DNA of 64,000 nucleotides from Chryseobacterium tructae (GTDB lineage: Bacteria; Bacteroidota; Bacteroidia; Flavobacteriales; Weeksellaceae): positions 992,001 through 1,056,000 of the forward strand of contig NZ_JAUFQR010000001.1 of assembly GCF_030409875.1 (NCBI RefSeq). The letters are read 5' to 3'. The position numbers and the translations under genes are program-made. The notes under the pieces are model-generated. The model ran no database searches. It was not told the origin of the DNA and worked only from the letters and a program-made list of their open reading frames with translations. Numbering within the stretch: the first letter of the stretch is position 1; every line of letters begins with the position of its first letter. Positions 1 to 64,000 of this stretch are shown piece after piece.

Positions 1-204
1 ATTTATGGTAATGTAATATCTTAAAATAAATTTTTTATTATCCGCAATACTAATAGCATCTGTTTTAATTGAATAATTGCCTAGCCAAGTTTTATCAGGA
101 GGAGATAATTTTTCATGAACAAAATTATTTTCCTTTTTACAAGAAAAAAGGATTAATAAAAAAAAGACACATATTATTCTATTTAATTGCATTTCCATTT
201 TCAT
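1..204 (-). CDS. Lipoprotein, C-terminally cut by window edge
   Basis: An open frame of 68 codons reads leftward from the ATG at 204 and runs off the window. The first 26 residues are a typical lipoprotein signal: a short charged start, then the hydrophobic stretch IICVFFLLILF followed by SCKKE, which puts a lipidated cysteine near residue 23. Later residues include a SPPDKTWLGNYSIKT segment, a shape common in small Bacteroidota lipoproteins of unknown function. It starts 25 bases after the stop of the larger lipoprotein gene at 230, so the two are probably cotranscribed at the end of the muralytic-effector operon. A second ATG two codons in (198) is also possible. The family cannot be named from what is visible. 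A second immunity-like protein is an inference from position only. Confidence 0.6.
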   Translation of the reverse strand, partial: MKMEMQLNRIICVFFLLILFSCKKENNFVHEKLSPPDKTWLGNYSIKTDAISIADNKKFILRYYITIN

Positions 205-229
205 CAAGTTTTTTATAACTGCAATATAT

Positions 230-1144
230 TTAATGCATTAAAATCCATTTATTATAAGTTCCTTCTCCTCCAACACTTTTTATGTAAAATTTTTCATTCT
301 CTTTCTTAATATAAAATTTTGGGTCAATAGAAATACATGAAAGCTCATTATCAAAATAATATATTTCCAATTGATTGTTTTTTTCTAGTGCAAAATATTT
401 CCCTTCACATAAATTAGATTCATGATATGTTGTTAAAGACAGATGTATATTATTCTTTTTAATAATAAAATTATATGATATGGAAGCCATTCCTGTTGTT
501 GTAGCTTCTGTATCTACTGAAACAGAATGTGAACCATCATAATTTTGAGTAAGATTACCAATATTTCTAAACCATTCTCTTTGAATTAAGCTAGTTTTAA
601 AGGCTAATAAATTTTCTGAAATTTTGGCAGTTTTTGCTTCACCAATTAATTTCCACTTATTATTTTCATATAAATAGAAAGAAGTAATAGCACCAGGTTT
701 TAAATCAAACTCACCATCTTCACCTCCTAAATAAGAAATATATTTATTTGGAAGATAGGAAGCAATAATATAGTAATCTTTATTATTTATTAATTTCTTT
801 ATATCATCCGATTTATATGCTGCATCTTCTGGACTTGAATATTTAGAAAAATAACCATTTGTATTATCAACATTCCAAAAATATTGAATGTTATCAGTTT
901 TTCCAATATAGTCAACAGTAAAGCTTCCTACCTTTTTGGACAAAAAAGAATAGGTAGGATAAGGATTCGGAGAATCTGGGATTGTAAATCCTTGATCTTG
1001 ATATTTTTTATCTAAAAAGTTAATGGAAGATTCAACAATACTTTTTATTTCTTTTTTTTGAGTAGCAGTATTTGCTTTATCTTTATCTTGTCCATTGCAA
1101 CTTTGTAATGAAATTGCAAATAATATTAATATTAATTTTTTCAT
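230..1144 (-). CDS. Lipoprotein, candidate immunity protein of the muralytic module
   Basis: This is a 304-residue predicted lipoprotein. I chose the ATG at 1144 rather than the in-frame one at 1180 because it gives a clean signal, MKKLILILFAISLQSC, with the lipobox cysteine at residue 16. It also leaves a one-base gap to the stop of the preceding gene, which suggests translational coupling. The mature part is rich in Asn, Lys and Tyr and shows no motif I recognise. It directly follows a gene for a protein with two predicted peptidoglycan-hydrolase domains, and a periplasm-facing lipoprotein is a usual form for an inhibitor of such an enzyme. That role is inferred from position alone. It could instead be an unrelated surface lipoprotein. 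Confidence 0.7.
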   Translation of the reverse strand: MKKLILILFAISLQSCNGQDKDKANTATQKKEIKSIVESSINFLDKKYQDQGFTIPDSPNPYPTYSFLSKKVGSFTVDYIGKTDNIQYFWNVDNTNGYFSKYSSPEDAAYKSDDIKKLINNKDYYIIASYLPNKYISYLGGEDGEFDLKPGAITSFYLYENNKWKLIGEAKTAKISENLLAFKTSLIQREWFRNIGNLTQNYDGSHSVSVDTEATTTGMASISYNFIIKKNNIHLSLTTYHESNLCEGKYFALEKNNQLEIYYFDNELSCISIDPKFYIKKENEKFYIKSVGGEGTYNKWILMH

Positions 1145-1145
1145 T

Positions 1146-3380
1146 TTATTTGATAGGATTTCCTTTTGTTGTTTCATCAAATTTTGTTTTCATAAATTGC
1201 TCTGCATCAATCCTTTTTTTGCTCCCAAAAAATTTATTTTCTCTTGATGCTTCAATGTGTACATGCCAATATCTAATTTCTATTCCTCTAGTTCCATTTG
1301 GTTTAAGTCCTGCATTTCCAGTACACCCTGATACTCCTATTGCTTCTCCATGCTTAACTTTCTGTCCCGCTTTCACTTTTACGCTATCCAAATGACAATA
1401 AATAATCCAAACATCTTTTCCTTCTTTATCTTTTGATTTTATAGTTATTGTATTTCCCATAGAATTTTTTCTATATTCCTGTGAACTGAAAGACGTTACT
1501 GTGTCCACAACCTCTCCACATAATAAAGAATGAATTTCAACAAATTTTCCTCCGCTGAGTATATCAGTTCCAGTGTGATAATAGCCATCAGGATAAGTTG
1601 AATTGTATCTTTTATCCCTATGAAACCTATTTTTGTTAGCATTATTACTTTGATCGTTAATTTTAGGGTTAGAAATTACATCTGCATATTCAAAACATTG
1701 AGAAGAATCACTTGGACACAGAGTTGGATTGTTTATTGGAGGTGTTGCATTATTATTACAATTAAATGTTGCTGGTTTATTTTTTTCACCATCATCATAA
1801 CTGGAATGATATCTTTCTAAAATTTCTGACCGCTGAATATTTCCATCATTTTTGTATTTTCCTTTGCTTTTGGTGTCAACACTAGAATTTTGTCTATATT
1901 CTTCTGTGCCGTTTTCATAAAGTACATAACTATCGGCTTTTCCAACACCTTTTGGAGCAAATACATGCAAGTAAATATCTTCAGGAGATTTGATTTTATC
2001 TTTGCTTGGTTCAAAATATTTTTTTACATAATCTAATTGGTTAACTTCTCCCATTTTTGCAAATCGTAATTTCACTTCATGCAATTTGTCAAAACCAGTA
2101 CCTGATGTAAATTCTCCAATCGCTTGCAATGCAGCTTGTGTAAATTGAATTAAACCAACCGCTCTAGAACTTCTCGAGATTTCTTTTCCTGTTTTTTTAT
2201 CTTTTTTAATTAACCAAAAATCATCTTTTGTAATACTATTAACATCTCCTAAAGATTTTCCCATAATTTGATGTGCTTTAAATGAACCAGAAGTTTCAAC
2301 ATACATTACAGCCATTAAGCCACTTGCCATATCCATATAGTTATTTGGCCATAGAGCCTGGCAAATCTCAACAACTTTTTTTCTAAAATCGCAATTTACT
2401 TTTTCACCCCATACTAAATCTATATATTGCTCTTTACATAAACATGTTGTTAATATATTAGGTTTTGGCTGCACCTTTACCATTGAAGGACTTTTCGTTT
2501 TCTCAATAGTGAAAGTTTTCATTACATTATCAACAATAAAATTAATAGACTTGGCTAGTAAGTTTTCCTGTTGTGGCGGCGCAGGGGTGTTGGCTCTTTG
2601 TGGAGTATTAGGTTTGGGTTGTTGCGGTGTGCTGGGTTTAGGTTGTGGCTTTTTGTAATCCGGATTGGCTACATCTACATTGGTTTGGTTGGCATTTAGT
2701 ATTTTGCCGTCATAACTTGCGGTAACATAAAACTCATGAAAAGCGCCTTCGCTGGTATCACCACGCATCATAAAGCGATTGGCAACCTGTTTCATTACGT
2801 TTTGGTCTGCACTTAATGATATTTCCGTTTCTGCAATTCCATTCCCATTTACCCTTGCAGGATAAGCCTTGTTGATACGGTTGTTTTTATTGATTTCAGC
2901 ATTATGCCCGCCCCCTGGTGCATCATCTTCCCATAAATGAAAATTGATGGTTTTATTGAACATTCCCACACAATAAGCTCTGGCAACTAATTTATCTGTG
3001 TAGCTGGCTTTGTTCACATCCTTTGCTCCACGATTAAAAAGAACTACTTTGGTAATTTTAGGAACTTTACCTGAAGCCGGAATTATCTGTAATTCTCCCA
3101 TTTTATGGGTTTCATTTTTCTGTGTAAAAATATTCTTGGTTTCTTTATACACTTCCAGCAGAAATTTTTCTCCTACCACTTGAGGTCCAAAGTTAAAGGG
3201 TACTGATAGGCCCGTTTTCTGTGGTTTTTTAGTGATGTCTATCCATTCTTTTCTATATAATCTTTTAATATACCAGGTATATTTAGGGTTTGTATCCAAA
3301 TAGGCCAACCCTAAGCTATAATCTGTCAAAGTATAAATTTCGTCTTTTCCTGCAATAGGATTTTGAGATCCGTTAATCAT
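1146..3380 (-). CDS. Putative bifunctional peptidoglycan hydrolase effector (lysozyme-like + M23)
   Basis: This 744-residue protein has no signal peptide. Residues 1-235 look beta-rich and probably form Ig-like or carrier domains. A proline- and threonine-rich linker covers about 243-272. Residues 330-480 resemble a lysozyme or transglycosylase fold: a putative catalytic Glu362 in VETSGSF, then GLIQFTQAA at 409-417, matching the GLIQF signature of such enzymes. The C-terminus (about 595-720) is an M23 LytM-type metallopeptidase with HTGTD (His602, Asp606), YCHLDS (His663) and HVH (His706, His708), so all expected zinc and catalytic residues are present. It would cut both glycan and peptide parts of the wall. 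It lies 27 bases after a LysM/PAAR-like gene and just before two lipoprotein genes, which suggests a secreted antibacterial effector. The M23 call is firm; the lysozyme-like domain and the export route are inferred. Confidence 0.75.
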   Translation of the reverse strand: MINGSQNPIAGKDEIYTLTDYSLGLAYLDTNPKYTWYIKRLYRKEWIDITKKPQKTGLSVPFNFGPQVVGEKFLLEVYKETKNIFTQKNETHKMGELQIIPASGKVPKITKVVLFNRGAKDVNKASYTDKLVARAYCVGMFNKTINFHLWEDDAPGGGHNAEINKNNRINKAYPARVNGNGIAETEISLSADQNVMKQVANRFMMRGDTSEGAFHEFYVTASYDGKILNANQTNVDVANPDYKKPQPKPSTPQQPKPNTPQRANTPAPPQQENLLAKSINFIVDNVMKTFTIEKTKSPSMVKVQPKPNILTTCLCKEQYIDLVWGEKVNCDFRKKVVEICQALWPNNYMDMASGLMAVMYVETSGSFKAHQIMGKSLGDVNSITKDDFWLIKKDKKTGKEISRSSRAVGLIQFTQAALQAIGEFTSGTGFDKLHEVKLRFAKMGEVNQLDYVKKYFEPSKDKIKSPEDIYLHVFAPKGVGKADSYVLYENGTEEYRQNSSVDTKSKGKYKNDGNIQRSEILERYHSSYDDGEKNKPATFNCNNNATPPINNPTLCPSDSSQCFEYADVISNPKINDQSNNANKNRFHRDKRYNSTYPDGYYHTGTDILSGGKFVEIHSLLCGEVVDTVTSFSSQEYRKNSMGNTITIKSKDKEGKDVWIIYCHLDSVKVKAGQKVKHGEAIGVSGCTGNAGLKPNGTRGIEIRYWHVHIEASRENKFFGSKKRIDAEQFMKTKFDETTKGNPIK

Positions 3381-3407
3381 AATGTTAATACCTAAAGTTA
3401 ATAAATA

Positions 3408-4262
3408 CTATTGATAATCATCAGAGAAATCTTTTCCCAGAATCTCTTCCTTAAACTCGTCAAAATTCACAACAGGATTATAGATCTGCTGCTCCCTGGA
3501 GTTGGCATTCTCAACATGAGATTTACCGGCTTCACTCTGCTGTCCATGTTTCAGGATGGTGATTTTTCCCCCTGTACTGCACATCAGTTCAGAAACTTCC
3601 GTAAGACAGTTTTTTTCCATCACTTTTACTTTTTCGTAAGGCTTTTGCCATTTCCCGGCGGGAGCATACGCACAAGGCAGGTAACCACCGGATGTCGGTT
3701 TAAGCTTACAATTTCCAAAAGGCATCGCCGGAGGATCAAAAGTAAGGTCATCTTCTGTTACGGCAAGATAATCGGCTTGTCCGTCGGCATCATTCCAATA
3801 GTGTTTTTGATGACTTGTAACTTTGAATTTCGGAAATTTAAACCCTTGATTACATTGGCACATTCCTTTTTGAACAACAAAATATTTTCCATCATGGGCA
3901 TCAGATCCATCTTCGTTTTCCTTTTTTTTATTTTCCTTTTCCTGTTTTTTCTCTGTTTTTCCAGAGGATTGCTCTTCATGGTACTGCTGTTCTGAAGAAT
4001 CTTGTGTATCTTGAATGGCTGAAGTCTGATTTTCCTCTTCTGAAGAGTTGATATTGGAAGTCTCTTGATGTTCGGCTTCATTGGTCATCAGCTTAGTATC
4101 TTCAGGAATAAGGATCTTCATTCCGGGAATAGGTTCTTGCACGATATCTTCCTCAGAACAGTGGAGGTTATGATAGGTCTTTAGAATGCCTTCATTTTTT
4201 AATCTGAATTTTTGGGCGAGTGAACTGAAAGTGTCACCCTGCTGTGTAACATAATTTTTCAT
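3408..4262 (-). CDS. LysM and PAAR-like (DUF4280) domain protein
   Basis: A 284-residue protein with three parts. Residues 3-52 form a LysM domain (VTQQGDTFSSLAQKF, ending in PGMKILIP). Residues 60-122 are a very acidic, Gln/Lys-rich linker. Residues 125-245 match the cysteine-containing DUF4280 (PAAR-like) pattern: GMCQCNQG, DPPAMPFGNCKLKPT, PCAYAPAGKWQ and LMCSTGGKITI. PAAR-like domains sharpen the spike of contractile injection systems and link effectors to it. The gene begins one base after the stop of the first LysM gene and is followed by the muralytic gene, so it may be the adaptor or spike tip that carries that protein. No tube, sheath or baseplate gene is in the window, so the type of secretion system stays open. 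Confidence 0.75.
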   Translation of the reverse strand: MKNYVTQQGDTFSSLAQKFRLKNEGILKTYHNLHCSEEDIVQEPIPGMKILIPEDTKLMTNEAEHQETSNINSSEEENQTSAIQDTQDSSEQQYHEEQSSGKTEKKQEKENKKKENEDGSDAHDGKYFVVQKGMCQCNQGFKFPKFKVTSHQKHYWNDADGQADYLAVTEDDLTFDPPAMPFGNCKLKPTSGGYLPCAYAPAGKWQKPYEKVKVMEKNCLTEVSELMCSTGGKITILKHGQQSEAGKSHVENANSREQQIYNPVVNFDEFKEEILGKDFSDDYQ

Positions 4263-4263
4263 A

Positions 4264-5328
4264 TTATCCTTGTGTTATAGTGATATTGTGTTGATGAATA
4301 GGCTCTTCCTCATACTTCAGTAATAGGGAAGCTTTGGCATGAAGCAAGTCTTTATTTTTCTTATGAGTGGTGTATTTTAATGTAATCTCTCCTGATACAG
4401 TTTCTGTTGCAGCTTTATTGAGCCTTATTCCCCGAATCATTTCCTGTAAATTGTACAAATCTGTTGTTTTTCCTTTTATGGTAGTGATGACAAGATGATC
4501 ATCTTCATTCTCCTGTTCAATATTCATCTTGCATTGTATAGGAAAGGAGTTTTGGAAAAAATAAAATACTTCTATCCAGTCTGTTTTTTTATGGAACCAT
4601 TCCATTTTAGGGAATAAGGTCTGGAAGACCAGAGTACTTTGAAATTGCTGCAAAAGAAACTTTGCATCCAATGTATTATTCTCAAATGAATCCATATATT
4701 TTTTAGTGATCTCTCCTATATAGAAATCTTCAAGCTCTTTACGTTGGGTAGCAAAAATTGTAGTTATCTTCTTATGATCTGAAAATCCGGTGATTCTGCC
4801 TTGATGATCGAGTGTAAATTCAATAGGCATAATACTTTTCATACAGGCAATGGAAAGATCACTTACTTTATCGTCAGGAATATTTCCGTCAGACTTAAAG
4901 TCCTTCTGTGCATAGGTAAGAATCGTTTGGTTCTTGCGCAGATTCAGATCGATGATGTAATTAATCTTTACATCCGGCTGAAATGATGTTTCAATAGCTT
5001 CACAGATATTATAAGTCTTTGCAAAGAATGAATCTGATAAGACAACAGAAGGAAGATTGTTTTTTCTTTCCTGTTCCTTTTCTTTTTCTGTTTTGAAATT
5101 GGTTGGAACAAGCAATATTTTGACTTCATTAAGGTTTTCAAACCATACCCGATCCATTTTCTGACAATGAGAATTGTGAAACAGTTTAAGCTCCTCTCCG
5201 GTCATACCTATCCGTGAGGCAACGGATTTCAGCGTATCACCGTTGCGTACCTTATATTCGAAATAATCGATTTCCATTAAATGTGAATTATCTAGTAAAT
5301 CTATTAAAAAACTGTACTTGAAATTCAT
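4264..5328 (-). CDS. LysM domain protein of the PAAR-like module
   Basis: First gene of the five-gene minus-strand unit, 354 residues. An N-terminal LysM domain (about 23-76) reads YKVRNGDTLKSVASRIGM and ends in VKILLVPTN. The rest, about 280 residues, is a soluble mixed alpha/beta region with no motif I recognise. An internal ATG at 5277 (residue 18), just before the LysM domain, is an equally plausible start, since the first 17 residues have no clear role. The LysM domain carries FHNSHC, and the next gene product has YHNLHC at the same place, so the two domains look like paralogues. The stop is one base from the next start. A chaperone, adaptor or structural role in effector loading is inferred from context only. 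Confidence 0.65.
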   Translation of the reverse strand: MNFKYSFLIDLLDNSHLMEIDYFEYKVRNGDTLKSVASRIGMTGEELKLFHNSHCQKMDRVWFENLNEVKILLVPTNFKTEKEKEQERKNNLPSVVLSDSFFAKTYNICEAIETSFQPDVKINYIIDLNLRKNQTILTYAQKDFKSDGNIPDDKVSDLSIACMKSIMPIEFTLDHQGRITGFSDHKKITTIFATQRKELEDFYIGEITKKYMDSFENNTLDAKFLLQQFQSTLVFQTLFPKMEWFHKKTDWIEVFYFFQNSFPIQCKMNIEQENEDDHLVITTIKGKTTDLYNLQEMIRGIRLNKAATETVSGEITLKYTTHKKNKDLLHAKASLLLKYEEEPIHQHNITITQG

Positions 5329-5536
5329 TTTGAAGGTTAAATTTTAAAAATTGTAGTAAAACTACGACAACAAATTTTCAAAAACGTTAACTAAACCCAC
5401 GGTAATTTTGCTTATTTGTGATAAAGAAAACACAACAATTCCCATCTGTTTGCCAATGCCTTAATACAGTGCTATTTCTTTATTTAGGATAATTGTCAAT
5501 GAATTTTCAGAAGATTCCTTTATTTCAAGAGAGTAA

Positions 5537-6466
5537 TTATGATAGATTTTGTTTTAACCGGTTAATCTGTTCATACATTTTATTAAAGAACTTTTTCCTG
5601 TCTCGATTTCCCGAAGTGTTCAATGACTTTGAATTTTTAATCTGGTGTTCAAAATAATTCAGCGTTTCCTGACAGGTTTTAGCATCATTAATTAAAATAT
5701 ATCCAAACATATTTGTAGGTAAAGCAAAAAGCGACTGCTGTGGATGGTGGAAAAAGATATCATTGGAAAGATGCATCAATTCATTTTCATACAAGTGAAA
5801 CTTTGGATTATTTTCTGTCTTTTGCTCAATGTATTCTATTAACTCTTTTAATTCCAGTAAAATAATCTGTGCTTCATTTTTTTTCAAAAGGTCAGTTTCG
5901 TAGTAAAATAAAACCTGTTGCAGAATACTGGAAATAGTCATGTCATTCCATAATTCAGCGACATTTTGTTCTTCATATTTTCTTCTTAATTTCTGAGTGT
6001 CAGCTTCAAATTGAGGTGGTGAAAATTGTAAAAAGGGGATAAAAACCTGTTTGGCATTCAGTAAATTCATCCAGACATAGATTTTAAAGCGGGAAAGCAA
6101 AGTATCTGAAAGAGTATAGAAAAACGGAATATCCTTTGCCGAATAATAAATGGTCATTTTATCTGAAAGCGGCAGGTTTTCAAAGACGCTCAGATTATTT
6201 TGAAAGAAAGACTGGAGATCTTCTGTTTGAGTAACTGCCGAAGTTTTCTGGACTAATATCTGATGATCTGAAGTGAGAAACTGATCCAACGAAATCTGAT
6301 AATATTTTGCGAGTTCAATAGCTTCTTCAAAACTGAATTTCGCCTTTAGTGAAGTTCTTCTATGGGCTGCATCATAGCTAATATTAAGAATATTGGCGAT
6401 CTCATCATTCAGCGATTTATCACCGATTTTTCTTCGAACTTCCTTTAATAAAGCTTCCTGGTGCAT
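5537..6466 (-). CDS. Helix-turn-helix transcriptional regulator
   Basis: A 309-residue protein. The first 70 residues form an HTH domain of the Xre/BetR kind: NDEIANILNISYDAAHRR looks like the turn and recognition helix, followed by FSFEEAIELAKYYQISLDQF. The remaining 240 residues are helical and leucine/glutamine-rich, with no named effector domain. Regulators of this size and layout are common in Flavobacteriales and mostly uncharacterised. It is transcribed away from the secreted repeat protein at 6572. Its start is 17 bases from a -7 element (6483-6490) overlapped by a perfect inverted repeat, which suggests autoregulation. Target genes are unknown; the divergent neighbour is the obvious candidate. 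Confidence 0.75.
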   Translation of the reverse strand: MHQEALLKEVRRKIGDKSLNDEIANILNISYDAAHRRTSLKAKFSFEEAIELAKYYQISLDQFLTSDHQILVQKTSAVTQTEDLQSFFQNNLSVFENLPLSDKMTIYYSAKDIPFFYTLSDTLLSRFKIYVWMNLLNAKQVFIPFLQFSPPQFEADTQKLRRKYEEQNVAELWNDMTISSILQQVLFYYETDLLKKNEAQIILLELKELIEYIEQKTENNPKFHLYENELMHLSNDIFFHHPQQSLFALPTNMFGYILINDAKTCQETLNYFEHQIKNSKSLNTSGNRDRKKFFNKMYEQINRLKQNLS

Positions 6467-6469
6467 GGT

Positions 6470-6490
6470 TTTGTGATTTTCACAAATGTA
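6470..6490 (-). promoter_or_regulatory. Promoter -7 element with overlapping palindromic operator
   Basis: TTTGTGA (6470-6476) and TCACAAA (6480-6486) form a perfect 7-base inverted repeat with a three-base spacer. Its right arm overlaps TACATTTG on the minus strand (6490-6483), an exact TAnnTTTG match placed 17 bases before the regulator's ATG. A related half site, TCACATTT, lies near 6511. A dimeric regulator bound here would block its own promoter. No good -33 element is visible. Confidence 0.45.
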
Positions 6491-6538
6491 CTATTTTTTT
6501 TAATTTTTTTTCACATTTAATACTGGGTTTCCGGCTGG

Positions 6539-6546
6539 TAATTTTG
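6539..6546 (+). promoter_or_regulatory. Promoter -7 element for the repeat-protein gene
   Basis: TAATTTTG matches TAnnTTTG exactly and ends 25 bases before the ATG at 6572. A convincing TTG -33 element at 19-21 bases upstream is not seen, so strength is uncertain. Confidence 0.4.
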
Positions 6547-6571
6547 AAATATAATTTTAAAATAGCAAGTC

Positions 6572-7234
6572 ATGAGAACAACGACTTTAATAATATGCTT
6601 TTGTTTATTTCAAGAGTTTGTATATGGACAGGATTCTCTTGTTACCGTGGAAAATAGAATAATTTCATTAACACCATTGGGGGCACAGGTGAAAGATGTC
6701 AACGGAGTGGCTGTAGGATTAGGAGGAACTTTATTAGATAATCATGCAGGACAAACTCAGAAAATTAATGGTTTAAATCTTGAACCTAACCCTTTAGGAA
6801 TTTTCATGTGGATGTTTGCAGATCCGGACAAGCAAAGAGAAGATGGGACTTTTCTCATTGTAAATGGACTTTCAGTTTCTACTGCGGGATATGGTAAAAA
6901 AGTAATTCATCATGGATTATCTGTTTCCCTTTATAATTATGGGAAAAAGGTGAGCGGAGTTTCAGTAGCTGGATGGATGAACTCAATTGATACAGGAAAT
7001 GGAATTTTAATTTCTTTAATAGGAAATAAAACGACTGCAATGAAGGGGGTGGGTATATCAGCTTTTAATGGTTCAGAAAAAATGATGGGAGTACAAATAG
7101 GAATTGGTAATCACTCAAATGAAATGAAAGGAGTCCAAATAGGTATTTTCAACAGATCGAAAAAAATCAAAGGGCTCCAAGTTGGAATATGGAACAAAAA
7201 TGATAAGAGAAGTTTACCCATCATTAATTTTTAA
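6572..7234 (+). CDS. Secreted protein with LA_2272-type surface repeats
   Basis: A 220-residue protein with a short signal peptide, probably cleaved after VYG near residue 19. The rest is built from imperfect glycine-rich repeats of about 18-20 residues with a GVxIGxxN core. Examples are KGVGISAFN, MGVQIGIGN, KGVQIGIFN and KGLQVGIWN towards the C-terminus, and LIVNGLSVS and HHGLSVSLYN earlier. This pattern is typical of the LA_2272 surface-repeat family of Bacteroidota and Leptospira, whose function is unknown; the repeats probably form an extended beta structure at the cell surface. It is divergent from the HTH regulator and sits 11 bases before the CDP-alcohol phosphotransferase gene, with which it may be cotranscribed. 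Confidence 0.65.
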   Translation: MRTTTLIICFCLFQEFVYGQDSLVTVENRIISLTPLGAQVKDVNGVAVGLGGTLLDNHAGQTQKINGLNLEPNPLGIFMWMFADPDKQREDGTFLIVNGLSVSTAGYGKKVIHHGLSVSLYNYGKKVSGVSVAGWMNSIDTGNGILISLIGNKTTAMKGVGISAFNGSEKMMGVQIGIGNHSNEMKGVQIGIFNRSKKIKGLQVGIWNKNDKRSLPIINF

Positions 7235-7245
7235 AAATATTACCC

Positions 7246-7845
7246 ATGAAAAATTTACCTTATCTATTGATCCTATTCCGTTTTATCACAGCATTTGTCA
7301 TTCTGTACCTGGGATATTATATTGGAAATTCAGCGCGTCAATATATTCTGATTCTAATGTATTTTGGTTTACTTACCGATATTTTTGATGGGATTATTGC
7401 CCGGAAAACGGGTGTTTCTTCAGAAAAACTACGACGCCTGGATAGTCAGACTGATCTTGTTTTCTGGCTTTCACTGGGAGTTGCTTCTTATTTTCTCAAT
7501 CCGGATTTGATTATTCATGAATGGAAAAGCATATTGCTGATCTTTATTATGGAAGCGTTATGCTATATTGTAAGCATATGGAAATTTGGAAAAGAAACTT
7601 GCACTCATGCTTTTATATCCAAAATGTGGGGATTAAGTTTATTGCTGGCATTTACTTATCTGATCGGTTTTCAGGAAACAGGCTGGGCTTTTAATGTAAC
7701 AGTGATTCTGGGATTGATTTCCCATCTTGATGTTATTCTGATTGTTATATTTCTTCCTCAATGGCAATATGATGTTCCGAGTTGTTATCATGCCTTGAAA
7801 ATCAGGAATGGAAAGTCACGAAAAAAGAGCATTTTCTTTAATTAG
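7246..7845 (+). CDS. CDP-alcohol phosphatidyltransferase family protein
   Basis: A 199-residue membrane protein with about five to six hydrophobic segments. It has most of the family signature DGxxARx8GxxxDxxxD: DGIIAR near residue 48, then eight residues, then LRRLDSQTD. All acidic metal ligands are present, but the conserved glycine is leucine. Family members transfer a phospho-alcohol from CDP-alcohol, usually CDP-diacylglycerol, to a polar acceptor such as glycerol phosphate, serine or inositol phosphate. The acceptor cannot be told here. The protein is about the length of PgsA-type enzymes. A strong terminator follows at 7880. Confidence 0.75.
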   Translation: MKNLPYLLILFRFITAFVILYLGYYIGNSARQYILILMYFGLLTDIFDGIIARKTGVSSEKLRRLDSQTDLVFWLSLGVASYFLNPDLIIHEWKSILLIFIMEALCYIVSIWKFGKETCTHAFISKMWGLSLLLAFTYLIGFQETGWAFNVTVILGLISHLDVILIVIFLPQWQYDVPSCYHALKIRNGKSRKKSIFFN

Positions 7846-7879
7846 AAGATTAAATAATTGATTAATGATTTTTAAAGAG

Positions 7880-7909
7880 GGCGCAATCATCAAGTTGCGC
7901 CGTTTTTTT
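7880..7909 (+). terminator. Rho-independent terminator before asnS
   Basis: Perfect 7-base stem GGCGCAA/TTGCGCC (7880-7886, 7895-7901) with an 8-base loop, followed by seven T. It separates the phosphotransferase unit from the asnS promoter, which starts two bases after the T tract. Confidence 0.8.
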
Positions 7910-7910
7910 G

Positions 7911-7918
7911 TAACTTTG
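7911..7918 (+). promoter_or_regulatory. asnS promoter -7 element
   Basis: TAACTTTG matches TAnnTTTG exactly, 38 bases before the asnS ATG and directly after the upstream terminator. No clear -33 TTG at the usual distance. Confidence 0.55.
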
Positions 7919-7956
7919 CGTCCATTAATTTTTATACAAAAATTTATTATCAACAA

Positions 7957-9402
7957 ATGAAAAAGCAAACGATCAAAGAAATCCTAAAGGATTACAAGAA
8001 AGTATTACATCATGACATTACAGTTTACGGATGGGTAAGATCATTCCGTGCTAATCGCTTTATTGCACTTAATGATGGTTCTACGATTAATAATTTGCAG
8101 ATAGTTGTTGATTTCGAAAATTTGATGAAGAACTTATCAAGAATATTAGCACAGCTTCTTCTCTTAAAGTTGTAGGTGAAGTAGTGGAAAGCCAGGGAGC
8201 AGGACAATCTGTAGAAATTGTTGCTAAAAAGATTATTATTTTAGGAGATAACTTTACAGAAGAGCTTCAAAGCACCATTCTTCAGCCTAAAAAGCACAGT
8301 TTAGAGAAACTTCGTGAGCAGGCACATTTAAGATTCAGGACCAATTTATTTGGAGCTGTTTTCAGAGTACGTCACGCAGTAAGTTTTGCTGTTCATTCAT
8401 TCTTCAACCAAAACCAGTTCTTCTATATCAATACTCCGGTTATTACAGGTGCTGATGCTGAAGGAGCAGGAGAAATGTTCGGAGTTACCAACTTCGACTT
8501 GAATAATATGCCAAGAACGGAAGAGGGAGAAATTGATTTCGCTCAGGACTTCTTCGGGAAAAAGACCAACCTTACGGTTTCCGGACAGCTTGAAGGAGAA
8601 ACTGCAGCAATGGGATTAGGAAGAATCTATACATTCGGACCTACTTTCCGTGCAGAGAATTCAAATACTACAAGACACCTTGCAGAATTCTGGATGATTG
8701 AGCCGGAAGTTGCCTTCAATAACCTTGAAGATAACATTGATCTTGCAGAAGATTTCCTAAAATATGTAATTCAATATGTATTGGATCACTGTAAAGATGA
8801 TCTTGAGTTTAGACAAGCGTTTTGAAGAAGAACAAAAATCAAAACCGGAAAAGGAAAGAGCAAAAGAAGGTCTTATCGAAAAGCTTGAAAATGTAATAGC
8901 TAAGCGTTTTAAGCGTGTAAGCTATACAGAGGCTATCGAAATTTTAATGAACTCAAAGGAGAACAAAAAAGGAAAATTTGCCTATCCTGTTGAAAGCTGG
9001 GGGACAGATCTTCAGTCTGAGCATGAAAGATTTTTGGTTGAAAAACATTTCGAATGTCCGGTTGTATTGTTCGATTATCCGAAAGAAATCAAAGCTTTCT
9101 ATATGAAGCTGAATGAAGACAACAAAACGGTAGCTGCAATGGATGTTCTTTTCCCAGGTATCGGTGAAATCATCGGTGGATCTGAAAGAGAAGCAAGATT
9201 AGACGTTTTAAAACAGAAAATGGCAGATATGCATGTAGATGAGCACGAACTTTGGTGGTATTTAGATACCAGAAAATTCGGTTCTGTACCCCATGCAGGT
9301 TTCGGTTTAGGGTTAGAAAGACTCGTTCTTTTTGTAACGGGAATGACGAACATCAGAGACGTAATTCCTTTCCCAAGGACGCCGAAAAGCGCTGAATTCT
9401 AG
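7957..9402 (+). CDS. asnS: Asparagine-tRNA ligase, two frameshifts in this sequence
   Basis: Charges tRNA-Asn with asparagine in the cytosol. The frame is broken twice, and the repaired protein is about 482 residues, the normal length. The N-terminal OB-fold is visible as [20 protein letters not shown]. Class II motif 2 is [18 protein letters not shown], and motif 3 is [12 protein letters not shown] near the end. Break 1 is at 8121-8123: restoring one T to TTT after GAAAA recovers [12 protein letters not shown]. Break 2 is at 8808-8810: restoring two T gives [13 protein letters not shown]. The three pieces together have no gap in the family pattern, so the gene is almost surely intact in the cell. 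A terminator follows at 9411. Confidence 0.93.
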
Positions 9403-9410
9403 AAAAATAA

Positions 9411-9446
9411 AAAAAAGCCTTCATCATCAGATGAGGCTTTTTTTAT
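9411..9446 (+). terminator. Terminator after asnS
   Basis: AAAGCCTTCATC and GATGAGGCTTT pair around ATCA with one bulge, flanked by an A tract upstream and at least seven T downstream. It closes the asnS transcript. Confidence 0.8.
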
Positions 9447-9562
9447 TTTCCAATAGTTTATTATATTAGATGTATAAAGCAAAAATCATGCTAAATGTAT
9501 TTTTTTATCAAATAAATTTATTAAATTCGTAGAATATGTTATGTTAAAACGCCAATATTAAT

Positions 9563-11026
9563 ATGCTTAAACAACACTTACAACTCAAATTAGGACAGAA
9601 GCTGGCTCCTCAGCAGATCCAGTTGATGAAGCTTATTCAGCTGCATACTCTTGAATTTGAAGAGGAGTTGGAGAGAGAGTTAGAAGAAAACCCTGCTTTG
9701 GAAATTGCCAAGGAGGATTCTAAGGAAGATGAATATTCTTCCCTGGAAGACGCTTATCAGGATGAGGGTACAGAAAGCATTGAAACAGATTTCGACGTTA
9801 ACGAGTATCTTTACGACGACGAACCAAGCTATAAAACTGCATCCAGCAACTACTCTCCGGATGATGAAGAATTTGACAATGAAAGTCTTTTAACGGAAGG
9901 GCAGTCATTATATGATTATCTCACAGAACAAATTCACCTGATCAATATCAATGAAGAAGATCTAAAGATTGCAGAATACTTGATCGGTAACCTTGATACG
10001 GATGGATACTTGAGAAGAGAGATCAAATCTATTGTGGATGATCTTGCTTTCTCACAGGGAATTTATACCACTAAGGAAAGAGTAGATGATATTCTTGAAA
10101 ATTATGTTCAGAAGCTGGATCCACCGGGTGTAGGTGCCAGAGGACTTCAGGAATGTTTATTATTACAGATTGAAAAGAAAGTAAGCTCTGATAAAGCTGT
10201 TTCTTTAGCCGCCAATATTCTGAGATTCCAGTTTGATGCTTTAACGAATAAGCATTATAATAAGATTATCCAGAAGTATGATATTGAGGAAGATGATCTG
10301 AAAGACGCTTTGGATGAAATTTCAAAATTGTCACCAAAAGTAGGAGGGAACTTTGATACTCAAACAATTACCATCAATCAGGAAATTATTCCGGATTTTG
10401 TAATTCAGGTGAAGGATGGGATGGTTATTCCAATGCTTAACAGTAAAAATGCGCCTACATTAAGGGTTTCTGAAGAATATAAAGATATTCTTACAACATA
10501 CTCTCATGATAAAAATTCTTCAGAGCATAAACAGGCTGCTTTGTTTATCAAGCAAAAATTAGATGCTGCCAAATGGTATATCGATGCGATTAATCAGCGT
10601 CAGAATACCTTATTGCAAACAATTACAGCTATTGTTAAGTTTCAGAAAAATTATTTTATTACGGGTGATGAGAAATCTTTGAAACCCATGATCTTAAAAG
10701 ATGTTGCAGATATTACCGGATTTGATATTTCTACCATTTCAAGAGTGGTGAAAAGTAAATATGCAGATACTCCAAACGGTATCGTCTATCTTAAGGATCT
10801 GTTCTCAGACAGCTTAACTAATGATGATGGAGAAGAGGTTTCTACTAAAGAGATCAAAACTCATCTTCAGGAAGTGATTAATAAGGAGAACAAGAGAAAA
10901 CCATTGACAGATGATGCTTTGGTTGTCATTTTAAAAGAACAGGGATATAATATCGCCAGAAGAACGATTGCAAAATATCGTGAACAGCTCAATATTCCGG
11001 TTGCAAGGTTAAGAAAAGAATTATAA
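9563..11026 (+). CDS. rpoN: RNA polymerase sigma-54 factor
   Basis: A 487-residue sigma-54. Region I at the N-terminus is Gln/Leu-rich (LKLGQKLAPQQIQLMKLIQLHTLEFE) and contacts activator ATPases. An acidic region II covers about residues 45-115. The core-binding and HTH regions follow, with FDISTISRVVKSKYADTPNG near 395. The RpoN box, ARRTIAKYREQLNI, is close to the C-terminus and reads the -24 element. Length and all regions are complete. It is probably a single-gene unit between terminators at 9411 and 11053. Transcription from its targets needs bacterial enhancer-binding proteins, none of which is in this window. Confidence 0.96.
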   Translation: MLKQHLQLKLGQKLAPQQIQLMKLIQLHTLEFEEELERELEENPALEIAKEDSKEDEYSSLEDAYQDEGTESIETDFDVNEYLYDDEPSYKTASSNYSPDDEEFDNESLLTEGQSLYDYLTEQIHLININEEDLKIAEYLIGNLDTDGYLRREIKSIVDDLAFSQGIYTTKERVDDILENYVQKLDPPGVGARGLQECLLLQIEKKVSSDKAVSLAANILRFQFDALTNKHYNKIIQKYDIEEDDLKDALDEISKLSPKVGGNFDTQTITINQEIIPDFVIQVKDGMVIPMLNSKNAPTLRVSEEYKDILTTYSHDKNSSEHKQAALFIKQKLDAAKWYIDAINQRQNTLLQTITAIVKFQKNYFITGDEKSLKPMILKDVADITGFDISTISRVVKSKYADTPNGIVYLKDLFSDSLTNDDGEEVSTKEIKTHLQEVINKENKRKPLTDDALVVILKEQGYNIARRTIAKYREQLNIPVARLRKEL

Positions 11027-11052
11027 TAACTTGTAACATATCCAACAATATA

Positions 11053-11086
11053 AAAAGGTGAACATTATTTGTTCACCTTTTGTTTT
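11053..11086. terminator. Bidirectional terminator between rpoN and the lanthipeptide operon
   Basis: Perfect 11-base stem AAAAGGTGAAC/GTTCACCTTTT (11053-11063, 11071-11081) with a 7-base loop. A on the left and T on the right let it end both the rpoN transcript and the convergent minus-strand operon. Confidence 0.85.
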
Positions 11087-11109
11087 ATACGATTTGATAA
11101 GTATACCTA

Positions 11110-11478
11110 TTAAGAAATAAGGAATACAGTATCACTTATTCTTTTGAAGAGGCTGAATGTATTGATCTGTTTTCCAAATTCTTTATTTTCCCAATACACT
11201 TTTCCGTCTTTATAATCATTAACCAGAGCAAAACTGCCACCATTGATTTTTAAGAATGCGATAGCAGGAAAGGGCAGTTCCTCCAGATCTTCATGTTCCA
11301 GTTTTACTACCATGGCTTCAATATCAAAATCATCTTTTAATATATTATAAAAACTGAAAAAGGTATAATCTTCCACTGGAATATGGTAGTCTTTTATTTT
11401 TTTGGTTTTTATATTTTGTTGTATAAATTTTTTCAGCAAAAAATTAAAAGAGGTTAAGTAGTTATTTTTTTCAATCAT
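11110..11478 (-). CDS. C39-peptidase-like domain protein without catalytic residues
   Basis: Last gene of the lanthipeptide operon, 122 residues, soluble. Residues 66-115 resemble the second half of a C39 peptidase domain: ELPFPAIAFLKINGGSFALVNDYKDGKVYW, where real C39 peptidases have a catalytic His after GG (GGHF). Here Ser82 stands in its place. The whole protein contains no cysteine, so the nucleophile is missing too. Similar degenerate C39-like domains occur at the N-terminus of Bacteroidota VKOR-type proteins. A leader-binding or scaffolding role in peptide maturation is a guess from context. The start at 11478 leaves 15 bases after the DUF6625 gene. The family match is moderate and should be tested by structure prediction. 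Confidence 0.5.
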   Translation of the reverse strand: MIEKNNYLTSFNFLLKKFIQQNIKTKKIKDYHIPVEDYTFFSFYNILKDDFDIEAMVVKLEHEDLEELPFPAIAFLKINGGSFALVNDYKDGKVYWENKEFGKQINTFSLFKRISDTVFLIS

Positions 11479-11493
11479 AAATGCGGTTAGTTT

Positions 11494-12729
11494 TTAATAG
11501 ATATAGTATGCATTTTCGCTGATACGGCTTAGAGGATTTCTTATACTTATCTTATAAGGAATGCTTTCTTCATTTTTAAAATGAAAATCAATCGTACTAA
11601 TTACCTTTTTACTTTTTCCTATCCACTGATTATCTTTAAGCTTATAAAGAGAAAATTGATTGTAATGAAGATTTTGTTCTAGTATATTGAGAATAACAAG
11701 TTTATTTTGATCTTGCGGATAAAATGTAAGATGAGATCTTCCAATTTTATAGGATTGTTCTTCAAGAAAGTTAATATGTTGTTTTTCGGTATAGGAAAGA
11801 AGCTTCGATTTGGACAATAGAAACCTGTAATAGATATGTCTGTTGCTTTTCTTTATTTTTTCCCTTATTTTCTTTAAGGAATACGTGAAGGTATTGAACG
11901 AATAATTGATCCCCTTTGGAGAAATTGAAAAATTGCCTTTAGATCTAATCGGATCAATAAAGAAATACGGATTATCTTTGACATTGATAAGGTGAATCAA
12001 TAGGTATTGCTTTTCAGTTATACTATTAACAATATTTCCTTCTATCCAATGATGAATGACTCCTGAATAGGTAAATTCCTGTACTATATTTTTATGATAA
12101 TACTTAATTTCCTTTTGAAGTTCGAGTCTTCTTAAAACAAGGGTAAAGCTTTCAATTTCTGTAGTAATATCTGTAATGTCTTTGGTGTGAACAAGGTCAA
12201 ACTCAAAGTTACATTCATCAAAACAAAAGTGTCGCCTATTTTCTAAAATATGAGCGTAATCTTTACTTTGTTTAAAAAGAGTAATGCATTGCTCATTGTT
12301 TCTGAATAAAGTAAAGAACCCGGCAGGATAATTTTTAAGAGGCGAGATCACATCATATTTTTTCAGCATTTTCTCGGTAATAAAATATCTGATATTACCA
12401 AAAACAATATCAATATCACAATATCCCCAAAAGTCATAATTTTTCAAATACTCCTGAAAAATAAGACCATAAGTAGGTTTAAAATCACATAATTTATAGC
12501 CATCCAAAATATTGATGGAAAGATTCAGCTTTTCACTGGCAATTTTACTGAATTCACTTAGATCATTGATTTTTATAAAATGGACATTGGCTATATGAAA
12601 AGGAGCTTCCAGATTGGTAAATATGAAAAAATCTACATCCGGATTGTATTTGCAGCTAAACAAAAAGTGACTGAAATAGGAAGGCCAGCTTTTCCCAAAA
12701 TAACAGTTTATTAAAGCAATTCTAGTCAT
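11494..12729 (-). CDS. DUF6625 family glycosyltransferase-like protein
   Basis: A 411-residue soluble protein. The N-terminal half matches the DUF6625 pattern: RIALINCYFGKSWPSYFSHF, then CKYNPDVDFFIFTN, YKLCDFKPTYG, and FWGYCDIDIVFGNIR near residues 100-114. CDID sits where GT-A enzymes carry the metal-binding DxD, so a nucleotide-sugar transferase activity is likely but unproven. The C-terminal 170 residues are less conserved and unassigned. It begins one base after the stop of the LanB gene, so it is translationally coupled to lanthipeptide maturation enzymes. This suggests that the peptide, or a partner, may be glycosylated. It could also be a passenger gene. Confidence 0.65.
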   Translation of the reverse strand: MTRIALINCYFGKSWPSYFSHFLFSCKYNPDVDFFIFTNLEAPFHIANVHFIKINDLSEFSKIASEKLNLSINILDGYKLCDFKPTYGLIFQEYLKNYDFWGYCDIDIVFGNIRYFITEKMLKKYDVISPLKNYPAGFFTLFRNNEQCITLFKQSKDYAHILENRRHFCFDECNFEFDLVHTKDITDITTEIESFTLVLRRLELQKEIKYYHKNIVQEFTYSGVIHHWIEGNIVNSITEKQYLLIHLINVKDNPYFFIDPIRSKGNFSISPKGINYSFNTFTYSLKKIREKIKKSNRHIYYRFLLSKSKLLSYTEKQHINFLEEQSYKIGRSHLTFYPQDQNKLVILNILEQNLHYNQFSLYKLKDNQWIGKSKKVISTIDFHFKNEESIPYKISIRNPLSRISENAYYIY

Positions 12730-12730
12730 C

Positions 12731-15700
12731 CTACGTCAGTTTTTTCATATTTAATAATGAATCATAACTTTTGTGTAAAAAATAATACAGAATAGATTCA
12801 TAGAGATTAGGTTTTGAGGCAAACATTCTGTTGATGAACATGTGGATATAGCTTACTACTAATGATTCAACCATTTGCTCAGACTGGAGCTGTTTGATCT
12901 CAGCAATATAGGGAGCCGTTTTTTTTGTTCTGGTGTTTACTATTTTACTAAAGTCATTATTTTCTATTAAAAGATGAAGGACGCTACTTCTATTATCCCT
13001 GTATTTATCCTTTAGAGCTGCTTTAGAATCTTCATCTACCATACTACTATATCCATTGGCAAGCCGGTTCATTATATCTCTCTTTTGAGTTCGACTATAT
13101 CCAAAATCATCCAGGATTCTATCAATTCCTACAATGGCAAATTTCCAGGTAACTGTTTCTGTTAATTCTGCTTCTTTTAATAAACTGCAAACACATTCAC
13201 TGTCAAAATGGAAAATACTTTCCATGTGATCAATGGTAGATTCTCCATATCGTTCGATCTCTCTGTTGTAGGTATCCATAACGATTTTGTGGATGATCAT
13301 TTCCTGAGTCAAATATTTATCAAGCAGCTGATAAACCTGATTTGAAATGTTATGATTCTCAGATGAAGTTAAAAAACGAAGTCTGATATGGTGATCCGGA
13401 TCGCTATATCGCATGAAAAACCATTTTTTGATAATCCCTTTTTTAATAAGGTTATTGGCAAATTTACAAATGACATTTTTGATAATCTGATCGGTAGCCT
13501 TTGGGCTGCAATAGATCTTATAGAAAAGCCATTCGCTTCCTGGAACGAAATTTCTAATTACCGTATTTTTAACAGTAGGAAGTGGCAGTATTTTATTTTT
13601 TTTACTGCTTATATTATTCCATGGAATAAGAAATTCATTACTGTGTTTATTTCCATCAATATCTTTTACAATGCTTTCATACTGATGAGATAGGCTTTCA
13701 AAAACCCGTATGCTTTTTTCCTTGGTAAGATGATCAAGTAATATTTCCAGGGACACATCCTCATTCATAAATACAGGAAGCTCCATATCTCTTTCTGCAA
13801 AAGTAAAGATCTCAGGAATTTTCCTTTCCTTTAAATAATCTCTGAAGGTACTTATAGATGCTTGTTTTCCATTAAAAATTTTCTCATAAGACAGGTGCCA
13901 TGATGTTCTTGATAAAATAACATTATTAACCATGACCCTTGGAAGATAATCATAATTGGTAAACATCCCCCAATTCCAGGAATAAGAGGGAGTTGTATTC
14001 TGATACTGGAGATCACAAAGAAAATGATAAAGAGGTACTTTATGTAAATTATAATTGTGCGCAGACGAAAGACTTGGAATAACTTCTTTATTGTATTTTT
14101 TAGAACGAAGGACAATTCTATCATTTTTGATAGAAATCATCAGGTCATTCAGATAAATTGGTTCACTACCAGTGCTGTGAGGAGTAAGAATTGGGATTTC
14201 GTATTTTCTTAAACAAGGTCTAAGAAGAATATTTCCAACTCTTGGTTGTGGAGTATGAGCAATTTCGGCAATGATTTGATTTTCAAAGAAATTTTCTTCC
14301 TGCAATAAAGCCGCTTTTACAGATTCTTCCAACTGGTCGTCCAGATGACAAAAACGTCCGATAAACGTTGATGATGATGGCCCATCTGTGAATTTATTGA
14401 AAATAATAGGTTGTTTTTCCTGATCCTCATAAATTTGTACGAGCGAAGACATTGAAAATGGAACATTTTTATTTTCATGTAAAAATGGTACCAAATCATC
14501 CTGTGTAAGCTGTATTGAATGATGATTGTTTTGGACAGCATCAATTAATTTTTTACCTAAAAATTCATTCCATTTTAGAGATCCTCGAACTACATTGGAA
14601 GTGTTTTCAGATTTAAACTGAATTCCCTCAATCAAATCAGGAGTGTCATGATCCGAATGTAATGGATAATTGATACCTGATAAGGGGTCAAGTGCTAATA
14701 ATAAAGGAATTTCTTGCTGATCGTATCTTGCTGTAAATGCTTTTTTGAAATTTTCCAGCTCCTCAATAGTGTCTTCTGTTCCAATTTGAAAAGCTAAGGA
14801 AATTACCTTTTTAAAATCTTTAAAGATATTTTTATGAAGTGAATTAGAAGTATTGCCTTTTAATAAATCAGTTTGAAGAATATTTTTCTTGTTGCTTATA
14901 ATTCCTATGGTATTTAAGATTTGATAAATCTTATCAATAGCATTACCTATTTCGTGGGTTTTATTTACTTCCTGTACAATTTCAAATATGGAAATGAGCT
15001 TAGTTATAAGCTGTACATCATCATTATTATTTTTTGAAGCAGGGATCTTTATTTCTTTTAAAAACTGATAGATAGAATCCTGAAAATGTTTGTCAGTCAC
15101 TTTTGGAGAAAGTTCACTGACAAGAATTTTTGAATCGATAAGTTCATTGATGTAGTCAAAGCTATCTTCATAAGAAATATCCTGATTAACCAATATCTCT
15201 ATGATGGATGGAAGTTTTAGTCCACTTTGACAAGCTTTTATAATTGAGTTTAGGTATTTATTTTTTTCTGTAGAAATAACTTCATAATTCAGCATTGCAA
15301 CCTTTGATGTAGGCTCAATATAGCGATATTTGTTTTTAGTGCTGTATATTGTATTGTTGGTATAGAATTTACAGGATTGTCTTATAAATTTTTTTTGCTC
15401 TAATCGTTCAACAATATCATGGATAACCTGCATATCTAATCTGGCATGCACTTTATCCTGTTTTTTATCCAATGTTATCAGGGTATGATCATCCCACTGT
15501 CCCATGCTTACTCCGGCATTGGTACCAAATGGAATCGTTCTGAAATGAATTCTTAGCCAATACTTAAGTAAAGATTTCTTCATTTTATCAACTTTCTCCT
15601 TTGGAAGTTTTTTTTCATCCCAAAGAATAAGCTGGTCATATAAGTCCGGTGAAGATAGATAAATGGCTTTTCGGAAACCCTCTGTATTGATATCTTTTTC

Positions 15701-15781
15701 CCACTCTTCAATACTTGTTTGTGGAAACGAAGGAGTTCTCAGTACATAAAAGTTTAATCTTTCTATATCGTTGTATTTCAT
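12731..15781 (-). CDS. Lantibiotic dehydratase (LanB-type, full length)
   Basis: A 1016-residue class I dehydratase. The N-terminal part (starting NFYVLRTPSFP, up to about 740) is the glutamylation domain. It uses Glu-tRNA to activate Ser and Thr of the precursor peptide. The C-terminal 260 residues are the elimination domain of the SpaB_C or thiopeptide type: SEWLFYKIYCSP near 748 and FMRYSDPDHHIRLRF near 790. Together they convert Ser/Thr to dehydroalanine and dehydrobutyrine. Both domains are on one chain, unlike split LanB systems. Its ATG overlaps the LanC stop by four bases (ATGA), and DUF6625 follows after one base. The internal domain borders are approximate. Confidence 0.9.
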   Translation of the reverse strand: MKYNDIERLNFYVLRTPSFPQTSIEEWEKDINTEGFRKAIYLSSPDLYDQLILWDEKKLPKEKVDKMKKSLLKYWLRIHFRTIPFGTNAGVSMGQWDDHTLITLDKKQDKVHARLDMQVIHDIVERLEQKKFIRQSCKFYTNNTIYSTKNKYRYIEPTSKVAMLNYEVISTEKNKYLNSIIKACQSGLKLPSIIEILVNQDISYEDSFDYINELIDSKILVSELSPKVTDKHFQDSIYQFLKEIKIPASKNNNDDVQLITKLISIFEIVQEVNKTHEIGNAIDKIYQILNTIGIISNKKNILQTDLLKGNTSNSLHKNIFKDFKKVISLAFQIGTEDTIEELENFKKAFTARYDQQEIPLLLALDPLSGINYPLHSDHDTPDLIEGIQFKSENTSNVVRGSLKWNEFLGKKLIDAVQNNHHSIQLTQDDLVPFLHENKNVPFSMSSLVQIYEDQEKQPIIFNKFTDGPSSSTFIGRFCHLDDQLEESVKAALLQEENFFENQIIAEIAHTPQPRVGNILLRPCLRKYEIPILTPHSTGSEPIYLNDLMISIKNDRIVLRSKKYNKEVIPSLSSAHNYNLHKVPLYHFLCDLQYQNTTPSYSWNWGMFTNYDYLPRVMVNNVILSRTSWHLSYEKIFNGKQASISTFRDYLKERKIPEIFTFAERDMELPVFMNEDVSLEILLDHLTKEKSIRVFESLSHQYESIVKDIDGNKHSNEFLIPWNNISSKKNKILPLPTVKNTVIRNFVPGSEWLFYKIYCSPKATDQIIKNVICKFANNLIKKGIIKKWFFMRYSDPDHHIRLRFLTSSENHNISNQVYQLLDKYLTQEMIIHKIVMDTYNREIERYGESTIDHMESIFHFDSECVCSLLKEAELTETVTWKFAIVGIDRILDDFGYSRTQKRDIMNRLANGYSSMVDEDSKAALKDKYRDNRSSVLHLLIENNDFSKIVNTRTKKTAPYIAEIKQLQSEQMVESLVVSYIHMFINRMFASKPNLYESILYYFLHKSYDSLLNMKKLT

Positions 15782-16932
15782 CCTATGTTCATTAAATAAA
15801 TTTTATCCCAATCCTTAGCTTTGTCAGGATATTGATAATCCAATAATACCATTCCTACTCCGGAAATACCTTCCAGAAGCCCAGTATGCTCCACCCATAC
15901 ATCATTTTTAGGATCATAAGGGAACTTTATTCCTTTTTCCAGTTGTTGTAATGTAATAGACATCCAGTAATCGTGAGCTTCTTTGAGTTCCTCTCGTTGA
16001 AAAATTTTGAAAAATTTATTGAAAATATGTGATATTCCCGATGTACCATGACAAATTCCTGTATCGATACAATCATGTGTTGTACTAGAAAATACGCCTG
16101 ATTTATCCAACCTGATTTTTGCTGAATTTAGAGTCATATAAAGACAGATATCTTTTAAGTTTTCATCCTGCAAAACGGTGTAGGCCTTCCATAGGCTGAG
16201 TGCTACACCTAGATCACCATAGCACCATGCCAGCCTGTTTGATAGTTGTTTTTCACCGGTAACGACATTAATTTTTGAAGGAAATATATGGGCTGCATTT
16301 TTATTTTCTTCATAGAGGTTTATAAGAAAATTAACCGTTCCTCTGATTAATTTCTCACAGGTTTCTTTCTCACAGTTTTTATGATAACATTCTGCTAAAA
16401 AAGAAATGATGGATGGTAAGCCATGAGCCAGACCAAGATCGCAGATATTATCCTCTTTTACTATATGATCAATCCAAAAAAATGAATTGTTTTGTTCATG
16501 TTTTAAATGGTCAATATATGACACTATTTTTGCTACTGTGTCAAATCTTTGAATTTCAATGAAATAAAGACCTAATCCAATAAGACCTGTGAATAAATCA
16601 TATTCTTTTTTGTTTACACAGGTAGCTAGTAATTCTAAGAAAAATTCGATAGAATCTTCTTCTATTGCATCAATATCTTCATCAGTAATAATGTCGGCAG
16701 TATGTAAAAGCCTCATAAAATAGGTTACCGCCAGACTGCCACTGGCAAATGAATAATAAGGAGCTTCAGAAGCCAGGTCGATGAGCGTTTCAACTCTTTC
16801 AATCTCTACATCCTCATGGTAAAATAATGAATAATAACTACTGCCCAGGCTGAAGGTAATGTTTTCAGCTTTGTCCTCATTGCATTTTTTTGAAATTTCG
16901 TTTAGAAAAAAATCAATTTTATCTTTATACAT
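15778..16932 (-). CDS. LanC-type lanthionine cyclase
   Basis: A 384-residue LanC-like protein. The zinc ligands are visible: Cys237 in LAWCYGDLG, and Cys294-His295 in TGICHGTSGI. The GLAHGLPSI stretch near 167-175 is another family hallmark of the alpha/alpha barrel. The enzyme adds cysteine thiols of the precursor onto dehydrated residues to form (methyl)lanthionine rings. It overlaps LanB by four bases and the LLM oxidoreductase by eight bases, so stoichiometric translation is likely. Length is close to that of NisC (about 410 residues). Confidence 0.88.
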   Translation of the reverse strand: MYKDKIDFFLNEISKKCNEDKAENITFSLGSSYYSLFYHEDVEIERVETLIDLASEAPYYSFASGSLAVTYFMRLLHTADIITDEDIDAIEEDSIEFFLELLATCVNKKEYDLFTGLIGLGLYFIEIQRFDTVAKIVSYIDHLKHEQNNSFFWIDHIVKEDNICDLGLAHGLPSIISFLAECYHKNCEKETCEKLIRGTVNFLINLYEENKNAAHIFPSKINVVTGEKQLSNRLAWCYGDLGVALSLWKAYTVLQDENLKDICLYMTLNSAKIRLDKSGVFSSTTHDCIDTGICHGTSGISHIFNKFFKIFQREELKEAHDYWMSITLQQLEKGIKFPYDPKNDVWVEHTGLLEGISGVGMVLLDYQYPDKAKDWDKIYLMNIG

Positions 16933-17842
16933 ATTGGCTTAATATTTCGATAGCGGTTAAAGAATCTTTGTGTGTTCTGGAGATATTATTAAAGATAAAT
17001 TCATTGTATCCATAAAGTTCTTTGAACTCCAGAAGTTTTTCATGAAAAAAGTTTCCGTCTCCGATAAGATTTATACTATTTAAATCATTATTGGTACTAC
17101 TTTTGGCAACTTTTATTGCTTTTTGTTTTGTTTTATGACAGCAGCCAGAAAAGGTCAATACCATTGAAGGTTCTTTTCCATGTTTTGCTTTGTATTCTGC
17201 TTTAAAGTTTTGTAACTCTTCTTTTAAATAGTCTTTGTTGGATCCTACATGAAATATAGATCTTGCAAAGTTAAGATCATGCTGTAAAGACACATTCAAT
17301 CCGGAATGTGAAGAGCCCATATACCATACATCAGGAATATTACCTTTATAAGGCGGAATAATTAAATCTTTTTTAAGAAATTCACTTTCTTCCCTTAAGA
17401 AACTTAAGGTAGATTCCAGTTTTGGAAGGAAAGATGAATAGTAGGTATCCTTATCAACACCTGCATTAAAGTATTGAAAATCATATTCACCAACCAAACC
17501 TTTTACAAATCCAAGATCTATTCTTTTTGGGTATAAGCTGGACAACAGTTTGTAATTATGAGCTACTCTGAATGGACTTTGCAGAGGCAGGATAATTCCT
17601 GCAATTCCTATTTTTATTTTATCTGTTAATCCTAATAAGATGGGAAGGAGCATTTCAGGAGTAGACCAGGCCATATCATGTGCTTTTGAAAAATAATTTT
17701 CAGTAACCCAGAATCTTGAGAAACCAATTTCGTCTGCTCTTGTAGCATAATCGATGATGTCGTATAATGACTTTTTAGAATTGTTGAGTGAATTTTCTCT
17801 GATTCCAAACTCTAAAAGACCTATTTTTAATTTTTTTGCCAT
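16925..17842 (-). CDS. LLM-class flavin-dependent oxidoreductase of the lanthipeptide operon
   Basis: A 305-residue luciferase-like TIM-barrel protein. Family features are KIGLLEFG at the start, YATRADEIGFSRFWVTENYF near 32-52, and IKIGIAGIILPLQSPFRVAHNYKLLSSLYPKRIDLGFVKG, which holds the flavin-facing strands. LLM enzymes use FMN or F420 for oxidation or reduction. In the lanthipeptide field a luciferase-like, F420-dependent LanJ reduces dehydroalanine to D-alanine, and that precedent fits its place between precursor and cyclase. Bacteroidota lack F420, so FMN would be the cofactor. Activity here is an inference. It is the first enzyme gene after the precursor, behind a hairpin. Confidence 0.8.
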   Translation of the reverse strand: MAKKLKIGLLEFGIRENSLNNSKKSLYDIIDYATRADEIGFSRFWVTENYFSKAHDMAWSTPEMLLPILLGLTDKIKIGIAGIILPLQSPFRVAHNYKLLSSLYPKRIDLGFVKGLVGEYDFQYFNAGVDKDTYYSSFLPKLESTLSFLREESEFLKKDLIIPPYKGNIPDVWYMGSSHSGLNVSLQHDLNFARSIFHVGSNKDYLKEELQNFKAEYKAKHGKEPSMVLTFSGCCHKTKQKAIKVAKSSTNNDLNSINLIGDGNFFHEKLLEFKELYGYNEFIFNNISRTHKDSLTAIEILSQYV

Positions 17843-17856
17843 GATAAGCTTTTAAA

Positions 17857-17888
17857 AGTAGCTACTCCCTGGGGAGTAGCTTTCTTTT
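17857..17888 (-). terminator. Hairpin between precursor and enzyme genes, likely partial terminator
   Basis: GCTACTCC (17861-17868) and GGAGTAGC (17873-17880) form a perfect 8-base, GC-containing stem with a 4-base loop. In the minus-strand transcript it lies 15 bases after the precursor stop and just upstream of the LLM start. Only four U follow it, so leaky termination or 3'-end protection is expected. That would give more precursor than enzyme. Confidence 0.6.
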
Positions 17889-17903
17889 GTAAAATGTTCT
17901 GAT

Positions 17904-18089
17904 TTAGAATGATCCGCAGATACATGCATTAGAAGATCTAGTACTTCCAGCTGTACATGTCCAGTGTGTACAGTCAGCAATAGATGTGAATGCTAATTTT
18001 CCTGCCTTTACAGACTTCATTTCGTCAGAGTTCAATTGTGATAACTTCTCTTTTTTAAGAGTTAACTTTTTTGTAAGCTTTTTGCTCAT
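17904..18089 (-). CDS. Class I lanthipeptide precursor peptide
   Basis: A 61-residue peptide. The leader (about 1-30) is lysine-rich, with LTLKKEKLSQLNSDEMKSVKAG. This fits the Bacteroidota natural-product leader pattern KLxLxKExIxxLxxxEMxxIxGG, with AG where GG is usual. The core contains Cys40, Cys45, Cys56 and Cys58 and ten Ser/Thr (35, 36, 41, 44, 46, 49, 50, 52, 53, 60), enough for up to four rings. It is followed by LLM, LanC and LanB genes. The cut site is inferred after Gly30. No dedicated protease or ABC exporter gene is in the window. Ring pattern and activity are unknown. Confidence 0.85.
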   Translation of the reverse strand: MSKKLTKKLTLKKEKLSQLNSDEMKSVKAGKLAFTSIADCTHWTCTAGSTRSSNACICGSF

Positions 18090-18204
18090 GGTTAAAAAAT
18101 TTAAAATTTACCTACTCGTTAGCTTTTCGGTTTCCGCTTTATATGTATTAATTGTAATACCTTATTGATAATGCTAAGTGTATGATATTGTTTTACCCAA
18201 CAAA

Positions 18205-19044
18205 CTAGTCACGTTTATTTTTACTGTAATTAACATCAATATTTGAAATAAAACTTCCCATGCTGGTCTCCCAATCTCCCTGACTCTGATAATGATATAA
18301 CAGATCATTTGACAATGTCTTCTTGGCTGATATTCCAAATATGAAATCTGTATCCTCCTGAGGAATACTTTCTACGAGTTGTAAGGTAATAGCGAGTTTA
18401 TCCAGATGAGTATAGATGAGTTTATATTCCTGAAGATCAATTGTTTGCCATCCTGTTGTGGTGGTTTTGAATATTATATTTTCATTAAGCAGGGATTCAT
18501 AAGGCAATCCATCCTTAACGCTATATATATTTAACTTTAAAGTAATTTCTTTATATCTTGAACTGGGAATAATATGAAAGCTATAGCTGTTAAGCTTAGT
18601 CCAGTTGTAAATATTGAATATTTGACCTTGTTCAATGGTAGGAACGTTTTGATCAAACATTTTAGAGAAGGTAAACATAGGTCTTTTTTTTGCCCCTATT
18701 ATTTCTCTTTTAGTTTTTTGTCCTGTCAGATTAATTTCCCGAATGGCATTCACTTTTTTGCCTAATTTGATATCAGCATTCTTGATGATTTCATTTACCG
18801 TAAGCTTTTTACTTTCATATCCGTTAGCTTCAATAACGACATAATCATTTTTATTCGTGTTATTAGGAATCTCCAAAGAATATTTACCATTGATATCGGT
18901 AATCGTACTTACTTTTTCTTTCCCTATACTTATTGAACTATAGGAAACAGCTTCTCTATCTTCATTCGTGACAGTACCCGAAATTTTTTGTGAAAAAACA
19001 GGCATAGTAAGTAATAAGGCACAGATGGCCATTACAATCCTCAT
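18205..19044 (-). CDS. Secreted carboxypeptidase-like regulatory domain protein
   Basis: A 279-residue exported protein: signal peptide MRIVMAICALLLTMPVFSQ, then a carboxypeptidase-regulatory-like (CarbopepD_reg_2) beta-sandwich at about 22-95, seen as ISGTVTNEDREAVSYSSISIG and TITDINGKYSLEIPN. The C-terminal 160 residues are unassigned and probably beta-rich. In Bacteroidota such domains sit at the front of TonB receptors or on free-standing surface proteins. It is 115 bases upstream of the precursor gene on the same strand. It may be linked to export or immunity of the lanthipeptide, but this family is so common that the link is only positional. Confidence 0.65.
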   Translation of the reverse strand: MRIVMAICALLLTMPVFSQKISGTVTNEDREAVSYSSISIGKEKVSTITDINGKYSLEIPNNTNKNDYVVIEANGYESKKLTVNEIIKNADIKLGKKVNAIREINLTGQKTKREIIGAKKRPMFTFSKMFDQNVPTIEQGQIFNIYNWTKLNSYSFHIIPSSRYKEITLKLNIYSVKDGLPYESLLNENIIFKTTTTGWQTIDLQEYKLIYTHLDKLAITLQLVESIPQEDTDFIFGISAKKTLSNDLLYHYQSQGDWETSMGSFISNIDVNYSKNKRD

Positions 19045-19440
19045 CGTTAGTTATTAGATTTTAATTATTAATTTTTTCTTGAGCCAATATAGGAATTAAT
19101 TTGTATTAATCACTATCGTAGGAATAAAATGGTGATATTTTTTTTATTGTATATGTATTATTTGATCATAATATGTGTGTTATTTTTATGATATGTCAAA
19201 AAATAATATTGAATTTGTAAATGAGTGAAATCTGTTTGTTGTTATTTATTGAAGGGGCGATTAGCTTGTATATATTCAGAATAATTCTAATTTTAATGAT
19301 ATATATAAATTGCAATTTCATTTTTTATTAAAAAAAATAAAATTCACCTTGAATTAGGTGAATTTTTTGTCTTTTTTATCTCATTTTTTCAACGGAAATA
19401 TGATTTTTTTACACTGTTAATGCTTAACCGGTATTTTTAG
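19045..19440. other. Intergenic region with no gene seen
   Basis: About 400 bases, very AT-rich. Apart from the terminator at 19331-19372 I see no open frame with a credible product, no tRNA, and no clear promoter for the minus-strand gene starting at 19044. Confidence 0.5.
19331..19372 (-). terminator. Terminator after the acyl-CoA synthetase gene
   Basis: Perfect 9-base stem AATTCACCT/AGGTGAATT (19341-19349, 19356-19364) with a 6-base loop. The minus-strand side continues into TTTTATTTTTTT. The plus side is also T-rich, so it may work both ways. Confidence 0.75.
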
Positions 19441-21065
19441 TTATAGATTTTTTACATTTTCCAGTCCCAATTCTTTCATAGAAATCTCCCGCATTTCCAC
19501 TTTTCTGATCTTTCCTGAGATGGTCATTGGAAATTCATCCACAAATTTCCAGTATTTCGGAACCTTATAATGGGCAATTTTTCCTTTACAATAGTCTAAA
19601 AGCTCTGTTTCAGTGATTGTAAATCCTTGTCTTACTTTTACCCATGCCATTACTTCTTCGCCGAATTTTTCACTCGGAATGCCAATGATCTGAACATCCA
19701 GAATATGGGTATAGGTATATAAAAAGTCCTCAATTTCTTTAGGTGAAATATTTTCTCCACCGCGAATGATAAGGTCTTTAATTCTTCCGGAAATGGTAAT
19801 ATATCCGTCTTTGTCCATCACTGCCATATCTCCGGTATGCATCCATCGGGCATCATCCAGTACTTTTTTTGTGTTTTCGGGATCATTCCAATACTTCAGC
19901 ATCACAGAATATCCTCTTGTACAAAGCTCACCATGTTCACCACGCTTCAATATTCTTCCGTTCTCATCAACGATCTTTATTTCGAGATGATCCTGAACCG
20001 TTCCCACTGTACTGACTTGTTTCTGCAAAGGAGTCCCAATTAAAGTCTGAGTAGATACAGGAGACGTTTCTGTCATTCCATAACATATACTCATTTCTTT
20101 GATATTCATCAGGCTTTCTACTTTTTTCATGATTTCAGGAGGGCAGACTGACCCAGCCATTACCCCGGTTCTTAAACTTGAAAAATCATAAGAGTCGAAA
20201 TCTTTTACAGCAAGTTCGGCAATAAACATGGTAGGGACACCGTAAAGAGATGTGCATTTCTCATCCGAAACAGCTTTTAATGTAATGTCCGGATCAAAAC
20301 TATCATTTGGAATGACCATGCAGGCTCCATGAGTTGTACAACAGATATTTCCGATAACCATTCCGAAGCAGTGATAAAAGGGAACAGGAATACATACACG
20401 GTCTTTTTCCGTATACTTGAGTCGGATACCAATAAAATATCCATTATTTAAAATATTATGATGGGAGAGGGTAACACCTTTTGGAAATCCTGTAGTTCCT
20501 GAAGTATATTGAATATTGACAGGATCATCAAATTGTACATGTTCCTCGAAGCTGTGAAGTACCTCATCAGAAATATCCTGCCCGTTGTTTACAAATGCCT
20601 CCCAGTTATCATCAAAGAAATTTCATGCTCCAAAGTTGGACATACTTCCTTGGCATATTCAACCATTTCTTTGTAATTACTGGTCTTAAAGCTTAAAGAT
20701 GAAAAAATAAAACGAACCTCAGATTGATTCAGTACATAGGTAAGTTCATGGGTTCTGTAAGCCGGATTGATATTCACTAAAATGGTTCCTATTCTGGCTG
20801 TTGCATACTGAAGAAGAACCCATTCATAGCGGTTGGAAGCCCATATTCCGATTCTGTCACCGGTCTTAGCTCCTAAAAATATCAATGCTTTGGCAATAGC
20901 AGTGGTTTGATTGTAAAATTCCTGGTAGGTAGCTCTGTAATCCTGATGAACACAGACAAGTGCTTCTTGATTGGGAAATTTTTCGACAGTACTTTTCAGA
21001 TTTCCTCCAATAGTCTGTCCTAATAATGGAACCTCAGAAGCTCCATACACATAAGATAAAGGCAT
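19441..21065 (-). CDS. AMP-binding acyl-CoA synthetase, one frameshift in this sequence
   Basis: Activates a fatty or other carboxylic acid with ATP and joins it to CoA. The repaired protein is about 541 residues, the usual length. The P-loop signature YTSGTTGFPKGVTLSH lies around 20500, the second motif reads YGMTETSP, and the catalytic lysine motif SGKIRKVEMRE is near the C-terminus. The frame breaks at 20618-20620. In the coding sense, GAAATTTC should be GAAATTTTC, which restores HEIFFDDNWEAF. Without repair the front part ends about 40 codons before the P-loop. The substrate cannot be read from sequence; FadD-like medium-chain enzymes are the closest type. Confidence 0.88.
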
Positions 21066-21124
21066 AGTAAAAGATTTGGTGAAATAAAATTAACAATAAT
21101 ATCTTGAACTATCGCCTATGGATG

Positions 21125-21799
21125 CTAATTTTCCTGTGAATCGATCTCTTTTAGTTGTTTCAGGTTTTTATCAAGTTTCTTGATGATACTTCCGTACACC
21201 AGTTTGTAATAAAACCAGATCATAGATACTGCCAATAAAGTACTGACTGTAATTCCAACAATAATAATGGTAAGATTAGAGCTGGTAGGTTGTATATTTT
21301 GAGTATTTAAGGTATAAAAAATGAAAGCGATCAATACAAATGTGAACATAAGAAGTAGCACAATACTGATCAGAATAAAGGCATTAACAGTCTTTTTGAA
21401 ATTAATAATTCGGGTGATAAGCCCTTTGAGATTTTCCTCAATTTTAATTTTTCGGTAATTCTGATAAAACTTCAATACGAAATAGGCTGTAATAAATAAG
21501 CTTAAAATTTTGATAGCAAGATAAAAATGTTCAAAGTTATTTTCTACTTCTGTAGCTTCCTGTGCTCCCAATCTTTCTAGGACATTACGGAAACTATCAG
21601 ATTCTTCTTCCTGAAAGAAATAGAATAATCCCAAAACAGAAAATAACAAGAATTCGGCAACGCTGATCCAGAAAATATACTTTACATAATTGCGTGATTT
21701 TCTATTCAACATCTGAAGAATTTCAGTGTTGTCATATTTTGGCTGTACAGGCTGTTCCTGCCATGTTTTTTTAAAGCTATCTAAATCAAATTCAGGCAT
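21125..21799 (-). CDS. Four-helix membrane protein, partner of the ECF sigma factor
   Basis: A 224-residue protein with a cytosolic N-terminus of about 38 residues (DLDSFKKTWQEQPVQPKYDNTEIL). Four hydrophobic segments follow at about 39-63, 92-112, 130-155 and 168-190. The tail is charged. It overlaps the sigma factor gene by eight bases, the usual place for an anti-sigma factor. No zinc-binding ASD motif (HxxxCxxC) is seen, so regulation of the sigma factor is a positional inference. Similar proteins are frequent in Chryseobacterium and are of unknown function. Confidence 0.65.
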   Translation of the reverse strand: MPEFDLDSFKKTWQEQPVQPKYDNTEILQMLNRKSRNYVKYIFWISVAEFLLFSVLGLFYFFQEEESDSFRNVLERLGAQEATEVENNFEHFYLAIKILSLFITAYFVLKFYQNYRKIKIEENLKGLITRIINFKKTVNAFILISIVLLLMFTFVLIAFIFYTLNTQNIQPTSSNLTIIIVGITVSTLLAVSMIWFYYKLVYGSIIKKLDKNLKQLKEIDSQEN

Positions 21800-22283
21800 A
21801 TTTTTCCATCTGTTCTTTAAGGGTTTTCTTTAATCTGTTCATTTTCACGCGAGCATTAACTTCGGTAATTCCGAGGTTTTCTGCAATGTCCTTGTAAGGC
21901 AGATCATCAAGATACATCATGACAATGGCTCTTTCTATATTAGGAAGAGTCTTGATTACAGTATACAAAAGCGAAATTTGTTGTTGCTTTTCATCATCAT
22001 CTTCCACAAAATCTTTGTGGTTGATATCCAGTTCATTGGTAGGAAGGCTTTTGCTTTTTTTTCTAAAGAGGGTAATGGCTGTATTAAGCGCTACACGGTA
22101 CATCCATGTTGAAATTTTGGAATTTCCTTTAAAAGAATCATAACTTCTCCAGAGTTGTAATACAATTTCCTGAAAAAGATCTTCTTCATCTTCCAGCGAA
22201 TTGGTATATAAGCGCGATACTTTAATAATCAAACCCTGATTATCTTTGATAAGCTGCGCAAATTCTTTTTCTCTGGAATTCAT
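21792..22283 (-). CDS. ECF-type RNA polymerase sigma factor
   Basis: A 163-residue group 4 sigma factor. Region 2 includes EDEEDLFQEIVLQLWRSYDSFKGNSKISTWMYRVALN, with the DLxQE and STWMYRVA hallmarks. Region 4 reads LPYKDIAENLGITEVNARVKMNRLKKTLKE, the HTH that binds the -35 element. The acidic linker EDDDEKQQQ joins them. The downstream gene overlaps by eight bases and codes for a membrane protein that may hold the factor inactive. The regulon is unknown. Confidence 0.9.
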   Translation of the reverse strand: MNSREKEFAQLIKDNQGLIIKVSRLYTNSLEDEEDLFQEIVLQLWRSYDSFKGNSKISTWMYRVALNTAITLFRKKSKSLPTNELDINHKDFVEDDDEKQQQISLLYTVIKTLPNIERAIVMMYLDDLPYKDIAENLGITEVNARVKMNRLKKTLKEQMEKYA

Positions 22284-22354
22284 AGATGTATAATGGCACG
22301 AAGATAATAATAATGTGGTAATTGCGGAAGAATAATTATGGAGAAATCGAAGAT

Positions 22355-22520
22355 AATTGGAAGCCTGAAGCTGGAGGCTGGAAGTTATTTTAGAGATTTA
22401 TTTTAAAACTAACCTTAAAATATGATCAGGCAGCCTTGAAAAAAATAATATAAAATGTGTGATAGCTCAACCTTTGTACCTTAATAACTTCCAGCCTCTT
22501 CCTTCCAGCTTCCGGCCTTT
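22355..22520. repeat. Inverted-repeat element upstream of rnpB
   Basis: Two 16-base arms pair perfectly: GAGGCTGGAAGTTATT at 22374-22389 and its complement at 22483-22498. Weaker similarity extends outward (GGAAGC, AGCTGG) for about 15 more bases on each side. The 93 bases between are AT-rich and code for nothing. The outline resembles a short non-autonomous mobile or REP-like element, or a long hairpin. Confidence 0.55.
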
Positions 22521-22545
22521 CTATACTTTTACAGTAAAATTTCTG

Positions 22546-22553
22546 TATCTTTG
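22546..22553 (+). promoter_or_regulatory. rnpB promoter -7 element
   Basis: TATCTTTG matches TAnnTTTG exactly. Its end lies seven bases before the first base of the P1 helix, the expected distance to the transcription start. Confidence 0.65.
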
Positions 22554-22557
22554 CACT

Positions 22558-22882
22558 CGCGAGAAAATCGGCTTGTTGATTTCCCGTTTACGGGAGGTAG
22601 GAAAGTCCGGACACCATAGAGCAGCAAAGCGGATAACATCCGTCACCCGTGAGGGTAGGACAAGTGCAACAGAAAGCAAGTACAGTTCGGCTGTAGTGAA
22701 ACCAGGTAAACTCTTTGCGGTGCAATGGTAAGTATATCGGTTCTTTTCAGCAATGGAAATAGGGGCGGCTCGTCCTGAAAACCGAGGGGTAATCAGCTCA
22801 AGTTTTGCAGCAATGTAAGGCGTAGATAAATAACAGGCGCTTCTTCGGGAGTACAGAATCCGGCTTATAGATTTTCTCGTGA
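22558..22882 (+). ncRNA. rnpB: RNase P RNA
   Basis: The catalytic RNA that trims 5' leaders of tRNA precursors. Conserved blocks are GGAAAGTCCGGAC at 22600-22612, ACAGAAAGCAAG near 22670, the GTGAAACCAGGTAAACTC region near 22697-22714, and ACAGAATCCGGCTTATAG at 22853-22870. The ends pair as helix P1: CGAGAAAATC (22560-22569) with GATTTTCTCG (22870-22879). Length of about 320 bases suits the Bacteroidota class A RNA. The exact ends are inferred from P1 and the promoter. Confidence 0.93.
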
Positions 22883-22905
22883 TTTTATAAAAAAGCTATT
22901 AATTC

Positions 22906-23784
22906 ATGAACAAAAAATTATTGACCTTACTCAAAGTAAGCTTATTCTCGGCTATTGCTCTTTCTTGCTCTAGTGGCTCTGATGACATCACCGAAAACAA
23001 TACTGGTGGAGCTACAGGAAATGCCCTATCATTAATATCTTCAAAGACAGAGGCATCCATTGATACTTCTTTAAAATTTTCTTTTACAGGAGGGACTACT
23101 GAACAAATTAATAATATTAATTGGGATTTTGGAGATGGAAATACGTATCATGGAGATAATTCTTTAGATGCTATTTACCATAATTATAAAGCAGCGGGGA
23201 ATTATACTATAAAGGCAACATTGCTATTAGCCAATGGGAAGAGCGTTGAAAAGACCGTAAAAGTAACAGTTACCGATACCCATATTTTAAAAATTAAAAA
23301 GATTACTATTATTTCTATTCCACAGAAAGAAAATAATTTGAAATTGGTTTACAGTGGCGGAGTCTCGCATTGGGAGAACTTTAAAGGCGCTTGGGATGAG
23401 AGTAAAAGTTATAATACAACTAATCCTGATAAATTTGCGGATCTATTTATAGAAATTGGAAAAGTATCCTCAGTTCCAGCTCTAAATGATCCACATAATC
23501 TGTTAGTGTCACATTTTGAACCCCTATTAACAACAGGTATTTATCCCAATCAAATGAGCTTAGGATTTGATCTTACAGGATACAATGTTTTTATGGGGTA
23601 TGAAACATTACAGTCTGTAAGTCTGGTTTTTAAGGATAGTGATACCTATAATTCATTATTAGAAAATGGCGGACAAGATGAGTTTATTGCTCTCTATTCA
23701 ATTCCAATTTCTGAATTTACAGGGACTTCAAAAACATTTAACTATGGAGAACTTTCATTCAAAGTCGATTTCGAAAAATTATAA
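22906..23784 (+). CDS. PKD-domain lipoprotein
   Basis: A 292-residue lipoprotein: signal KKLLTLLKVSLFSAIALSC with the lipid-bearing cysteine at residue 21, then a Ser/Asp/Gly/Asn-rich spacer as in surface-exposed Bacteroidota lipoproteins. A PKD domain at about 45-125 is marked by NWDFGDGN and HNYKAAGNYTIKATL. The C-terminal 165 residues look beta-rich and are unassigned. PKD domains usually bind glycans or proteins outside the cell. It starts 24 bases after rnpB and may share its transcript. It converges with ppk2 across a shared terminator. Confidence 0.75.
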   Translation: MNKKLLTLLKVSLFSAIALSCSSGSDDITENNTGGATGNALSLISSKTEASIDTSLKFSFTGGTTEQINNINWDFGDGNTYHGDNSLDAIYHNYKAAGNYTIKATLLLANGKSVEKTVKVTVTDTHILKIKKITIISIPQKENNLKLVYSGGVSHWENFKGAWDESKSYNTTNPDKFADLFIEIGKVSSVPALNDPHNLLVSHFEPLLTTGIYPNQMSLGFDLTGYNVFMGYETLQSVSLVFKDSDTYNSLLENGGQDEFIALYSIPISEFTGTSKTFNYGELSFKVDFEKL

Positions 23785-23790
23785 AAAATA

Positions 23791-23816
23791 AAAAGCCTCA
23801 ATTGAGGCTTTTTTTA
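23791..23816. terminator. Bidirectional terminator between PKD lipoprotein and ppk2
   Basis: A 22-base perfect palindrome (23791-23812), AAAAGCCTCAA/TTGAGGCTTTT, with T on the right and A on the left. The ppk2 stop codon overlaps its T tract. Confidence 0.8.
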
Positions 23817-24683
23817 TTCACTTTCCAATTGCTTTTTAGCTTCTTGTAAACTCAGTTTTTCTTTATCTGAAAGTTGAGGATACTTCAAATTCATTTTTTC
23901 CAGAGTATCTATAATGATCTGGATTGCTGCCGTTCTAGCAAACCATTTGTTGTCTGCAGGAAGCACATACCAGGGAGCATGATCCTTTGATGTTTCGTTG
24001 ATTGCTGTTTCATAAGCTTCCATATATTGATCAAATAAAGCTCGCTCCGGAAGGTCTCCCGCAGAAAATTTCCAGTTTTTTTCCTGTTCATTGATTCTGT
24101 CTAAAAGCCTTTTCTTTTGTTCATCCTTAGAAACATGTAGGAAAATTTTGATAATGGTTGTTCCGTTTTGAGCAAGATGTTTCTCGAAGTTTCTGATGCT
24201 TTCATAGCGGTTTTCCCAGAATTTATTGTCAAAATCCTTTACAGAAGACCAAGTTTTTTCACTTAAATTATATTCAGGGTGAACTTTGCACACCAAAACA
24301 CTTTCGTAGTGGGAGCGGTTGAAGATTCCGATCATACCTTTTTGAGGCAAAGCCAGATAATGTCTCCAAAGAAAATCATGAGAATATTCTTTTGAACTCG
24401 GGGTTTTAAAACTGGTTACATTACATCCTTGTGGGTTTACTCCTCCAAAAACATGTTCTATCATACTGTCTTTTCCGGCTGCATCCATAGCCTGAAGCAC
24501 TACTAGAAGAGATTGGCTTCCGTCAGCATACAGTCTTTCTTGTAGTTCACGAAGTTTTTCTTTTTCCTGAATTAATAATTGTGTTCCTTCTTCTTTGGTA
24601 AGTTTTCCCTTATAAGAAGTAGACGCTTTTTTTATTGAGAATTTTCCACTTACCTTAAAGTCATCTGAGAAATTGGTGTCCAT
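23814..24683 (-). CDS. ppk2: Polyphosphate kinase 2 family phosphotransferase
   Basis: A 289-residue PPK2 that uses polyphosphate to phosphorylate AMP and/or ADP. The Walker A segment is LQAMDAAGKDSMIEHV near residues 63-78. Next come GGVNPQGCNVTSFKTP and DFLWRHY, typical of class III enzymes that use both AMP and ADP. The Walker B and lid region is IFNRSHYESVLVCKVHPEY. The C-terminal APWYVLPADNKWFARTA motif is also characteristic. Class III is inferred from motif resemblance. The 118 bases just upstream of its start are a heptamer repeat array, which may affect its expression. Confidence 0.9.
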   Translation of the reverse strand: MDTNFSDDFKVSGKFSIKKASTSYKGKLTKEEGTQLLIQEKEKLRELQERLYADGSQSLLVVLQAMDAAGKDSMIEHVFGGVNPQGCNVTSFKTPSSKEYSHDFLWRHYLALPQKGMIGIFNRSHYESVLVCKVHPEYNLSEKTWSSVKDFDNKFWENRYESIRNFEKHLAQNGTTIIKIFLHVSKDEQKKRLLDRINEQEKNWKFSAGDLPERALFDQYMEAYETAINETSKDHAPWYVLPADNKWFARTAAIQIIIDTLEKMNLKYPQLSDKEKLSLQEAKKQLESE

Positions 24684-24697
24684 ATATTTTTTTATTT

Positions 24698-24815
24698 AAA
24701 GATAAAAGATAAAAGATAAAAGATAAAAGATAAAAGATAAAAGATAAAAGATAAAAGATAAAAGATAAAAGATAAAAGATAAAAGATAAAAGATAAAAGA
24801 TAAAAGATAAAAGAT
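24698..24815. repeat. Heptanucleotide tandem repeat upstream of ppk2
   Basis: About 17 uninterrupted copies of TAAAAGA (on the minus strand TCTTTTA) fill 24698-24815, ending 15 bases before the ppk2 ATG. Read in the ppk2 direction each unit contains TATCTTTT, one base from the -7 consensus TAnnTTTG. Copy number of such a tract can change by slippage. Confidence 0.9.
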
Positions 24816-24878
24816 CTTGTCGTTAAACAACTATTTCCCCATATGCATATCCATTCGGATATCAACATCAATAGGGGG

Positions 24879-24937
24879 CGGGCTTTAGCCCGGCCAATCA
24901 AATAAATAAATCATTAAATTCCATTGGCTTTAGCCAA
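24879..24937. repeat. Paired REP-like palindromes, copy 1
   Basis: Two palindromes with the same CTTTAG centre: CGGGCTTTAGCCCG (24879-24892) and TTGGCTTTAGCCAA (24924-24937), 31 bases apart. The same pair occurs at 37077-37123, so this is an interspersed repeat, not a gene-specific signal. Confidence 0.75.
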
Positions 24938-24990
24938 AACTTAAAAAAAACTGTTTACATCCGGTAGAATATTTTTAATGACTATTAAAT

Positions 24991-25022
24991 ATAACAAAAA
25001 ACCGCCTCAATAGAGACGGTTT
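24991..25022 (-). terminator. Terminator after the DUF1573 gene
   Basis: AACCGCCTC (25000-25008) pairs with GAGACGGTT (25013-25021), with one mismatch. In the minus-strand transcript it is followed by a TTTTTTG tract. Confidence 0.75.
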
Positions 25023-25042
25023 CCTTATTTTTAAGTAGAGAA

Positions 25043-25507
25043 TTACTTCGCAGCAGCTTTTTTAGCAACTTTTGCAGCTTTTTTCTCAGCTTTAGCAGCT
25101 TCTTTCTGCTCAGCCGGAGTTAATACTTTTGCTTCAGGAGCATTAGCATCTACATTTCCTTTGATGTAGATTACGCTTCTGCTGTTAGCAGGGTCGTTAG
25201 AGAAAACTTCAATCATTTTGTTGAATCCACCTGTAAGAGCAGTGTTATATCCAACTTTGATCTTAGCAGATTTTCCTGGCATGATCGGATCTTGGCTGAA
25301 TTCTGGAGTTGTACATCCACAAGATGGTTTTACATTTGAAATGATCAAAGGCTTATCACCAGTGTTTGTTACTGTAAAGAATCTTGTACCATCAGAACTA
25401 GGCTTAATGTTACCATAGTCGAAAGTAGTTTTATCAAACGTAATCGTTTGTGCAGATGCTAGTGCAAATGTTCCAAATAATGCAATTCCTGCAATTAATT
25501 TCTTCAT
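25043..25507 (-). CDS. Secreted DUF1573 domain protein
   Basis: A 154-residue exported protein. I start it at 25507 (MKKLIAGIALFG...) because an earlier in-frame ATG at 25552 lies inside the promoter's -7 element, and because this start gives a clean signal peptide cut near ASA. The DUF1573 beta-sandwich (about 20-115) shows FDYGNIKPSSDGTRFFTVTNTGDKPLIISNVKPSCGCTTPE split around the conserved CGCT motif. The last 25 residues are an unusual Lys/Ala-rich tail (KAEKKAAKVAKKAAAK), probably extended and positively charged. DUF1573 proteins are abundant in Bacteroidota and of unclear function. It is divergent from valS. Confidence 0.85.
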   Translation of the reverse strand: MKKLIAGIALFGTFALASAQTITFDKTTFDYGNIKPSSDGTRFFTVTNTGDKPLIISNVKPSCGCTTPEFSQDPIMPGKSAKIKVGYNTALTGGFNKMIEVFSNDPANSRSVIYIKGNVDANAPEAKVLTPAEQKEAAKAEKKAAKVAKKAAAK

Positions 25508-25549
25508 ATTCTTGAATGTTAATATGTTTGTTAGATAAATTTTGTGAAA

Positions 25550-25557
25550 CAAAGTTA
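25550..25557 (-). promoter_or_regulatory. Promoter -7 element of the DUF1573 gene
   Basis: TAACTTTG on the minus strand (25557-25550), an exact TAnnTTTG match 42 bases before the chosen ATG. It lies back to back with the valS promoter, 42 bases apart. Confidence 0.55.
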
Positions 25558-25599
25558 AAAATTATTTTAATTCATGCTTAAAAATTTTTTTCTTTAGAC

Positions 25600-25607
25600 T
25601 ATTTTTG
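25600..25607 (+). promoter_or_regulatory. valS promoter -7 element
   Basis: TATTTTTG matches TAnnTTTG exactly. Transcription would begin near 25614, which excludes a start codon at 25612 and supports the ATG at 25636. Confidence 0.55.
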
Positions 25608-25635
25608 CAAATTGCAAGCCAAAGAAATAGAATTT

Positions 25636-28249
25636 ATGCAGATTTCAGAAAAGTACAATCCACAGGAAACAGAACAAAAATGGTACAATTACTGGTTGGA
25701 AAACAAATATTTCCACTCAGAGCCTAATGATAAACCACCATATACCATTGTAATTCCACCACCAAACGTGACAGGAATATTACACATGGGACATATGTTG
25801 AACAATACCATTCAGGATGTTCTGGTCCGTCGTGCAAGAATGCGCGGGTTTAATGCTTGTTGGATTCCGGGAACAGATCACGCTTCTATTGCTACCGAAG
25901 CTAAAGTTGTTGCTAAATTGAAGTCTGAAGGAATCAGCAAGTCTGATATCACCCGTGAACAATTCCTGGAGCACGCTTGGGAATGGACAAATAAATACGG
26001 AGGAACAATCCTTGAACAACTTAAAAAGTTAGGATGCTCTTGTGATTGGGACAGAACCCGTTTCACTTTAGAAGATAAACTTTCACAACAGGTTATCAAA
26101 AGCTTTGTAGATTTATATAACAAAGGTTTGATCTACAGAGGATACAGAATGGTAAACTGGGATCCGGAAGCGAAAACCAATATTTCAGATGAAGAGGTAA
26201 TCTTTAAAGAACAGAATGGAAAATTATATTATTTAAAATATAAAGTTATAGGGTCTGATGAGATCCTTGTTGTTGCAACTACACGTCCTGAAACTATTTT
26301 TGGAGACGTTGCTATTGCTGTAAATCCAAATGATGAACGTTACAAACATTTAATAGGAAAATCTGTATATGTTCCGATAGCATTAAGACAAGTTCCAATT
26401 ATTGGAGATGAGTATGTAGATATTGAATTTGGAACAGGAGCATTGAAAATTACACCAGCCCATGACTTAAATGATTATGAGATCGGGCAGAAGCATGGTC
26501 TTCCTATAATTGATGCTTTGGACGATGATGGAAACTTGAATAAGGAAGGACTTCATTACGCTGGAAAAAATAGGTTTGATGTAAGAAAGGAAATTGTTAA
26601 AGAGTTGATTAATCTTAATCTTTTACTAAAAGCAGAAGATTATGTAAATAAAGTAGGAACATCTGAAAGAACAGGAGCTGTAATTGAACCTAAGATTTCA
26701 GTACAGTGGTTCCTTAAAATGTCTGAAATTGCTAAGCCTGCATTGGATGTAGTAATGGATGATGAAGTAAATTCTATCCTGAAAAGTTTAAGAATACTTA
26801 CAAATACTGGATGGAAAACATCCGTGACTGGAATATTTCCCGTCAGCTTTGGTGGGGACAACAAATTCCAGCCTATTATTATGGTGCAGGAGATGAAGAT
26901 TTTGTAGTTGCTGAGACAAAAGAAGAAGCTCTAGAATTGGCAAAACAAAAGACAGGAAACCAAGACTTAAAGGGAGAGGATCTTAGACAAGATGATGATG
27001 CTTTGGATACCTGGTTCTCTTCATGGTTGTGGCCAATGTCTGTATTTGATGGATTATTGGATCCGGAAAATAAAGATATCAATTATTATTATCCTACTTC
27101 TGACCTGGTAACCGGACCGGATATTATTTTCTTCTGGGTAGCAAGAATGATCATGGCTGGATTGGAGTATAGAAAAGAAGTTCCGTTTAAGAATGTTTAT
27201 TTCACAGGAATTGTAAGAGATAAGCAGAGAAGAAAGATGTCAAAATCTTTAGGAAACTCTCCGGATCCACTTGAATTGATGGATAAATATGGTGCTGATG
27301 GAGTTCGTGTAGGAATTCTATTAAGTTCCGCAGCAGGAAATGACCTTCTTTCGATGAAGATTTAATGCTTCAGGGAAGAAACTTCATGACCAAGATCTGG
27401 AATGCTTTCCGTTTGATCAATATGTGGAATCATGAGGATAAGCCAGCAATTGCTACCGATAATCAAGCCATTGAATGGTTTGAAAATAAATTAAATAAAA
27501 CCATCATTGAGATCAATGATCAGTTTGAGAAATTTAGAATTTCTGATGCCCTTCATTTGATCTATAAATTAATTTGGGATGATTTTTGTGGTTGGTATCT
27601 GGAAGCAATTAAGCCTAACTACGGAGAAGGTATTTCTAAAGAAGTTTATCATAAAACAATATATTTCTTTGAAGAATTGATGAAGTTACTTCACCCGTTC
27701 ATGCCTTTCTTAACAGAAGAATTGTGGCAGACGATTTCAGAAAGAAATATTGAGGAGGCTTTAGTTGTCGCTCAGCAGAAAGAAGCTGCTGCATTTGATG
27801 AAGCTATCATTAAAAACTTTGAAACGGCGGCAGAATTGATTTCCGGCGTTAGAAATTACCGTCAGACAAAAGGGATTTCACCAAGAGAAGGAGCAGAAAT
27901 ATATACCAATGCTGCTGAATTTGCTAATGAAGCCGTAATAAGAAAACTGGCCAACGTTTCTGAAATTCATTTTGGGCAAAAAACAGATAAGCCAAGCTTT
28001 ACATTCCTGGTAGGAGCAACGGAAGTTTCAATTCCTTTAAGTGAAAACTTAGATTTAGGAGAAGAAAAAGCTAAAACTGAAGAAGAATTAAAGTATCTGA
28101 AAGGATTTTTAATTTCAGTAGATAAAAAGCTTTCCAACGAAAAGTTTGTGGCTAATGCAAAGCCTGAGATTGTTGAGGTGGAGCGTAAGAAGCAAAAAGA
28201 TGCTCTTGATAAGATTGCAATCTTGGAAGAGAAGCTGAAAAGTTTGTAA
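25636..28249 (+). CDS. valS: Valine-tRNA ligase, two frameshifts in this sequence
   Basis: A class I synthetase of about 871 residues when repaired, the normal length. The HIGH motif is [14 protein letters not shown] near residue 45. The editing (CP1) domain has [15 protein letters not shown]. The KMSKS motif is [15 protein letters not shown]-terminal coiled coil (about the last 65 residues, [12 protein letters not shown] to ILEEKLKSL) is the tRNA-binding arm. Break 1 is at 26769-26771: one A restored after GT gives [23 protein letters not shown]. Break 2 is at 27349-27351: one T restored gives [17 protein letters not shown]. valS is expected to be essential, so these are best read as sequence errors. 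Confidence 0.94.
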
Positions 28250-28280
28250 ATTTAAAATAAAGACAACACGTTGTCTTAAT

Positions 28281-28321
28281 ATCAGGCTGGGTACAGATGA
28301 ATAACTTGTATCCAGCCTGAT
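28281..28321 (+). other. Long hairpin after valS
   Basis: A 15-base stem with one G-U pair (28281-28295 with 28307-28321) and an 11-base loop, preceded by a second smaller inverted repeat AAGACAAC/GTTGTCTT (28260-28277). No T tract follows, so it is not a classic terminator. It may protect the valS 3' end. Confidence 0.45.
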
Positions 28322-28342
28322 GGTTTAAAGAAAAGATATAAG

Positions 28343-28978
28343 ATGACACATATAGAAAACATAAAGAAGCTATTTTCGAAGGACTTTGTAGAAAACCCCT
28401 TGTTGGAAAGTTTTGAAATAGGAAAAATTTATCTCTCCAGTGGCAAGCTGGTGGCGTGTGATCCTTTGATCACGAATGATATGCTTCCTTTTTCCACAAC
28501 GTTTCCGAAAGGAGAATTTTCAGTGATGTTGCATAAGGAGAAAGACAGCAATTGTGTAGCGTATGCAGAAATTATTTTTAATGCTGCAAAAATTACAGAT
28601 TGGAAACTAGCGACTACTGCTGGACAGAATATAAAAGAATTGGTAGAAGGAGAGGTTTTTGGATATCCTGTAGAAAGCGGCATGGGATGTTTCATGGATG
28701 TTGATACTCAAAATAGCCTTAATCAACTGGAGCAAAAGCTTTATAACAATAAAGGAGCAGATTTCATGGGTATTTATGAAGAGTTTTTCCATGGGCATTT
28801 CTTTGATGAAAAAGGAGCAATAGATCAATATGCATTTTTAAAACCTTCAGACGATCATCCTGGAACTATATTAGCTTTTGAGACGGGATATGGAGAAGGT
28901 TTTTATGCCAGCTATGTTGGTTATGATAAAAATCAATCACCAGTGAAAATTATTACAGAATTTATTGAAATAAGTTAG
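28343..28978 (+). CDS. DUF4241 domain protein
   Basis: A 211-residue soluble protein covering a whole DUF4241 domain: YLSSGKLVACDPLI near 30-43, VMLHKEKDSNCVAYAEI near 60, YPVESGMGCFMDV near 113, and AFETGYGEGFYASYVGYD near 180-197. No catalytic motif is evident and the family's function is unknown. It lies 93 bases after valS, with a hairpin between, and probably has its own transcript. Confidence 0.75.
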   Translation: MTHIENIKKLFSKDFVENPLLESFEIGKIYLSSGKLVACDPLITNDMLPFSTTFPKGEFSVMLHKEKDSNCVAYAEIIFNAAKITDWKLATTAGQNIKELVEGEVFGYPVESGMGCFMDVDTQNSLNQLEQKLYNNKGADFMGIYEEFFHGHFFDEKGAIDQYAFLKPSDDHPGTILAFETGYGEGFYASYVGYDKNQSPVKIITEFIEIS

Positions 28979-28989
28979 GTAAAATTATT

Positions 28990-28997
28990 TATTTTTG
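28990..28997 (+). promoter_or_regulatory. Promoter -7 element of the PfkB kinase gene
   Basis: TATTTTTG matches TAnnTTTG exactly, 46 bases before the ATG at 29044. A -33 element is not clear. Confidence 0.4.
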
Positions 28998-29043
28998 GCA
29001 CGGAATTTAGTCTGTTATAATTTTTAAACTAATATCAAACACA

Positions 29044-29934
29044 ATGAATTTCTCATCAGAACAACCCAAAATTATCATTGTAGGAAGCTCCTCCATAGAT
29101 CTTGTTTTGGAAACCGATAAACTTCCCTTACCTAATGAAACCGTACTGGCTGTTAATTCAGAGAGCTATTTTGGTGGGAAGGGTGCCAATCAGGCTGTAG
29201 GAACCGCAAGATTAGGGGCTAGTGTTTATTTTATAGGTTGTGTTGGAATGGATCCCCTGGGGCAGCAAATTATGAGAAATTTGGTGGGTGAAGGCGTTAA
29301 TGTAGGCTTTGTACATGAAACAGACAAAGAGTCAACAGGTACAGCGTATGTCACAACGTGTGAGGGAAATGCGGCTATTGTTGTAGTTCCTGCAGCCAAC
29401 AAATATCTTAAAAAGTCCCATATTGATGAAGCTGACCGTTATTTCCATACTTCTGATCTTGTCCTTGTGCAGCTTGAAGTTTCCTTGGAAGTAGTGGAGT
29501 ATACTGTACAGAAAGCTAAGAAATATGGTAAAAAAGTAGGCCTATATGCTTCACCTGCAATGAGAGTGAGTGATGAAGTTCTGGAGCAGGTAGATTTTAT
29601 TGTAGCTAAAAGCAATGAACTTTTTATCATTTTTGGAGAAGAAAAGAGAGAAGAGGTTCTTAAGAAATACTTCAATAAGGTATTTGTAAGAGACGATACC
29701 AATTCTACGATTTATTTTGATGGTACAGAGATGAAGTATTACAGAAAGAATAAAGAAAAGACCGTTTATAAGATGGGAATGGGTGATGCATTTACTTCAG
29801 GATTTGCTATTGCTCTTTGCCATGGGAATTCTATTGAAGACTGCGTGAAATTTGGAAATGAAGTTTCATCAAGAGTTTCAGGAAGTAAAGGATCACAAAC
29901 CGGATTACCAAGAATGGCGGATTTCTTTTCTTAA
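29044..29934 (+). CDS. PfkB-family sugar kinase, ribokinase-like
   Basis: A 296-residue cytosolic kinase. The first PfkB signature appears as SYFGGKGANQAVGTARLGA near residues 43-60, as in ribokinase. The second, normally DTTGAGDAF, is YKMGMGDAFTSGF here: the catalytic Asp is kept, but the first GAG alanine is Met and the DT pair is missing. The substrate is probably ribose or a related sugar, but the altered second motif makes this uncertain. No sugar transporter or regulator gene is next to it. Confidence 0.75.
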   Translation: MNFSSEQPKIIIVGSSSIDLVLETDKLPLPNETVLAVNSESYFGGKGANQAVGTARLGASVYFIGCVGMDPLGQQIMRNLVGEGVNVGFVHETDKESTGTAYVTTCEGNAAIVVVPAANKYLKKSHIDEADRYFHTSDLVLVQLEVSLEVVEYTVQKAKKYGKKVGLYASPAMRVSDEVLEQVDFIVAKSNELFIIFGEEKREEVLKKYFNKVFVRDDTNSTIYFDGTEMKYYRKNKEKTVYKMGMGDAFTSGFAIALCHGNSIEDCVKFGNEVSSRVSGSKGSQTGLPRMADFFS

Positions 29935-30024
29935 AGCTATTTACGGCATATCGAAAGTTTAAAACTAAACGTAAAAATATACTGAAAATGTCCACTTTTA
30001 TAGTGGATTTTTTCTTTTACTCCT

Positions 30025-30867
30025 ATGGAAAAACTAATACTCACCACAGAAGACCATGCTTCCCTGACTGCCCATCTTTTTCAGCCCGAAAAAAGTAATG
30101 GAAAATTATTACTTATCAATTCTGCAACAGGTGTAAAACAGCATGTCTATTTTTCTTTTGCTACCTATTTTTCAGAACAAGGATTTACGGTAATTACTTA
30201 TGATTACAGAGGAATAGGTTTTTCTAAACCGAAGAATATGAAGGGGTTCCATGGGTCTATGAGAATATGGGGTTCAAAGGATTATAAAGCAGTAACCACA
30301 TACATTCAAAATCAGTTTTCGGAGTATAGAAAGTTTTGTTTAGGACATTCGGTAGGAGCGTTAATATTAGGAATGAATAAAGACTCTGAGATATTTGAAG
30401 AATTGATATTTGTAGGAACTCAAAATGCTTTTGTAGGTAACCTCAGATTGAAAACAAAGATTGAAGCATATCTGGGTTTTGGGATTGTACAGCCGCTAAC
30501 AACTTCATTATTAGGGTATTTTCCTGCAAATTGGTTTGGGCTTGGAGAAAGTCTTCCAAAAAATTGTGCGTATGACTGGAGAACCTTAATTTTAAACAAA
30601 AAATCAACCAACAGACTGTTGGAGAAAATTGATGATTATTCTAAAAATTTAACGCAGAAAGTTTTTGTAATCCGTGCGGAGGATGATGTCTGGCTGACAG
30701 AAAAAGGGGTAATGAGTCTTTTAAACAATACTTATCCTAATCTTAGGCCAACATACAGACTGGTAAAAACAGCTGAGTCTGAGAAAAGAGAAATTGGGCA
30801 TGTTAATTTTTTTAGAAGTTATAATCATAAGCTCTGGAATATTATTTTAAATGAACTGATAGATTAA
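30025..30867 (+). CDS. Alpha/beta hydrolase
   Basis: A 280-residue serine hydrolase. The nucleophile elbow is GHSVG (Ser near residue 110). The acid is probably the Asp in RAEDDVWLT near 215, and the His is in EIGHVNFFR near 257. An oxyanion stretch TYDYRGIGFSKP lies near 62. No signal peptide, so cytosolic. Related proteins are esterases or serine-aminopeptidase-like hydrolases of unknown substrate. Its stop overlaps the next start (TAATG), so it is cotranslated with the HD phosphohydrolase. Confidence 0.8.
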   Translation: MEKLILTTEDHASLTAHLFQPEKSNGKLLLINSATGVKQHVYFSFATYFSEQGFTVITYDYRGIGFSKPKNMKGFHGSMRIWGSKDYKAVTTYIQNQFSEYRKFCLGHSVGALILGMNKDSEIFEELIFVGTQNAFVGNLRLKTKIEAYLGFGIVQPLTTSLLGYFPANWFGLGESLPKNCAYDWRTLILNKKSTNRLLEKIDDYSKNLTQKVFVIRAEDDVWLTEKGVMSLLNNTYPNLRPTYRLVKTAESEKREIGHVNFFRSYNHKLWNIILNELID

Positions 30868-31511
30868 TGAAAAGTACAATAGACAACACAATAGAATTTG
30901 TAAAAGAAAAATTAGAAGGAGCCGAAGCGGGACACGATTGGTTCCATATTGAAAGAGTGTGGAAGCTCGCTAAAAAAATAGCAGAAACAGAAGACTGCGA
31001 CTCCAATGTAGTTGAATTGTCTGCATTATTGCATGATATTGCAGATCCTAAATTTCATAATGGAGATGAAACGATAGCCCCAAGAATTTCAAGAGAATTT
31101 TTAGAAAAACAAAATGTTCCCAATGAAACGATTGAAAAGGTTTTGTTTGTTATTGAAAATATTTCTTTTAAAAACAGAAGCCAAGCACCGGAAAATCCGT
31201 CTATTGAATTGAAAATTGTACAGGATGCTGACCGTATTGATGCTATTGGTGCGATAGGTATTGCCAGAACATTCAATTTTGGAGGGTTTAAAAATAATCC
31301 GATGTATGATCCGAATGTTCAGCCTGATCTCAATATGTCAAAAGAGGAGTACAAAAAATCGAATGGAACAACAATCAATCATTTTTACGAAAAATTATTA
31401 CTTCTAAAGGATTTGATGAACACAGAACATGGAAAAAAAATGGCTCAGGAAAGACATGATTATATGCTGAATTTCCTTGACCAGTTTTATAAAGAGTGGA
31501 ATGTAGATTAA
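30867..31511 (+). CDS. HD-domain phosphohydrolase
   Basis: A 214-residue protein of the YedJ-like HD superfamily. HDWFHIERVW (about 23-32) supplies the first His. LSALLHDIADPKF near 51-63 has the HD pair, and QDADRIDAIGAIGIARTF near 116 carries the last Asp. These metal ligands predict phosphatase or nucleotidase activity. It overlaps the preceding hydrolase gene by one base. The physiological substrate is unknown. Confidence 0.85.
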   Translation: MKSTIDNTIEFVKEKLEGAEAGHDWFHIERVWKLAKKIAETEDCDSNVVELSALLHDIADPKFHNGDETIAPRISREFLEKQNVPNETIEKVLFVIENISFKNRSQAPENPSIELKIVQDADRIDAIGAIGIARTFNFGGFKNNPMYDPNVQPDLNMSKEEYKKSNGTTINHFYEKLLLLKDLMNTEHGKKMAQERHDYMLNFLDQFYKEWNVD

Positions 31512-31549
31512 TATTCTCTCAAAAATTCTGAAATGAGTATCTTTGCATT

Positions 31550-32143
31550 ATGGTATTTTTCATTCTTGTTATCTTTTGGGCGTGTATATTTTCTTTGATT
31601 TTATATAAAGTAAAATCGGGAAGACTGTCAAAATGGGCAAGACTGTTCCGTATTGTGACAGTAGTTTCTTCGATTTCTATTTTTACGTATTGGTTTATTA
31701 AGAAAAGTGCAGTGGCGTTTGTTGATAATTCCGTAGGATTACAGGTTATTAATAAGCTTCCGCAAGCATTGGATTTCTATCTGATCAACGTCAACAAAAT
31801 TGATAAAAATACCAAGCTTGAGCCAAAACATATTGGGAAAATACGTCCGGAATATTACAGAGTAGAATATCTGAAAATGGATAAATCTGATGAATACTGG
31901 ATTGTAGGTTATCTTGGAAAGAAGAATCTGGTTTATTTTTCGCAACATTCTGTTCCTAATAAGAATATTGATCAGATTGTAGAAGTACAGAATTATATCA
32001 ACCAAAGTATGAAGCTGTCTGAAGCTGCCAAAAAACAGGTAGATGCCTACAATTATGAAAATACAAAGCTGGGAATCTGGATCACTTTGGATTTTCTGCT
32101 TTTATTTCTCAATCTGGTATTGCTTCTGAAGAAAAATAAATAA
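31550..32143 (+). CDS. Membrane protein of unknown function
   Basis: A 197-residue protein with hydrophobic segments at about 1-20, 33-50 and 172-193. The roughly 120 residues between the second and third segments are probably periplasmic. No motif I recognise. It follows the HD phosphohydrolase by 38 bases and is closed by a long hairpin terminator. Confidence 0.6.
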   Translation: MVFFILVIFWACIFSLILYKVKSGRLSKWARLFRIVTVVSSISIFTYWFIKKSAVAFVDNSVGLQVINKLPQALDFYLINVNKIDKNTKLEPKHIGKIRPEYYRVEYLKMDKSDEYWIVGYLGKKNLVYFSQHSVPNKNIDQIVEVQNYINQSMKLSEAAKKQVDAYNYENTKLGIWITLDFLLLFLNLVLLLKKNK

Positions 32144-32162
32144 GAAACTAAATTTATATATT

Positions 32163-32242
32163 CTCTCGCAGATTTTACTGATCCGGCAGATGATTAAGTT
32201 GTATTAATCTGCTTTATTCGTAAGATCTGCGAGAGTTTTTTT
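32163..32242 (+). terminator. Long hairpin terminator between convergent genes
   Basis: Outer stem CTCTCGCAGAT/ATCTGCGAGAG (32163-32173, 32225-32235), with an inner partial stem GCAGAT/ATCTGC, followed by seven T. The CGCAGAT word is repeated within the element. Confidence 0.7.
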
Positions 32243-32243
32243 A

Positions 32244-32474
32244 TTAAGGATAATCCAGAATGAGCATAATTTGTTCCTTATATTCTTCTGGACACCCTTT
32301 TATTAATTTGTCCTTATTTTGTTTACTGATCTTTTGAGGCTCCAGCCATTCTGTTTTATTGGAGTCCAGACTGTGGTTGTCATATACTCTTTTTATAGTA
32401 TGGTCTTCGTAGAAGATATATTCATCTCCAAGCCAGTTGCTGGAGATACTGATTGTACAAATTTCCTTTTTCAT
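32244..32474 (-). CDS. Small protein of unknown function
   Basis: A 76-residue soluble protein, MKKEICTISISSNWLGDEY at the start, acidic and lysine-rich, with one likely beta sheet (YIFYEDHTIKRVYD) and a C-terminal helix. No motif I recognise. It has its own start after a 132-base gap from DUF72 and ends at the shared terminator. Confidence 0.5.
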   Translation of the reverse strand: MKKEICTISISSNWLGDEYIFYEDHTIKRVYDNHSLDSNKTEWLEPQKISKQNKDKLIKGCPEEYKEQIMLILDYP

Positions 32475-32606
32475 GACATTTATTTTTTTAAGTATGCTTT
32501 ATTCATGCAAATAGAGCATTACTCTAATGTATAAATTTTTCCGTTATGAAAAGGTTTTTATTGTGATTCGACCAGTAAATTAAAATTAGTCTATTTAAAA
32601 TTTTAA

Positions 32607-33496
32607 CTAAAACAAACTTCCTGTACTTCCAGTAGCCATTTGGGGAATATGGATGTCCGTTTTCCAATCTTCATTCATTTTTTTGATAAAATAAGCGGAA
32701 AGAAGGGGAGATGCTTTTTCAATATTCTGGTGAACAAAGAAATATAGATTTTGGAGACCTTCTTTTTTCCATTGGGTAAGATGTTTTAACCAGTCATCCA
32801 ATCTTTCGTAATCACTTTCTGCATTGGCTCCTACATAACGGATGAATGCATTGGGAGTAGTAAGACGCATGTGGAGCATATCTCTTCTTCCTGCAGTATC
32901 TACGATAATGTTGGTGATATTATGGGCTTCAAAAAGCTCACATGTGGTATTCAGAATTTTTTCGTTGGTAAACCATTCTGTGTTTCTGAGTTCTATAGCA
33001 AGAGGAACTTCTTTAGGCCATTCTTTGACAAATTTTTCCAACCTGTCATAATCTTTCGGCTTAAAATTATCATGAAGCTGAAGAAAAGCCATTCCTAATT
33101 TTTCATCAAAATTGATAACTGCAGAAGCAAAGTGAGTCACAGGATCTGTAATATCAATGAGTCTTCTGAAGTGAGAAACAGTATTGGTAATCTTAGGGAA
33201 GAATTTGAAATTCTCTGGTGTTTTTTCTTTCCATGTTTTCACCTGATCAGGAGTAGGCATTCCGTAAAAGGTAGCATTTAATTCAATGGAATTAAATTGA
33301 GTGGCATAATATGTTAGCTCATCCTTAGTTCCTTTAGGATAGAATCCTTTAAGGTCTGTTTGTTCCATTTTGCACATCCAATGGAAATGTTTTCAAGCCC
33401 TTTTTTATTAAGGCTCAAAATTTCTTTGGTTCTGGAGTGATCTTTGGGAAGGGTGAAGTCTATTTTTGATGGGTCTTCTACTTGTCCGAATTTCAT
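32607..33496 (-). CDS. DUF72 family protein, one frameshift in this sequence
   Basis: About 296 residues when repaired. DUF72 hallmarks are IGCAKWNK near residue 39, followed after repair by TDLKGFYP, then YATQFNSIELNATFYGMP, and VPLAIELRNTEWFTNE near 175. The fold is a TIM barrel of unknown function. The break is at 33358-33360: in the coding sense AACAAACAG should be AACAAAACAG. Restoring one A joins the two halves seamlessly. Its 3' end has no clear terminator. Confidence 0.85.
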
Positions 33497-33703
33497 ATTA
33501 AGCGATTTTAAACTTTAAAATTAAGCATTTTTTTGCTGTAATCTTCATGGAAAGAACGAAAAAAGATATCATCAATCCCTTATGTATATTAAGTTTTTTT
33601 TAAGGAAATATTAAACTTTGTGTTACGCTATGTTAATTGTATGTTACCATACTTCATGTTTTATCAATCTAATTTTACGGCAAGTTTTGTAGCATTAAAA
33701 ATT

Positions 33704-36700
33704 ATGAAGAAAAAAATGATCTGTGCATTTGCTTTATTATCTTTTGGGTTTGCATTTTCACAGGAGACCAGCTCTAAGATTTTTGGAAGATTAAAAGGAA
33801 TATCTTCCGAGGTTACTGTGAAGGTAGTACATATTCCTACCAATAGTACTTTTGAAACTAAAAGTAATAGCAAAGGACAGTTTAGTTTAGATAACCTTCA
33901 ACCGGGAGGGCCTTATAGAATTGAGATATCTGATGGTTCACAGGTTATTTATGAAAATCCTAATCTACAACTTTCTTTAGGAAGCAATGACTTGCCAATA
34001 GTAGAAATTGGTAGCAAAGAGAAGTCTATTGATGAGGTAAAGATTACTTCAAAAAAAGCTAACGTAAAATATGGAGTTGGGATCAGCCAGGCGCAAATTT
34101 CAGGACTTCCAAATATTAACAGAGGAATACAGGATGTTACTAAATTGGTACCCCAAAGTGCCAATAACTCTTTTAATGGAACTAATTTTCGTTATAATAA
34201 CGTTACGATTGATGGTTCCATCAATAATGATGCGATTGGTTTCAGTCCTTCATTAGGGGGGCAGACTGGAACTTCAGGAATGCCTGGAAGCAGTACTCGT
34301 TCTAATTCTATTAGCTTGGATGCTATTCAGGATGTACAAGTGTACATCGCTCCTTATGATGTGAAGCTGGGAAATTTCTTGGAGGAAGTATCAATGCAGT
34401 GACCCGAAGCGGAAGTAATGATGTGACAGGTTCCCTGTATGTATATGGGAGAAATGCGGCGATTACCGGAAGAAACAGAGTAGGTGATAATTCCAAAATG
34501 CCAAGTGATTTTTCCGATTTTATATATGGTGGGAGAGTAGGTCTGCCTATAGTAAAAGATAAGGTTTTCTTATTCACTAACCTGGAATATACCAAAAGGG
34601 TAGATCCGATATTTTATAATGCCAATGATCCTAATGCGCTGATAGATGAATCTGTTGCCCGAAAAATTTCAGACTTTGTACAGCAGAAATACGGATTCAA
34701 CGTAGGGAGCTTTAATGGATACAATAACTTTTCTGAAAGTGCTAAACTTTTTAATAAGTTAGATTGGAAGATCAACGATAAACATACTTTATCCATCAAA
34801 AATAATACGGTATTTTCGCAAGCATCCAACCTCGAAAGGGATGGTGCTAATTTCAGATTTGCCAGTATGGATTTCGTTCAGAAGAATACAGCATCCACAA
34901 CAACCCTTGAGCTGAAAAGCCGATTTAATGATAAATGGAGTAATAACTTAGTAGTGGGATACTCTTCGATTCATGATTATAGAGATCCAACTTCGGGAAA
35001 TGTGATGTTTCCACAGGTTGAAATCAGCCATAACGGAGGAACCATTTTATTGGGGAATGATAGAGAAGCCACTGTTTTCAACATGAAGCAGAAAACTTTT
35101 GAAATTACAGATAACCTTACTTATAAAACCGGAAACCATACTTTCTTGCTAGGAACTCACAATGAATTGTATAATATCAATTATGGTTTTGTAAATGCTT
35201 TGAACGGAAGGGTATCTTATGGATCACTTGCTGATTTTTATAATGGTATTCCTGCAAGGGTAAGAGGAACCTATCCTTTTGGGGGAAATAGCAGACAGGA
35301 TCTTTTCAACAATCCTTATGCTCAATATAAAGTAAATCTTCTTTCATTATACTTGCAAGATGAGATTAACTGGGGAAGAGTAAGGCTTTCACCGGGAGTA
35401 AGAGTAGATTATACAGACTTACCTAATAAGCCACAACTAAGTCCACTTGTTAATCAATCTCCTCAGGATCCTTATTTCGGAAATACCTATAGCTATACTC
35501 CGTTAAGCCAGTTAACGAATAATTATCTTAACAAACCTACATTATCTCCAAGAATTGGATTTACCATTGATGTTACGGAAGACAGGTCTATGGTATTAAG
35601 AGGAGGTTCCGGTATTTTTGTAGGAAGAATTCCATTCGCATGGTTAGGATATGCTTATTATAATGACGGAGTTGGTTTTGGAAGTTATGATATTAATAAG
35701 CCAACTGCAGGACAGATTGGTCAGTATGGTGATCCATTGGTTGGCACTAATCTTCCAACTTGGCAGAACCCAACACAAGACCCAAAATCATCTAAAGTAC
35801 AGGTTGACCTTATTGATAATAACTTTAAAATGCCAAGAGTCTGGAGAAGTTCCCTTGCATTTGACTATACTCTGGCAGGGTATAAACTGACATTGGAAGG
35901 TATTTATACGAAAGTACTTTATGACTTAAAATTCCAACAGGTGAATAAAACGGATAATGTGACGTATTATAGCTATGATGTGAACCATGAAATGCCGATT
36001 TATACAACCAATATCAATAGCAAATTTTCTAATGCCTATCTTTTATCCAATACAAAAGAAGGATACCGTTACAACCTGACGGCCCAGATCTCAAAATCAT
36101 ACAACTTCGGATTTAATTTCTTCGCAGCTTATACCTACGGAGATGCCAGAGATATTACTAATGGTATCAGAAACTCTATGGAAAGTAACTGGCAGATGAA
36201 CCAATCGTTAACACCCAATGAACCTCAGCTGACAACTTCCAATTTTGCGATCAAGCACAGAATCGTAGCCAATCTTGGATATGCTTTTAATATTTCTAAA
36301 TCAAACAGATTATATACCAATGTGTATTTTAACGCACAGTCAGGAAACCCTTTTTCATGGGGATTTATAAACAACACAATTGCCAATACGGGACAAGCTG
36401 CTGGTCTTGCTTATATCTTTAAAGATGCTACTGAAGCTGCGAAATATATTGTTCCTGTAAAAGATGCTTCAGGAAATGTACTGGTAAGTGCTCAGCAACA
36501 GATTGCTGATTATGAAAATTATGTTAATAATAATTCGTATTTGAAGTCAAGAAGAGGGAAGTTTACAGAAAGAAATGGAGATAATACTCCTTGGAACATT
36601 CAGGCAGATATTCGAATTATGGATGAAATAAGATTGAGCGAAAAATCTAAGAATACGCTTCAGATCTCTCTAAGCATCATCAACTTTACGAATTTATTGA

Positions 36701-36906
36701 ATAAAGACTGGGGTAAAGTTTATTTTGTGCCTAATACCTTCAATTCTACAGCGAGTGTAGGGCTTTCCAAAGTTGGAAATATAGCTACAGGACAGCCATC
36801 AGCCGGAGATCCTACTTACAACTTCAAAACCCCTGGCCCTGCTTATACAATCGATCAGTTTGCATCACGATTCCAAGCTCAAATAGGGGTAAGATATAAC
36901 TTCTAA
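33704..36906 (+). CDS. Oar-like TonB-dependent receptor, one frameshift in this sequence
   Basis: An outer-membrane receptor of about 1067 residues when repaired. The start at 33704 gives the signal peptide MKKKMICAFALLSFGFAFSQ; upstream in-frame codons do not. A carboxypeptidase-like domain (about 25-100) is followed by a plug (GVGISQAQISGLPNINRGIQDVTKLVPQ, split around the conserved plug turn). The beta barrel ends in QIGVRYNF, with the terminal Phe needed for assembly. The break at 34375-34377 is repaired by one T, giving YDVKLGNFLGGSINAVTRSG. The ligand is unknown; Oar-type receptors often carry peptides or proteins. No SusD partner follows, so a SusCD pair is unlikely. Confidence 0.88.
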
Positions 36907-36947
36907 TGAGTACTTTTTTATATTATTCAATATACTTCTTTTTCAAA

Positions 36948-36976
36948 GGCTCGGATTTTCTTTCCGGGTCTTTTTT
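36948..36976 (+). terminator. Terminator after the TonB receptor gene
   Basis: GGCTCGGA (36948-36955) pairs with TCCGGGTC (36963-36970), with two G-U pairs, followed by six T. Confidence 0.7.
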
Positions 36977-37028
36977 ATGAGTAATAATAAATGATCGAAG
37001 ATGTTAATTTATTCATTATAACAAGGCC

Positions 37029-37062
<34 letters not shown>

Positions 37063-37076
37063 CAATTCAATAGGAA

Positions 37077-37123
37077 CGGGCTTTAGCCCGTTTTATAAAT
37101 AATATTTCCAATGGCTTTAGCCA
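37077..37123. repeat. Paired REP-like palindromes, copy 2
   Basis: CGGGCTTTAGCCCG (37077-37090) and TGGCTTTAGCCA (37112-37123). Same arrangement as at 24879-24937, also between genes. Confidence 0.75.
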
Positions 37124-37154
37124 AAACCTATTATTCGGAAGAAGAATATTATCA

Positions 37155-37183
37155 ATAAAAAAGCACACCTAAAAAGGTGTGCT
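37155..37183 (-). terminator. Terminator after nrdA
   Basis: Perfect 9-base stem AGCACACCT/AGGTGTGCT (37162-37170, 37175-37183) with a 4-base loop. The minus-strand transcript continues into TTTTTTATT. Confidence 0.85.
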
Positions 37184-37212
37184 CCACTATATAATGTGTT
37201 TATTATTTGATC

Positions 37213-38869
37213 TTATGCTTCACAGCTTGAACATGATACAAAGTTCACCATCATTTCTTTTGAAACAGAAGAACTTCTTTGATAGTAAAGAGTTTTTACT
37301 CCTTTTTTCCAAGCTTCGATATACAAATAGTTTACATCTTTTACAGGCATTGTAGAAGGAATCTGAAGATTCAGTGATTGTGCCTGGTCAATATATTGCT
37401 GTCTTTGTGCAGCCTGAGAAATGATCTCCATTGGAGAGATTTCCTTGAATGTTTTGAATACTGCCTTTTCTTCAGGAGTAAGCTCATTCAGGTGCTGTAC
37501 AGAACCATGGTTCAACATGATAGTTCTCCATGTTTCCTCATTATCCAGCCCTTTTTCTTTCAATAATTTTGCAAGATATTTGTTCTTACGCATAAAGTTT
37601 CCTTTAGCTAGACCTGCTTTGTAATAGTTAGAAGAGAAAGGTTCAATTCCAGGAGAAGTTTGTCCTAAGATAGCAGAGCTTGAAGTGGTAGGAGCAATAG
37701 CCATTGTCGTGGTATTTCTTAATCCATATCCTTTCAATACTTCCGGTTCTCCATAGATGTTGGCCAATTCTCTTGACGCTTGTTCAGCCTGTTCTTTGAT
37801 ATGTCTGAATGCTCTTGCATTGAACTGAGTCGCTTCAAAGCTTTCAAACGGAATCATATTTCTGTAGATAAGAATGGTATCCTAAAACCCCTAATCCAAG
37901 AGCTCTGTGACGCATTGCGAAGTTTCTAGCTCCTTGTAAGTAGTAGTTTCCTTCAGTTTTATCAATGAATTCAGATAATACAGCATCCAGGAAGTAAACT
38001 GCTAATTTAACAGCATCTGTATCTTTCCACTCATCGTACAATTCAAGGTTCATGGAAGAGAGACAGCAGATAAATGATTCTTCCATTGTAGAAGGAAGCA
38101 TGATCTCAGAACAAAGGTTACTTGCATTCACCGTCATTCCATGGTCTTTATATACTTGTGGTTTGTTTCTGTTTACGTTATCGGTAAAGAAAATATAAGG
38201 AAGTCCTTTTTGCTGACGGCTTTCCAATACTCTTGCCCAAACTTTACGTTTGTCCATGTCACCATCAATCATATCCTGCATCCAGTAATCCGGAACACAT
38301 ACTCCGGTGAACAGGTTTTGAATTGGGCTACCAATATCTTTAATGGACAAGAATTCTTCAATATCTCCGTGGTCAATGTCTAAGTAAGCTGCAAAAGCTC
38401 CTCTTCTTACGCCTCCTTGAGAAACAACGTCCATTGCGGTATCAAAAAGTTTCATGAAAGAAACCGCTCCGGAAGACTTTCCGTTATCTGTTACGGCTGT
38501 ACCTCTGTTTCTAAGCTCTCCAAAATATCCTGAAGTTCCTCCTCCGATTTTTGTCTGCATGATCACTTCACCCATTTTGTGAGTAATTCCTTCAATACTG
38601 TCCGGAATGTGAGCGTTGAAACAAGAGATAGGAAGACCTCTCTCGGTTCCCATATTAGCCCATACAGGAGAAGAGAAACTGATCCATCCTTTTGTGATCA
38701 TTTCTTTGAAAGCTGGCTGAAGTTCCGGCTTGTATAATCTTTTCGCAGCAGCAGTGGTAATTCTGTCGATAGCTCCGTCTACCGTTTCACCTTTCAACAG
38801 ATATCCTCTGTTTAGCATTTGCTCAGACTCTTCATTGAGCCACCATATATTTGAATTTTGCTCTTCCAT
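37213..38869 (-). CDS. nrdA: Ribonucleotide reductase large subunit, one frameshift in this sequence
   Basis: Reduces ribonucleoside diphosphates to deoxy forms with NrdB. About 552 residues when repaired. PISCF near 80 holds one active-site Cys. NASNLCSE near 260 has the Asn-Cys-Glu thiyl-radical site, CCLSSMNL the second redox Cys, and LYYQRS near the end the Tyr-Tyr radical relay. SCSSCEA at the C-terminus is the regenerating Cys pair. There is no room for an N-terminal ATP cone, so overall activity control by dATP is probably absent. The break at 37859-37861 (coding AAA for AAAAA) is fixed by two A, giving LQKNMIPFE. Third gene of an nrdB-orf-nrdA unit. Confidence 0.93.
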
Positions 38870-38925
38870 AGATGTTATATTTTCGAATTCCGGAGTGAGA
38901 TTGTCACTCCGGAATTTCGTTTTTT

Positions 38926-39216
38926 TTATATTATTGATTGTAAAAGTTCTACTTTGTGAGAGTCGTTCAGTCCACTTTCATCTCTCAATCTTTGAAATTC
39001 CTTAAAAGACGGAACATTCAAAACTTCATGCTGAACTTCTTCATTAATGTAGTTTGAATAATGTAGAAAAGTAGCACCATCCTCCTTTACAAAAACCTTA
39101 TATTCAAATGTTGATTGATCTAAATTTTTAAAATCATTCAAAAACTTTTGAATATGGACTTTATTTGCAGGAACAAATTCAGGATTTACGGTATAGCTTA
39201 CTATTACATTAATCAT
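38926..39216 (-). CDS. Small protein between nrdB and nrdA, ABM-like
   Basis: A 96-residue soluble protein. Its start MINVIVSYTVNPEFVPANKVHIQKF and the later YSNYINEEVQHEVLNVPSFKEF fit the dimeric ferredoxin-like fold of the antibiotic-biosynthesis monooxygenase group: a beta strand, a helix after NPEF, then a long helix with a sheet between. The match is weak and function is unknown. It lies 57 bases upstream of nrdA and 104 bases downstream of nrdB, so it is probably cotranscribed with both. A redox or accessory role in deoxynucleotide synthesis is only a guess from position. Confidence 0.5.
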   Translation of the reverse strand: MINVIVSYTVNPEFVPANKVHIQKFLNDFKNLDQSTFEYKVFVKEDGATFLHYSNYINEEVQHEVLNVPSFKEFQRLRDESGLNDSHKVELLQSII

Positions 39217-39319
39217 AGTTGTATTTGTGTTTATCTTGATTTAAAAGCTCACTTTCCTTTCGGAAAATAAATGTGCTAATACTATCTGCTTTGACGCTCG
39301 CTTCGCTCGCGCCCTTACA

Positions 39320-40294
39320 TTAGAACAAATCGTTCGCTGTAATACTTTTATCGTGTTTCGTGTAATCCACAGGTCTTTTTGCAAAGAAATCATCTAATGA
39401 ATTGGCAAAAACTTCTTCCTCGAACCAAACCATTGGTCTGTATTGTTCCGGAGTGATGTTGTATCTTGTTTTCATGTTGATTTTCTTCAAGCTGTCATCT
39501 ACACGATATTTCATGAAATTCAATAGATCTTCTTTAGATACGTTGTCTATTTCTCCTAATTCGAAGATCCAGCTAAGGATATCACCTTCTTTTTCGATAG
39601 ATTCGTCTACAAGGGTGTAAATATCTTCAATATCGCTTTCAGTTAGAAGGTCTGGTTGTTCTTCACGGATTTTATTGATCAGGTAAATTCCTGCGTTAGC
39701 ATGAATCTGCTCATCCACAGAAGTCCATGCGATGATGTTAGAAACATTTTTCATAAACCCTTTAAATCTTGTGAAAGAAAGGATGATGGCAAACTGAGAG
39801 AAAAGAGAAACGTTTTCTACTAAGATACTGAATAACAATAATGCTGAAACGTACTCTTTAGGAGTAGCAGAGTTGGCATGCTTTAAAGCATTTCCAAGGA
39901 ACTCAATTCTACCTTTTACAGCAGGGATTTCAATAACGTTAAGGAATTCGTCATTATATCCTAGTACTTCCAATAAACGGGAATATGCTTCAGAATGACG
40001 GAACTCGCATTCTGCGAAAGTAGATCCTAATCCATTGAATTCCGGTTTCGGAAGGTGGTTGTATAAATTCCCCCAGAATGTCTTTACAGACACCTCGATC
40101 TGTGCAATGGCTAACAGCGCATTTTTCACAGCATGCTTTTCATGTGGTTCCAACTGCGAATGAAAATCTTGTACATCTGCAGTAAAGTCCACTTCCGAAT
40201 GTACCCAGAACGATTTGTTGATGGCTTCTACAAATTGTAGAACCTCTGGGTATTCAAATGGCTTATAGCTTACTCTCTTATCAAAAATTCCCAT
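39320..40294 (-). CDS. nrdB: Ribonucleotide reductase small subunit
   Basis: A 324-residue class I radical-generating subunit with a dimetal site. Likely ligands are Glu67 (AQIEVSV), Glu97 and His100 in ECEFRHSEAY, Glu near 160 (LVENVSLF), and the Glu/His pair in VDEQIHANAGI near 194-197. Tyr104 occupies the position of the radical tyrosine (ExxHxxxY). As I recall, the Flavobacterium johnsoniae homologue also has Tyr104 near the site and uses a manganese pair (class Id) instead of a tyrosyl radical; that would need an alignment. The C-terminus carries the short tail that docks NrdA. First gene of the nrd unit. DnaA-box-like sites lie upstream. Confidence 0.92.
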   Translation of the reverse strand: MGIFDKRVSYKPFEYPEVLQFVEAINKSFWVHSEVDFTADVQDFHSQLEPHEKHAVKNALLAIAQIEVSVKTFWGNLYNHLPKPEFNGLGSTFAECEFRHSEAYSRLLEVLGYNDEFLNVIEIPAVKGRIEFLGNALKHANSATPKEYVSALLLFSILVENVSLFSQFAIILSFTRFKGFMKNVSNIIAWTSVDEQIHANAGIYLINKIREEQPDLLTESDIEDIYTLVDESIEKEGDILSWIFELGEIDNVSKEDLLNFMKYRVDDSLKKINMKTRYNITPEQYRPMVWFEEEVFANSLDDFFAKRPVDYTKHDKSITANDLF

Positions 40295-40330
40295 ATTAAA
40301 ATATCTTTATAATTAAATAATTCAGATCTC

Positions 40331-40510
40331 TGTGGATAATGTTCAGAATAGGTGTAACTTTTTGTTTTTGTGTGGGTTGTGAATTTAAGTTATTCACAAG
40401 AAAAGTTTTCTTTTCTGATCAGAATCTATTGACAAAGTTCGAAAAAAAGAACTGATTTTGAAAGAGGTAAATACTAATAGGTTGACTTTTAGCTGTAAAA
40501 GTTTTCCACA
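40331..40510. promoter_or_regulatory. DnaA-box-like sites upstream of nrdB
   Basis: TGTGGATAA (40331-40339; minus strand TTATCCACA) and TTATTCACA (40390-40398, plus) both match the TTATNCACA consensus exactly. TTTTCCACA (40502-40510) differs by one base. The second site sits in an inverted repeat TTGTGAAT-N7-ATTCACAA (40377-40399). All lie in the 424-base gap between nrdB and the ABC exporter. DnaA control of nrd genes is established in Escherichia coli. An origin of replication is possible but unsupported. Confidence 0.5.
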
Positions 40511-40718
40511 TTTACATGAAACGGGCACAAATAATAGGCTAGAGGGGGATATAGGGGATAAATACATGGAAAACTTCAGTTACAGTTAAACAAAATTTAT
40601 TAATGTGCTTTAAATAAAGCATTAAAGGGTTAAACAAAAAAATATTTGAATAAATTTTCATTCTTGTAACAATTTGAAAATATCATCTACTTATTGGGTA
40701 TAAAACATACATCACTTA

Positions 40719-41408
40719 ATGTTAGTAATTCAGGATTTACATAAGTCATACGATACAGGGAAAAGCAAGCTTCATGTTTTGAAGGGGATTAATCTGAATA
40801 TTTCAGAAGGAGAGTTTGTTTCCATTATGGGGAGTTCCGGTTCAGGAAAATCTACCCTTCTTAATATTATTGGGATTCTGGATGAAAAGGATTCAGGAAC
40901 CTATGAATTGGATGGTGTTCCTATTGAGCATTTGTCAGAAGTAAAGGCAGCAGAATATAGAAGCAAGTTTTTAGGATTTATTTTTCAGTCCTTTAATCTT
41001 ATCAATTATAAGACTGCGCTGGAAAATGTTGCTCTTCCATTATATTACCAAAATGTACCCAGAAAAGAAAGAAATCAGAAAGCATTAGAATATCTGGAAA
41101 AAGTAGGTCTTGCACAATGGGCGACCCACCTTCCTAATGAGCTTTCCGGGGGGCAGAAGCAAAGAGTAGCGATTGCGAGAGCTCTTATTACTGATCCAAA
41201 AGTTGTATTGGCGGATGAACCTACCGGAGCATTGGATTCAAAGACCACTCATGATATTATGAAACTTCTTCAGGATATTAATAATGAAGGAAAAACAATC
41301 ATTGTAGTAACTCACGAACCTGATGTAGCGGCACAAACGAAAAGAAATGTAGTACTGAAGGATGGTATCATCGAAAGTGATGAGTTTATTAAGCAGATCG
41401 TGTTGTAA
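40719..41408 (+). CDS. ABC transporter ATP-binding protein, MacB/LolD type
   Basis: A 229-residue ATPase. Walker A is GSSGSGKST near 38-46. The signature motif is LSGGQKQRVAIARAL near 141, Walker B is VVLADEPTGALD near 161, and the switch His is in VVTHEP near 196. It is the first gene of an exporter unit (ATPase, two permeases, membrane-fusion protein). The group is used for export of macrolides, peptides or lipoproteins, and the substrate here is not known. Confidence 0.92.
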   Translation: MLVIQDLHKSYDTGKSKLHVLKGINLNISEGEFVSIMGSSGSGKSTLLNIIGILDEKDSGTYELDGVPIEHLSEVKAAEYRSKFLGFIFQSFNLINYKTALENVALPLYYQNVPRKERNQKALEYLEKVGLAQWATHLPNELSGGQKQRVAIARALITDPKVVLADEPTGALDSKTTHDIMKLLQDINNEGKTIIVVTHEPDVAAQTKRNVVLKDGIIESDEFIKQIVL

Positions 41409-41493
41409 ATAATTTGAAAATTTGAAAATGAGATAATTTGAAAATTGAATGATATTGTTCTTTTAATTTTTCAATCTTTTAATATTAATAAAA

Positions 41494-42726
41494 ATGTTTG
41501 ACCTAGATCGTTGGCAGGAAATATTCAGTTCTATCCGTAGTAATGTACTTCGGACGGTACTTTCGGGATTTACGGTAGCTTTGGGACTGTTTATTTTTAT
41601 TGTACTTTTTGGAATAGGACAAGGGCTTCAAAATGCTTTCTCAGAAGGGTTTGCAGGAGATGCCAAAAACCTGATTACCATTTATACAGGAAAAACAACT
41701 TTAGCTTATAAAGGATTACAGTCTGACAGAGCTGTAAGTATGAATAATGATGACTATGATTTCCTGGTGAATACAGATAAAGAAAAAGTAGGCGCAGCCA
41801 GCCCGAGATATGCTACCAATTTAATGGTGAAATATGGGAAGGAAAGCGGGCTTTATCAGGTTCATGGTGCTGAGCCGGGAGAACAGGTAATTGAAAACAG
41901 AAAGCTTGTTGAAGGGCGTTATATCAATTCTTTTGATTTGGCGAGAAAGCAAAATGTTGCTGTTATTGGGAGAATGGTTCAGAGAGACCTTATTAAAAAT
42001 GGAGGCTCTATAGGTAAAGAACTGGATATTAACGGAACAATGTTTAAAGTAGTTGGGGTATTTTCGGATGATGGCGGAGACAGGGACGAAAGACATATTA
42101 CTGTGCCGATCAGTACTTTGCAGCAGATGAAAAAAGGTTCTGATACAGTCAATACAATTTATATAGCTTATAATGATAAGCTACTTAATCCTCAGGATGC
42201 CATTAAATATGGAGACGAGCTGAGAGATAAATTAAAAGCAAGAAAAAAAGTTTCTCCTGATGATGAAAATGGAGTTCGTGTATGGAATAATGCCAAAAAT
42301 ATGAATGATACTTTCGTTTTTATGGCTGTTCTTACTGCAATTGTAGGCTTTATTGGGTTAGGAACATTATTAGCAGGTATTATCGGGATCAGTAACATTA
42401 TGGTTTATATCGTAAAAGAAAGAACCAAAGAAATCGGAGTACGAAAAGCTATTGGAGCCAAACCGGCAGGAATTGTTGCTTTAATTGTTCAGGAAAGTGT
42501 TGTGATTACAGTAATTTCAGGATTTGTTGGAATTGGAATAGGAGTTTTAACATTAAGCCTGATTGGCGACAGTCTTGAAGAGTTTTTTATTAAAAATCCA
42601 AGTGTTGGTTGGGGATCAATCGTTATGGCATTTATTGCATTAGTCTTTTCAGGGTTGGTTGCAGGATTTGTTCCGGCCTACAGGGCTTCACGAATTAAGC
42701 CGATTGAAGCGCTAAGAACAGAATAA
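41494..42726 (+). CDS. MacB-type ABC transporter permease 1
   Basis: A 410-residue permease: one N-terminal membrane helix (about 20-42, FTVALGLFIFIVLFGIG), a periplasmic domain of about 230 residues, then three C-terminal helices near 275, 325 and 370. KERTKEIGVRKAIGAKP before the third helix is the conserved MacB/FtsX cytosolic loop, and PAYRASRIKPIEALRTE is the family's C-terminal end. It pairs with the second permease to form a heterodimer over the ATPase. Confidence 0.9.
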   Translation: MFDLDRWQEIFSSIRSNVLRTVLSGFTVALGLFIFIVLFGIGQGLQNAFSEGFAGDAKNLITIYTGKTTLAYKGLQSDRAVSMNNDDYDFLVNTDKEKVGAASPRYATNLMVKYGKESGLYQVHGAEPGEQVIENRKLVEGRYINSFDLARKQNVAVIGRMVQRDLIKNGGSIGKELDINGTMFKVVGVFSDDGGDRDERHITVPISTLQQMKKGSDTVNTIYIAYNDKLLNPQDAIKYGDELRDKLKARKKVSPDDENGVRVWNNAKNMNDTFVFMAVLTAIVGFIGLGTLLAGIIGISNIMVYIVKERTKEIGVRKAIGAKPAGIVALIVQESVVITVISGFVGIGIGVLTLSLIGDSLEEFFIKNPSVGWGSIVMAFIALVFSGLVAGFVPAYRASRIKPIEALRTE

Positions 42727-42819
42727 CAATTTGAAAATAAAATAATTTGAAAATGGAGTAATAAAAGCAGCTAGCTTGTTTACCCTTTTACAACTATTAA
42801 TAACTTATAACTCAAAGAG

Positions 42820-44091
42820 GTGAATATCATATTTAAAAAAGATACTTGGCAGGAGATTTATTATTCATTGAGAAATAATAAGCTTCGTACATTTCTTACC
42901 ATGATTGGAGTGGGATGGGGCATGTTTTTATATGTGAGCCTTCTTGGGGCGGCAAAGGGAATGGAGAATGGTTTTGATAAATTATTTTCCGGGTTTGCTA
43001 CCAATTCCATTTTCATGTGGGCACAGAAGACATCTATTCCATATGAAGGTTTTCCCAAAGGAAGAGAAGTTCATTTGAACTTGTCTGATATGGAAATGCT
43101 GAAAAAGAAATTGACTGATATTGATTATATATCGCCCCAAAACGCAAGAGGAAGTTTCACCGGAACACCAGGAGAATCAATGGCGAGAAATGGGAAAAGT
43201 GCTACCTATGCTCTTACAGGGGATTACTCAGTAGGAAATAAGATCTCAGAAAAAAAACTTATTTATGGACGCTATATCAATGATGCAGACGTTTCAGGAA
43301 ATAAAAATGTAGTGGTCATTGGAGAAGAGATCTATAAGAACCTTTTTGATTCCAAGAAAAAAGAAAACCCTATCGGGAAGTCTATTAATATCAAAGGGTT
43401 ATTTTTTAATGTTATTGGTGTTTTTAGAGTAAAAAAAGGCGGAGGATTTGAAAATGATCAGAGTGCTTTTATTCCGCTATCCACCTATACTAAGATGTAT
43501 AATGCAGGCGAGCAGGTAGACTTATTCGCTATTGTAGGGAAACCTAATGCTAATCTTGGTAATCTGGAAGATCAGATCAAGCAAATCTTAAAAGCAAAAA
43601 ATAAAGTTTCACCTGATGATACCAATGCTTTTGGGAGTGCCAACGTGGCAAAAGAGTTTAAAAAGTTAACGGGCTTTCTTACAGGGATGCAGCTTTTAAC
43701 CATCATTGTGGGAACATTAACCATTCTGGCGGGTGTTATTGCTATTTCAAACATTCTTTTGATTACCGTAAAAGAAAGAACCAAAGAAATAGGAATCAGA
43801 AGAGCATTGGGTGCAAAGCCAGCCGAAGTAAGAAACCAGATCCTGCTGGAAAGTGTTGTAATTACACTCTCATCCGGGTTGCTGGGATTTATGTTCGGAA
43901 TCTTTGTTCTGATGATTTTAAATATAGCCACTCAGGGACAGGATACATTTCCTTTTTATAATCCAACAGTGAACTATGGAAATGTATTTGCAGCCATGGC
44001 CGTGATGGTAATATTAGGATTGATTATCGGGATGATCCCTGCACAAAGAGCGGTAAAAATTAGACCTATTGAAGCATTAAGAACAGAATAA
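42820..44091 (+). CDS. MacB-type ABC transporter permease 2 (GTG start)
   Basis: A 423-residue permease with the same layout as the first: a TM helix near 20-45, a large periplasmic domain, KERTKEIGIRRALGAKP, and the end PAQRAVKIRPIEALRTE. I choose GTG at 42820. It follows AAAGAGG, one of the few good Shine-Dalgarno-like sites here, and it lines up with the start of permease 1; no ATG fits. Two different permeases suggest a heterodimeric exporter. Confidence 0.88.
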   Translation: MNIIFKKDTWQEIYYSLRNNKLRTFLTMIGVGWGMFLYVSLLGAAKGMENGFDKLFSGFATNSIFMWAQKTSIPYEGFPKGREVHLNLSDMEMLKKKLTDIDYISPQNARGSFTGTPGESMARNGKSATYALTGDYSVGNKISEKKLIYGRYINDADVSGNKNVVVIGEEIYKNLFDSKKKENPIGKSINIKGLFFNVIGVFRVKKGGGFENDQSAFIPLSTYTKMYNAGEQVDLFAIVGKPNANLGNLEDQIKQILKAKNKVSPDDTNAFGSANVAKEFKKLTGFLTGMQLLTIIVGTLTILAGVIAISNILLITVKERTKEIGIRRALGAKPAEVRNQILLESVVITLSSGLLGFMFGIFVLMILNIATQGQDTFPFYNPTVNYGNVFAAMAVMVILGLIIGMIPAQRAVKIRPIEALRTE

Positions 44092-44190
44092 TAATTTGAA
44101 AATGAAATAATTTGGAAATTTGAAAATAAAAAGGAAACATCTTTTAATTTTTAAATCATTCAATCTTTTAATAAAAAATAAACTATACAT

Positions 44191-45401
44191 ATGAAAAAGA
44201 AATTCACTTGGAAAAAAGCCATTTATATAGTCTTGGGGCTTTTATTTGCAGTGGCATTGTTCTCCGGGATTGGTTATCTTGTAAAATCAAACTCCAAAGA
44301 AAGCGAGGCTTTCCTTACCCGTAAACCTAGTATCCAAAATATGGATGATAAGGTAATGGCCACCGGAAAAATTGTTCCAAAGGAAGAAATTGAAATTAAA
44401 CCCAATATTACAGGGATCATTGATAAAATATTAGTAAAAGAAGGAGATAAAGTAGAAATAGGACAGCTGATTGCTACAGTGAGAATTGTACCAAGTATTT
44501 CTGAGGTGAATGCTGCGCAGCAAGAAGTTCAGAATGCCCAGATTCAGATTAGTAATGCCCAGATGAATGTCGGAAATATGCAGAAGCAATTTGAAATACA
44601 GGATAAACTGTATAAGCAAGGAGTGGCTTCTAAACAAGATTTTTGAATTCCCAGCAACAACTTTATTCTCAACAGCAGACGCTTAAAAATGCTCAGCAAC
44701 AGCTGAACACAGCACAAAAAAGATTACAGATTGCAAAAACCGGAGCGACTCCTGAACTTCAAGGGCAAGGACTGGCAACAACACAAATTCGTTCAAAAGC
44801 TTCAGGAACTGTTTTGGAGGTTCCTGTGAAATTAGGAAGCCAGGTAATTGAAGCAAATAACTTCAATGCCGGAACAACAATATGTTCAGTGGCAGACTTA
44901 AATTCTCTTATCTTTAAAGGAGAGATCGATGAAGCTCAGGCAGGAAAATTAAAGCAAGGAATGGATATGAATATTGTAATTGGTGCTTTGCAAAACAAAA
45001 CTTTCCCTGGAAAACTGACGATGATTGCTCCAAAAGGAAAGGATAATGCAGGAACTATTAAGTTTCCGGTAGAAGGAAACGTAGAAAATCCTAACAACGA
45101 ATATATCAGAGCAGGATTCTCTGCTAACGGAGAGATTGTATTAAGTTCTCAGAAAAATGCTTTGTTGCTGGATGAATCTTTAGTTCAATATGAAAAGAAA
45201 CAAGGAAAAGATGTTCCTTTTGTAGAAGTTAAGCAACAAGACGGGAAATTTAAGAAAGTATACTTGAAACTTGGAGCAAGTGACGGAATCAACGTTCAGA
45301 TTCTTCCGGGATCAGATATTACTAAAGACACTGAAGTAAAAGTGTGGAACCCATCTGATAAAGACAAAGAAGAGTTGAAAGAAAAATCAAAAGCAAAATA
45401 A
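44191..45401 (+). CDS. MacA/HlyD-type membrane-fusion protein, one frameshift in this sequence
   Basis: About 403 residues when repaired. An N-terminal membrane anchor (about 10-32) is followed by a biotinyl-lipoyl segment (VMATGKIVPKEEIEIKPNITG, then VKEGDKVEIGQLIATV). A helical hairpin rich in Gln and Asn runs from about 105 to 190, followed by beta-barrel and membrane-proximal domains. The break is at 44640-44644: five T should be six, giving ASKQDFLNSQQQ and joining the two helices of the hairpin. The protein links the two MacB-like permeases to an outer-membrane factor. No TolC-like gene is next to it. Confidence 0.88.
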
Positions 45402-45430
45402 TAAACTACACTATACATTTTAAACTGTTA

Positions 45431-45462
45431 GATCCCGGAGAGATATTCTTCGGGATTTTTTT
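45431..45462 (+). terminator. Terminator after the ABC exporter operon
   Basis: ATCCCG (45432-45437) and CGGGAT (45451-45456) pair at the base of a longer AGA/TCT stem, followed by T7. Confidence 0.7.
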
Positions 45463-45577
45463 ATAGAATAGTAAAGGTATTATATCTCCCAGCATATAGG
45501 TTCTAATATTTTTTCATCTTTAAAATGTAATAGATCAGAAGTTTAAAATGTCTTATTTTTAGTTTTAAAATATAACC

Positions 45578-47095
45578 ATGAAGAAAAGCAGCCTTATTCT
45601 TATTATTTTTATCATTGTCAAATTTATTCTTCAATATTCGCTGATAAGTCCTGAATACGATCTGCAACGAGATGAATATTTGCATCTGGATCAAGGGAAT
45701 CATCTTGCCTGGGGCTATATTTCAGTTCCTCCTGTAAGTTCATGGATATCATGGTTGATAAAGGCATTGGGTGATTCTGTATTTTGGATTAAATTTTTTC
45801 CGGCTTTATTCGGAGCATTAACAATGGTTGTTGTCTGGAAGGCTATTGAAGAATTAAAAGGTGGCCTTTTTGCTTGTCTTCTGGCATCATTGGGACTATT
45901 GTTTTCCTCATTACTTCGTTTGAACATGTTGTATCAGCCCAATTCATTAGATGTTCTATTGTGGACCTCCTTTTTCTATATTTTGATAAAATATGTCAAT
46001 ACAGAAAAAATAAGTTGGCTGTATTGGGGTGGTTGCATTTTCGCGATTGGAATATTGAATAAATACAATATCATTTTTCTTGCATTAGGATTTATTCCAG
46101 CTCTTTTAATAACGAAGCAAAGAAAAGTTTTTACAAATCCACATACTTATGGTGCTGCACTTTTAGCCTTAGTGATTATTTTTCCCAATCTTATCTGGCA
46201 GTATAATAATAATTTTCCGGTAGTTCATCACATGAAAGAGCTTTCCGAATACCAGTTAGTAAATGTCAATAGGTTTGACTTTCTGAAATCACAGCTTTTA
46301 TTCTTTATTGGAGTAACTTTTGTTATTCTATTTGGATTCTATGCATTACTGTTTTACAAGTCTTTTGAAAAAATTAGATTTTTCTTCTGGGGATATGTGA
46401 TCACCCTCTCTATATTTATGTTTTTTAGGGCAAAAGATTACTATGCAGTAGGTATTTATCCTATTTATATAGGGTTTGGAGCTGTTTACCTTGAGGATAT
46501 TTTAAAAAGCGGATGGAAAAGATTTCTCAAACCAGTTTGTGTTTTACATCCTATTATTTTGTTCTTGCCGATATACAATCTGGCATTTCCTAATAAACCT
46601 CCGGAATCTATAGTTCAGAATCCAGACTCTTATAAGAAATTTGGATTTTTGCGTTGGGAAGATGGTAAAGATCATTCTTTGCCCCAGGATTTTGCAGATA
46701 TGTTGGGCTGGAAAGAATTAGCTCAAAAGGTAGATAAAGAATATTCCCGATTGTCAAAATCTGGAAACACCTTAGTACTTTGTGATAATTATGGGCAGGC
46801 CGGAGCCATTAATTTTTATTCGGAAAAAGGAGTAAAAGCAGTTTCATTCAATGCAGATTATATCAATTGGATGGATTTAAGCAAGAAGTATAAAAATTTA
46901 ATTAGAGCTAAAGACTCTTCAGAAGATGAACTTGAAAAGACGGGCGCTTTTTTCAAACATTCGATACTGGCTGATTCTGTTACTAATCCATATGCAAGAG
47001 AAAAAGGAACTGTTATTTTTAGCTTTGAAGATGCTAAAATTGATATACGAAAGAGGATTCAGAATGAAATAGATGAAGTGAAAAGTAGAAATTAA
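45578..47095 (+). CDS. GT39-family (ArnT/PMT-like) glycosyltransferase
   Basis: A 505-residue membrane protein with about ten to twelve hydrophobic segments in the first 350 residues and a soluble C-terminal domain of about 130. LQRDEYLHLDQGNHLAWGY near 28-47 holds the Asp-Glu pair of the first periplasmic loop, and YISVPPVSSWI follows, as in PMT_2 enzymes. These move a sugar from a polyprenyl-phosphate donor to lipid or protein on the periplasmic side. The acceptor is unknown. It is monocistronic between two gaps. A terminator is not obvious. Confidence 0.75.
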   Translation: MKKSSLILIIFIIVKFILQYSLISPEYDLQRDEYLHLDQGNHLAWGYISVPPVSSWISWLIKALGDSVFWIKFFPALFGALTMVVVWKAIEELKGGLFACLLASLGLLFSSLLRLNMLYQPNSLDVLLWTSFFYILIKYVNTEKISWLYWGGCIFAIGILNKYNIIFLALGFIPALLITKQRKVFTNPHTYGAALLALVIIFPNLIWQYNNNFPVVHHMKELSEYQLVNVNRFDFLKSQLLFFIGVTFVILFGFYALLFYKSFEKIRFFFWGYVITLSIFMFFRAKDYYAVGIYPIYIGFGAVYLEDILKSGWKRFLKPVCVLHPIILFLPIYNLAFPNKPPESIVQNPDSYKKFGFLRWEDGKDHSLPQDFADMLGWKELAQKVDKEYSRLSKSGNTLVLCDNYGQAGAINFYSEKGVKAVSFNADYINWMDLSKKYKNLIRAKDSSEDELEKTGAFFKHSILADSVTNPYAREKGTVIFSFEDAKIDIRKRIQNEIDEVKSRN

Positions 47096-47323
47096 CGAAC
47101 ATATAGCTGTAGTTAAGTCTAATAGGTTTAAGAGATGTGAAAAAAAAAATGCTTAAGTCAGGGTAATTTTTAGAATAGTTTATTCTTGCCGTTTATGATC
47201 AATGAATGTTGTTGAGAATAGTACGTTTTATATATTATTTATTTCTGATTTGTTGTATCCTTTAGCTTTGATTTAATATTGTGAATAGGTTTTATTATTT
47301 TTAATTTCACCTAAAAACATAAT

Positions 47324-48361
47324 ATGAAAAATCTAATTTTAATATTGGGTCTTCTGATATTATCTTCATGCCAGGGAAATAAAGAGAAGACTGAAACCGA
47401 TATTCCGTTAATCCCTATGTTTACCGAATTGCAAAATAAAGCAAAAGCTATATTTGGTGCTTTACCTGGCTTCGTGGATAATAAAATTAGCCCTATAAGT
47501 GACGAAAAAGTACTATTGGGAAAAGCATTGTATTTCGACCCTATTCTTTCAAAGAATGGAACCCAAAGTTGTAATACGTGCCATAATCTAAACACTTACG
47601 GAGTGGATAATAAAGCTTTTTCTCCTGGAGATGCTAAAGGTTCTGTAGGAGTAAGGAATTCACCTTCTACCTTGAATGCAGCGCTTCATACAGCACAATT
47701 TTGGGACGGAAGAGCAAAGTCTCTTGAAGAACAAGCTGGCAAACCTATTCTAAATCCCATAGAAATGGGAATTCCTGATGAGAATTTTGTTATTGAAAGA
47801 CTTAAGAAAAGTGAAAAGTATCAAAAAATGTTTGGCATTGCTTTTCCAAAAGATAAGAGTCCTATCAATTGGGAAAATCTTACCACTGCAATTGGAGCAT
47901 TTGAGAGAAAGCTAATAACTCCTTCCCGTTTTGATAAATACATTGAAGGAGATAATAATGCTTTAACGGATAAAGAAAAACATGGACTTCAAGACTTTAT
48001 TGATGTGGGATGTATTACTTGTCATACTGGTCCGGCTTTAGGAGGTAATTCTTTTCAGAAATTCGGAGTATATAAAGAATATTGGAAGGAAACTAAAAGT
48101 ACTAAAATTGATGAAGGCAAGTCGGTTATTAGTAAAAACGAGGCCGAAAAATATATGTTTAAAGTTCCGTCTTTGAGAAATGTTACTAAAACCTCACCTT
48201 ATTTTCATGATGGGAGCGTTACAGATTTGAAGGAAGTCATCAGGATAATGGGGAAAATACAATTGGATAAAGAATTAACATCAGAACAAGTCGATAATAT
48301 ATATGCTTTTTTTGAATCATTAAAAGGTGAAGTTAATCCTGAATTAGCAAAAGCACCCTAA
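47324..48361 (+). CDS. Di-haem cytochrome c peroxidase (CcpA/MauG family) lipoprotein
   Basis: A 345-residue protein: lipoprotein signal MKNLILILGLLILSSC with Cys16, then two haem-c sites, CNTCH near residue 84 and CITCH near 236. FWDGRAKSLEEQA and YFHDGSVTDLKEVIRIMG are family features around the peroxidatic haem and the C-terminus. It reduces hydrogen peroxide using electrons from periplasmic cytochromes, or oxidises other substrates as in MauG-like relatives. Lipidation would fix it to the periplasmic side. The role is inferred from the family. Confidence 0.92.
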   Translation: MKNLILILGLLILSSCQGNKEKTETDIPLIPMFTELQNKAKAIFGALPGFVDNKISPISDEKVLLGKALYFDPILSKNGTQSCNTCHNLNTYGVDNKAFSPGDAKGSVGVRNSPSTLNAALHTAQFWDGRAKSLEEQAGKPILNPIEMGIPDENFVIERLKKSEKYQKMFGIAFPKDKSPINWENLTTAIGAFERKLITPSRFDKYIEGDNNALTDKEKHGLQDFIDVGCITCHTGPALGGNSFQKFGVYKEYWKETKSTKIDEGKSVISKNEAEKYMFKVPSLRNVTKTSPYFHDGSVTDLKEVIRIMGKIQLDKELTSEQVDNIYAFFESLKGEVNPELAKAP

Positions 48362-48383
48362 TCTTTTAAGCAGATATTTTGTC

Positions 48384-48423
48384 AAAAATGATTCCTGAAT
48401 TCAGATGTTCAGGAATCATTTTT
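48384..48423 (+). terminator. Terminator after the di-haem peroxidase gene
   Basis: A 16-base perfect stem (48384-48399 with 48408-48423) with an 8-base loop and a T-rich end. Confidence 0.8.
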
Positions 48424-48436
48424 ATTTATTAATTAT

Positions 48437-48459
48437 TTAATGCAATAAAGTTGCGTTAA
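48437..48459. promoter_or_regulatory. Palindromic operator over the flavoprotein promoter
   Basis: TTAATGCAA (48437-48445) and TTGCGTTAA (48451-48459) are an inverted repeat, 8 of 9 bases matching, with a 5-base spacer. The right arm contains the -33 TTG, so a bound dimer would cover the promoter. Confidence 0.4.
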
Positions 48460-48480
48460 ATGATTTTTATTGTAATTTTG
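48451..48480 (+). promoter_or_regulatory. Promoter of the thioredoxin-reductase-like gene
   Basis: TTG (48451-48453), a 19-base spacer, then TAATTTTG (48473-48480): both Bacteroidota elements at the right distance. The start codon is at 48512. Confidence 0.65.
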
Positions 48481-48511
48481 TATATCAATAAATTATATCT
48501 CGACAGAAAGT

Positions 48512-49414
48512 ATGCAAAACAAAAAAATGGATGTTATTATCATAGGAGGGAGTTACTCCGGATTATCTGCAGCAATGGCATTGGGTAGATCTTTGAGAAA
48601 TGTGTTGATTATAGATCATGGAAAACCATGTAACAGACAGACTCCACATTCCCATAATTTTATTACTCATGATGGGAAGACTCCAAAAGAAATTACAGAG
48701 CTAGCCAGAAAAGATATTGAAAAATATAAGACGGTTCAGTTTTATGATGGTAAAGTGATAAGAATAGAAAAAAATGCAGATGTTTTTCGTGTTGAATTGT
48801 CTTCCGGTGAAGAGTTTTATGCTAAAAAAATCATCTTGGCTTCCGGAGTAAAAGATATGATGCCGGATATTCCAGGATTTTCAGAATGTTGGGGGATTTC
48901 TGTCATCCATTGTCCTTACTGTCATGGTTATGAAGTAAGAAATGAAATAACAGGCATTTTAGCAGACGGTGACTTAGCTTTTGAATTTTCAAAGTTGGTC
49001 TTTAATTTGACAAAAGAGCTCACCTTATTCACTAATGGGAAAACAAAGCTTACCCATGAACAGGTTGAAAAATTAAAACAGAATAAGATCAATCTTAATG
49101 AAGAAGAAATAGAGAAGATTGAACATGAAAATGGGTATATTCAAAAAGTAATTTTCAAAGATGGTAGCGTTGTGCCTTTAAAAGCCTTGTATGCAAAAAT
49201 TCCTTTTGAGCAGAATATTGATGTGTCAGAATTAGGCTGTGAGTTAACAGAATATAGATTTATCAAAGCAGATTTTATGCAGAAAACGTCTGTTCCCGGA
49301 GTTTTCGCTTGTGGAGATAATGTAACGATGATGAGGTCTGTAGCCAATGCCGTTGCACAAGGTAATTTAGCAGGAGCTGTTGTGAATAAAGAGCTTTCTG
49401 AAGAGGAGTTTTAA
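48512..49414 (+). CDS. Thioredoxin-reductase-like FAD oxidoreductase
   Basis: A 300-residue flavoprotein. The FAD site is VIIIGGSYSGLSAAMALG near 8-25, with the second FAD motif VFACGDNV near 270. The redox pair CPYCHGYEV at about 134-137 is that of thioredoxin-reductase relatives. The NADPH site is weak: the GGGDSA loop is replaced by ADGDLA, and the HRRxxFR phosphate-binding motif is missing. Such changes occur in relatives that use oxygen or other electron acceptors (GliT-like) or a non-NADPH donor. It is monocistronic with a palindrome over its promoter, so it is probably inducible. The substrate is unknown. Confidence 0.8.
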   Translation: MQNKKMDVIIIGGSYSGLSAAMALGRSLRNVLIIDHGKPCNRQTPHSHNFITHDGKTPKEITELARKDIEKYKTVQFYDGKVIRIEKNADVFRVELSSGEEFYAKKIILASGVKDMMPDIPGFSECWGISVIHCPYCHGYEVRNEITGILADGDLAFEFSKLVFNLTKELTLFTNGKTKLTHEQVEKLKQNKINLNEEEIEKIEHENGYIQKVIFKDGSVVPLKALYAKIPFEQNIDVSELGCELTEYRFIKADFMQKTSVPGVFACGDNVTMMRSVANAVAQGNLAGAVVNKELSEEEF

Positions 49415-49528
49415 AGATTTACCTTATACAATCTGAGGATATAAATGATTTGATTGTTTTTCCGTCTTTTCATTGTTTAGTGTTTAAAAATCATCCTTGT
49501 CAATACTAAAATCTCAACGAAAATTCCG

Positions 49529-49536
49529 TACATTTG
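49529..49536 (+). promoter_or_regulatory. glyA promoter -7 element
   Basis: TACATTTG matches TAnnTTTG exactly, 30 bases before the glyA ATG. The -33 is not clear. Confidence 0.55.
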
Positions 49537-49566
49537 GGGTGAAAAATTTCAAAAACTAAAAGTAAA

Positions 49567-50832
49567 ATGGATATTATTTTCGACCTGATTGAAAAGGAAA
49601 GACAAAGACAAGCCCATGGGTTAGAACTTATCGCATCAGAAAATTTTGTTTCTGAAAATGTGATGAAAGCAATGGGAAGTGTACTGACAAATAAATATGC
49701 TGAAGGCTATCCCGGGAAAAGATATTACGGAGGGTGTGAAGTGGTAGATGAGGTTGAAACATTAGCCATCAACAGAGCAAAAGAACTTTTCGGAGTAAAC
49801 TATGTGAACGTTCAGCCACATTCCGGATCTCAGGCAAATGCAGCCATTTATCTTGCAGTTTTGAAACCAGGAGATAAAATCATGGGAATGGACCTTTCAA
49901 TGGGAGGACACCTTACTCATGGTTCTGCAGTGAACTTCTCAGGAATTCAATATGAAGTAGTTTCTTACGGAGTAGAAAGAGAAACTGGCCTTATTGATTA
50001 CAATCAAATGAGAGAAGTTGCTTTAAGAGAAAGACCAAAAATGATGATTGCAGGATTCTCTGCTTATTCAAGAGACCTTGATTATGCTAAATACAGAGAG
50101 ATTGCAGACGAAATCGGAGCAACACTTTGGGCTGATATTGCTCACCCTGCAGGTTTAGTAGCTAAAGGATTATTGAATTCACCATTTGAGCACTGTCACG
50201 TTGTAACGACTACTACTCACAAGACTTTAAGAGGTCCTAGAGGGGGTATGATCATGATGGGGAAAGACTTTGAAAATACATATGGTCACAAAACTCCAAA
50301 AGGAGAAACGAAAATGATGAGCCAGGTATTGGATGGAGCTGTATTCCCAGGAATTCAAGGAGGCCCGTTAGAGCACGTAATTGCTGGTAAAGCAGTAGCA
50401 TTCGGAGAAGCTTTGGATGGTCAATTCGAAACATATGCAAAACAAGTTAAAGCTAATGCTCAGGCATTATCAAAAGCTATGATCGACAAAGGATTTGATA
50501 TTGTAAGCGGAGGTACAGATAACCACCTGATGTTGGTTGATCTTAGAAATAAAGGTGTAAACGGTAAAGAAACGGAAAAGGCATTAGTACTTGCTGATAT
50601 TACATGTAACAAAAACATGGTTCCTTTCGATGACAAATCTCCATTTACAACCTCTGGTATCAGACTAGGTACGGCTGCTATTACAACAAGAGGACTTAAA
50701 GAAAACGATATGGAAACTATTGCAGGATTGATTTCTGAAGTAGTGGATAATATCAAAAATGAAGAAGTTCTTGCCTCTGTAAGAAAGAATGTTAATGAAT
50801 TAATGGAAGGAAAAGCATTATTCAACTATTAA
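49567..50832 (+). CDS. glyA: Serine hydroxymethyltransferase
   Basis: A 421-residue PLP enzyme that converts serine and tetrahydrofolate to glycine and methylene-THF. Lys219 in [15 protein letters not shown] is the PLP-bound residue. [10 protein letters not shown] near 24 and YPGKRYYGG near 48-56 hold substrate contacts, and [10 protein letters not shown] near 190 is the PLP-phosphate region. Length is normal and no residue is missing. It probably forms its own transcript and is followed by recX. Confidence 0.97.
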
Positions 50833-50888
50833 TATATAGTATAATATAAGATAAAGAATGGGCGAGAGCTCATTCTTTTTTTATTGAT

Positions 50889-51347
50889 ATGGAAAAGAAA
50901 TCTTTTACTTTTGATGAAATTAAACAGAAACTGGTAAGCTATTGTGTGTATCAGGATCGATGTCATGCCGAAGTGGAACAGAAAATGAGGGAATTTTTGC
51001 TGATTGATGAAGCAAAAGAAGAAATTATTCTTTACCTTATGAAAGAGAATTATCTCAATGAAGAAAGGTTTACGAGAAGTTATATCCGAGGCAAGTTTTA
51101 CATCAAACATTGGGGGCGAAACAAGATTAAAATGAATCTTAAACAGAAGCAAATCTCTGATAAACTGATCAGTATGTGTTTTGATGAAATATATGAAGAC
51201 GATTATATCAAAACCATCACAAGGATTTATGAAGATTATTCTTCCAAACAAAAAGGACTTCAGGAATATCAGAAAAAATCAAAGACCATAAAATATTTGA
51301 TGAGTAGAGGCTTTGAATATGAGAAAATAAATGATATTTTTGACTGA
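50889..51347 (+). CDS. recX: RecX regulatory protein
   Basis: A 152-residue all-helical RecX. YCVYQDRCHAEVEQKM near 18-33 is the first repeat, and LNEERFTRSYIRGKF near 57-71 is the signature. Length is typical. RecX binds RecA filaments and dampens their activity. It is 57 bases after glyA, perhaps cotranscribed. recA is not in this window. Confidence 0.85.
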   Translation: MEKKSFTFDEIKQKLVSYCVYQDRCHAEVEQKMREFLLIDEAKEEIILYLMKENYLNEERFTRSYIRGKFYIKHWGRNKIKMNLKQKQISDKLISMCFDEIYEDDYIKTITRIYEDYSSKQKGLQEYQKKSKTIKYLMSRGFEYEKINDIFD

Positions 51348-51654
51348 AATGTTGATAAATTAAAAAGACTAGCTGTTTTTAGAACTGATAAAAAGGAAAG
51401 ATAAATTTTTATAAAGAAGAGTGTATTGATTGTAAATTTCACCCTCTGCTGAGTTTTTATGGTATGATTTTTGTCAATCAATTGCTCTATCGACTGACTT
51501 GTAATAATTTCAGAAAATAGTTAAACATCAAATTTATTTTTGATTTCAGTAACGGAATAGAATTTTATTTTATTTTTGCATAATTGTATCGAAATTATCA
51601 TTGGTGGATAATTGGATCTTACACTAATTAAAAATATGGACACAAATATAGACA
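51348..51654. other. Leader region of the capsule operon
   Basis: 307 bases without a convincing gene. It holds the promoter element at 51571 and an 11-codon open frame at 51636-51671 (MDTNIDNVQFS) that overlaps the first capsule gene. The frame may be a leader peptide or chance. No clear hairpin with a T run is seen. Confidence 0.4.
51571..51578 (+). promoter_or_regulatory. Candidate capsule operon promoter
   Basis: TATTTTTG matches TAnnTTTG exactly. A start near 51585 would leave a leader of about 70 bases. No TTG -33 at 19-21 bases is seen. Confidence 0.45.
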
Positions 51655-53583
51655 ATGTACAATTCTCTTAGAAAAAAAATATTTGGAGGGGATAATATTG
51701 TCAATCTCTCAGACGTAAGATATCTTCCTAGATGGATAATACTTGTAATAGATATTATTATTCTGGTTATATCTTTATTTCTTTCTACTTACATTATAGA
51801 AAAAATTACCCAAAAGGAATTTGTTTATCATGAAGATAAAAGCATTGTGTTTGCTTTTATTATTATGGTAAATACATTCTTTATGTATATATTTAAAACA
51901 TATGCGGGGATTATAAGACACTCTACCTTTATAGATTTGTTTAAGCTTCTTATATCATGTTTCTGTACAATGTTTGTTGTTGCTACAATCAATGTGGCTT
52001 ATTTTTGGACAACAGGTGGAAAGTTTATTCTAACTCCTTATCTTGTTTTGTACTTTGTAATCTCTTTTATGGGATTGTTTTTATTCCGATTATATGTGAA
52101 GGAATTTTTTCACATTGTAAGAGAATATAGAAGAAGTGCGTTGAAAAAAAGAATATTAGTACTTGGAATTGATGAGCAATCTATTGCTATCGCAAGAGCT
52201 ATTCTTGATAATCCTAATCTACCTTATCAGGTGGTTGGCTTTTTGACCCAGAGAACTGACTCTAAAAGAGCTTCGCTTCTCGGTAAGCCTATCTATGGAA
52301 AAGAAAAGATTGAAAATAGTACTAAAGATGATCTTGTTATTGATGGAGTAATCATTGTAAAAGAAATGATGGCTAAGGATGAAATGAACTCTTGGGTTAA
52401 TTTATTCTTGGAAAAAGATTTGAATGTATTCAAAGCTCCATCCGTTCAAAAATTAAGAGATAGTGATTTAGGTGGTTCAATAAGAAATCTTCAAATTGAA
52501 GATTTACTTAATAGAAAACCAATTAAAATCGAAAATGAGGAAGTTAAAAGCAGGCATTTTGGTAAGAATGTACTGGTAACAGGCGGTGCTGGCTCTATCG
52601 GAAGCGAAATTGTTCGCCAAGTTGCTCAGTTTACCCCGTCCTTAATTGTTGTTCTTGACCAGGCTGAAACTCCATTATATGACATTGAACTTGAAATGAA
52701 GGAAAAATTTCCTCATATAAGGTTTAAGTTTGTTCTGGCTGACGTATCCAATATGAATAGAGTGGAAACGTTATTTCAAACCTATAATTTTTCAATGGTG
52801 TACCATGCAGCAGCTTATAAACATGTGCCGTTGGTTGAAGATAATCCTAATGAAGCGATTCGTGTAAATGTTTTGGGATCAAAGAATATAGCACTTTTAT
52901 CAAGCAGATACAAGGTGAATAGATTTGTAATGATCTCTACAGACAAAGCCGTTAATCCTACAAATGTAATGGGAGCATCAAAAAGAGCTGCCGAATTATT
53001 TGTACAATCTCTGCAACATGCCGAAGGAAATATAACAAAATTCATTACCACCAGATTTGGAAATGTTTTAGGATCAAACGGTTCGGTTATTCCTCATTTT
53101 AAAAAGCAAATTGAAGCAGGTGGCCCTGTTACTATAACCCATCCTGATATTGTTAGGTATTTTATGACAATTCCAGAAGCTTGTGAACTTGTTCTACAGG
53201 CTGGAACCATGGGGCAAGGAGGTGAAATATTTGTTTTTGATATGGGCGAACCTGTTAAGATTTTAGATTTAGCCAACAGGATGATAAAATTATCAGGATT
53301 TGAGCCTAATATTGATATAAAAATTATTTACACCGGATTGAGACCCGGAGAGAAGTTATACGAAGAGTTGCTAAGTGATAATGCAAAAACTCTTCCTACA
53401 CACAATGAAAAAATTATGATCTCCAAAGATCCGGCAATGTCCTTTGAAGAAATAGATAATCTGATCCATCTCATTACAGAAGCTTCTATTATGAAAGAGA
53501 AAGTAGAGGTTGTGAAAATTTTGAAATTAATAGTTCCTGAATTTAGAAGTAATAATTCTATTTATGAGGTTCTGGATAAGTAA
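51655..53583 (+). CDS. CapD/WbpM-like nucleotide-sugar dehydratase, membrane-bound
   Basis: A 642-residue protein. The first 150 residues contain four hydrophobic segments. Residues 165-285 form a first Rossmann domain (RILVLGIDEQSIAIARAI), and from about 302 an SDR domain begins with NVLVTGGAGSIGSEIV, the NAD(P)-binding GxxGxxG. Next come YHAAAYKHVPLVEDNP and RFVMISTDKAVNPTNVMGASKR. The SxxK-type catalytic site here lacks the usual Tyr, with Met as in CapD/WbpM enzymes. It is a UDP-GlcNAc 4,6-dehydratase or epimerase that makes precursors of deoxy-amino sugars. First gene of the capsule operon. Confidence 0.9.
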   Translation: MYNSLRKKIFGGDNIVNLSDVRYLPRWIILVIDIIILVISLFLSTYIIEKITQKEFVYHEDKSIVFAFIIMVNTFFMYIFKTYAGIIRHSTFIDLFKLLISCFCTMFVVATINVAYFWTTGGKFILTPYLVLYFVISFMGLFLFRLYVKEFFHIVREYRRSALKKRILVLGIDEQSIAIARAILDNPNLPYQVVGFLTQRTDSKRASLLGKPIYGKEKIENSTKDDLVIDGVIIVKEMMAKDEMNSWVNLFLEKDLNVFKAPSVQKLRDSDLGGSIRNLQIEDLLNRKPIKIENEEVKSRHFGKNVLVTGGAGSIGSEIVRQVAQFTPSLIVVLDQAETPLYDIELEMKEKFPHIRFKFVLADVSNMNRVETLFQTYNFSMVYHAAAYKHVPLVEDNPNEAIRVNVLGSKNIALLSSRYKVNRFVMISTDKAVNPTNVMGASKRAAELFVQSLQHAEGNITKFITTRFGNVLGSNGSVIPHFKKQIEAGGPVTITHPDIVRYFMTIPEACELVLQAGTMGQGGEIFVFDMGEPVKILDLANRMIKLSGFEPNIDIKIIYTGLRPGEKLYEELLSDNAKTLPTHNEKIMISKDPAMSFEEIDNLIHLITEASIMKEKVEVVKILKLIVPEFRSNNSIYEVLDK

Positions 53584-53628
53584 GAAAAGAAGAAAAATAT
53601 AAATGTATATTTGTACAATTTAAAAAAT

Positions 53629-54447
53629 ATGAAGGGAAAAATATTGGCAATATTTTTGGCATTAACACTAGTTTCCTGTAAAGTAAACCAAACTAGGCCA
53701 AATGACTTGAACTATATGCAAAATATAGAGAAAGTTGCTATAGAAGCATCAGAAAAAAATTCTAAACCTACAATACAAGCAGGTGATCAAATGATTATTT
53801 TGATCACAGCAAAAGATATGGATGTAGTAAGACCGTTTAATCAAAATTACTCATCATCAGAACTTGTACAAAGTAATACATTGGCAGGAGGAAATACACC
53901 AAACCAAGGTATGGTGACGGTCTCAGGCCCTACTTATATTGTAGATGCTAATGGTAATATAGATTTTCCAATCTTGGGAAAAATAGATACTTCAGATAAA
54001 ACATTAGTTCAGTTCAAGGAAGAACTTAAACAAAGAATGACTAAATACATTATTGATCCAACAGTTAATGTTAGATTAGTAAACTTCAAAGTTACGGTTT
54101 TGGGAGAGGTAAATAGACAAGGTGATTATGTAATATCTAATGGGCAAGGGACTATTTTAAATGCATTGGGACTAGCAGGAGATCTTACGATGTATGGAAA
54201 AAGAGATGATGTTTTGGTTGTCAGAACAGAAAATGGTCAGGTTACCCATGGAAAAGTAAACTTACGAGATGCTAATTTGATCAACTCACCATACTATCAT
54301 CTTAAACAAGGAGATGCAATCATAGTGGCATCTACCAATACTAAAGATCTTACAGCGAAACAAAATCCTAACACAGGACTTTACCTAACTGCAGCTTCTA
54401 TTGCTATTACCGCAGTAGCAGTTGTCGTAAGTTTAATCAAGAAGTAA
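53629..54447 (+). CDS. wza: Wza-like polysaccharide export lipoprotein
   Basis: A 272-residue lipoprotein. I start at 53629 (MKGKILAIFLALTLVSC, lipid cysteine near 17), since the ATG six codons earlier adds only polar residues. The poly_export domain covers about 45-160 (GDQMIILITAKDMDVVRPF, then TYIVDANGNIDFPILGKI). The SLBB domain follows (KVTVLGEVNRQGDYVISNGQ, TILNALGLAGDLTMYGKRDDV). A C-terminal hydrophobic helix (TAASIAITAVAVVVSLI) is the alpha-barrel part. It makes the outer-membrane export channel with Wzc below. Confidence 0.92.
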   Translation: MKGKILAIFLALTLVSCKVNQTRPNDLNYMQNIEKVAIEASEKNSKPTIQAGDQMIILITAKDMDVVRPFNQNYSSSELVQSNTLAGGNTPNQGMVTVSGPTYIVDANGNIDFPILGKIDTSDKTLVQFKEELKQRMTKYIIDPTVNVRLVNFKVTVLGEVNRQGDYVISNGQGTILNALGLAGDLTMYGKRDDVLVVRTENGQVTHGKVNLRDANLINSPYYHLKQGDAIIVASTNTKDLTAKQNPNTGLYLTAASIAITAVAVVVSLIKK

Positions 54448-54455
54448 AATAATTA

Positions 54456-56866
54456 ATGGACAATCAGAGTTTTCACCAATCAGAAGAAAAGAAAAGTATC
54501 CTTGATAATTTAGATATAAAAGAAATTATTAAACCATATGTAAGAAGATGGCCATGGTTCATTGTAACATCAATTATAGCCGTTATAATTGGGTTTGTTG
54601 CACTAAATTCATGACTCCTATATATAACGTTCAGACAACAGTTCTTATAAAAGATGCTAAAAGTTCTTCACCTGCAGTTTCACCTACAGATTTAGGTGTT
54701 TTACCTGATTTATCTAGTTTTGGTGGCTTGAAAACCAATAGTATTGCCAATGAAATAGAAATACTAAAATCTAAAAAGCTAATGAGAGATGTTGTCATTA
54801 GCCAGAATCTTCAAACTAATATCATTGCTAAAGGTAAAGTGAGAAATTTCGAACTTTACAAAGAAACTTCTCCTATTGAAGTAAAAGTTATCAATGAAAA
54901 GAAAGACTTTGTATCATCCACTGAAACAGGAGTTGTAAAGTTGAATATTGAAGGAGATAAGCTAACGCTGAATTTGAACAAGCCTGAGAAACAGATCATT
55001 TCAGGATTTGGGAAAACAATCAGTCTCCCGTATGCCAACATTATTATAGTTAAGAATAAAAAATTTGATCCAACATCTATTAAAGATATAGATGTTAAGA
55101 ATTTGGAACTGTTTATCTCGTCAATTGAAACTAAAACCAATAGCTTACAATCTGATCTTGAGGTTAATTTGGTAAACAAGGATGCTACAGTTGTGAAGTT
55201 GGAAATGAAATATCCACAAATTAGTAAAACAGAGGATATTCTTAATTCGTTGATTATAGCATACAACATGGATGCCATTGTAGATAAAAACTCAGAGTCT
55301 AAAAAGACCCTGGATTTTATCGAAGATAGAATTAAAAAATTGTCTGTAGAACTTGGACAAGTTGAAAATCAGAAAGAAAGCTTTAAATCACAAAATAATC
55401 TTACAGATCTTGAAACTGAAGCTAAAATTAATCTTCAAAGCTCAGCAGAAGCAAGAGCAAAACAATTGGAGGTGGATGCTCAACTTGAACTTACAAATTC
55501 TTTAGTTAATTTTGTATCAAAACAAGGACAGTATCAGGTTTTACCTTCTAATGTGGGGCTTAATAATGCTGATGCTACAGCAGGAATTACTTCTTATAAT
55601 CAACTGATTATACATAGAAATCGATTATTGGAATCAGCAACAACAGAAAACCCTGCCGTTATTGATGTAACGAAGCAAATTAATGCAATGCGTACTTCAA
55701 TAATGCAAAGTCTACAAAGAAATAAAACAGGTTTAGAACTTGCAAGAAATGAATATGTAGGAGAACAAAATAAGGTTTCAAGTAAGATTTCGAAGTTACC
55801 ATCTATAGAGAAAATATTCAGAGGTATTGAAAGACAACAACAAATTAAAGAAAATCTATACCTTTTATTACTACAAAAAAGAGAAGAGACTGCAATCGCA
55901 CAATCTATCACAGCTCCTAAGGCTAGAGTAATAGATACAGCATATGCTTCTAATGTTCCTGTTGCTCCTAAGAAAAATATAATTTTAGCTGTAGCTTTCC
56001 TTATAGGACTAGTTATTCCTTTTATTATCATTTATTTAATAGAGTTACTGAACGATAAGATTACCACTAAACATGATTTGGAGAAATTGATCCATGCTCC
56101 TGTAATTGCAGAATTGCCAAGCCTTGAAAAAGGAGATTCTGAAGTGGTTAGAATGAATGATATTACGCCTATGGCAGAAGCATTTAGGATTTTGATTACC
56201 AATATGAATTTCATGCTTCCTAAAACTAAGAGCAAGGGAAAAGTGATTTTTGTTACTTCTACTGTAAAAGGAGAAGGGAAAACTTTTACCTCTGTAAACT
56301 TGGCTTTAACATTGGCTAATCCAAAGAAAAAAGTAATTATCATAGGATCAGATATTAGAAATCCTCAGTTACAGAGATATAACCCTGCGAGAAAAGGATT
56401 AATGGGACTTACAGAATATCTTTATTCGGATAAGACAAAACTAGAAGATGTTATTCATGTTTCAACTTTTAATCCATACCTTGATGTTATTTATTCAGGG
56501 ATGATACCTCCTAATCCTACTGAGTTATTGTCTAATGGACGTTATGAAATACTCCTTGATGAACTTAAAACGAAATATGATTATATCATTTTAGATACAG
56601 CACCATTATTATTAGTAACTGATACGTTCCTGATTGCTGAACTTGCGGATGCTACATTATATGTATCAAGATCTAAGTATACAGAAAAAGCATTGACTGA
56701 ATTTGCAAACAATAATATCGACCAGAAAAAAATTAATAATGTAGGGTTTGTATTAAATGATGTAAGTAGAGAAAATTTAGGTTACAGTAACAAATATGGC
56801 TATGGATATAACAATGTAGAAGAAAAAAGCCTATTTCAAAAAATTAAAAACCTGTTCACAAAATAG
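54456..56866 (+). CDS. wzc: Wzc-like tyrosine autokinase, one frameshift in this sequence
   Basis: About 803 residues when repaired, nine bases after wza. After a cytosolic N-terminus ([14 protein letters not shown]) and a first TM helix ([16 protein letters not shown]), the Wzz domain and coiled coil fill residues 60-480. The second TM is near 510 ([17 protein letters not shown]). The C-terminal kinase has Walker A' TVKGEGKT, Walker B ([11 protein letters not shown]) and a Tyr-rich tail ([10 protein letters not shown]) for autophosphorylation. The break at 54605-54607 is fixed by one A, giving [17 protein letters not shown]. Wzc controls chain length and opens Wza. Confidence 0.9.
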
Positions 56867-58156
56867 ATGAAAGCTTATAAAATTGCCATTATTGGTCAAG
56901 GATATGTAGGGTTACCATTAGCTCTGGAATTTGCAAACTATTACCCTGTTTTTGGTTTTGATATTAATACTGAAAGAATTAGCCAACTTAATAATGGTAA
57001 TGATATAACATTTGAAGCTGATCCTGACAAGCTTTTAAAAGGATTGAGTAGTTATACATCTTCCCATGGGAAAATAGGATATAATCCTACGAGTGAACTA
57101 TCAGATATATCAGATTGCAATATCTTTATAGTTACAGTTCCTACGCCTATTGATAAATATAATGCGCCTAATTTACATCCTTTGATCTCTGCTTCAAAAA
57201 TGCTTGGAGAGATTATAAAAAAAGGAGATATTGTTATCTATGAGTCAACCGTTTTCCCAGGCTGTACAGAGGAAGAATGTGTTCCTGTTTTGGAAAAATA
57301 TTCAGGGCTTATATTTAATAAAGATTTCTTTGTAGGGTATTCTCCAGAAAGAATTAATCCTGGAGATAAAGTAAATACACTTACAAGTGTGAAAAAAGTA
57401 ACATCAGGATCTACTGAAGAAATTGCAGAAGAAGTAGATGAACTATATAAAAAAATTATTACAGCAGGAACTCATAAAGCGTCCAGTATAAAGGTTGCAG
57501 AAGCTTCAAAAGCAATTGAAAATGCACAGCGTGATGTTAATATTTCTTTTGTTAATGAGCTTGCTTTAATCTTTGATAGAATAGGTATTGATACCCATGA
57601 TGTTTTAGAAGCAGCGGGAACTAAGTATAATTTTTTAAAGTATAAGCCGGGATTAGTAGGTGGTCATTGTATCTCCGTAGATCCTTATTACCTAGCGCAT
57701 AAAGCAGAACAACTAGGCTATCATCCTGATGTAATTTTATCTGGAAGACGTGTGAATGACTCTATAGCAAAGTTTATTGCATCAAAGGTGGTGAAGCTGC
57801 TTATTGAGAAAGGAGGAGTTATTAAAAATTCTGAAGCTTTAATCTTAGGGGTTACTTTTAAAGAAAATTGCCCAGATGTTAGAAATACAAAAGTGGTTGA
57901 TATTTATAAAGAATTAATCGACTTTGGAATTAATGTAGACATTTATGATCCATGGGCAAATAAAGAAGAAGTAGAGCATGAATATGGTGTTCATATTTTA
58001 GCAAAACTTGAAAATAAGAAGTATGATTCTATTATTTTAGCGGTATCACATAATGAATTTTTGGAAATGGATATTCAGAAATTGAAAAAAGATAACGCAG
58101 TAGTTTTTGATGCAAAAGCTTGTTTAGATAGAAGCTTAGTGGATGCTAGACTCTAA
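56867..58156 (+). CDS. Nucleotide-sugar dehydrogenase (WbpO/TviB-like)
   Basis: A 429-residue NAD enzyme that starts directly after the wzc stop. IAIIGQGYVGLPLALEFA binds NAD. GGHCISVDPYYL has the catalytic Cys near residue 263, and the Glu/Lys pair lies in VAEASKAIENAQRDVNI. The C-terminal domain includes GVTFKENCPDVRNTKV. It oxidises the C6 of a UDP-N-acetylhexosamine to an uronic acid. With wecB next to it, the product may be a UDP-ManNAcA- or GalNAcA-type sugar. The WbpO/TviB subgroup is inferred from overall similarity. Confidence 0.88.
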   Translation: MKAYKIAIIGQGYVGLPLALEFANYYPVFGFDINTERISQLNNGNDITFEADPDKLLKGLSSYTSSHGKIGYNPTSELSDISDCNIFIVTVPTPIDKYNAPNLHPLISASKMLGEIIKKGDIVIYESTVFPGCTEEECVPVLEKYSGLIFNKDFFVGYSPERINPGDKVNTLTSVKKVTSGSTEEIAEEVDELYKKIITAGTHKASSIKVAEASKAIENAQRDVNISFVNELALIFDRIGIDTHDVLEAAGTKYNFLKYKPGLVGGHCISVDPYYLAHKAEQLGYHPDVILSGRRVNDSIAKFIASKVVKLLIEKGGVIKNSEALILGVTFKENCPDVRNTKVVDIYKELIDFGINVDIYDPWANKEEVEHEYGVHILAKLENKKYDSIILAVSHNEFLEMDIQKLKKDNAVVFDAKACLDRSLVDARL

Positions 58157-58202
58157 TACGCCTTATAAAAACAATATTCAAACAAAATAAAAAACATTCA
58201 TA

Positions 58203-59318
58203 ATGAAGAAGAATTTAGTCATTTTTGGAACTCGTCCAGAAGCTATAAAAATGGCTCCTTTGGTGAAGCAGTTACAACAGGAATCTACTTTTGAAACTAA
58301 GGTTTGTGTTACCGCTCAACATAGAGAAATGTTAGACCAGGTTTTGAATTTCTTTACAATTACTCCAGATTATGATTTAGATATTATGAAGCCTAATCAA
58401 AATCTTCATACACTTACTGCGGATATCATTACTGAACTCAGAAATGTGTTAGAGGATTTTAAGCCCGACTTTGTGTATGTACATGGTGATACAACAACAA
58501 CAATGGCGGCAAGTATAGCATCATTTTATTCAGGAGCTAAAGTATGCCATGTAGAAGCTGGATTAAGAACACATAATAAACATTCTCCTTTTCCTGAAGA
58601 AATGAATAGGCAAATTACAGCTCGTATTTCTGAATATCATTTTGCTCCTACCGAGTCCTCTAAAATGAATTTATTAGCTGAAAATATAGCAGAAGATAAA
58701 ATATTAATTACAGGTAATACAGTAATTGATGCGCTTATAGAATCGGCAGATAAAGTTCAGACCTTAGAGAATTCTGAGATAACTGCTTTAAAAAAAATAG
58801 TAGATCCCAATAAAAAATTAATATTGGTGACCGGACATCGTAGAGAAAACCATGGAAATGGATTTATCAATATTTGTGAAGCACTGAAAGAGATAGCCCT
58901 TAAAAATGAAGATGTACAAATTATATATCCCGTGCACCTTAATCCTAATGTGAAAGGACCTGTTTATGATATACTTTCGGGAATTTCCAATATTCATTTG
59001 ATAGAACCATTGGCATACCCTTCTTTTGTTTGGTTAATGACTTGTTCTTATCTTATTATTACTGATTCAGGAGGTATTCAGGAGGAAGCTCCTAGCCTTG
59101 GAAAACCTGTGCTTGTAATGCGAGATACAACAGAACGTCCTGAAGCAGTGGCATCAGGAACTGTAATTTTAGTGGGTACAGATAAAAATAAGATTATTAG
59201 CGAAACTCAAAGGCTTTTAAATGATTTAGAATTTTATGAAAAAATGAGTACATTACATAATCCTTATGGCGATGGAAATGCTTGTAAAAGAATCGTAGAA
59301 TATATTAAATCATTATAA
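58203..59318 (+). CDS. wecB: UDP-GlcNAc 2-epimerase (non-hydrolysing)
   Basis: A 371-residue WecB/MnaA enzyme that interconverts UDP-GlcNAc and UDP-ManNAc. The start reads [16 protein letters not shown]. The motifs [46 protein letters not shown] and [29 protein letters not shown] are all complete. It feeds the adjacent dehydrogenase and glycosyltransferases of the capsule. Confidence 0.95.
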
Positions 59319-59327
59319 ATTTTGTTA

Positions 59328-60628
59328 ATGAGTAATTTAAAACAAAAATTTAATGATTTACTTAAATCAGATCTTAACAAACGTATTTTTAGTCATAGCT
59401 TCTGGATCTTAAGTGGTAATATTTTATCCAAAGCAATATTATTAGTTGCGACAATTTTGATGGCCAAATATTTAAATAAACATGAATATGGTCAATTTGG
59501 AATTATTAAGTCTACTATTCTTATGTTTGCAATGTTTGCCGGCATGGAATTAGGAATTACAGCAACAAAATATATTTCTCAGTATAAAGTAACAAATCCA
59601 TCAAAAGTTGAAAAGATTGTAGGACTTTCCAATTTCTTTGCCATCACTATTAGTATAATCATTTCAATTATAGTTTTTGTTTTTGCTAAAGAAATTGCGA
59701 AACAAATAAATGCACCTGCATTATTTCCAGAAATAAGGATCAGTTCATTTATCTTATTTTTTTCATCTCTAAATGGGATTCAAAATGGAATTTTAGCAGG
59801 ACTAGAGAAATTTAAAGTCATTTCAATAAATAGTGCTATTGCAGGGGTTATTTCATCTGTTTTTATGATTGTTGCTTCTGTGTATGGGGATTTAGAATTA
59901 ATTACTATTGCCTTTGGAAGTAATTTTGTTATTTTATTTTTGCTCAATTTTATCTCTTTAAAAACTAATTTTTTCTCAGAATATAATATTCAGATTTTTA
60001 GCAAACGTAATTTTGACGAGGTTCATGTACTATGGAAATTCAGCCTTCCTGCAATATTAGCAGGTTAATGGTAGGACCAGTGACTTGGTATTGTAATTAT
60101 TTATTGGTAAATCAGATTAATGGTTATCAGCAGATGGCTAATTTTGATATTGCCAATCAATGGAGAAATACAATATTATTTATTCCAGCAGCATTGAGCC
60201 AAATAGCTTTGCCATTACTCTCATCCAGTTTGGGAGATAAAAAGGAATATAAGTCAATCTATATAAGAAACATAAAGCTAAACTTTTATATTGCTTTTTT
60301 CTTTGTAATAGTTTTAGTTATAATGTCACCAGGTATTATTTATTTTTACGGAGATAAGTATTCTGATGCTCTTTTACCATTAATTATAATGTTTGTTACT
60401 ACAGGTTTAATCGCAATTAATAATGTGATTGGACAGGCAATTGCAAGCCAAGATAAAATGTGGCTGGGCTTTTTTGTAAATTTATTGTGGGCAATAATTC
60501 TTATTATTTGTAGTTACATTTTCATTGTTATTAATCAGTGGGGTGCTGTAGGGATTTCCCTCGCTTATCTGATAAGCTATATTTCCCATACATTAGTTCA
60601 GTTTTTATATATTAAAAGATTTTTATAA
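59328..60628 (+). CDS. Wzx-like flippase, one frameshift in this sequence
   Basis: About 433 residues when repaired, with 12 or so TM helices. The start is HSFWILSGNILSKAILLVATILMAKYL, as in polysaccharide_synt flippases. ATG at 59328 is chosen, since the in-frame TTG at 59322 adds only two residues. The break at 60065-60066 is fixed by one T, giving ILAGLMVGPVTWYCNYLLV. It moves lipid-linked repeat units across the inner membrane. Its stop overlaps the next start (TAATG). Confidence 0.88.
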
Positions 60629-61679
60629 TGATACTTTTTTTATCAGAATATCCCTTAACTGAGAAGCAGCTCAAAGATGGCTTCTTTCAAAGAGTTATAA
60701 ATATAGATTCTTATTTGAAAATGAAGAAAGAGTCTATCTTTTGATTTCTTTTTTTAATTTTTTTAATAAAGATGTACATAAGATAGATGATAAATCATCA
60801 TTTATAAAATGTAATTTTTTTCTTCATTTCTTCTTTATATATAATCTTTTTAAAAAATCAAGCTTAGTCTATATACAATCTTTATTCAATACATTATATA
60901 CCTTTTTATTTATTTTACTAGTTAAAAATAAATATGCATTGGATTTGCATGGAGTTGTGATTGAAGAACTGGAATTAACAGGGAAAAAAAAATTAAGTAA
61001 AATATTTAGTCTTATAGAAGGAAGAATTTATAGAAAATTAGACTATGTGGTCTCAGTAACAGATCAACTGTCCAATTACTATAAAAGAAAATACCCTAAT
61101 GTGAAAGCAAAATATTTTAAATATGCGATTCTACCCAATAACCTAAATACAATTTCTCAAAATGAGATTGTAAATAATTCTAATGGTGAAAAAGTTAAAA
61201 TTATTTATAGCGGAAATCTTCAAAAATGGCAAAATGTAGATTTAATGCTTACTGTTATTAAAGAAAATTTATTTTATAACTTTGAGTATACAATTCTTAC
61301 TGGTGATAAAAATGGAATGATAGATTTGTTAAGAAAACATGGCCTTGATGATAATGAACAAATAAAAGTTGCCTCTGTACATCCATCTGAGCTTCAGGAC
61401 TATTATCAGGTAGCTCATTATGGTTTTGTGTTGAGAGATGACATTATCGTTAATAATGTTGCATGCCCTACAAAGATTATTGAATATATGTGTTATGGTA
61501 TTATTCCTATTGTGCTATCGGATAATATTGGTGATTTTAAAGATTTGGGATATGATAGAATAGATTACAAACAAATTAATAAAGAACTAAAGCCAAAGAA
61601 AAGTATAGTAAATATGGGAATTATTGATAAATTGAAGCAAACAAATGTTTTTAATTTGCCATTATTTGATGCAGTTTAG
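60628..61679 (+). CDS. GT4-like glycosyltransferase, one frameshift in this sequence
   Basis: About 350 residues when repaired. ATG at 60628 overlaps the flippase stop (MILFLSEYPLTEKQLKDGFFQR). The break at 60714-60716 is fixed by one T, giving DSYFENEERVYLLISF. A GT-B fold is indicated by IIYSGNLQKWQNVDLML near 195 (donor domain) and PTKIIEYMCYGIIPIVLSDN near 285, where KIIEYM is the GT4-like nucleotide-sugar region. It adds one sugar to the capsule repeat unit. Donor and linkage cannot be read. Confidence 0.8.
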
Positions 61680-61725
61680 TTATAAAATAATACGAGGAGT
61701 TTTTAAGGTATAAAAGTATTTTTTA

Positions 61726-62790
61726 ATGTTGATATATTATATAATTTTTTTGGGAATAGCTCTTTTAGGAGGGATGCCTATCAATAGAACAATCAAAACG
61801 CTTGCAATAATAATAGTGCTCACACTATTTGCAGGATCCAGATTGGATATTGATAATGATTATCTTTTATATCGGTTTTTTTTTGAATTTATCCCCAAAA
61901 GCTTTTCTGAATTTAGAAAAGAGTTCGGTGTTGATACATGTATTTACTTTGTAACTTCATTTTCAAGACTTCTCTTCTATAATACAGAGAGTATCATAAA
62001 TTTTTCTTTTTTGGTTTTTGCCTTTTTGGGTGTTACCACAAAAATGGTTACCATCTCAAAATATGCTCATTATTATTTATTATCCATATTAATATATTTT
62101 ACGAATCTTTTTCTTATTCAGGAAATGACCACTATTAGAGCTGGAGTAGCTGCCGGAATATTTTTAATGGCGCTCCCGGATATGATTGAAAAAAGATATT
62201 GGCCATTATGTCTGAAAATTGCACTATGCTTTGTTTTTCATTCCAGTAGTGTTTTTTTTATAATTGTTTTTCTATTAATTAAATTTGTTAAGGATATTAA
62301 GTACTATTATATTGCTTTAGGAATTTCGGCTTTGTTTGTTCTTTTAAATGTAGATATTGTAAGCCTCTTAAGGTTAGATCTAATATCCCCTAAAGTAGCA
62401 GTTTATCTTGAAATTATGCGATGGTTTGATGAGGGAAAAGTCAATATATTTAATTTTAGAATTATTATTTCATTATTTTTCTTAGTATATTTTGCTTTTG
62501 TTTATAAAAAGCATATAAAGAATGATGCGACTTTCGATATGTTATTTAAGATTCACGTCATTTCGTTATTTTTATTTTTTGCTCTAAGTTTATCTGCCGT
62601 TACGTTTTCATTAAGATCTTTTGAGCTTTTAAGTGTAATTCAGATTCTTCTTTATCCGCTTATCATAAAAACAATGCATCCAAAGGTTAAAATTTTTGGA
62701 CCAATTATTATTATCATTATTTGTATAATCCAACTTTATTATATGGTGGATGTATCTGATGTTCTTAAACCATATAAATCCTGGCTTTAA
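61726..62790 (+). CDS. EpsG-type (Wzy-like) polysaccharide polymerase
   Basis: A 354-residue protein with about ten TM helices. The EpsG family is indicated by FAGSRLDIDNDYLLYRFFFE near 28-47 and by MTTIRAGVAAGIFLMAL near 135-150, with the conserved Arg. Length fits. It would polymerise capsule repeat units in the periplasm. There is one base between its stop and the next ATG. Confidence 0.8.
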   Translation: MLIYYIIFLGIALLGGMPINRTIKTLAIIIVLTLFAGSRLDIDNDYLLYRFFFEFIPKSFSEFRKEFGVDTCIYFVTSFSRLLFYNTESIINFSFLVFAFLGVTTKMVTISKYAHYYLLSILIYFTNLFLIQEMTTIRAGVAAGIFLMALPDMIEKRYWPLCLKIALCFVFHSSSVFFIIVFLLIKFVKDIKYYYIALGISALFVLLNVDIVSLLRLDLISPKVAVYLEIMRWFDEGKVNIFNFRIIISLFFLVYFAFVYKKHIKNDATFDMLFKIHVISLFLFFALSLSAVTFSLRSFELLSVIQILLYPLIIKTMHPKVKIFGPIIIIIICIIQLYYMVDVSDVLKPYKSWL

Positions 62791-62791
62791 T

Positions 62792-63619
62792 ATGATCTTA
62801 TTCGGAATTGTCACTTATAAAGAAATATTTTGGGAATGTAAAACCTTTCAGACCCTTTTACACTCTTTTAGAAAAAATAAAAAAGAGGATGAAAAAATAC
62901 ATGTATTTGTATTTGATAATACAGACGTAGATACTTGGAATTTAATACTACCAAGTTTTGACGACATCAAGCTTTATTATATACATAATAAAACGAATCC
63001 GGGAATTTCTTTTGCATATAACAGTATCGCTGAGTATGCTAAAAATGAAGGAATTAATTATATAACATTCCTGGATCAGGATACAGAATTACCGTTAAAT
63101 TTCTACGAGGTATATAGTAATAGTTGCTTGACGAATCAACCATTGTATGCCCCTAAGATTTATGCTGGGGGTAAGCTTGTTTCTCCAAGTAGATATGTTA
63201 ATTTTAGGTCTGTTTTATTTGATGAGATCACTGAAAAAGAACTTCCTTTACAAAAAATTTCTTGTATCAATACAGGAATGATGATAAAAACAGAAACTTT
63301 TTTTATGAATAAAGGATATAATCCAAGTCTTAGATTAGACTTTTGTGATCATGAATTCATTGAAAGACTTTCTCACTTTAATATAAATATGTCAATTCTT
63401 CAGGTTAAGATTAACCAGAATTTTTCATTTTTAGAAAATACCAAGCAACAAGACATTTCAAGATACAGATTATTTGTAAGAGATCTTAAGGTATATGCAA
63501 AATCAAGTGGAAAGGAAACAAAAATGTTTTTTTATGTAGATCTGCCGAGGCTTTTAAAACTTACATTTCGACATAAAACATTTGCATTTTTCAAAATCAG
63601 ATTAGGAATCAGTAATTAA
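62792..63619 (+). CDS. GT2-family glycosyltransferase
   Basis: A 275-residue GT-A enzyme. The ATG at 62792 is one base after the polymerase stop and gives MILFGIVTYKEIF, the usual start; an earlier frame opens inside the polymerase gene. NPGISFAYNSIAEYA near 70, and the metal site FLDQDTELP near 92, are characteristic of GT2 rhamnosyl- or glycosyltransferases. Its donor is unknown. Confidence 0.82.
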   Translation: MILFGIVTYKEIFWECKTFQTLLHSFRKNKKEDEKIHVFVFDNTDVDTWNLILPSFDDIKLYYIHNKTNPGISFAYNSIAEYAKNEGINYITFLDQDTELPLNFYEVYSNSCLTNQPLYAPKIYAGGKLVSPSRYVNFRSVLFDEITEKELPLQKISCINTGMMIKTETFFMNKGYNPSLRLDFCDHEFIERLSHFNINMSILQVKINQNFSFLENTKQQDISRYRLFVRDLKVYAKSSGKETKMFFYVDLPRLLKLTFRHKTFAFFKIRLGISN

Positions 63620-63627
63620 GAATAAAA

Positions 63628-64000
63628 ATGGAGAAGAATAATAGTGTATCAATATGCATGGCAGTATATAATGGAGAGAAATATATACAAGGACAGCTTA
63701 TCTCCATTCTTGATCAACTGAATGAAGGAGATGAAATCATTGTTGTAAATGATTTTTCCAAGGACAATACTGTTGATATTATCAAATCATTTCAACATCC
63801 CCAGATTAAGATTTTTGAGAACGAAAAAAATATGGGTCATGTAAAATCATTTGAAAGAGCAATAGCACTTTCACAAAATGAATTCATTTTTCTGAGTGAT
63901 CAGGATGATCTTTGGATGCCCAATAAAATAAAATTTTTTAAAGAGTATTTAGATAAAAATAATGTACAATTAGTTTCTTCAAGTTTTATATGTTTTGATA
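63628..64000 (+). CDS. GT2-family glycosyltransferase, cut by window edge
   Basis: The first 124 residues of a GT-A enzyme: SVSICMAVYNGEKYIQGQL at the start, then IIVVNDFSKDNT, ENEKNMGHVKSFERAIALS, and FLSDQDDLWMPNKI, the metal-binding DxD site typical of rhamnosyltransferase-like GT2. It begins nine bases after the previous gene and extends past 64000, so the capsule locus continues. Confidence 0.85.
   Translation, partial: MEKNNSVSICMAVYNGEKYIQGQLISILDQLNEGDEIIVVNDFSKDNTVDIIKSFQHPQIKIFENEKNMGHVKSFERAIALSQNEFIFLSDQDDLWMPNKIKFFKEYLDKNNVQLVSSSFICFD

Follow-up and report, generated by a model that had tools for sequence, protein, structure and literature searches.

The minus strand of the Chryseobacterium tructae DNA that we analysed (a stretch of 64,000 nt, here the window) carries a six-gene block at positions 11110-18089 that is a genuine and conserved lanthipeptide operon of class I. 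Its distinctive parts are an LLM-class flavin oxidoreductase from an uncharacterised clade and an unstudied module made of a DUF6625 protein and a C39-like protein. Read in the sense of transcription, the gene order is LanA-LLM-LanC-LanB-DUF6625-C39-like, and the LanC gene overlaps both the LanB gene and the LLM gene by a few bases. An earlier sequence-only reading of this DNA had proposed these six genes, their families and their tight spacing, and coordinates and profile matches agree with it on each of these. The joint interpretation that we regard as rather probable is that a class I lanthipeptide would undergo FMN-type oxidation by the LLM enzyme and sugar transfer by DUF6625 with its C39 partner, with export and processing in trans. 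Gene content, conservation, linkage, the loss of C39 residues and the two unmatched F420 markers were obtained by computation, and from these we infer every chemical step. A literature search returned no publication on this cluster, and the term DUF6625 occurred in none of 5.39 million papers searched.

The LanA precursor (17904..18089, minus strand, 61 aa) matches the NF038153 'class I lanthipeptide' leader model at 29.9 bits (cut-off 22), and its leader segment LTLKKEKLSQL fits the LxLxKx5L motif and is followed by an Ala-Gly end. The putative core behind this Ala-Gly is KLAFTSIADCTHWTCTAGSTRSSNACICGSF, and a recount of its 31 residues yields the four Cys and ten Ser/Thr that had been claimed for the core of the 61-residue precursor. 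Four Cys and eight Ser/Thr sites are conserved in 13/13 precursors (10 of them distinct, 12 from Chryseobacterium and one from Hymenobacter locus L223), with a Thr/Ser swap at three of the conserved sites, so this comparison of the precursor family finds conservation where the sequence-only reading had named variation of the core as the result that would count against it. The Hymenobacter L223 core, TSIANCTGWTCTAGSTRSSNLCICGGGY, is almost identical to that of C. tructae and the leaders differ, the cleavage-type site being Ala-Gly in C. tructae and Gly-Gly in Hymenobacter. These cores probably represent a new, strongly conserved lanthipeptide family, and they define a conserved core family that spans two Bacteroidota genera. 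The same leader features recur more widely, as the portion of the Walker 2020 survey used here (PMC7268733) describes an LxLxKx5L leader and a GG-type site for Bacteroidetes class I precursors, reports that such clusters commonly include a gene for a C39 protease, and assigns pinensin to precursor family I 17. The C. tructae leader and its GG-type site are like those of the surveyed clusters, whereas the sole C39 protein of the operon is catalytically dead. The pinensins of Chitinophaga pinensis are likewise class I lanthipeptides of Bacteroidota.

Between LanA and LLM lies a hairpin, AGCTACTCC-loop-GGRGTAGCT (17860..17881, minus strand), whose stem was drawn by eye and whose position comes from a list of terminator-like sites, where it is entered on the plus strand only; the region has six such sites against 3.1 expected. 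By eye, the stem is present in 12/12 Chryseobacterium loci and absent from the Hymenobacter locus. This hairpin may possibly act as an attenuator or processing stem.

The full-length LanB dehydratase (12731..15781, minus strand, 1016 aa) contains both dehydratase domains, Lant_dehydr_N (PF04738, 383 bits) and Lant_dehydr_C (PF14028, 213 bits), and can be aligned almost end to end with PDB 9g04 and with NisB 4wd9. The LanC cyclase (15778..16932, minus strand, 384 aa; PF05147, LANC_like, 149 bits) retains the motifs GLAHG, RLAWCYG and GICHG, which we take to have zinc-binding and catalytic roles. Separate LanB and LanC proteins, together with a LanA that has a class I leader and a Ser/Thr/Cys core, are what characterises class I, and the assignment to this class made in the sequence-only reading is upheld by the LanA leader model and by the families and motifs of LanB and LanC. 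The glutamyl-tRNA-dependent LanB would dehydrate core Ser/Thr and LanC would close the thioether rings, probably in the pattern S36-C40, T41-C45 and S52-C56 plus a fourth ring closed at C58, to judge from the conserved spacing. A system from the same genus with the same class I LanA/LanB/LanC set is ChmABC of Chryseobacterium sp. OV715 (Lee 2023, PMC9993889). The part of that paper drawn on here describes a class I lanthipeptide with three ring-forming Cys and seven dehydrations, and production in E. coli that needs the cognate tRNA-Glu/GluRS, but mentions no LLM, DUF6625 or C39-like protein.

The operon is present in 12/173 genus genomes, C. tructae included, and all 12 loci (C. tructae and 11 others) have the order LanA-LLM-LanC-LanB-DUF6625-C39-like; because this order recurs, the cluster is not a chance arrangement. 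LanA orthologues (76-100% identity), the LLM gene (83-100% identity) and DUF6625, which is frame-broken in G124, occur in the same 12 genomes, and weaker LanA matches to other precursors (best E 1.9e-6) occur in 31 further genus genomes. In 11/12 loci the cluster is flanked by the asnS/rpoN side and, at its other end, by an acyl-CoA ligase. In G019 the cluster has other flanks, yet an upstream CarboxypepD/hydrolase gene is still beside it at this other chromosomal site (L108). Locus L223 of the Hymenobacter genome G181 has the order LanA-LanC-LanB-long DUF6625-C39-like-hydrolase, and HlyD and ABC genes come next on the opposite strand. For the enzymes and for the C39-like and upstream genes, Nei-Gojobori dN/dS values of C. 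tructae versus L103, L105 and L111 range from 0 to 0.15; for LanA they are 0.18-0.23 against two of these three loci, and LanA is identical in the third. The dS versus L105 and L111 is mostly near or above saturation. The dS values relative to L103 are uneven (LanA 0, LLM 0.016, DUF6625 0.304), which suggests recombination within the operon. A separate observation concerns asnS and the acyl-CoA ligase (7957-9402 and 19441-21065), which are spread over more than one frame each in C. tructae and are single frames in a relative. This points to assembly indel errors, and the LanB, LanC and DUF6625 frames are intact despite these split frames.

The LLM enzyme (16925..17842, minus strand, 305 aa; PF00296, Bac_luciferase, 71 bits) has TIGR03558 (MsnO8 family) as its best curated model, at 122 bits and thus under the 167-bit cut-off, and its nearest solved relative is 4us5, a luciferase-like monooxygenase. 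LanB and LanC genes lie within 1.5 kb of the LLM gene in 29/30 genus loci, a count drawn up apart from 12 further listed genus places without a locus, and the one locus that departs from this is also the weakest of the 30 by E-value. A scan of genome contigs covers its best 80 loci, where LanB is found within 10 kb at 15/15 LLM loci with E <= 1e-36 and at 0/65 of the remaining loci (E 4e-29 and weaker, some clipped by contig ends). The 15 linked loci are from Chryseobacterium, Longitalea, Tenacibaculum, Pedobacter, Larkinella, Flavobacterium and Neolewinella, and the LanB/LanC neighbour profiles were built from loci of the same analysis. In a midpoint-rooted tree of 92 sequences that includes 57 of the 65 non-LanB loci, the other eight being longer than 420 aa or unmatched, a single clade with a support of 1.0 takes in 34/34 lanthipeptide-linked LLMs, which make up 21 groups when clustered at 98% identity. 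In a larger tree, 29 added homologues of unknown context all fall inside the clade and 0/57 of the non-LanB loci do so (support 0.98). Clade-type LLMs (E <= 1e-35) are also present in 5/120 Hymenobacter genomes, with LanC at 5/5 and LanB at 2/5 in the stretch examined. The link between LLM and lanthipeptide genes is one-way, with many class I loci having no LLM: an LLM match is absent at seven genus LanB loci (L118, L119, L125, L126, L128, L129 and L130), and Hymenobacter L223, which has the same core, has no clade-type LLM, its generic LLM gene (24% identity) lying 2.4 kb upstream of LanA. Thus, of the 'unusual tailoring genes' noted earlier, the LLM is a recurrent neighbour of LanB/LanC in Bacteroidota and the long DUF6625 with its dead C39 partner is the part that is unusual.

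Regarding its chemistry, the LLM would most likely oxidise the peptide with FMNH2 and O2, forming a thioether S-oxide or a hydroxylated residue. FMN-type oxygenation appears the likelier chemistry because the host seems to be without F420. The F420 markers CofE (PF01996, E <= 10) and CofH (TIGR03551, E <= 1e-5) have 0 matches in the C. tructae genome, which is 97.3% complete, and each marker scores over its cut-off in 3/14 control genomes. Another conceivable role is that of a dehydroamino-acid reductase like LanJC, which would convert Dha/Dhb to D-Ala/D-Abu using a cofactor such as NAD(P)H or FMNH2 in place of F420. We consider this unlikely, even though the LanJC enzymes also belong to the LLM class, have lanthipeptides as substrates and, as with the birimositide cluster LLM and LxmJ of lexapeptide, are encoded inside lanthipeptide clusters, and even though eight conserved Ser/Thr against four Cys would leave up to four Dha/Dhb for reduction. 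LanJC reductases are described as F420H2-dependent in the sections of PMC13348032 and PMC10373908 used here, whereas CofE and CofH are unmatched in C. tructae, and the MsnO8 model at 122 bits, although below its cut-off, scores well above the F420 models at 15.8-17.8 bits. F420-dependent reduction of the LanJC type is therefore disfavoured on these matches, and the 'reduced residues' of the sequence-only reading find no support as a product of the LLM. The linkage data connect an LLM clade with the making of class I lanthipeptides in a seemingly F420-lacking host, where its chemistry is testable.

An LLM gene is also shared with actagardine-type clusters, where it is presumably GarO with a role in S-oxidation. 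The genome that holds L172 contains an actagardine-like cluster (L215) with an LLM gene running off the contig end, and this LLM, a short fragment of 145 aa, falls outside the 34-member Bacteroidota lanthipeptide-linked clade, so that the C. tructae enzyme does not group with this short GarO-type fragment. The Actinoplanes LLMs at L172 and L191 were also considered as actagardine enzymes and were rejected when the searched motif was not found near either.

The DUF6625 protein (11494..12729, minus strand, 411 aa; PF20330, 196 bits, residues 6-252) is a long form and a putative GT-A-type glycosyltransferase. It extends approximately 140 residues beyond most relatives, with 96/120 among the matches listed (551 found) having 270-306 aa. 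Residues D105 and D107, which make up a DxD motif, are invariant in 47/47 aligned sequences (C. tructae plus 46 relatives chosen from the 120 listed), and at least three of these 120 carry the UniRef name 'Glycosyl transferase'. In Hymenobacter, GT2, GT4 and GT61 genes surround two of the three shorter DUF6625 genes, and the third has no GT neighbours by eye. Ten profiled neighbours of Chryseobacterium DUF6625 include VKOR, thioredoxin, ABC, HlyD and DUF6734 proteins, as well as LanC-like and GT25-like proteins that score just under the cut-offs, a setting unlike that of classic sugar loci and one that speaks against the glycosyltransferase reading. A profile search found no solved structure that matches DUF6625; when DUF6625 and the C39-like protein were compared with solved structures, the one match was a tRNA synthetase at E 0.38, which we took as chance. 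There were no weak Pfam glycosyltransferase matches among the 47 DUF6625 members, and the operon contains no nucleotide-sugar or flavin-reductase gene. On its conserved residues and relatives, the long DUF6625 is probably a glycosyltransferase that would most likely glycosylate the peptide with a sugar taken from a nucleotide donor. The glycosylated residues of the sequence-only reading are plausible to this extent, by way of a long DUF6625 with DxD.

The last gene encodes a free-standing C39-like domain (11110..11478, minus strand, 122 aa; PF03412, 25.5 bits, cut-off 22). The catalytic triad of C39 peptidases is Cys, His and Asp; the C. tructae protein has zero Cys, and its catalytic His and Asp positions are changed. 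All three catalytic residues are missing in 6/6 C39-like proteins versus present in six exporter C39 domains, and neither Cys nor His is conserved among 17 aligned C39-like proteins. The gene nevertheless has a dN/dS of 0.06-0.12 in three comparisons. Judged by its residues and substitution rates, the protein is a dead peptidase under purifying selection, so that its naming as C39-like was right as to family, with the peptidase residues lost. A role as leader peptidase is ruled out by the loss of the catalytic residues.

Within the genus, a C39-like gene lies no more than 1.5 kb from 15/15 long DUF6625 genes and from 0/14 other DUF6625 loci. Long forms are those alignable along the whole C. 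tructae DUF6625 at E <= 1e-106 (one is frame-broken), the 14 others comprise 11 frames of 276-345 codons and three of 387-399, and one further place stands apart from both sets. Three of the 15 long DUF6625/C39-like pairs sit in NRPS loci. In addition to condensation, adenylation and carrier domains, each of these loci encodes a UDPGT-type glycosyltransferase as well as an alpha/beta hydrolase. Profiling identified an ABC protein in one of them and the other two have similar frames, and a phosphopantetheinyl transferase comes next after the pair in 2/3. The long DUF6625 and its dead C39 partner are thus an unstudied module common to RiPP and NRPS loci. Taken together, they may constitute a peptide-glycosylating unit in which the dead protease serves DUF6625 as adaptor or in substrate docking. 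Simple docking of the leader by the dead C39 domain is disfavoured because an NRPS product should have no leader peptide. A bolder version, which we hold only tentatively and rate as somewhat unlikely, is a two-part peptide glycosyltransferase with a protease fold repurposed as substrate adaptor and portable across ribosomal (lanthipeptide) and nonribosomal peptides. We know of no previously described glycosylated class I lanthipeptide, and if this version were true the product would be the first.

The same pair of proteins could alternatively function in export, immunity or envelope anchoring, for example by joining the peptide to a surface glycan. The lack of an exporter in the operon is consistent with such a role, as is the location of genus DUF6625 genes near VKOR/thioredoxin, ABC and HlyD genes. 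Dead C39 domains also occur in HlyB-type exporters, and the C39-like domain (CLD) of HlyB, as described in the portion of PMC8277102 used here, is likewise a C39 relative without the catalytic Cys; the C. tructae protein differs from it in being free-standing, 122 aa long and encoded beside DUF6625, with no ABC fusion. We nonetheless judge this role quite improbable: a transporter domain is missing from both proteins, the invariance of D105 and D107 fits an enzyme, and in the three NRPS clusters the pair has a UDPGT-type glycosyltransferase in its locus together with an ABC protein, the latter profiled in one. The product could also be a core class I lanthipeptide only, with LLM and DUF6625 as passengers or as enzymes for other substrates, as might be supposed from the Hymenobacter cluster that has the same core without a clade-type LLM and from the broken DUF6625 frame in G124. 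This is very improbable given the low dN/dS of LLM and DUF6625, the tie of the LLM clade to LanB/LanC, and the retention of long DUF6625 beside LanB in Hymenobacter.

The operon likely has a seventh member in the upstream gene for a CarboxypepD-like protein (18205..19044, minus strand, 279 aa; PF13715), since this gene is kept beside the cluster in G019 where the flanks are otherwise different. The extent of the unit given in the sequence-only reading was therefore right for its six genes and one gene short. The upstream gene encodes 542-553 aa with a C-terminal alpha/beta hydrolase domain in 6/12 loci (6/6 long forms profiled) and 279-296 aa without this domain in C. tructae and five others, of which L105 was profiled. 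The C. tructae protein of 279 aa is 68% identical to the first 279 residues of the 542-aa protein, which in turn has 31% identity over 541 aa to the Hymenobacter L223 hydrolase protein, and the C. tructae window contains no hydrolase remnant (best E 1.2). The hydrolase domain seems dispensable because C. tructae and five others are without it. A profile search across the seven genes found no exporter or intact protease domain. Elsewhere, the C. tructae genome has two open C39 + ABC frames (733 and 735 aa), and a third C39 frame is interrupted by a stop. A C39-ABC exporter whose gene lies outside the operon would probably remove the leader at Ala-Gly and export the peptide in trans, and maturation by unclustered proteases has precedent in the part of PMC8960859 consulted.

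Several other loci were observed in the course of this analysis. The C. tructae genome has a second class I locus (L122, G000:C1:2453917-2457077) with a LanC gene, LanB-like frames that are split into three, and seven leader matches under the cut-off, and at L123 (G000:C1:1569550-1570572) it encodes a 920-aa DUF4135 + LANC_like protein of LanM layout with small frames nearby. The genus LLM clusters L114-L117, L131 and L132 have two LanC genes, and in L116 and L117 the CHG motif is present in only one of the two, so that paired or regulatory LanC proteins are possible. In L100, DUF6734 is a neighbour of DUF6625 and of a LanC-like gene; in L223 it lies upstream of LanA. Finally, precursors whose core starts with F(T/L)SIxxC occur with a split LanB in G151 (L118) and in a Hymenobacter genome (L239), and perhaps represent a wider family.
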